Source: a virus
Strand: one strand, 5' to 3'
DNA: 20,493 bases
IMG/VR virus record: IMGVR_UViG_3300034119_000480
Location: 1-20,493 of that record
Shown here: piece by piece, positions 1 to 20,493 of the stretch
Layout: every line of letters begins with the position of its first letter
Numbering within the stretch: position 1 is the first letter of the stretch
Program-made: the position numbers and the translations under genes
The notes under the pieces: generated by a model
What the model was told of the DNA's origin: nothing
Databases searched by the model: none
Seen by the model: only the letters and a program-made list of their open reading frames with translations

Positions 1-1
1 G

Positions 2-388
2 CTTTCGGAAGTGGTCACAGCCTTCGAGGCCGCAGATTCAAATCTGAACGGAGCAATCACCAGCCTCGCATCCAGCGCATCCACAAACCTCACAAACGAG
101 GTCAACCGCGCCACCGCAGCCGAGGCCGCTCTCGCTTCCGACATCTCGGACATCGAGACAGCCGCATCGGCTCTCACCAGCCGCGTCACCAGCGCCGAGA
201 GCAGCATCACCTCAAACGCCTCCGCGATCAGCGACGAGTCCACAGCCCGCGCAGCAGCGATCAGCGCAGAGACCAGCGCCCGCCAATCCGCCATCAGCTC
301 GGAGGCAAGCACCCGCCTCTCAGCCGACAACGCTCTAAGCGCCCGCATCCTCGTTCTCGAGACCGAGATCGATGGCGGAACGTTCTAA
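2..388 (+). CDS. Partial coiled-coil virion fibre/stalk protein (3' end)
   Basis: The reading frame is open to the left window edge, so this is the C-terminal ~128 residues of a longer protein. A GTG at 11 is in frame but need not be the start. The sequence is almost entirely Ala, Ser, Thr, Glu and Asp, with heptad-like hydrophobic spacing and repeated A-E-T-S-A-R / S-E-A-S-T-R units. This is typical of the trimeric coiled-coil stalks of phage tail fibres. It ends in a short IDGGTF tail with no globular tip domain. Neighbouring genes to the right are also fibre-like. The family is inferred from composition and repeat style only; a long coiled-coil protein of another virion part is possible. 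Confidence 0.6.
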   Translation, partial: LSEVVTAFEAADSNLNGAITSLASSASTNLTNEVNRATAAEAALASDISDIETAASALTSRVTSAESSITSNASAISDESTARAAAISAETSARQSAISSEASTRLSADNALSARILVLETEIDGGTF

Positions 389-403
389 AGCAACGGCCCA
401 ACG

Positions 404-441
404 AGGCCGGTCCACTCGTGACCATTCATGAAGACCGGCCT
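404..441 (+). terminator. Hairpin between the first two genes, possible terminator
   Basis: A 9-bp perfect inverted repeat (AGGCCGGTC at 404-412, GACCGGCCT at 433-441) encloses a 20-nt loop and is followed by only a short T stretch. It starts 15 nt after the preceding stop codon. It could be a weak terminator or an mRNA stability hairpin. An ATG at 428 lies inside the loop, which argues against that codon as the start of the next gene. Confidence 0.4.
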
Positions 442-466
442 TTCAAATTCTTACGAGTCCATACTC

Positions 467-841
467 ATGCCAGTTCCAATTAAGCCTAAAAAAACCGTCG
501 TGCCGGGTCGCATCCCCAGCACGGCGGATCTTTCGCTTGGAGAGGTCTGCATTAACTACGCAGATCGGAAAATTTTTGGACGCCATCCTCAGTCGGGAAG
601 CGTCATCCAACTCACCACTCCTCCCCGCAACGAAATCCCCGCCATCCTCGTCCACGCCGTAGACGGAGCGAACCTCTACATCGGACGCCTTGAATGGGAC
701 GACTACCCCGCCACAGGCGAACCAGACGACTCCCCCGCCTGGACCATCTACAAAATTTCCACCAACTCCGCAGGCGATGTCCTCTCGGAGCAATCCGCCA
801 CCGGCGCGTGGTCGAACAAAACCAATCTCACTTTTTCTTAA
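467..841 (+). CDS. Small fibre-associated virion protein with LGEVCINYADRKIF motif
   Basis: The protein has 124 residues. I place the start at ATG 467 (MPVPIKPKK...) rather than the in-frame ATG at 428, because 428 lies in a hairpin loop and the family-like sequence begins at 467. Residues ~15-40 contain S-T-A-D-L-S-L-G-E-V-C-I-N followed by A-D-R-K-I-F. This resembles the 'ADLxxGElavNxaDgkiY' opening found in many phage fibre and tropism proteins. The rest is β-rich with no catalytic motif. It lies six bases before the next fibre gene, so the two are probably co-translated. It may be a fibre connector or the N-terminal half of a split fibre. The family call is from motif memory only. Confidence 0.6.
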   Translation: MPVPIKPKKTVVPGRIPSTADLSLGEVCINYADRKIFGRHPQSGSVIQLTTPPRNEIPAILVHAVDGANLYIGRLEWDDYPATGEPDDSPAWTIYKISTNSAGDVLSEQSATGAWSNKTNLTFS

Positions 842-847
842 AAATCC

Positions 848-1945
848 ATGATCGCAAACGCACTCCCTCGCCCGCTCACCGCAGGCTCAGTTGACAACGC
901 CATCCTCCGCGCAGACGGAACTGGTGGAACCACCTTGCAAAATTCAGATATTAATATCGATGATGCTGTAACATCAACTCAAGCCAATGTTGCCATCACA
1001 AACCAGCACGCTGGACAAACCAATTCCGCGATTGTCCTCACGCCTAAAGGCACGGGGGCGTTAATTGCAGGGGCGAAACCTGATGGGACAACGGTTGGTG
1101 GAAATGCTCGCGGCAGCAAGGCCATCTGTTTAGTGGGAGATCGCTCTGCTGCAACACAAGTTGCATCAGGCACAAATTCAGTTTCTATCGGTTATCGCTC
1201 AACAGCAAGTTCTGACCGCGCAATTTCTATTGGGGGAACAGCATCTGGGACTACAGCAATTTCTATTGGGGGAGGAACAGCATCTGGGAATTCAGCAATA
1301 GCTCTTGGAAGCTCTACAGCAAGCGGTGCAATTGATTGTTCTATTGCAATTGGAACAGGTAATGCTGCATCTGGATCATATGGATCTATTGCAATTGGAA
1401 CAGGTTCCGGTTCAAGTGGAAATGCATCTGTTTCTATTGGAAGATTTTTAAATTCAGTAGGTTATATTGCATACGCATTTGGACTACATGCTCTTTCAAA
1501 TAGAGTAGGGATGTTTGCATATTCTTCTGGACAATTTGCCATAGGAGACACGCCGACCGGCGATGCCCAACGCGCCCGCTTCGTCATGCGGAACAAGACG
1601 ACGACGAACTCCGCAGTCGAGCTATTCTTGGACGGCAGCGCCACCCGCCTCACGATCCCATCAGGCAAAGTCCTCGGTCTCACAATCAACATCTGTGGCA
1701 TCTCCAGCACAGGCGCGGCAGTGGCACACTACATGCGGCAGTATGCTCTCAAGAATGTCTCAGGCACGACCACCGAAGTTTACGCGCCAATCACCATCGG
1801 CACAGACAACGCCGCAGGCACATCCATCGCGCTCTCCGCAAGTGATGCGTCAGATGCACTTGTAGTCAGCGTCACCGGCACAGCCTCCACAATCTGGCGC
1901 TGGGTCGCCTCGGTCGATGCCGTCGAAATCGCCTTCGGAACTTAA
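848..1945 (+). CDS. Tail fibre/adhesin-like protein with YadA-head-like repeats
   Basis: The protein has 365 residues. The N-terminus (1-40) carries a fibre-type G-S-V-D-N-A-I-L-R-A-D-G-T segment. Residues ~108-200 contain repeated S-I-G / A-I-A-I-G / A-S-G units spaced about 14 residues apart, the pattern of trimeric-autotransporter (YadA-like) β-roll heads. Residues ~235-365 form a β-sandwich-like C-terminal domain (A-Q-R-A-R-F ... L-F-L-D-G-S ... W-R-W-V-A) that I associate with phage fibre tips. The repeat region is much more A+T-rich than its surroundings: 18 of 60 bases are G or C at 1441-1500, against 41 of 60 at 2221-2280. This suggests domain acquisition. It probably forms a trimeric receptor-contacting or decoration fibre. 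No lipid or membrane anchor is seen. Confidence 0.65.
   Translation: MIANALPRPLTAGSVDNAILRADGTGGTTLQNSDINIDDAVTSTQANVAITNQHAGQTNSAIVLTPKGTGALIAGAKPDGTTVGGNARGSKAICLVGDRSAATQVASGTNSVSIGYRSTASSDRAISIGGTASGTTAISIGGGTASGNSAIALGSSTASGAIDCSIAIGTGNAASGSYGSIAIGTGSGSSGNASVSIGRFLNSVGYIAYAFGLHALSNRVGMFAYSSGQFAIGDTPTGDAQRARFVMRNKTTTNSAVELFLDGSATRLTIPSGKVLGLTINICGISSTGAAVAHYMRQYALKNVSGTTTEVYAPITIGTDNAAGTSIALSASDASDALVVSVTGTASTIWRWVASVDAVEIAFGT
1221..1405 (+). repeat. In-frame tandem DNA repeats inside the YadA-like region
   Basis: Two kinds of near-exact DNA repeat are visible. A 20-nt exact copy (CTATTGCAATTGGAACAGGT) occurs at 1341-1360 and 1386-1405. A ~30-nt unit beginning CAATTTCTATTGGGGGA occurs at 1221-1250 and again at 1257-1289, the second copy having a 3-nt insertion. 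Both keep the reading frame and encode the S-I-G-G / A-I-G-T-G repeats. Near-identical DNA suggests recent expansion. Confidence 0.8.
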
Positions 1946-1958
1946 CCAAAACCACACC

Positions 1959-2198
1959 ATGAGAACATACGGACTTAAATTTGCAGACGGACGCCAAGAA
2001 CTCGCCAGCATCGTGCTGGACGAAAACGACGAGCCACGCATCGACACCATCCGCCCATACCCCTGCCCGGAAGATTGGGTGGACCCGCAGATCGTGCCTC
2101 TCATCAAAATCGATCAACCCGAAAGCGGCGACTGGGAACCGAACCTCGTCTGGTTCGCAGATCGCGTCGAGCGCCAGTGGATTCCCGCAAACTCCTAA
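1959..2198 (+). CDS. Hypothetical 79-aa virion-region protein
   Basis: I do not recognise this family. The start is ATG 1959 (MRTYGLKFADGRQ...), following a CA-rich leader with no clear Shine-Dalgarno sequence. The protein is acidic, with D-E-N-D-E-P near the middle and several tryptophans and prolines (P-E-D-W-V-D-P, S-G-D-W-E-P-N, R-Q-W-I-P). It has no membrane segment or signal peptide. It sits 13 bases after the fibre stop codon and 12 bases before another virion-like gene, so it belongs to the same transcription unit. Small genes just after fibres are often fibre chaperones or fibre-associated proteins, but nothing in the sequence proves that here. Confidence 0.6.
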   Translation: MRTYGLKFADGRQELASIVLDENDEPRIDTIRPYPCPEDWVDPQIVPLIKIDQPESGDWEPNLVWFADRVERQWIPANS

Positions 2199-2210
2199 CC
2201 AAACACGACC

Positions 2211-2867
2211 ATGCCAAACGAACTCAACATCGCCCTCGCCACCACCGGCCTCACCGTCACCGCCCAGCCCTACCAAGCCGGAGCCGCCGTAGGCTCCGCC
2301 ATCTCCTGCCCAGAAACCGGCACCACAGGATTTTATTCCGGCAACATGGCAGGCAGCGCAGGAACCTACCAAATCGCATTCCGCGCCTCTGGAACCAATG
2401 TCGGCAGCGGCAGCATCGTGTGGGACGGCACAGCCGAAGTCGCCAGCAGTGCGCCATCAGCAGCTCAAAACGCAGCAGCCGTTTGGAGCCAAGCGACTCG
2501 CACCGTAACGGGCGGAACGGTGGACACTCTGACCAACGCACCGAGCGTGCCTTCGGCCTCGGCTATAGCGTCACAGGTGAGAACTGAGCTATCCGTGGAG
2601 CTTGGGCGAGTGGATGCCTCAATCTCCAGCCGGGCGACCGCAGCCAACATCCCGACCTCCGACATCACGGCAATCAAAGCCAAGACGGACAACTTGCCTG
2701 CATCGCCAGCAGCGACCGGCGACATCCCGACAGAATCGGAAATCGCCGCTGAGGTCTGGGCCAAGCCCACCACGGAATTGACGATCACCGGCTCCATCGG
2801 CGAACGCGCAAAAAATCAAAGCACGGTCTCCACGACCGGCGCTCAACTCGCCGCAGCCCTCTCGTAA
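2211..2867 (+). CDS. Virion stalk-like protein with N-terminal β domain
   Basis: The protein has 218 residues. Residues 1-77 look like a small β-sandwich (N-I-A-L-A-T-T-G-L-T-V-T-A-Q ... G-F-Y-S-G-N-M). Residues ~85-218 are low-complexity and stalk-like, including A-A-A-V-W-S-Q-A-T-R-T-V, A-I-K-A-K-T-D-N-L-P-A-S-P-A and A-A-E-V-W. These segments recur in phage and prophage structural proteins of uncertain role. It is the last gene of the left-end group, and a strong terminator follows 16 bases after its stop codon. It may be a fibre, head decoration or spike component; the sequence does not decide. Confidence 0.6.
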   Translation: MPNELNIALATTGLTVTAQPYQAGAAVGSAISCPETGTTGFYSGNMAGSAGTYQIAFRASGTNVGSGSIVWDGTAEVASSAPSAAQNAAAVWSQATRTVTGGTVDTLTNAPSVPSASAIASQVRTELSVELGRVDASISSRATAANIPTSDITAIKAKTDNLPASPAATGDIPTESEIAAEVWAKPTTELTITGSIGERAKNQSTVSTTGAQLAAALS

Positions 2868-2883
2868 GTTTGGTTTGTTGTTT

Positions 2884-2917
2884 CCCGGCGTGGGCCAAAA
2901 CCCACGCCGGGTTTTTT
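2884..2917 (+). terminator. Strong rho-independent terminator after the fibre group
   Basis: A perfect 11-bp inverted repeat (CCCGGCGTGGG and CCCACGCCGGG) with a 6-nt CCAAAA loop is followed directly by six T residues. It cleanly separates the left-end fibre genes from the capsid operon, so the capsid gene should have its own promoter between here and 3020. Confidence 0.9.
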
Positions 2918-2929
2918 GCGTCTGCCCCT

Positions 2930-2970
2930 CTCCGTGGCCTCTGTGTCCTCCGTGGTTAAACCTCCACGGA
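2930..2970. repeat. Intergenic 'ctccgtgg...ctctgtgtcc' repeat element
   Basis: The stretch CTCCGTGGCCTCTGTGTCCTCCGTGG resembles a dispersed intergenic repeat that I recall from Verrucomicrobia, Planctomycetes and Acidobacteria. It contains internal repetition (TCCGTGG twice) and ends in a 7-bp hairpin, TCCGTGG at 2949-2955 with CCACGGA at 2964-2970. It lies between a terminator and the capsid start. Its function is unknown. It may be host-derived. Confidence 0.5.
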
Positions 2971-2987
2971 ACGCCCCGCAGAAGACA
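2968..2987 (+). repeat. Module-boundary repeat, copy A (upstream of capsid)
   Basis: GGAACG followed by CCCCGCAGAAGACA matches the 22-nt repeat at 8403-8424 and 12265-12286, with two mismatches over the first 20 bases. It lies 32 bases before the capsid fusion start codon and just behind a terminator. Confidence 0.7.
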
Positions 2988-3019
2988 GGCCGAAACCCGC
3001 TGGCAAAATTCGCGCACAC

Positions 3020-4888
3020 ATGAAGCCCGCCGCGAAAGAATTTTTTAGCACGCCCATGCGCCGAGTCATGACCATCGGCGCAATCGCTGCGGAGTCGCGC
3101 ACCATCGAGCTGGCCTTTTCGAGCAACGCGGAAATCGAACGATTCCCTGGAATGGTCGAAATCCTCGATCACTCGCCAGAAGCCTGCGACCTCTCGCGGC
3201 TCAACGACCGCGCAAATCTTTTGTTCAACCACGACCAGAACGAGGTTCTGGGAGTCGTCGAGACCGCCAGCATTGACGCTGACGGAATGGGCCGAGCGTT
3301 GGTTCGCTTTGGCCGTTCCGAATGCGCCGAGGAAGCGTGGCAAGATGTGCAGGACGGAATCCTGACGAAGGTCTCAGTCGGCTACCGAATCTGGGAGGTC
3401 AAATTGACCGAAGAACGAGAGGGAATGGATGTCTACACCGTGAGCCGGTGGGAACCCTACGAAATCTCCCTCGTCACAATACCCGCCGACCCATCGGTCG
3501 GAGTGGGCCGCAGCCTTACCAACCCGCCCGCGCCACTCGGCAACGGCACAAATCAACCAAATCCCATGCAAGATCAAATCACACCCGCGCCACAAGCGCC
3601 CGCACCGGCGGCCCCGGAGATCAACGTAATCGCCGAGCGCAATGCCGCCATCAAAGGCGAGCAAGACCGCACCCGCTCGATCCTCGAAGCCGGTGACAAA
3701 TACGGCATGCCCGCCCTCGCCGCACAAATCGTGCGTGACGGTGGCAACCTGGTAGACTTCCAAGCCGCCGCACTCGCCGAGAAAGACAAGCGCAGCGCCC
3801 AGATCCGCGAAGGCGTCGCCCCCATCGGCCTCAACGAACGCGAAGCAGGAAGCTTCTCTTTCTTGAAACTCATCCGCGCACTCGCCGCCGAGCCTACCGA
3901 CAAAAAAGCCCGTCAAGACGCGGCATTTGAATTAGAAGCCTGCGAAACCGCTGCCGGAAAAGTCGCACACCGCAACGTCAAAGGCACCATGATTCCCGTG
4001 GATGTCCTCACCTCTGGCTTCGGACAGCGAGGCACGAACACCGTGTCGGCAAAATCCGGCGCTGGCTACACTGGCACAGGCGGCAACACCGTTCAGACCA
4101 ACCTCCTCGCCTCCTCATTCATCGATGTGCTCCGCAACAAAGCGACCATCATGAACCTCGGCACCGAGCTGGCTGGCCTCGTCGGCAATGTGGACATCCC
4201 AAAGCAAACAACCTTCGGCAACGGCTACTGGCTCGGCGAAGATGAAGACGCGCCAAAATCTGACATCGATTTCGGCCTCGTCACGCTGCGTCCTCGCACG
4301 GTTGCAAACTACGGTGAAATCACTCGCCGCATGCTCCAGCAATCATCGCTGTCTATCGAGGCACTGCTTCGCAATGACCTTGCGCAAGCCCTCGCCCTCA
4401 CCATCGACTCCGCAGCCTTCTACGGAACTGGCCTCACAAATCAGCCAGTCGGCATCAAGTCCGCCGCAGGTGTGCTCTCCAAGAGCTTCGCAGCGGTCCA
4501 GCCTACATTCATTGAACTGGTTGACATGGAAACCATGGTGGCCACTCAAAACGCCGATGTGGACAGCATGGCATTCGTTGCCAACCCATCGACTCGCGGC
4601 ATGGCTAAAACCACGCTCAAATTCCCAACCGGCAACACAAGCGCCGGAACAATCTGGGAAGGTGGATCGATGAACGGCTACCGCACGGAAATCACAAACC
4701 AAGTTGCCTCTGGCGATGTGTTTTTCGCAAATTTCTCCGATTTCCTCATCGGGATTTTTGGCGGCCTCGAAATCACGGTCGACCCATACTCGAACAGCAC
4801 CAAAGGCCGTCTGCGCATCGTCGCAATGCAGGATGTAGACTTCGCCGTCCGCCGCGCCCAGTCCTTCGTTTACGGCAAAAAGCCCTAA
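3020..4888 (+). CDS. Prohead protease-scaffold-major capsid fusion protein
   Basis: This single 622-aa chain joins three parts. Residues ~20-165 are an HK97-type prohead protease: L-L-F-N-H-D has the candidate catalytic His71, V-S-V-G-Y-R the candidate Ser119, followed by W-E-P-Y-E-I-S-L-V-T-I-P-A-D. Residues ~200-300 are a charged, α-helical scaffold-like (delta) region. Residues ~330-622 are an HK97-fold capsid protein, with Y-G-E-I-T-R-R, a D-S-A-A-F-Y-G-T-G loop, N-P-Q/S-T-R-type and G-x-x-I-T-V-D-P-Y-S segments near the end. The chain presumably assembles the head shell and then matures by self-cleavage. A proline-rich linker (167-200) contains Met183 at ATG 3566, a possible internal start for scaffold plus capsid alone. 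Terminators flank the gene on both sides. Confidence 0.9.
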   Translation: MKPAAKEFFSTPMRRVMTIGAIAAESRTIELAFSSNAEIERFPGMVEILDHSPEACDLSRLNDRANLLFNHDQNEVLGVVETASIDADGMGRALVRFGRSECAEEAWQDVQDGILTKVSVGYRIWEVKLTEEREGMDVYTVSRWEPYEISLVTIPADPSVGVGRSLTNPPAPLGNGTNQPNPMQDQITPAPQAPAPAAPEINVIAERNAAIKGEQDRTRSILEAGDKYGMPALAAQIVRDGGNLVDFQAAALAEKDKRSAQIREGVAPIGLNEREAGSFSFLKLIRALAAEPTDKKARQDAAFELEACETAAGKVAHRNVKGTMIPVDVLTSGFGQRGTNTVSAKSGAGYTGTGGNTVQTNLLASSFIDVLRNKATIMNLGTELAGLVGNVDIPKQTTFGNGYWLGEDEDAPKSDIDFGLVTLRPRTVANYGEITRRMLQQSSLSIEALLRNDLAQALALTIDSAAFYGTGLTNQPVGIKSAAGVLSKSFAAVQPTFIELVDMETMVATQNADVDSMAFVANPSTRGMAKTTLKFPTGNTSAGTIWEGGSMNGYRTEITNQVASGDVFFANFSDFLIGIFGGLEITVDPYSNSTKGRLRIVAMQDVDFAVRRAQSFVYGKKP

Positions 4889-4909
4889 GCGATAGCTGAA
4901 AACTCAACC

Positions 4910-4946
4910 GCCTCCTCCGTGTGCATTCGCGGAGGAGGCTTTTGTT
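4910..4946 (+). terminator. Rho-independent terminator after capsid
   Basis: A 10-bp perfect inverted repeat (GCCTCCTCCG at 4910-4919, CGGAGGAGGC at 4930-4939) with a 10-nt loop is followed by TTTTGTT. It begins 21 bases after the capsid stop codon. It would separate or attenuate transcription between capsid and the downstream lysis/neck genes. It could be partial, to lower their expression relative to capsid. Confidence 0.8.
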
Positions 4947-4960
4947 AGGAACCGCAGATT

Positions 4961-5125
4961 ATGGAACCTCAAAAAATCACACTCCTTCAAAGCCTGATGA
5001 TTGCCGGCGAATCCTGCCCGGTCGGCAGTGATGTCGAAGTCTCGCCATCATTCGCCCGCGAACTCATCGCCCTTGGCCTTGCCAAGCCATTCGTCGAAAC
5101 AGCCGAGCCTAAGAAGAAAAAATGA
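4961..5125 (+). CDS. Small DUF7210-like phage protein after capsid
   Basis: The protein has 54 residues: MEPQKITLLQSLMIAG, then P-V-G-S-D-V-E-V-S-P-S-F-A-R-E-L-I-A-L-G-L-A-K-P-F, and a Lys-rich end. This matches the style of small proteins often coded next to phage capsid genes, where a 'G.....G..v.v....a..Li..G.A.p' pattern recurs (DUF7210-like, from memory). An AGGA at 4947-4950 could serve as the ribosome site. Its stop overlaps the next start as ATGA (5122-5125), so the two are translationally coupled. Its role in the virion is unknown. Confidence 0.65.
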   Translation: MEPQKITLLQSLMIAGESCPVGSDVEVSPSFARELIALGLAKPFVETAEPKKKK

Positions 5126-5388
5126 GCCTCGACGAAAAGGACGGACGCCCTGCCGTGCGACTGAACCTCGCCGAAGCCATCGCCGCTCTGGCCCTCGTGG
5201 CAACGGTCTTCTCTTCGCTCAACGGCTGGATCGTCCTGCCCGAACAAATGCGCCAAGTCAGAAATGAAAACGAACGCCAAGACATCCGCCTCCAAGCCAT
5301 CGAGCGCCTCGCCAGCGAGCGCAGCGAAACCCTCGCCCGCATCGACGAGCGCACCAAGCGCATCGAGGAAAGCCTCAAATCCAAATGA
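5122..5388 (+). CDS. Membrane-anchored coiled-coil protein, candidate inner-membrane spanin
   Basis: The protein has 88 residues. Residues ~15-40 (L-A-E-A-I-A-A-L-A-L-V-A-T-V-F) form one hydrophobic membrane segment near the N-terminus. Residues ~42-88 are a charged α-helix with heptad spacing (Q-V-R-N-E-N-E-R-Q ... R-I-D-E-R-T-K-R-I-E-E-S-L). One N-terminal anchor and a periplasmic coiled coil is the layout of Rz-type i-spanins. The gene is coupled by ATGA overlaps to its left neighbour and to a lipoprotein gene on its right, and holin and endolysin genes follow. No sequence family match is claimed; a different small membrane accessory protein is possible. Confidence 0.55.
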   Translation: MSLDEKDGRPAVRLNLAEAIAALALVATVFSSLNGWIVLPEQMRQVRNENERQDIRLQAIERLASERSETLARIDERTKRIEESLKSK

Positions 5389-5564
5389 AGCGCCTGCTGG
5401 CACTCCTGCCGCTCCTGCTCCTGCCCGCCTGCGTCAGCGTCCCGCTGCCGCCAAGCGGCGACAAGATGGGAAGTCTCGGGCGCGTGGAGGTCGGAATCCG
5501 CTATTTCCCACCAGTCACGATCGACTGGTTCAACCCGCAAATCCCCAGCCTCAAAGACAAATGA
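5385..5564 (+). CDS. 59-aa lipoprotein, candidate outer-membrane spanin (Rz1-like)
   Basis: This short gene encodes a lipoprotein. MKR is followed by a Leu-rich signal peptide and a lipobox L-P-A-C with Cys16, giving a mature chain of ~44 residues beginning C-V-S-V-P-L-P-P-S-G. The mature part has seven prolines in 44 residues, as in Rz1-type o-spanins. It overlaps the upstream coiled-coil membrane gene by ATGA (5385-5388) and the downstream holin-like gene by ATGA (5561-5564). The pair would bridge inner and outer membranes at lysis and implies a diderm host. The signal peptide and lipobox are clear; the spanin role is inferred from context. Confidence 0.65.
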   Translation: MKRLLALLPLLLLPACVSVPLPPSGDKMGSLGRVEVGIRYFPPVTIDWFNPQIPSLKDK

Positions 5565-5737
5565 AAGCACTCGATTACATCCTCGCCCGCCTCGCCGAAT
5601 CATCCACTTGGCGCGGCCTCGTATTCGTCGCCTCCGCTGCCGGAATCGTTCTTGATCCCGACAAATTCAACGCCATCGCCGCTGCCGGAATGGCCGTGGC
5701 CGGAGCGATCAACATTTTCCGCAAAGAGAAGAAGTGA
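5561..5737 (+). CDS. Small holin-like membrane protein
   Basis: The protein has 58 residues with two short hydrophobic segments, roughly 18-30 (R-G-L-V-F-V-A-S-A-A-G-I-V-L) and 37-52 (A-I-A-A-A-G-M-A-V-A-G-A-I-N-I-F), separated by a D-P-D-K-F turn, and a basic C-terminus R-K-E-K-K. The pattern '...LAEsSTWrGl...aaagi.ldPd.fnaIaaaGmAvaGaI.i' is typical of two-helix phage holins. The start at ATG 5561 overlaps the lipoprotein stop. The endolysin gene lies 42 bases downstream. It would permeabilise the inner membrane to release the endolysin. Confidence 0.75.
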   Translation: MKALDYILARLAESSTWRGLVFVASAAGIVLDPDKFNAIAAAGMAVAGAINIFRKEKK

Positions 5738-5740
5738 ACC

Positions 5741-5771
5741 TCTTAAAACTTAATTCTTAAAACTTAAAACT
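5741..5771. repeat. A/T-rich direct repeats upstream of endolysin
   Basis: TCTTAAAACTTAA occurs at 5741-5753 and 5755-5767 with a 14-base period, and the partial unit TTAAAACT follows at 5764-5771. The stretch fills almost all of the holin-endolysin gap and is far more A+T-rich than its surroundings. It may keep the mRNA open around the GTG start of the endolysin, or be a remnant of a host repeat. I see no good Shine-Dalgarno in it. Confidence 0.75.
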
Positions 5772-5779
5772 ACTTCACC

Positions 5780-6289
5780 GTGCTCCACCGACTCCTCGCC
5801 ATCGCCCAAGCCGAGATCGGAATCCGCGAGGAGGGCGGCAACAATCGCGGCCAGCGCATCCGCGACTACCAACGCGCCACCGACTTACCGCCCGGCCCGT
5901 GGCCATGGTGCGCGGCGTTTGTTTCGTTTTGCGTGCAGGAATGGCTGAAGGAAAACGATGTCCCTGAGTGGCTACGCCTCACCCGCACGCCAGCCCAATG
6001 GCAACCCCGCACCGCGCTGGCGTATGGATTCCGCCAATGGGCAAAAGATCGCCCCCGCACGACCAGCATCTACACCGACCAAGACCCAGCGCAGCCGGGC
6101 GACATCGTGACCTTTGATTTTTCGCATGTCGGCATCGTCCTCGAAGACGATGGAAAGAACCTCGTCACGGTCGAAGGCAACACCAACGGCAAAGGCCAGC
6201 GAGACTCCGAGACAGGCGATGGAGTCTGGCGCAAAATCCGGCCAAAATCCCTCGCTCGAAACTTCATCCGCATCCACCCCGCCCGATGA
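5780..6289 (+). CDS. CHAP/NlpC-type peptidoglycan endolysin
   Basis: The protein has 169 residues from a GTG start; no upstream in-frame ATG fits the gap. Residues 7-20 (A-I-A-Q-A-E-I-G-I-R-E-E-G-G-N-N) match the opening of phage CHAP-type amidases/endopeptidases. W-P-W-C-A-A-F-V-S-F holds the candidate nucleophile Cys44. D-F-S-H-V-G-I-V holds His116, and V-E-G-N-T-N (131-136) supplies the likely third polar residue. There is no signal peptide or membrane anchor, so export should depend on the holin next door. There is no separate cell-wall-binding domain, in keeping with a diderm host. Its last codons overlap the next gene's ATG (6286-6289). Confidence 0.88.
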   Translation: MLHRLLAIAQAEIGIREEGGNNRGQRIRDYQRATDLPPGPWPWCAAFVSFCVQEWLKENDVPEWLRLTRTPAQWQPRTALAYGFRQWAKDRPRTTSIYTDQDPAQPGDIVTFDFSHVGIVLEDDGKNLVTVEGNTNGKGQRDSETGDGVWRKIRPKSLARNFIRIHPAR

Positions 6290-6579
6290 CCTACGGAAAC
6301 CTTGATGTCTTTTTCTCCGGCCTCGATCACACCGAGATTCTGTTTGCCCTACCTACAGGAACCCGGATCGTGCGCGGCTATTTCGACAACGCCTTTTTCG
6401 ACAGCGCCGTTGGCGAAGTAGTCCTCGACAGCACGCAGCCCCGCTTCCAGTGCAAAGAGTCGGATGTCGCCAGCATCCCCCGCGAAACCGCCTGCAAGGT
6501 GGAAGGCAAAGATTACACGGTGATGGAAATCCAGCCAGACGGAACCGGCCTCGCCACCGTCACCCTCGCGCATGAGTGA
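6286..6579 (+). CDS. Head-tail joining protein (lambda FII-like)
   Basis: The protein has 97 residues. The pattern I-V-R-G-Y-F-D-N-A-F-F ... P-R-F-Q-C-K-E-S-D-V ... G-K-D-Y-T-V-M-E-I-Q-P-D-G-T-G matches the phage FII/ATP-binding head-tail joining family in order and spacing: 'rGvFd', then 'p.f..r..dV', then 'G..y.V..i.pDgtG'. Such proteins sit at the neck and complete the head before tail docking. It overlaps the endolysin gene by 4 bases and the Z-like gene by 8 bases, so this region is tightly coupled. The position beside a Z-like gene mirrors the lambda order. Confidence 0.8.
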   Translation: MTYGNLDVFFSGLDHTEILFALPTGTRIVRGYFDNAFFDSAVGEVVLDSTQPRFQCKESDVASIPRETACKVEGKDYTVMEIQPDGTGLATVTLAHE

Positions 6580-7087
6580 CATGATTTTCATAGAAGCCAA
6601 GGGCCTCGACCGCATCGGGCGCGACCTTGGAGCAACGCAAAAACAGATCGAGCCAGCCATGCGCAGCGCCGTTTCTCGCGTCACCCGTTGGGCAGGCAAC
6701 GAAGCAGCCCGACGCATCAGCAAGGTGACCAAAGTGACAGGCAAAGTCATCAAAGGCAGGATGCGCGTCGAAGTCATGGGCAAAGATGGCGTCCTCGGTC
6801 GCGTGTGGGCAGGCCTGCGCAACATTCCGCTGAAGGCCATGAAGCCACGGCAAACAAAAAGCGGCGTCACAGCAGGCCCCGCCAAGCGCCCCGGTGCATT
6901 CATCTCCAAGAAAATGGGCGGGCATGTTTTCGAGCGGGTCGGAAAAAAACGCCTGCCCATTAAAAAATCCGAAGGCGTCAACATCCTCGAACCCGGCGTG
7001 GACGCCATGGGAAGTCTCGAAAACGAAATCGGCGAACGCCTGCAACGCGAATTTGAATCTCAACTAAAATGGCAACTCAGCAAATAG
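6572..7087 (+). CDS. Minor tail protein Z-like neck/tail protein
   Basis: The protein has 171 residues and is strongly basic. It has an N-terminal helix with G-L-D-R-I, then A-M-R-S-A-V-S-R-V-T-R-W-A, a central R-P-G-A-F-I-S-K-K-M-G-G-H-V-F-E-R-V-G-K-K-R-L-P-I segment, and a C-terminal helix L-Q-R-E-F-E-S-Q-L-K-W-Q-L. The 'PGAFI...G.hV..R.gk.R.PI' block is diagnostic of lambda gpZ-type proteins, which help complete tails for head joining. I use ATG 6572; ATG 6581 is an in-frame alternative. The next gene begins inside its last 19 bases. Confidence 0.78.
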   Translation: MSDMIFIEAKGLDRIGRDLGATQKQIEPAMRSAVSRVTRWAGNEAARRISKVTKVTGKVIKGRMRVEVMGKDGVLGRVWAGLRNIPLKAMKPRQTKSGVTAGPAKRPGAFISKKMGGHVFERVGKKRLPIKKSEGVNILEPGVDAMGSLENEIGERLQREFESQLKWQLSK

Positions 7088-7611
7088 ACCTCGCCGTCCT
7101 GCACACGAAGATAGCCGAGAAGATCAACGCCAAGTTTGGCAGCACGGTCAAAACCATCGCCGCCTATTCGCGATTCAACGACAAGATCGAGGTGCCAGCC
7201 ATCACATTTGAGTTGGACACCATCGAGCCATCCGACCCCGCAGACATCGGCACGCAGCAACTCCAGGTCGACATCCGCTTTTCCGCCTCGCTCATCTACT
7301 CCTACAAACAAGGCAACAAATTCGCCGTGCGCCTCATGTCGGCAAACTTCGCCGCCTTCCTGCAAGGCCAGCGGTTCGGAATGCCCGTCACGCCCGCCCG
7401 ATTCATCGCCGCCACCCCGCAAGAGTTCGACGCCGAAAATCCCGAATATGAAACATGGCGCGTCGAATGGGAGCATACCTGCCTCCTCGGTGAAACCGCA
7501 TGGCCCGAAGGGGGGGCGCTACCAACAGACATCCGCGCCTCGTGGGCACCCAAGATCGGCATCCCCCACGAGCCGGACTATGTGCCGATTCAAGACATCC
7601 TCGCCACATGA
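7069..7611 (+). CDS. Tail terminator/completion-like protein (Mu gp37-like)
   Basis: The protein has 180 residues. It has an N-terminal helix (L-A-V-L-H-T-K-I-A-E-K-I), then I-E-V-P-A-I-T-F-E-L and a β-rich core. A late Y-E-T-W-R-V-E-W-E-H-T-C-L-L-G-E-T-A-W segment recalls the gp37-like family of phage neck/tail completion proteins. The position between a Z-like gene and baseplate gene V fits. Its ATGA overlap (7608-7611) couples it to gene V. The family assignment is from pattern memory and is less certain than its neighbours'. Confidence 0.6.
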   Translation: MATQQIDLAVLHTKIAEKINAKFGSTVKTIAAYSRFNDKIEVPAITFELDTIEPSDPADIGTQQLQVDIRFSASLIYSYKQGNKFAVRLMSANFAAFLQGQRFGMPVTPARFIAATPQEFDAENPEYETWRVEWEHTCLLGETAWPEGGALPTDIRASWAPKIGIPHEPDYVPIQDILAT

Positions 7612-8381
7612 GCAACGCCCGCCTTGGAGAGCTTGAGCGCCGTCTGTCGAACACCATCCGACCCGGCACGGTCTTAGAAGCGGACTACGCCAAGGCCCGC
7701 CTCCGTGTCACGATGGGAGACAACACTAGCGCATGGCTTCCATGGCTCACAAGCCGCGCCGGGGAAGACCGCACATGGCACGCCCCAGAAGTCGGAGAAC
7801 AAGTCATCGTCATGGCCCCCGGCGGCGAACTCTCAGCGGGCTACGTCATGCCGGGAGGCGTGTATAAAAACGACTACCCCGCCAACGCCGACAAAGCTGA
7901 AATCTCCCGCACCACCTACAAAGACGGCGCAATCCTCGAATACGACCGGGAGAACCACACCCACCTCCTGCAACTCCCCGAAGGCTCGGCAACGGTCAAA
8001 GTTGGAGACGACGCACAGACCGAGATCACGCCATCGAAGATCACGGCCAAGGTTGGATCGGACGCAAAGACCGAAATCACCGCCTCCAAAATCCTCGCTC
8101 AAATCGGCAGCGATGCAAAAAGCGAGATCACCGCCAGCAAAATCACGCACACCCTCGGCAGCAGCAGCAAAATCGAAGTCACCAGCGGCAGCGTCAAAAT
8201 CACAGTCGGCGGAACCACGCTCGAAATCGCCAGCAGCGGCATCACGATCAACGGCAACATCACGCAAACCGGAAACTACGATCAAACAGGTCTGATGAAA
8301 TCGAACCTGATCACCCTCTCCACCCACACGCACGGTGGAGTTATGTCAGGACCAGCAATCACAGCCGTCCCGAATCCATAA
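7608..8381 (+). CDS. V: Baseplate assembly/central spike protein (P2 V-like)
   Basis: The protein has 257 residues from ATG 7608, overlapping the preceding stop. Residues ~15-90 form the OB-fold base (R-P-G-T-V ... R-L-R-V-T-M-G ... W-L-P-W-L-T ... G-E-Q-V-I-V-M-A-P-G-G), as in P2 gpV. Residues ~129-200 contain four ~17-residue β-helix repeats (V-G-x-D-A-x-T/S-E-I-T-x-S-K-I). The tip has S-T-H-T-H-G-G (His240, His242), an H-x-H motif that binds iron in known P2-type spikes. It would form the trimeric needle that pierces the outer membrane. The β-helix part looks longer than in P2, whose gpV has ~211 residues. Confidence 0.92.
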   Translation: MSNARLGELERRLSNTIRPGTVLEADYAKARLRVTMGDNTSAWLPWLTSRAGEDRTWHAPEVGEQVIVMAPGGELSAGYVMPGGVYKNDYPANADKAEISRTTYKDGAILEYDRENHTHLLQLPEGSATVKVGDDAQTEITPSKITAKVGSDAKTEITASKILAQIGSDAKSEITASKITHTLGSSSKIEVTSGSVKITVGGTTLEIASSGITINGNITQTGNYDQTGLMKSNLITLSTHTHGGVMSGPAITAVPNP

Positions 8382-8396
8382 CCTCCTCCTGACCTC

Positions 8397-8417
8397 TCTG
8401 CGGGAAGTCCCCGCAGA
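8397..8417 (+). other. Hairpin overlapping repeat copy B
   Basis: TCTGCGGG at 8397-8404 pairs with CCCGCAGA at 8410-8417 around the AAGTC loop. The right half of the hairpin is part of the shared intergenic repeat. Copies A and C lack this left arm, so the hairpin is not conserved among copies. No T tract follows, so a simple terminator is unlikely. Confidence 0.6.
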
Positions 8418-8424
8418 AGACACC
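8403..8424 (+). repeat. Module-boundary repeat, copy B (between V and W)
   Basis: This 22-nt sequence is identical to 12265-12286 and contains the core CCCCGCAGAAGACA also found at 2974-2987. It lies in the 71-base gap after gene V and 28 bases before the first possible W start codon. Confidence 0.85.
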
Positions 8425-8452
8425 CCCAAGCGCAGCCATAAAATCTCGCCCC

Positions 8453-8788
8453 ATGCGAGGCATGAGCAGCGACACCGGCAAGGCGCTTTCCGGGCTGGAC
8501 CATTTAAAGCAGTCGATTCGGGACATCTTAACAACCCCGCTCGGCTCTCGCGTCATGCTCCGAGACTACGGCTCGCGGCTGTTTGACCTCGTGGACGCCC
8601 CGATGAATCGCGGAACCATCGTTGAAATCTATGTCGCCACCATCGAGGCAATCCGCAAGTGGGAACCTCGCGTGGAAATCACCCGCGTCATCGCGCAAGC
8701 CATCGAACCCGGCAAGATCACAATCGCCCTTGAAGGCGTCTATCTCCCCACCGGAACCGCGCTCACGCTGGACGGGATGGTTGTATGA
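8453..8788 (+). CDS. W: Baseplate wedge protein W (gp25-like)
   Basis: The protein has 111 residues from ATG 8453, or 108 from the in-frame ATG 8462 (MSSDTGKAL), which fits the family better. L-D-H-L-K-Q-S-I-R-D-I-L-T-T-P-L-G-S-R-V-M-L-R-D-Y-G-S is the hallmark of the P2 gpW / T4 gp25 family, followed by E-I-Y-V-A-T-I-E-A-I-R-K-W-E-P-R-V. These proteins form the core of the baseplate wedge with J and I. ATGA overlap at 8785-8788 couples it to J. Despite the 'lysozyme' name once used for gp25, no catalytic residues are expected. Confidence 0.93.
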   Translation: MRGMSSDTGKALSGLDHLKQSIRDILTTPLGSRVMLRDYGSRLFDLVDAPMNRGTIVEIYVATIEAIRKWEPRVEITRVIAQAIEPGKITIALEGVYLPTGTALTLDGMVV

Positions 8789-9684
8789 GCTACACGCCAA
8801 TCGATCTTTCGAGCCTTCCCGCGCCGACGATTGTCGAGAGTCTCGACTACGCCGCGATTTTGCAGGAGATGGTCGACGACCTAAAAGCCCGCGATCCGGC
8901 GTTCACGGCCATCGTGGAAAGCGACCCCGCCTTTAAGATTCTGGAAGTCTGCGCCTACCGCGAAATGCTCATCCGCCAGCGCGTCAACGATGCCGCCCGT
9001 GGTGTCATGCTCGCCTATGCAACGGGCAGCGACCTTGACCAACTCGGCGCAATCTTCGGCACGACCCGCAAAGTCCTCGTTCCCGCAGCCCCGACAGCGA
9101 TCCCGCCGCGCTTGGCCGTCATGGAAACAGACACCGATTTCCGCTATCGCGTCACACTCGCCCTTGAGGGCTTGAGCACCGCAGGCCCCGAAGGAAGCTA
9201 TCTTTACCACGCGCTCAAAGTAGCCGGCGTCAAACACGCGACCATCGTCGGCCCTCCTACCGTCTCCCCCGGCAATGTCCTCGTGACCGTCCTCGGCCTC
9301 ACAGGCAACGGCGCACCTTCGGCAACCGTCATTTCCAATGTCACGCAGGCACTCAACGCCGAATCCGTCCGCCCGCTCACGGATGCCGTCACCGTGCAAG
9401 GCGCATCGATCCAGAACTACACGATCACCGCGACCATTTTCACTTTCCCCGGCCCCGACTCGTCAGTCGTCATGGCAGAAGCCCAAGCCAGCGCCCAAGA
9501 GTTCGCAACGCAGAATCACAAAGTCGGCAACGACATCAACCGCTCTGCGATCTTCGCCGCGCTCCATGTGGACGGAGTGCAAAAAGTGACGCTCACATCG
9601 CCATCCGCAGACATCACCTGCGACCACACGCAAGCGCCATTCTGCACCGCGATCGCTCTCACATACGGAGGCTTGAGCCAGTAA
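8785..9684 (+). CDS. J: Baseplate assembly protein J
   Basis: The protein has 299 residues, close to P2 gpJ (~302). The N-terminus has I-D-L-S-S-L-P-A-P-T-I-V-E-S-L-D-Y, then D-D-L-K-A-R-D-P-A-F, then Y-R-E-M-L-I-R-Q-R-V-N-D-A-A-R-G-V-M-L-A-Y-A-T-G-S-D-L-D-Q-L-G. This is the classical J opening. The C-terminal half has V-S-P-G-N-V-L-V-T-V-L and V-D-G-V-Q-K-V-T-L-T-S-P. J builds the wedge dimers around the spike. It sits in the canonical V-W-J-I-H order, with one base between its stop and the start of I. Confidence 0.93.
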   Translation: MSYTPIDLSSLPAPTIVESLDYAAILQEMVDDLKARDPAFTAIVESDPAFKILEVCAYREMLIRQRVNDAARGVMLAYATGSDLDQLGAIFGTTRKVLVPAAPTAIPPRLAVMETDTDFRYRVTLALEGLSTAGPEGSYLYHALKVAGVKHATIVGPPTVSPGNVLVTVLGLTGNGAPSATVISNVTQALNAESVRPLTDAVTVQGASIQNYTITATIFTFPGPDSSVVMAEAQASAQEFATQNHKVGNDINRSAIFAALHVDGVQKVTLTSPSADITCDHTQAPFCTAIALTYGGLSQ

Positions 9685-9685
9685 A

Positions 9686-10456
9686 ATGAGCCGCTCGATT
9701 TACCAATACCTTTCCGACCAAGACGGCCTCTTTTGGTATTACGGCCAAGCGCCGGACGCCGCAGCCGTCACGGATTTAATCTGGAACATCCTCAGGCAGG
9801 AATACAACTCGTCCGGTGAGCTGATTGAAACCCGCATCGCTCTTAACACCTCATGGGAGCAACGCACAAACGCTGATTACCAAATCCCGTCCACGGAAAC
9901 GGAGCGAATCGCCCCCGACCTCTCGCTGCGCGACCTCCTGCCCTCCAATGCGACAGCGCCAGAACGATCCCTTTCACTCGCCACCGCCCGCCTTGGCTCG
10001 ATTGATACCCCCATTCGATCACTCTGGAATCCCGACACCTGCCCGGAGGCGCTTCTGCCATGGCTCGCCTGGGCGACATCCGTCGATGAGTGGGATGCCA
10101 ACTGGACGACCGCAACCAAGCGAAATATCATCAAGAACTCTGCCGAGATTCACCGCAAAAAAGGCACCGTCGCCGCTGTCAAAACACTCCTCGACTCATT
10201 CGGCATCGCGCTGCAACTCAGCGAGTGGTGGCAGACCACGCCAAAAGGCACCCCCCACACTTTCGCAATCGCACTCGGTTGGCTGCAAACGCCCGCCGAA
10301 GTGCAGGACTCAATCAGCAAAGCCGTTGCCGCTGTCAAACCGGTGCGCAGTTCGTTCACCCTCTCAGCCCTCGAATCCTTCGTCGGCAGCGTGAACATCG
10401 TCGGCATCTGCCGCCCAGCCACATTCAACCGGCTCGATTGCGCAGCCACCTACTAA
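9686..10456 (+). CDS. I: Baseplate/tail protein I with N-terminal extension
   Basis: The protein has 256 residues. L-R-D-L-L-P-S-N-A-T-A-P-E-R-S-L-S-L begins at residue ~81, matching the usual start of P2-type gpI ('LLPpNAt.lEral'). W-N-P-D-T-C-P-E-A-L-L-P-W-L-A-W-A-T-S-V-D-E-W and R-K-K-G-T-V-A-A-V follow. P2 gpI has ~176 residues, so about 80 residues are added at the N-terminus (M-S-R-S-I-Y-Q-Y-L-S ... W-E-Q-R-T). No other Met occurs before the conserved part, and the start is coupled to J (TAA-A-ATG), so the extension is probably translated. It ends before H with three bases between. Confidence 0.9.
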   Translation: MSRSIYQYLSDQDGLFWYYGQAPDAAAVTDLIWNILRQEYNSSGELIETRIALNTSWEQRTNADYQIPSTETERIAPDLSLRDLLPSNATAPERSLSLATARLGSIDTPIRSLWNPDTCPEALLPWLAWATSVDEWDANWTTATKRNIIKNSAEIHRKKGTVAAVKTLLDSFGIALQLSEWWQTTPKGTPHTFAIALGWLQTPAEVQDSISKAVAAVKPVRSSFTLSALESFVGSVNIVGICRPATFNRLDCAATY

Positions 10457-10459
10457 TTT

Positions 10460-12265
10460 ATGGCCCTTCAATTCATCATCACCGACGCAGGCCGCGCCGC
10501 CATCGCCCAAGTGGGTGGGGCCATCGGCCCAGTAACCCTCACAAAGATCGCAATCGGAAGCGGAGGCTACACGCCACTGGCCACCCGCACGGCACTGCAA
10601 ACTGAGATCAAGCGCCTCGATCCAAGCGGCAGCAGCGTTCCTGTCCCAGGCACGATCCACCTCACGGCGCAGGACGATTCCGCAGACAGCTACTCGGTCA
10701 AAGAAATCGGCCTCTACACAAACAACAATGTCCTGTTCGCCATCTATTCGCAAACAGGCGTGATCCTGACCAAAGGCAGCACGGCCAGCGCACTTTTTGC
10801 AATGGATTTCGTGATGACCAATGTGCCAGCCGGAACGGTTGTCGTCGGAGACGCAGGGTTTTCCTACGCGCAAGCCAACGAAACCCGTCTCGGCGTGCTT
10901 GCCATCGCTACCACAGCGGAGGCGCAGGCAGGAACAATCGACACCAAGATCATCACGCCCTTAAAGCTCGCGCAGGTCACAGCCACAGAATCCCGCCGAG
11001 GCGTCATCGCGCTGGCAACAACAGCGGAGGCGCAAGCTCTCGCGCCGGATGCAACCAAGGCGCTCACCGTTGCCCGGCTTGTGGATCGCACGGCAAACAC
11101 AGGGCGTGCTGGGGTGGTCGTATTGGCAAGCAGCACCGAAACGCAGACCGGAACGGACGCAAACAAAGCGGTCACGCCTGCGGGACTGAAATCTACTCTT
11201 GGCGGGTATTCAGCTTCTAACCACACGCACGCTATTGCGGACACAACTGGGTTGCAGGCGGCGCTTGATAGCAAAACACTCCCCGCAAGATTGGGGGGCA
11301 CGGCTCAATCAATCTCTAACTGGAATGATGCGTTAGAGAACGGTTGGTATCAATCAAACCAAGCAACTAACGCGCCAGAAAATGTTTTGGATTGGTGGCT
11401 CGGTTATGTTGAGGTTCACAACGGTTCTTGGGTGACTCAGACAGTTCACCGTTTCACCGCAGACGCCCCGACTAATACCCATATCTGGAGAAGAAGCAGC
11501 TCTGACAATGGTGGAGTCAGAGCTTGGGGAGGTTGGTATAAATTGCAGTTATCCCAGGGCGAGCAAGACGCTCGGTATTCTTTAGGAACTCATAACCATC
11601 CGGCATCCGTGATCACGAGCGGAACGATAGACAACGCACGCCTCAACGCAGCGACAACAAGCGTGGCAGGCATCGTTGAGCTTGCCACCAACGCCGAAAC
11701 ACAAAACGGCACGGACACAACCCGCGCAGTGACCCCTGCCAGCCTCGCCAGCGCAGCCGCGCTCTTTGTCCCGCCGGGTGCAGTCCTGCCATTTGCCATG
11801 AATGTCGTGCCATCGGGCTGGCTCGCTGCAAATGGCGCGGCGGTTTCAAGGGCATTATACCCCGCACTTTTTGCCGCCATCGGCACGCTCTACGGAGTCG
11901 GAGACGGCAGCACAACCTTCAATGTGCCAGACCTGCGCGGATACTTCGTGCGCGGCCAAGGGACAAATTCGGACGGCACAGCGGCGGGGAATTTTGGGGC
12001 GAAGCAGGCGGACGATTTTAAGAGTCACAACCATACTGGATCAACCTCTCAAAACGGTGGCCATAACCATACTTACAACTCCCACTCCGCAACCTTTAAT
12101 TTGCAGGGCGGAAGCTCTGGCGGCGCTGTGCAGAACATTATGCGTAACCCTGACGGAAACGGGCAAACCAGCACCGTTGGAAACCACAGCCACACAATTA
12201 CCGCTGAAGGCGGAACCGAAACCCGCCCCAAAAACATCGCCCTGCTCTACTGCATCAAAATTTAG
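10460..12265 (+). CDS. H: Tail fibre protein H with pyocin-knob insert and collar tip
   Basis: The protein has 601 residues. Residues 1-140 are a P2 H-type fibre N-terminal (baseplate-binding) domain. Fibre repeats of the form R-x-G-V/I-x-x-L-A-T-x-A-E-T/A-Q ... A-V-T-P-x-x-L follow at 142-171, 179-207, 216-244 and 402-430. Residues ~284-362 (N-W-N-D-A-L-E-N-G-W-Y-Q-S-N ... V-R-A-W-G-G-W-Y-K-L) look like a pyocin-knob domain. Residues 437-500 form a tail-collar domain (P-P-G-A-V-L-P-F ... N-V-P-D-L-R-G-Y-F-V-R-G). The tip has several H-x-H motifs (522-524, 535-537, 576-578), as in iron-bound fibre tips, and the chain ends R-P-K-N-I-A-L-L-Y-C-I-K-I. The knob DNA (11309-11548) is lower in G+C and uses different codons. 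No obvious fibre chaperone gene follows. It would bind the host receptor. Confidence 0.92.
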   Translation: MALQFIITDAGRAAIAQVGGAIGPVTLTKIAIGSGGYTPLATRTALQTEIKRLDPSGSSVPVPGTIHLTAQDDSADSYSVKEIGLYTNNNVLFAIYSQTGVILTKGSTASALFAMDFVMTNVPAGTVVVGDAGFSYAQANETRLGVLAIATTAEAQAGTIDTKIITPLKLAQVTATESRRGVIALATTAEAQALAPDATKALTVARLVDRTANTGRAGVVVLASSTETQTGTDANKAVTPAGLKSTLGGYSASNHTHAIADTTGLQAALDSKTLPARLGGTAQSISNWNDALENGWYQSNQATNAPENVLDWWLGYVEVHNGSWVTQTVHRFTADAPTNTHIWRRSSSDNGGVRAWGGWYKLQLSQGEQDARYSLGTHNHPASVITSGTIDNARLNAATTSVAGIVELATNAETQNGTDTTRAVTPASLASAAALFVPPGAVLPFAMNVVPSGWLAANGAAVSRALYPALFAAIGTLYGVGDGSTTFNVPDLRGYFVRGQGTNSDGTAAGNFGAKQADDFKSHNHTGSTSQNGGHNHTYNSHSATFNLQGGSSGGAVQNIMRNPDGNGQTSTVGNHSHTITAEGGTETRPKNIALLYCIKI

Positions 12266-12286
12266 GAAGTCCCCGCAGAAGACACC
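12265..12286 (+). repeat. Module-boundary repeat, copy C (between H and sheath)
   Basis: This 22-nt sequence is identical to 8403-8424. Its first base is the last base of the H stop codon (TAG). It lies 52 bases before the sheath gene. In P2 this boundary (before FI) has its own late promoter. Confidence 0.85.
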
Positions 12287-12338
12287 AACACGCGATCATC
12301 GCACTCTCACAACCGCAACCGCAACCCACTAAAAAACC

Positions 12339-13445
12339 ATGTCTCAATTTCTCCACGGCGTCGAAGTCCAAGAAATCACGGGCGGACCACGCCCGATCAA
12401 AACCGTTTCGTCCTCTGTGATCGGCCTCGTCGGCACAGGAACAGCTCATGCGGATTTCCCGCTGAACACGCCCGTTCTTGTAACTTCTCCCACGGGAGTC
12501 TCGACCAAGCTCGGCGCGAGCACATTCCTCGGCAAAGCCATCGAGGCTATTTACAAACAGACTGGCGCTGTTGTCGTCGTCGTGCGCGTGGCCGCTGCGG
12601 CAGATGTCGCTGGAAGCTCCAGCCTCCTGACAGGCGTCCATGCCCTCCGCAAGGCTCAGGCTGAACTCAATGTCACGCCGCGCCTCATCGTTGCTGAAGG
12701 CGCGTATGAGACCACCACGATTGACGATGTGAAAGCCGTCGCCTCCGCTCTCCGTGCGGTTGCCATCGCTGGCCTCGTTTCGAGCGTTGCGGCAATCGAC
12801 ACCGCCACCGAAGCCTCGGCATGGGTCACAGCAAACGGCAACGACCGCATCTATGGCATCTGGCCAGCCGTCAACGGCGGCGAAGACCCCGCGCCATATG
12901 TGGCAGGCGTCATGGCTCGCATCGATAACGAGCGTGGCTTTTGGTGGTCACCCTCCAACAACGAAGTTTCCGGCATCGAGAAGATCGACAAGAGCGTTGA
13001 TTTCGTCCTCGGTGACACCTCATCGCTGGCGAATGTGCTCAACCTCGGGAATGTCGCAACCTTCATCCGCAGCGGTGGCTTCCGCCTCTGGGGCAACCAG
13101 ACCGGCAGCACGGACATCAAATACCAATTCGTGAATGTCCGCCGCACAGCAGACCTCATTTTCGACTCACTGCAACGCGCCCACCTCTGGGCAGTAGATC
13201 GCCTCATCTCGAAAACATACCTCGAAGATGTCACCGAGTCCGTCAACGCCTACCTCGCCAGCCTCAAAAACCAAGGCGCGATCCTCGGCGGCAAATGCTG
13301 GGCAGACCCAGATTTAAACACCCCGGCAAACATCCAACTCGGAAAGGTGTTTTTTAACTTCGACTTCACGCCGCCTTACCCAGCCGAGCACATCACTTTC
13401 CGTGGCGAGCTGACCAACGAATACCTCTCCGAAATCCTCAACTAA
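12339..13445 (+). CDS. FI: Contractile tail sheath protein FI
   Basis: The protein has 368 residues; P2 FI has 396. The N-terminus (F-L-H-G-V-E-V-Q-E-I-T-G-G-P-R-P-I-K-T-V-S-S-S-V-I-G-L-V-G-T) is characteristic of phage and R-pyocin sheaths. W-W-S-P-S-N-N-E-V-S-G-I lies mid-protein, and the conserved R-T-A-D-L-I-F-D-S-L-Q-R-A-H-L-W-A-V-D-R and F-D-F-T-P-P-Y-P-A-E-H-I-T-F segments lie near the C-terminus. The sheath contracts to drive the tube into the cell. It follows a 73-base gap with repeat copy C and a CA-rich leader, and is the first gene of the tail-shaft module. Confidence 0.96.
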   Translation: MSQFLHGVEVQEITGGPRPIKTVSSSVIGLVGTGTAHADFPLNTPVLVTSPTGVSTKLGASTFLGKAIEAIYKQTGAVVVVVRVAAAADVAGSSSLLTGVHALRKAQAELNVTPRLIVAEGAYETTTIDDVKAVASALRAVAIAGLVSSVAAIDTATEASAWVTANGNDRIYGIWPAVNGGEDPAPYVAGVMARIDNERGFWWSPSNNEVSGIEKIDKSVDFVLGDTSSLANVLNLGNVATFIRSGGFRLWGNQTGSTDIKYQFVNVRRTADLIFDSLQRAHLWAVDRLISKTYLEDVTESVNAYLASLKNQGAILGGKCWADPDLNTPANIQLGKVFFNFDFTPPYPAEHITFRGELTNEYLSEILN

Positions 13446-13454
13446 AAAAAGACC

Positions 13455-13964
13455 ATGGCAACCGCATCGAACATCCTCAAAAATTTCAACCTCTACGTTG
13501 ACGGGCGCGGCTTCGCAGGCGTCGTAGACGAGCTGCAACTCCCGACCCTCGGTCTCGTGGTCGAAGACTTCCGCGCTGGCGGCATGGACGCCTCCGTGGC
13601 CGTCGAAATGGGCCAGGAGAAACTTGAAGCCTCCTTCGTCCTCTCAGGCTACGAGGAAAATGTCCTGAATCTTTGGGGCATGGGGCAAGGCCAAACCGTG
13701 CCACTCGTGGCCCGTGGCGCTCTCGAAAGCCTCGACGGCGCAGTGACGCCCGTGGTGGTTTATATGAACGGCACGATCCGTTCCATGGAACCCGGTGCAT
13801 GGAAAGCTGGCGAGAAATCAACGATCAGCTTCACCATGGACCTTCGCAGCTACAAATACACGCAAGCGGGTCGGACCATCAACGACATCGATGTTCCAAA
13901 CATGGTTCGCATCGTGAACGGAGTGGACCGCCTCGCAGCACAGCGCAACGCAATCGGCATCTAA
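13455..13964 (+). CDS. FII: Tail tube protein FII
   Basis: The protein has 169 residues, close to P2 FII (172). N-I-L-K-N-F-N-L-Y-V-D-G-R-G-F-A-G-V-V-D-E-L-Q-L-P-T-L opens it, followed by E-D-F-R-A-G-G-M-D-A-S-V-A-V-E-M-G and a late D-L-R-S-Y-K-Y-T-Q-A-G-R-T-I-N-D-I-D-V-P-N-M-V-R. These are typical of the contractile-tail inner tube. It forms the hollow tube through which DNA passes. It lies 9 bases after the sheath and 12 bases before E. Confidence 0.95.
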   Translation: MATASNILKNFNLYVDGRGFAGVVDELQLPTLGLVVEDFRAGGMDASVAVEMGQEKLEASFVLSGYEENVLNLWGMGQGQTVPLVARGALESLDGAVTPVVVYMNGTIRSMEPGAWKAGEKSTISFTMDLRSYKYTQAGRTINDIDVPNMVRIVNGVDRLAAQRNAIGI

Positions 13965-13976
13965 TCCGGAGCAAAA

Positions 13977-14240
13977 ATGGCGAGCAAAAAATCCACCGTC
14001 GAAATCGCCCTCGATTTTCCAATCAAGATCGAAGGCGTGGAGTGCAGCCGACTCACCCTCCGCAGGCCGAAGGTTGGCGACATGCTGGCGGCTGAAGAAG
14101 GAAGCAAAGGACAGAGCGAACAAGAGACAGAGATTCTCGCCTTTGCCAACCTCTGCATGGTGACGCCCGTCGAAATCCGTGACCTCGACCTCGGCGATTA
14201 CAAGAAGCTGCAAAAAGCATTCTCCGGTTTTTTAGCCTAA
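13977..14240 (+). CDS. E: Tail assembly chaperone E
   Basis: The protein has 87 residues, close to P2 gpE (91). It has an acidic-basic helix-rich pattern with V-E-C-S-R-L-T-L-R-R-P-K-V-G-D-M-L and L-D-L-G-D-Y-K-K-L-Q-K-A-F-S-G-F-L, matching the phage tail assembly chaperone E/gp41 family. A good ribosome site, GGAG at 13968-13971, lies five bases before the ATG. E is the non-frameshifted product; it presumably binds the tape measure during tail assembly and is not part of the finished virion. Its last codons contain the slippery site for E+E'. Confidence 0.92.
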   Translation: MASKKSTVEIALDFPIKIEGVECSRLTLRRPKVGDMLAAEEGSKGQSEQETEILAFANLCMVTPVEIRDLDLGDYKKLQKAFSGFLA

Positions 14241-14362
14241 CGCGGGAGGACGCCATGCGCGGCACTCTCGCACTGGCCAGTCACACCGGATGGAGCCTCG
14301 CAGAGATCAGCGCAATGACCGCCGAGGAGCTTGTGGAATGGTGCGGGAAACTTCCTAAATAA
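13977..14362 (+). CDS. E': E+E' frameshift fusion, tail assembly chaperone
   Basis: Ribosomes that slip -1 on T TTT TTA (14228-14234) leave frame E after 86 codons and continue S-L-T-R-E-D-A-M-R-G-T-L-A-L to the TAA at 14360-14362, adding 42 residues for a product of 128. P2 E+E' has 142. The added part (H-T-G-W-S-L-A-E-I-S-A-M-T-A-E-E-L-V-E-W) matches the GpE family pattern of 'f.w...e...l...EL..W'. The frame is fully open across the junction. It would couple tape measure to tube proteins. Frameshifting is inferred from the slippery heptamer and the gene order, not shown experimentally. Coordinates cover both frames. Confidence 0.88.
14228..14234 (+). promoter_or_regulatory. -1 programmed frameshift site (T TTT TTA)
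   Basis: The heptamer is in the correct phase for X XXY YYZ slippage relative to frame E (TTT at 14229-14231, TTA at 14232-14234). The zero-frame stop TAA follows one codon later. P2 uses T TTT TTG at the same place. I do not see a strong stem-loop just downstream; a G-rich stretch and a Shine-Dalgarno-like GGGAGGA follow at 14244-14250. Confidence 0.88.
14244..14250 (+). promoter_or_regulatory. Shine-Dalgarno inside E' suggesting separate GpE translation
   Basis: GGGAGGA lies four bases before ATG 14255, which is in the -1 frame and would give a 35-residue GpE-only protein ending at 14362. It is one of the best ribosome sites in the window. E' might therefore be made both by frameshift and from its own start. 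Confidence 0.6.
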
Positions 14363-14364
14363 TC

Positions 14365-16374
14365 ATGGCGACCGAGAAAAAATTCAAAGCAACAATCGAG
14401 ATCGGCGGGGCCGTTGCTGGCTCGCTGAAGTCTTCGTTTGCAGCGGTCACGGGAAACACCAAGATTCTCGGCGCTTCCCTCTCAAAGCTGTCTTCCCAGC
14501 AAAAGAAGCTCAAAAGTTTCAATTCCGCACAACTGCGAATCGGCGAGACTCAGAAGAAGCTCATGCAGGCGATGAAAGCAGGCGACACATCCGGCGTGGA
14601 GCGCCTTCGCAAATCGCTCGATACGCAACGCCAATCGCTTGCAAAACTTGGCGAGGAACTCAAGAAAGCCAAGATCAACACGAATGACCTATCCGGCGAA
14701 ATGGAACGCCTCGGCAGGAAGGCGGACGCGACCCGCAAAGTGATGGACTCGTGGGGCAAGATCAAACCCATCGGCGACAACTTTCAGACTGTCCTCAAGC
14801 GCACCGCAGGCGGATTCGTTGCCATCGGTGCAGCAGCCGCCGCAGCCAGCGCAGGCGTGTGGAAAATGGGAACGGCCTTCGGCAACTTTGCAGACTCCGC
14901 AGCGGAAGGCGCGGCAACCCTTGGAACGGATGCAAATTTCCTCCTCTCGGTGCGCTACGCCGCAAGCCAAGTCGGAGCCTCCGCCGAAATGGCCGACAAA
15001 GCGCTTTCAGAACTAAACATCCGCATGGTCGAAGCGGGCGAAGACGGCAACAAGACGGGCGAAGCACTCAGCGAGCTTGGCCTAAACATCGGCAAGCTCC
15101 AAAAGATGGACACCGCTTCGCAGTTCGCAACGATCTCGCAGGCGTTTTCCAAATACACCGGCAGCGTCAACAAGGCCAAAATCGCCACAGACATCTTTGG
15201 CAAGGCAGGGCGCAAAATCCCGAACCTCCTCAACCTCGGCAAGGAAGGTCTGCAAGGCTACGCGCAAGCCGCGCAAGATGCGGGCTATCTTCTCAGCGAT
15301 TCCGACATGCTCATGGGCGATGCGTTCGATGAGGCAATGGGCCAATTCAACCTCGCCCTGCAAGGCTCACAAAACATCATCGGGCGCGAACTCCTGCCCG
15401 TCCTGACCGAGCTGATGACATCGCTTGGTTCATTCATCCGCGAAAACGCCCCAAACATCAAAGCCGTGGCGCAAGAGTTTGGCGGTTGGCTCAAAACTAA
15501 CGGCCCGATCATCGGCACGCAGATCCGCGACATGGCAAAGAGCCTGGTCGAAATGGGCAAGGCCGCTTGGCCATTCATCGAATCGGTGGGAGGCGTCAAA
15601 GCCGTGCTAATAGGAATCGGAACGATTGCCTTCGCACCAGCAATCGCCGCCGTGGCATCGCTTGGCGCTTCTTTTATCACCGCCGTTCCTGCGGTAATCA
15701 AACTGACAACGGGCCTCTGGGGCATGGCTGCGGGAGCCACGGGAATCATCCCGGCAATCGGAGGAGCAGCAACCGCACTCTGGGGCATGGCAACCGCAGG
15801 ATGGGCCGCAATCGCGCCGTTGTTGCCAGCCCTAGCCATCGGAGCGGCAATCATTGGCGGTCTAACACTCCTCGCGCTTGGAATTAAAAATGTCGTCGAA
15901 AACTGGGACTCATACTCAGCGAAACTTTATGAAGTTTGGGATGTAGCCAAAGCCTTCAGCGGTGGCATCTACGATTCAATTTCAGGCGCATTCGACCGGC
16001 TCACAGGCAAAATCGGCGCGTGGTTCGGATGGGTGCGCGAAAAATTCGTGGGCCTCGGCAGCTCAATCAAAGGCGTGTTTACCGGAGGCGACTCACCCGC
16101 ACCCATTGACGGAGCACGCGCAGCCGGTGGACCCGTCTCCGCTGGCAAAAACTACCTCGTCGGAGAGCGCGGCCCTGAGATTTTCAGCCCCTCATCCTCC
16201 GGCTCGATCATCCCCAACCACCGCGCAGGCGGCAGCGTGAGCAACGACAACCGCACGATCACCATCAACATCACCGCCTCCCCCGGCATGAACGAGCGCA
16301 CGCTTGCCGACCTCGTGCTCGCCCGCCTCGACGGACGCCAAGCCGCCATCGCTGGGGGAGCACTCTACGACTAA
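14365..16374 (+). CDS. T: Tail tape measure protein T
   Basis: The protein has 669 residues; P2 gpT has 815. Residues 1-130 are helical and coiled coil (K-L-S-S-Q-Q-K-K-L-K-S-F-N ... S-L-D-T-Q-R-Q-S-L-A-K-L-G-E-E-L). Hydrophobic segments lie at ~150-165 and across ~415-515 (repeated A-T-G-L-W-G-M-A type stretches), as expected for a protein that enters the host membrane. The C-terminal G-G-P-V-S-A-G-K-N-Y-L-V-G-E-R-G-P-E-I-F motif is the usual tape measure signature. At ~0.15 nm per residue, a fully helical chain gives a tail near 100 nm; this is an estimate. It follows E' by two bases and lies in the P2 position. Confidence 0.95.
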   Translation: MATEKKFKATIEIGGAVAGSLKSSFAAVTGNTKILGASLSKLSSQQKKLKSFNSAQLRIGETQKKLMQAMKAGDTSGVERLRKSLDTQRQSLAKLGEELKKAKINTNDLSGEMERLGRKADATRKVMDSWGKIKPIGDNFQTVLKRTAGGFVAIGAAAAAASAGVWKMGTAFGNFADSAAEGAATLGTDANFLLSVRYAASQVGASAEMADKALSELNIRMVEAGEDGNKTGEALSELGLNIGKLQKMDTASQFATISQAFSKYTGSVNKAKIATDIFGKAGRKIPNLLNLGKEGLQGYAQAAQDAGYLLSDSDMLMGDAFDEAMGQFNLALQGSQNIIGRELLPVLTELMTSLGSFIRENAPNIKAVAQEFGGWLKTNGPIIGTQIRDMAKSLVEMGKAAWPFIESVGGVKAVLIGIGTIAFAPAIAAVASLGASFITAVPAVIKLTTGLWGMAAGATGIIPAIGGAATALWGMATAGWAAIAPLLPALAIGAAIIGGLTLLALGIKNVVENWDSYSAKLYEVWDVAKAFSGGIYDSISGAFDRLTGKIGAWFGWVREKFVGLGSSIKGVFTGGDSPAPIDGARAAGGPVSAGKNYLVGERGPEIFSPSSSGSIIPNHRAGGSVSNDNRTITINITASPGMNERTLADLVLARLDGRQAAIAGGALYD

Positions 16375-16379
16375 CGACT

Positions 16380-16829
16380 ATGGCCAACGACACCATGCTC
16401 GCCCTTGGCGCTTTCCGGTTCAGCATTTCCACAGCCGCATATCAGCAGCTTGAGCGTCAATCCTCCTACAAGTGGGAAGAGGTCGAACGCTTCGGCCAAG
16501 CCCCGCTGATGCAGTATTGTGGCTACGACTCGGAAACCATCTCTCTTCAAGGCACGATCCTCCCCGAATACAAAGGCGGACTTGGCCAGATGTCGCAAAT
16601 GCGCGTGCAAGCCTCCCTCGGAATCGCCCTGCCGCTCGTCACAGGCACAGGCAACTATTACGGCCTCTGGGTCGTCGAATCGATCAACGAGGCGCAGGAG
16701 GTTTTCTGGAGCAACGGCCAGCCTCGCAAAATCGATTTCCAGATCAATTTGAAAAAATACGCCGAGGTCACGCTGAAGATCGGGCCTTTCAATGTCAGCG
16801 CCTCCGGGCTTTTGGGATCACTGCAATGA
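16380..16829 (+). CDS. U: Tail completion protein U
   Basis: The protein has 149 residues; P2 gpU has ~159. M-L-A-L-G-A-F-R-F-S-I-S-T-A-A-Y-Q, Y-K-W-E-E-V-E-R-F-G and G-Y-D-S-E-T-I-S-L-Q-G-T-I-L-P-E are typical of the gpU family, as is W-V-V-E-S-I-N-E late in the protein. It acts in tail/baseplate completion alongside X and D. Its TGA overlaps the ATG of X (16826-16829). It starts five bases after T. Confidence 0.94.
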   Translation: MANDTMLALGAFRFSISTAAYQQLERQSSYKWEEVERFGQAPLMQYCGYDSETISLQGTILPEYKGGLGQMSQMRVQASLGIALPLVTGTGNYYGLWVVESINEAQEVFWSNGQPRKIDFQINLKKYAEVTLKIGPFNVSASGLLGSLQ

Positions 16830-17041
16830 ATGTCTACAAAACAAAGCAGGGTGACATGCTGGATGAAATCTGCCACCGGCATTACGGGAGCACATACGGC
16901 CAACAGGTTGAAACCGTCCTCGAGGTCAACCGCTCTCTCCGCTTGGCTGAACAAGGCCCCTACCTCCCCGCTGGCATCCACATCGTCCTGCCCATCATCG
17001 AAGCACCGAAGGCAAAAGAAACGGTCAGCCTTTTCTCGTAG
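16826..17041 (+). CDS. X: Tail protein X (LysM-like)
   Basis: The protein has 71 residues, close to P2 gpX (67). M-L-D-E-I-C-H-R-H-Y-G, then V-L-E-V-N-R-S-L, and finally P-Y-L-P-A-G-I-H-I-V-L-P form a short LysM-like fold found in tail protein X. It should bind in the baseplate hub region near D and U. The start ATG 16826 overlaps the U stop. The three bases GCC separate it from D. Confidence 0.93.
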   Translation: MNVYKTKQGDMLDEICHRHYGSTYGQQVETVLEVNRSLRLAEQGPYLPAGIHIVLPIIEAPKAKETVSLFS

Positions 17042-17044
17042 GCC

Positions 17045-18133
17045 ATGAAGCCAGATTTCCGCATCACCGGCACAGGCGGCGACCTCACGAAGACCTACGC
17101 CCAACGCCTCGCCTCGCTCACGATCACCGACAACTCGACCGAACAGGCCGATACGGTATCCATCGAACTCTCAAACCACGACGGCAAGCTCCCGATCCCC
17201 TCCGAGGGCGAAATCCTGAGTATCGCCATCGGCTACGAGGGCAACACGGTGGACAAGGGCCAGTTTGTCATCGATCAAATTTCGCTCTCAGGATTCCCGG
17301 AACGCATGAGCCTATCAGGCAAAGCCGCCCCCTTCGCGGCGGCGGGCGGATTCTCTCCCTTCCAAAGCCGCAAGACTCGCTCGTTCGACAACATCACCCT
17401 TGGCCAGCTCGTCACGAACATCGCAGCCGAGTGTGGCCTCATCCCCGGCATCGCCCCGCAATACTACACGGTCACGATTCCCCACCTGGACCAAACCAAC
17501 GAGAGCAACATGAACCTCCTCACGCGCCTCGCCCGCGATTACGAGGCGCTCATGAAACCAACTTTTGGGCGTCTCCTCTTCCTGCCCCGCAGCACCGGCG
17601 CGAGCATCACCGGTGCAGCCCTGCCCGGACCAACGATCACCAAGAGCGAGGTCGCCAGCTACAGCGGGCAATTCAGCCAGCGCACCAAATACGGAAGCGC
17701 GACAACCCGCTGGCACGACCCCGAAACAGGCGAAACAAATTCCTTCAAGCTCGACGGAGAAGGGAGCGGAGCCGACTACGAAGCGCCCAACCTCTACCCC
17801 GACGAGACCGCCGCCAAAAACGCCGCCAAATCCTTCCTCAAATCCAGCGAGCGCGGCAGCGAATCCATCACCCTCTCCATGAGCGGACGCCCCGACATAA
17901 TAGCCGAGGGCTTGATAACCTTAAGCGGATTCCCCGACGCCATGAACAAAAGCTGGACCATCAAAACTGTAACCCACTCTCTCAGCCCCTCCGGGTTCAC
18001 GACCAGCGTCCAAGCCGAAATCAAAGACTTATCGACCCCAAACACGACCAGCGCAGCCAACAATCCGTCGACCCCAGCAGGCCGAAACATCGAGGCCGTG
18101 ACTTGGAATCCTGAGACGAATTCGTTCGAGTAA
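17045..18133 (+). CDS. D: Baseplate hub/tail protein D
   Basis: The protein has 362 residues; P2 gpD has 387. P-D-F-R-I-T-G-T-G-G-D-L-T-K-T-Y-A-Q-R-L-A-S-L-T-I-T-D-N and then E-Q-A-D-T-V-S-I-E-L-S-N-H-D-G-K-L-P-I-P form the family opening. L-I-P-G-I-A-P-Q-Y-Y, D-Q-T-N-E-S-N-M-N-L-L-T-R-L-A-R-D-Y and S-W-T-I-K-T-V-T-H-S-L follow in the usual order. gpD forms the hub that joins tube to spike V. It is the last gene of the late tail operon, and a hairpin lies 20 bases downstream. Confidence 0.94.
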   Translation: MKPDFRITGTGGDLTKTYAQRLASLTITDNSTEQADTVSIELSNHDGKLPIPSEGEILSIAIGYEGNTVDKGQFVIDQISLSGFPERMSLSGKAAPFAAAGGFSPFQSRKTRSFDNITLGQLVTNIAAECGLIPGIAPQYYTVTIPHLDQTNESNMNLLTRLARDYEALMKPTFGRLLFLPRSTGASITGAALPGPTITKSEVASYSGQFSQRTKYGSATTRWHDPETGETNSFKLDGEGSGADYEAPNLYPDETAAKNAAKSFLKSSERGSESITLSMSGRPDIIAEGLITLSGFPDAMNKSWTIKTVTHSLSPSGFTTSVQAEIKDLSTPNTTSAANNPSTPAGRNIEAVTWNPETNSFE

Positions 18134-18152
18134 CGGACATCTTCCTCCCGCC

Positions 18153-18179
18153 GTGACAAAATAAATTTTTTTCTGTCAC
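18153..18179. terminator. Dyad after D: weak terminator or operator
   Basis: GTGACA (18153-18158) and TGTCAC (18174-18179) enclose an A/T-rich 15-base centre that includes a run of seven T. It could be a weak late-operon terminator. Alternatively, the 6-bp palindromic arms could be a regulator-binding site ahead of the small genes. Confidence 0.45.
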
Positions 18180-18249
18180 ACCCGCTGCGCTTGTATTCAT
18201 GCGGCTCTGCGGGCCTCCAAAATTATTTTCATCTTTTTGAAAAAAGTTG

Positions 18250-18278
18250 TTGACGAGAAATCAAGGCTGTGAGAGATT
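18250..18278 (+). promoter_or_regulatory. Putative promoter for the small post-tail genes
   Basis: TTGACG (18250-18255) matches five of six bases of a sigma-70 -35 element. An A-rich tract lies just upstream (18239-18245). With a 17-base spacer the -10 position is GAGATT (18273-18278), a weak match (three of six). The transcript would start only a few bases before ATG 18288. The 154-base gap 18134-18287 otherwise holds only the dyad described above. Confidence 0.45.
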
Positions 18279-18287
18279 GATTGCGTT

Positions 18288-18455
18288 ATGAAAAACAACA
18301 CCACGACAAAAATCCAAATGAGCAACAACGAAAGCCTGACACGCGGAATCACCCGCAACAACGACGGCACATTTACAGCCATCACATTCAGCGCCTCTAA
18401 AACATTCAAAACCCAAGCCGGTGCAGTCCGCTGGCTTTCCGCCCGACTGGGATAA
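18288..18455 (+). CDS. 55-aa hypothetical phage protein
   Basis: I do not recognise the family. MKNNTTTKIQ is followed by T-R-G-I-T-R-N-N-D-G-T-F-T-A-I-T-F-S-A-S-K-T-F-K-T-Q-A-G-A-V-R-W-L-S. This suggests a small β-hairpin plus helix: 'dGtFtAiTfs.SktFkT..GA.rWL'. Similar short proteins occur in phage early or accessory regions. A probable promoter lies directly upstream. Codon use is A-rich at the N-terminus. A DNA-interacting role is possible but not shown. The ATG lies only 10 bases after the proposed -10, so the leader would be very short. Confidence 0.6.
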   Translation: MKNNTTTKIQMSNNESLTRGITRNNDGTFTAITFSASKTFKTQAGAVRWLSARLG

Positions 18456-18481
18456 TCAAACCAACCAAACCAAACCACAAA

Positions 18482-18898
18482 ATGAAAACTACCAACATAG
18501 AAATCAACGATATTCCCATCGACCTTGAACTGCTCGCCATCGAGCGCGACCCCGAAACCAATGGAGCCTGGAGGAACGGAATCGCTGTTTTGCGAGACGG
18601 AACCCGCATCGATTGCGGCGGCGGATGGATTGAAGGCGCCGAGTCAGCCAATAAGAAAAACGAAGAACTCGGAATTGCTGGCGGGCTCCGACAGGGAGTC
18701 ACCTACCCAAACGAAGTGGTCGAAGGGGATTTCTCTCCATACCGATTCGGCGAAGACGAAAGCGGCTGGGAAGAAAAACTAATGCCAGTTATCTACGGGG
18801 CCAACTGGCAAAATCGCGAAGACGCCGATGAAGAAGTCCGCTCTGTCCATGCCGCTATACAGGAGGCCTTAGCGAGCATCGCGCATGTTGAAAATTAA
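18482..18898 (+). CDS. Acidic hypothetical protein, 138 aa
   Basis: No family is recognised. The protein is clearly acidic (E-G-D-F, E-D-E-S-G-W-E-E, E-D-A-D-E-E-V-R). It has an N-terminal β-type segment (N-I-E-I-N-D-I-P-I-D-L-E-L-L-A-I-E-R), a G-G-G-W-I-E-G turn and a C-terminal helix (S-V-H-A-A-I-Q-E-A-L-A-S-I-A-H-V). It has no signal peptide or membrane segment. It follows the 55-aa gene by 26 bases of CA-rich leader (repeated ACCAAACC) with no Shine-Dalgarno. Its last 14 bases overlap the start of the ribbon-helix-helix gene. It could be an accessory or anti-host protein, but this is unsupported. Confidence 0.6.
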   Translation: MKTTNIEINDIPIDLELLAIERDPETNGAWRNGIAVLRDGTRIDCGGGWIEGAESANKKNEELGIAGGLRQGVTYPNEVVEGDFSPYRFGEDESGWEEKLMPVIYGANWQNREDADEEVRSVHAAIQEALASIAHVEN

Positions 18899-19187
18899 AA
18901 AACCAACCAAACCCACCCACGGCGGCCCGCGCAAAGGCGCTGGCCGCCCGCAAGGCAAGAAATCCGCCAACGCCAAGGGCAGAACCGCCGTCACCAGATC
19001 CGTCTCCATGCAGCCCGAATCATGGCAGAAGCTCGATCGGCTACGCGGATCGATGAGCCGAGGGAAGTTTATCGAGTCGCTACTACCAGCCGGGGGAGGT
19101 GGGAAACAATACGAGGTGGTTTGCGATATCCAAAAAGGCGAAATCCATTTATTAGACCTAAAAAAGGAGACTCAGACGCAACAATGA
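18885..19187 (+). CDS. Probable ribbon-helix-helix DNA-binding protein
   Basis: The protein has 100 residues. A basic N-terminal arm (G-G-P-R-K-G-A-G-R-P-Q-G-K-K) carries an AT-hook-like G-R-P. Residues ~36-67 (V-T-R-S-V-S-M-Q-P-E-S-W-Q-K-L-D-R-L-R-G-S-M-S-R-G-K-F-I-E-S-L-L) show the β-strand, helix, turn, helix pattern of the Arc/MetJ-type fold. The C-terminal part is short and β-like. It lies directly upstream of the attachment site and integrase, so it may regulate integration/excision or lysogeny. Two GACGCAAC copies fall in and just after its 3' end. The fold call is from pattern only. Confidence 0.65.
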   Translation: MLKIKKPTKPTHGGPRKGAGRPQGKKSANAKGRTAVTRSVSMQPESWQKLDRLRGSMSRGKFIESLLPAGGGGKQYEVVCDIQKGEIHLLDLKKETQTQQ

Positions 19188-19193
19188 CGCAAC
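19175..19193 (+). repeat. Left pair of GACGCAAC repeats (candidate integrase arm sites)
   Basis: GACGCAAC occurs at 19175-19182 and 19186-19193, 11 bases apart (one helical turn). It lies about 40 bases left of the tRNA-derived attachment core. The same octamer pair occurs on the other side of the core at 19384-19400. Confidence 0.6.
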
Positions 19194-19230
19194 ACCCTTG
19201 CAAGCCGTTGATTATTAGGATATGTTTTCC

Positions 19231-19277
19231 GATTCGTAATCGATAGGTCACGAGTTCGAGTCTCGTCGTCGGCTCCC
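19231..19277 (+). other. attP core: 3' fragment of tRNA-Thr(CGT)
   Basis: The fragment contains the anticodon loop TTCGTAA, a perfect T arm (ACGAG, TTCGAGT, CTCGT at 19250-19266), the acceptor 3' strand CGTCGGC (19267-19273), discriminator T and CCC. The 5' half (D arm and acceptor 5' strand) is absent, so it is not a whole tRNA. This is the usual form of a phage attP core that restores the 3' end of the host tRNA after integration. A tyrosine integrase starts ~90 bases downstream. Host tRNA-Thr with GCCGACG as acceptor 5' strand is the predicted attB. Confidence 0.85.
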
Positions 19278-19283
19278 CTTCTG

Positions 19284-19327
19284 AAAGCCAGCAGATGCGC
19301 TTAGATACGCGCTATGCGGGCTTTTTC
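19284..19327 (+). terminator. Possible tRNA-derived terminator
   Basis: AAAGCC (19284-19289) pairs with GGCTTT (19319-19324), and GCA/TGC extends the stem after one mismatch. A run of five T begins at 19322, so the first three are within the stem. The loop is long. It lies 7 bases after the tRNA 3' end, so it may be a host-derived tRNA terminator carried in attP. Confidence 0.45.
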
Positions 19328-19362
19328 TTTGGCTGGGTAAAATTGGTTGAAAGTTGCTCCAA

Positions 19363-20385
19363 ATGGGTGAAAATGCGATTATGGACGCAACGGACGCAAC
19401 AGGCAGGAATAAGCCGGTCATCACACTTCGCACGGCTACGGTGCGGGGAGAGCAACGCCATGTGGTTTTTTCACGGATCGCAGGGGTGGAGAAGCGAGTT
19501 TTTTTTAAGACCAGACTGGAAGCGCGGATGGCGCATGACGCGCTTGTTGAAAAGCTGGAGACCGGAGGAACGGATGCTTTCAAGAATTCCGCTGGCATGA
19601 CGGTGGAAAAAGGCTGGCAGGAATTTCAACTGGTGCGTATGCCGAAATTGAAAGAGGGAAACCATACTCGGCTCCTCAACTGGTGGTGGGGGCATTTCGT
19701 GGAGAAATACGGTTCGCTGGATTTGAATGACATCAAGCCCGTGCATATCGAGGCGTTCCTATCTCGCCCAGGTTGGAGCGGGACCACGGCAAATCAGGGC
19801 TTCGTTTACCTACGGCTCGTATTCAACTGGCTGGTGCGCTACGAACTCGCATCGGCAAATCCGGCTCTGAAGATCGACACGCCGAAGGCTGCACCAGAGC
19901 ATCATTTGCTGACCGTGCCGGAGGTGAAGAAGCTTTTGAGCCTTACGAAAAAAAAGACTCGGCTGCGAGCATGGATCGTTCTGGGCCTTTTCGGTGGGAT
20001 GCGCATTTCGGAGGTGTGGCGCTGCCGCCCGGAGCATATCGAGCAGACAGAGATTTTCGTGCCATTCCGCAAGTCCACCGACCCAAAACCGCGCCCTCGC
20101 TTTGTGCCGATCCTTCCGGCGCTGACACGGAATCTTCCCAAAAAGTGGGATGACTTAAGCGAGGACATCATCAAACGCGAGCGCACAAAGCTGGCGCACG
20201 CCATGGGCTGGCAGGAATGGCCGCAGAATTGCCTTAGACACACAGCAGCCTCGATGCACCGCGCTATGTGGCAAGACAGCGCAAAGACGGCGTATTTTCT
20301 CGGTCACTCATCCCCGCGCATGGTCGAGGATCGCTACGCCAGAGGAGTGAGGCAAAATGAAGCTAAGGCGTTTTGGGCGTTGTAA
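19363..20385 (+). CDS. int: Tyrosine recombinase (phage integrase)
   Basis: The protein has 340 residues from ATG 19363; ATG 19381 (MDATDATGRN) is an alternative start. N-terminal residues ~15-60 form a small β arm-binding region, and ~75-165 the core-binding helices. The catalytic domain has G-G-M-R-I-S-E (Arg), F-R-K-S-T-D (Lys), N-C-L-R-H-T-A (Arg; the first His of H-x-x-R is Asn), L-G-H-S-S-P (His) and E-D-R-Y-A-R (nucleophile Tyr). It would catalyse integration at tRNA-Thr through attP just upstream. The chain ends E-A-K-A-F-W-A-L. The start codon region overlaps the right GACGCAAC pair, so the enzyme might repress its own expression. No excisionase is recognised. Confidence 0.93.
   Translation: MGENAIMDATDATGRNKPVITLRTATVRGEQRHVVFSRIAGVEKRVFFKTRLEARMAHDALVEKLETGGTDAFKNSAGMTVEKGWQEFQLVRMPKLKEGNHTRLLNWWWGHFVEKYGSLDLNDIKPVHIEAFLSRPGWSGTTANQGFVYLRLVFNWLVRYELASANPALKIDTPKAAPEHHLLTVPEVKKLLSLTKKKTRLRAWIVLGLFGGMRISEVWRCRPEHIEQTEIFVPFRKSTDPKPRPRFVPILPALTRNLPKKWDDLSEDIIKRERTKLAHAMGWQEWPQNCLRHTAASMHRAMWQDSAKTAYFLGHSSPRMVEDRYARGVRQNEAKAFWAL
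19384..19400 (+). repeat. Right pair of GACGCAAC repeats at the integrase start
   Basis: GACGCAAC occurs at 19384-19391 and 19393-19400, nine bases apart, inside the first codons of the integrase (coding D-A-T-D-A-T). Together with the left pair, this makes four copies within 226 bases, two on each side of the attP core. Confidence 0.6.
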
Positions 20386-20408
20386 AACGCTAAAATAAAG
20401 CAGGTTAG

Positions 20409-20493
20409 CCCCCCCCCCCCCCCCCCCCCCCCCCCACCGGGGGGGGGGGGGGGGGGGGGACGGTGGGGGGTGCGGGGGGGAGGGGGGGGGGCG
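20409..20493. other. Poly-C/poly-G tail, probable sequencing/assembly artefact
   Basis: A run of 27 C is followed by ACC, then 21 G, then G-rich text with scattered A, C and T to the window end. No gene or biological repeat accounts for it. It is typical of low-quality or poly-G read ends at a contig edge. Nothing beyond about 20408 should be interpreted. Confidence 0.9.

Follow-up and report, generated by a model that had tools for sequence, protein, structure and literature searches.

In phage P2 (NC_001895), the tail genes follow the order tube, E, E' and T, and a slippery run of six T residues, within the heptamer T TTT TTG, gives access to a -1 extension (E') that reaches gene T; the locus described here shares this order, the T6 run and the extension. 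RNA structure downstream of the slip site was reported to be absent in P2 as well as in KS5, KS14 and KL3 (PMC3091744), and P2 E' was reported to have no ribosome-binding site (PMC3931495). For Stenotrophomonas phage Smp131 (JQ809663), E, E+E' and E' are annotated as three coding sequences, a trio described in PMC3931495, and AGAGG is followed by an ATG 8 nt past the E stop. Its slip site, however, is a T7G that lies farther before the E stop than in the present locus, and its E' has another sequence. Jilinvirus ep3 carries a T TTT TTA heptamer identical to the one found here and a -1 extension that includes ALALASHTGW, while the tape measure chaperone of Burkholderia phage Mica, where the heptamer is AAATTTT, has an annotated frameshift product; both differ from the present locus in having no internal ATG at the corresponding position and an E that is just 42-46% identical. 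In siphophage lambda, slippage by -1 upstream of the tape-measure gene gives rise to the chaperone pair gpG/gpGT (PMC5009743), a system that is likened to E/E+E' by arrangement and from which protein roles can be transferred by analogy.

The DNA analysed, referred to as the window, is a stretch of 20,493 bases from IMG/VR virus record IMGVR_UViG_3300034119_000480, in which Pfam and PHROGs searches revealed a contractile-tail module with homologues of P2 gpI, collar/fibre, sheath, tube, E, tape measure, U and D. On the + strand, an FII-like tail tube gene (13455..13964; PF04985, 182.9 bits) is followed by gene E (13977..14240), the zero-frame product of which is an 87-aa tail assembly chaperone matching PF10109 (74.2 bits against a cut-off of 25) and phrog_166, and by gene T, the tape measure gene (14365..16374, ATG at 14365; phrog_28 tail length tape measure, 2.9e-26). 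Gene E is therefore placed between a tail tube gene recognised by Pfam and a tape measure gene recognised by PHROGs. A profile search of E against solved structures gave no match. When genome contigs were searched with the tube protein, only two Holosporaceae MAGs were recovered, at approximately 40% tube identity, and the phage was therefore not assigned to a host.

The 3' end of E reads GG T TTT TTA GCC TAA, in which the heptamer T TTT TTA (14228..14234, + strand) stands in phase one codon 5' of the E stop (14238-14240). Slippage here would lead into a -1 frame that stays open for 42 codons (E', 14234..14362, + strand) and closes with the TAA at 14360-14362, two bases 5' of gene T. The predicted E+E' fusion has 128 aa and contains the junction ...S-G-F-L-S-L-T-R-E-D-A-M.... 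The original prediction, made from the window alone, had placed the heptamer in exact slippage phase at the end of E and a 42-codon open frame before T, and its coordinates proved correct throughout. Across the 24 ORFs taken as genes, 19 in-phase X XXY YYZ motifs were found, of which the E heptamer is the only one to sit just 5' of a stop and to open onto a long extension in the -1 frame. Under the codon usage of the window (TTT 33%, TTA+TTG 11.5%), the expected frequency of TTT-TTA/TTG for Phe-Leu is approximately 4%. As a separate observation, an in-phase A AAA AAT at 2810-2816, within the ORF 2211-2867, has a -1 extension of 92 nt beyond the stop, which is probably due to chance.

Slip site and open frame are both retained among viral relatives. 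An in-phase heptamer with an open -1 frame was found in all 36 close relatives, spelled TTTTTTA in 33, TTTTTTG in two and TTTTTTT in one, so that it stays slippery in every case. A sister clade (L068-L076, tube 73% identical) has the same arrangement with CCCTTTG, and the site has thus survived the exchange of T TTT TTR for C CCT TTG. In a wider set of 195 unique E genes, 130 have an in-phase heptamer together with a -1 frame open for at least 60 nt beyond the stop; nearly all of the wider relatives outside these 130 have the extension in the +1 frame. A codon-usage probability computed over 60 lineages was set aside as a test, as these lineages had been picked for carrying TTTTTTN. Given the match of E to PF10109, its position between tube and tape measure, and the heptamer and open -1 frame in relatives, the E/E+E' locus can be read, with a probability of roughly 90% on sequence evidence, as a P2-type tail-assembly-chaperone frameshift cassette. 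This agrees with the initial claim that the P2 E/E' system is reproduced here, and it extends that frameshift to an uncultivated clade with myophage-type tails from metagenomic virus records. The locus would be a new member of the known P2 E/E+E' system, a possible structural stimulator being its sole variation.

A fusion could also arise if the polymerase rather than the ribosome slipped on the T-run, and runs of T6 to T8 do exist among the relatives (L032 has T8). A T6 run is short for efficient polymerase slippage, however, and neither the CCCTTTG of the sister clade nor the AAATTTT of Mica is a long homopolymer. Codon phase is, moreover, preserved throughout the relatives. Transcriptional slippage was accordingly considered highly improbable as the source of the fusion, and ribosomal slippage was retained as the preferred explanation.

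Substitutions within E' have the pattern expected of a translated frame. Read in the -1 frame, the variants divide into 25 synonymous and 13 nonsynonymous changes; the two remaining frames give 1/34 and 6/30. By comparison of relatives, then, slip sites were shown to be conserved and the -1 frame to be coding under purifying selection. In an alignment of 40 E' sequences, Leu2, which lies 5' of the internal Met, is at least 90% conserved; such conservation ahead of the Met would be expected if E' is translated as part of a fusion. These observations bear on the proposal that E' is a separate gene, translated by coupling alone, next to which the heptamer is incidental. E' is indeed short and near the E stop, and some P2-like records annotate it apart, but in-phase slippery sites recur across many lineages, the residues between slip site and ATG are conserved as protein, and an ATG at the position it has in the window is missing from most lineages, all of which leaves this proposal barely credible.

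AlphaFold2 modelled E' as a domain of three helices with a mean pLDDT of 94.7, the first helix spanning residues 4-18. The extension had been described as GpE-like, a label that held only in part. Pfam GpE (PF06528) scores 15.8 bits on the window E', under its 23-bit cut-off, as compared with 79.6 bits for P2 E', and the label consequently rests on position and weak similarity. Searches of Pfam, NCBIfam and the PDB with E' for a family or fold gave matches below cut-off or no significant match. Separately, 31 of 39 aligned E' sequences have a match in PHROG 10636, a family listed without a function; it probably represents the frameshift extension of the tail chaperone, annotated as an ORF of its own.

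Folding of the RNA downstream of the slip site predicted a hairpin with a 5' arm GCGGGAG (14242..14248, + strand), which begins 7 nt past the heptamer, and a 3' arm CUCUCGC (14265..14271, + strand), with pair probabilities of 0.5-1.0 depending on the stretch folded. The spacer of 7 nt fits the 5-9 nt usually studied between heptamer and stem (PMC5009743). The most marked stretch was the 40 nt 3' of the slip site, with a z of -2.5 against dinucleotide shuffles; the longer stretch 14236-14330 showed no excess stability (z +0.94). Under a synonymous-codon null, which keeps the E' protein and the codon usage of the genome, p was 0.046 for the window and 0.001-0.008 for the sister clade. For 76 unique sequences whose slip site precedes the stop by one codon, the mean z was -1.24 against -0.20 for control coding windows. 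This enrichment had a p of 0.0009 when related sequences were collapsed to 30 clusters and 0.023 with 13 clusters, and was not significant with six (p 0.1). Lineages in which the slip site lies 12-39 nt before the E stop (L135, L141, L160 and others) had, as a group, no excess downstream structure, and the two arrangements of the slip site may stimulate slippage differently.

Support for one particular stem across clades was mixed. When the named stem was compared with slid versions of itself, the proportion of cells paired was highest in register (72.9%, the next being 64.7%), and the covariation measures were not highest there. RNAalifold across clades returned no consensus structure and no pairs, individual folds placed the stem in different registers in different clades, and the stem was not predicted in the close relative L032. 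The claim that the stem of the window covaries strictly between clades was accordingly dropped, given the absence of RNAalifold pairs and an in-register optimum on cells paired only. On these models, we consider a hairpin probable in the sister clade; for the window, where the signal is marginal (p about 0.05), it is plausible. The hairpin offers a testable candidate stimulator in a family said to have none.

The 5' arm of the predicted hairpin contains most of the Shine-Dalgarno (SD)-like GGGAGG, and the original prediction had taken GGGAGGA (14244-14250) and the ATG at 14255 as the start of an independent 35-residue GpE, giving three possible products from the locus: E, E+E' and GpE alone. 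Such a GpE would require either initiation or termination-reinitiation at that ATG. The sequence elements themselves were confirmed (14244..14257, + strand), the ATG opening a 35-aa ORF 14 nt past the E stop, and the candidate start was assessed by SD energy, folding and clade distribution. Several properties would favour initiation. The predicted anti-SD energy at GGGAGGA is -10.3 kcal/mol, stronger than that of every gene start taken in the window and attained by approximately 1% of random window positions; the ATG is predicted to be unpaired; the ATG is present in 36/36 close relatives and GGGAGGA in 35/36; and Smp131 carries an annotated E' with AGAGG-ATG. The 36 close relatives are, however, so alike that an ATG common to all of them is no independent evidence. 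Folding also predicted the SD-like site to be mostly paired, with a mean unpaired probability of 0.14 over 14244-14249.

Alignment of relatives, which had been put forward as a check on the conservation of both elements, bore out the heptamer, which is broadly kept, but not the start. Met at the position of ATG 14255 occurs only in the clade of the window, in L181-L188 and in L266; in the sister clade, in spite of its 73% tube identity, the residue is Leu and there is no ATG, and in most other lineages it is Arg. Where Met is present in L181-L188, the SD is weaker (-4.0 to -5.9), so that GGGAGGA and a strong SD are confined to the clade of the window. The GGGAGGA bases encode a conserved R-E-D, and the sole variant among the close relatives (GAGAGGA in L015) is synonymous, weakening the SD while replacing a G.U pair of the stem by A-U. 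In the AlphaFold2 model, the Met in question (Met8 of E') falls within helix 4-18.

The strength of the SD is also a poor guide to initiation in this phage. The sheath, tube and U starts (12339, 13455 and 16380) have no Shine-Dalgarno sequence, as is the case for most confidently placed starts, and nearly all close relatives begin E with no strong SD. This suggests that the host initiates largely without Shine-Dalgarno sequences, and as E, sheath and tube start without a strong SD, the presence of one is no evidence of a start here. Since the pair of SD and ATG is clade-restricted, the SD bases are explained by R-E-D coding and the predicted hairpin, most confidently placed starts are SD-less and the Met lies inside a predicted helix, GGGAGGA-ATG is probably an incidental by-product of the surrounding protein and RNA sequence. 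An independent GpE, and with it the set of three products, was consequently judged unlikely. Nor is the arrangement unusual, as had been claimed, because alignment by eye places a Met of P2 E' against that of the window (DDLM / EDAM), at the point where PF06528 begins, and the Smp131 trio with AGAGG-ATG was already annotated. What sets the window apart from P2 is the predicted hairpin and the SD-like site before the Met, together with an E' below the Pfam GpE cut-off. The case advises caution in naming an internal SD and ATG as a gene start when coding and RNA structure explain the bases. A more elaborate proposal, which we regard as less likely again, is that in this clade GCGGGAGG would act both as the 5' arm of a slippage-stimulating hairpin and as the SD of a real short GpE, exposed when ribosomes finish E. 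Ribosomes would then either frameshift or reinitiate, and the balance between the two would fix the E : E+E' : GpE ratio and, via coupling of T to the end of E', how much tape measure protein is made.

Under the preferred two-product reading of the locus, we infer slippage and its efficiency, the effect of the hairpin, the coupling of T and the roles of the proteins as follows. Most ribosomes would translate the 87 aa of E and terminate at 14238-14240, while a minority would slip by -1 on T TTT TTA (14228-14234) and read E' to give the 128-aa E+E'. The hairpin 14242-14248/14265-14271, 7 nt past the slip site, probably pauses the ribosome and increases slippage. GGGAGGA would simply encode R-E-D where it overlaps the 5' arm of the hairpin, and ATG 14255 would be an ordinary Met codon in helix 1 of E'. 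On the model of lambda gpG/gpGT, as described in PMC5009743, both E and E+E' would coat the tape-measure protein T, with the E' domain recruiting tube subunits. Ribosomes reading E' would finish two bases 5' of the T start, which makes translational coupling of T to E' probable; the SD at T is weak or absent in the clade of the window and in the majority of the other relatives with a computed value.

A further group of relatives, the prophage records L193-L260, has no -1 heptamer and carries an E' homologue in the +1 frame at 64 loci. Their putative shift site is a conserved TCC/TCT TTT CGA or TAC TTT CGC at about codons 70-76 of E (E from locus 1501), and the conserved +1-frame extension ends in WWL-[TAN]-D. 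A -2 shift would enter the same frame as a +1 shift. For KS10, a Mu-like Burkholderia phage, no frameshift site was reported (PMC2628397). This +1-frame group may merit a study of its own more than the -1 frameshift of the window does. Within it, TTT and CGA are minority codons (18% of Phe and 14% of Arg, respectively), and the shift site resembles the +1 site of influenza PA-X.
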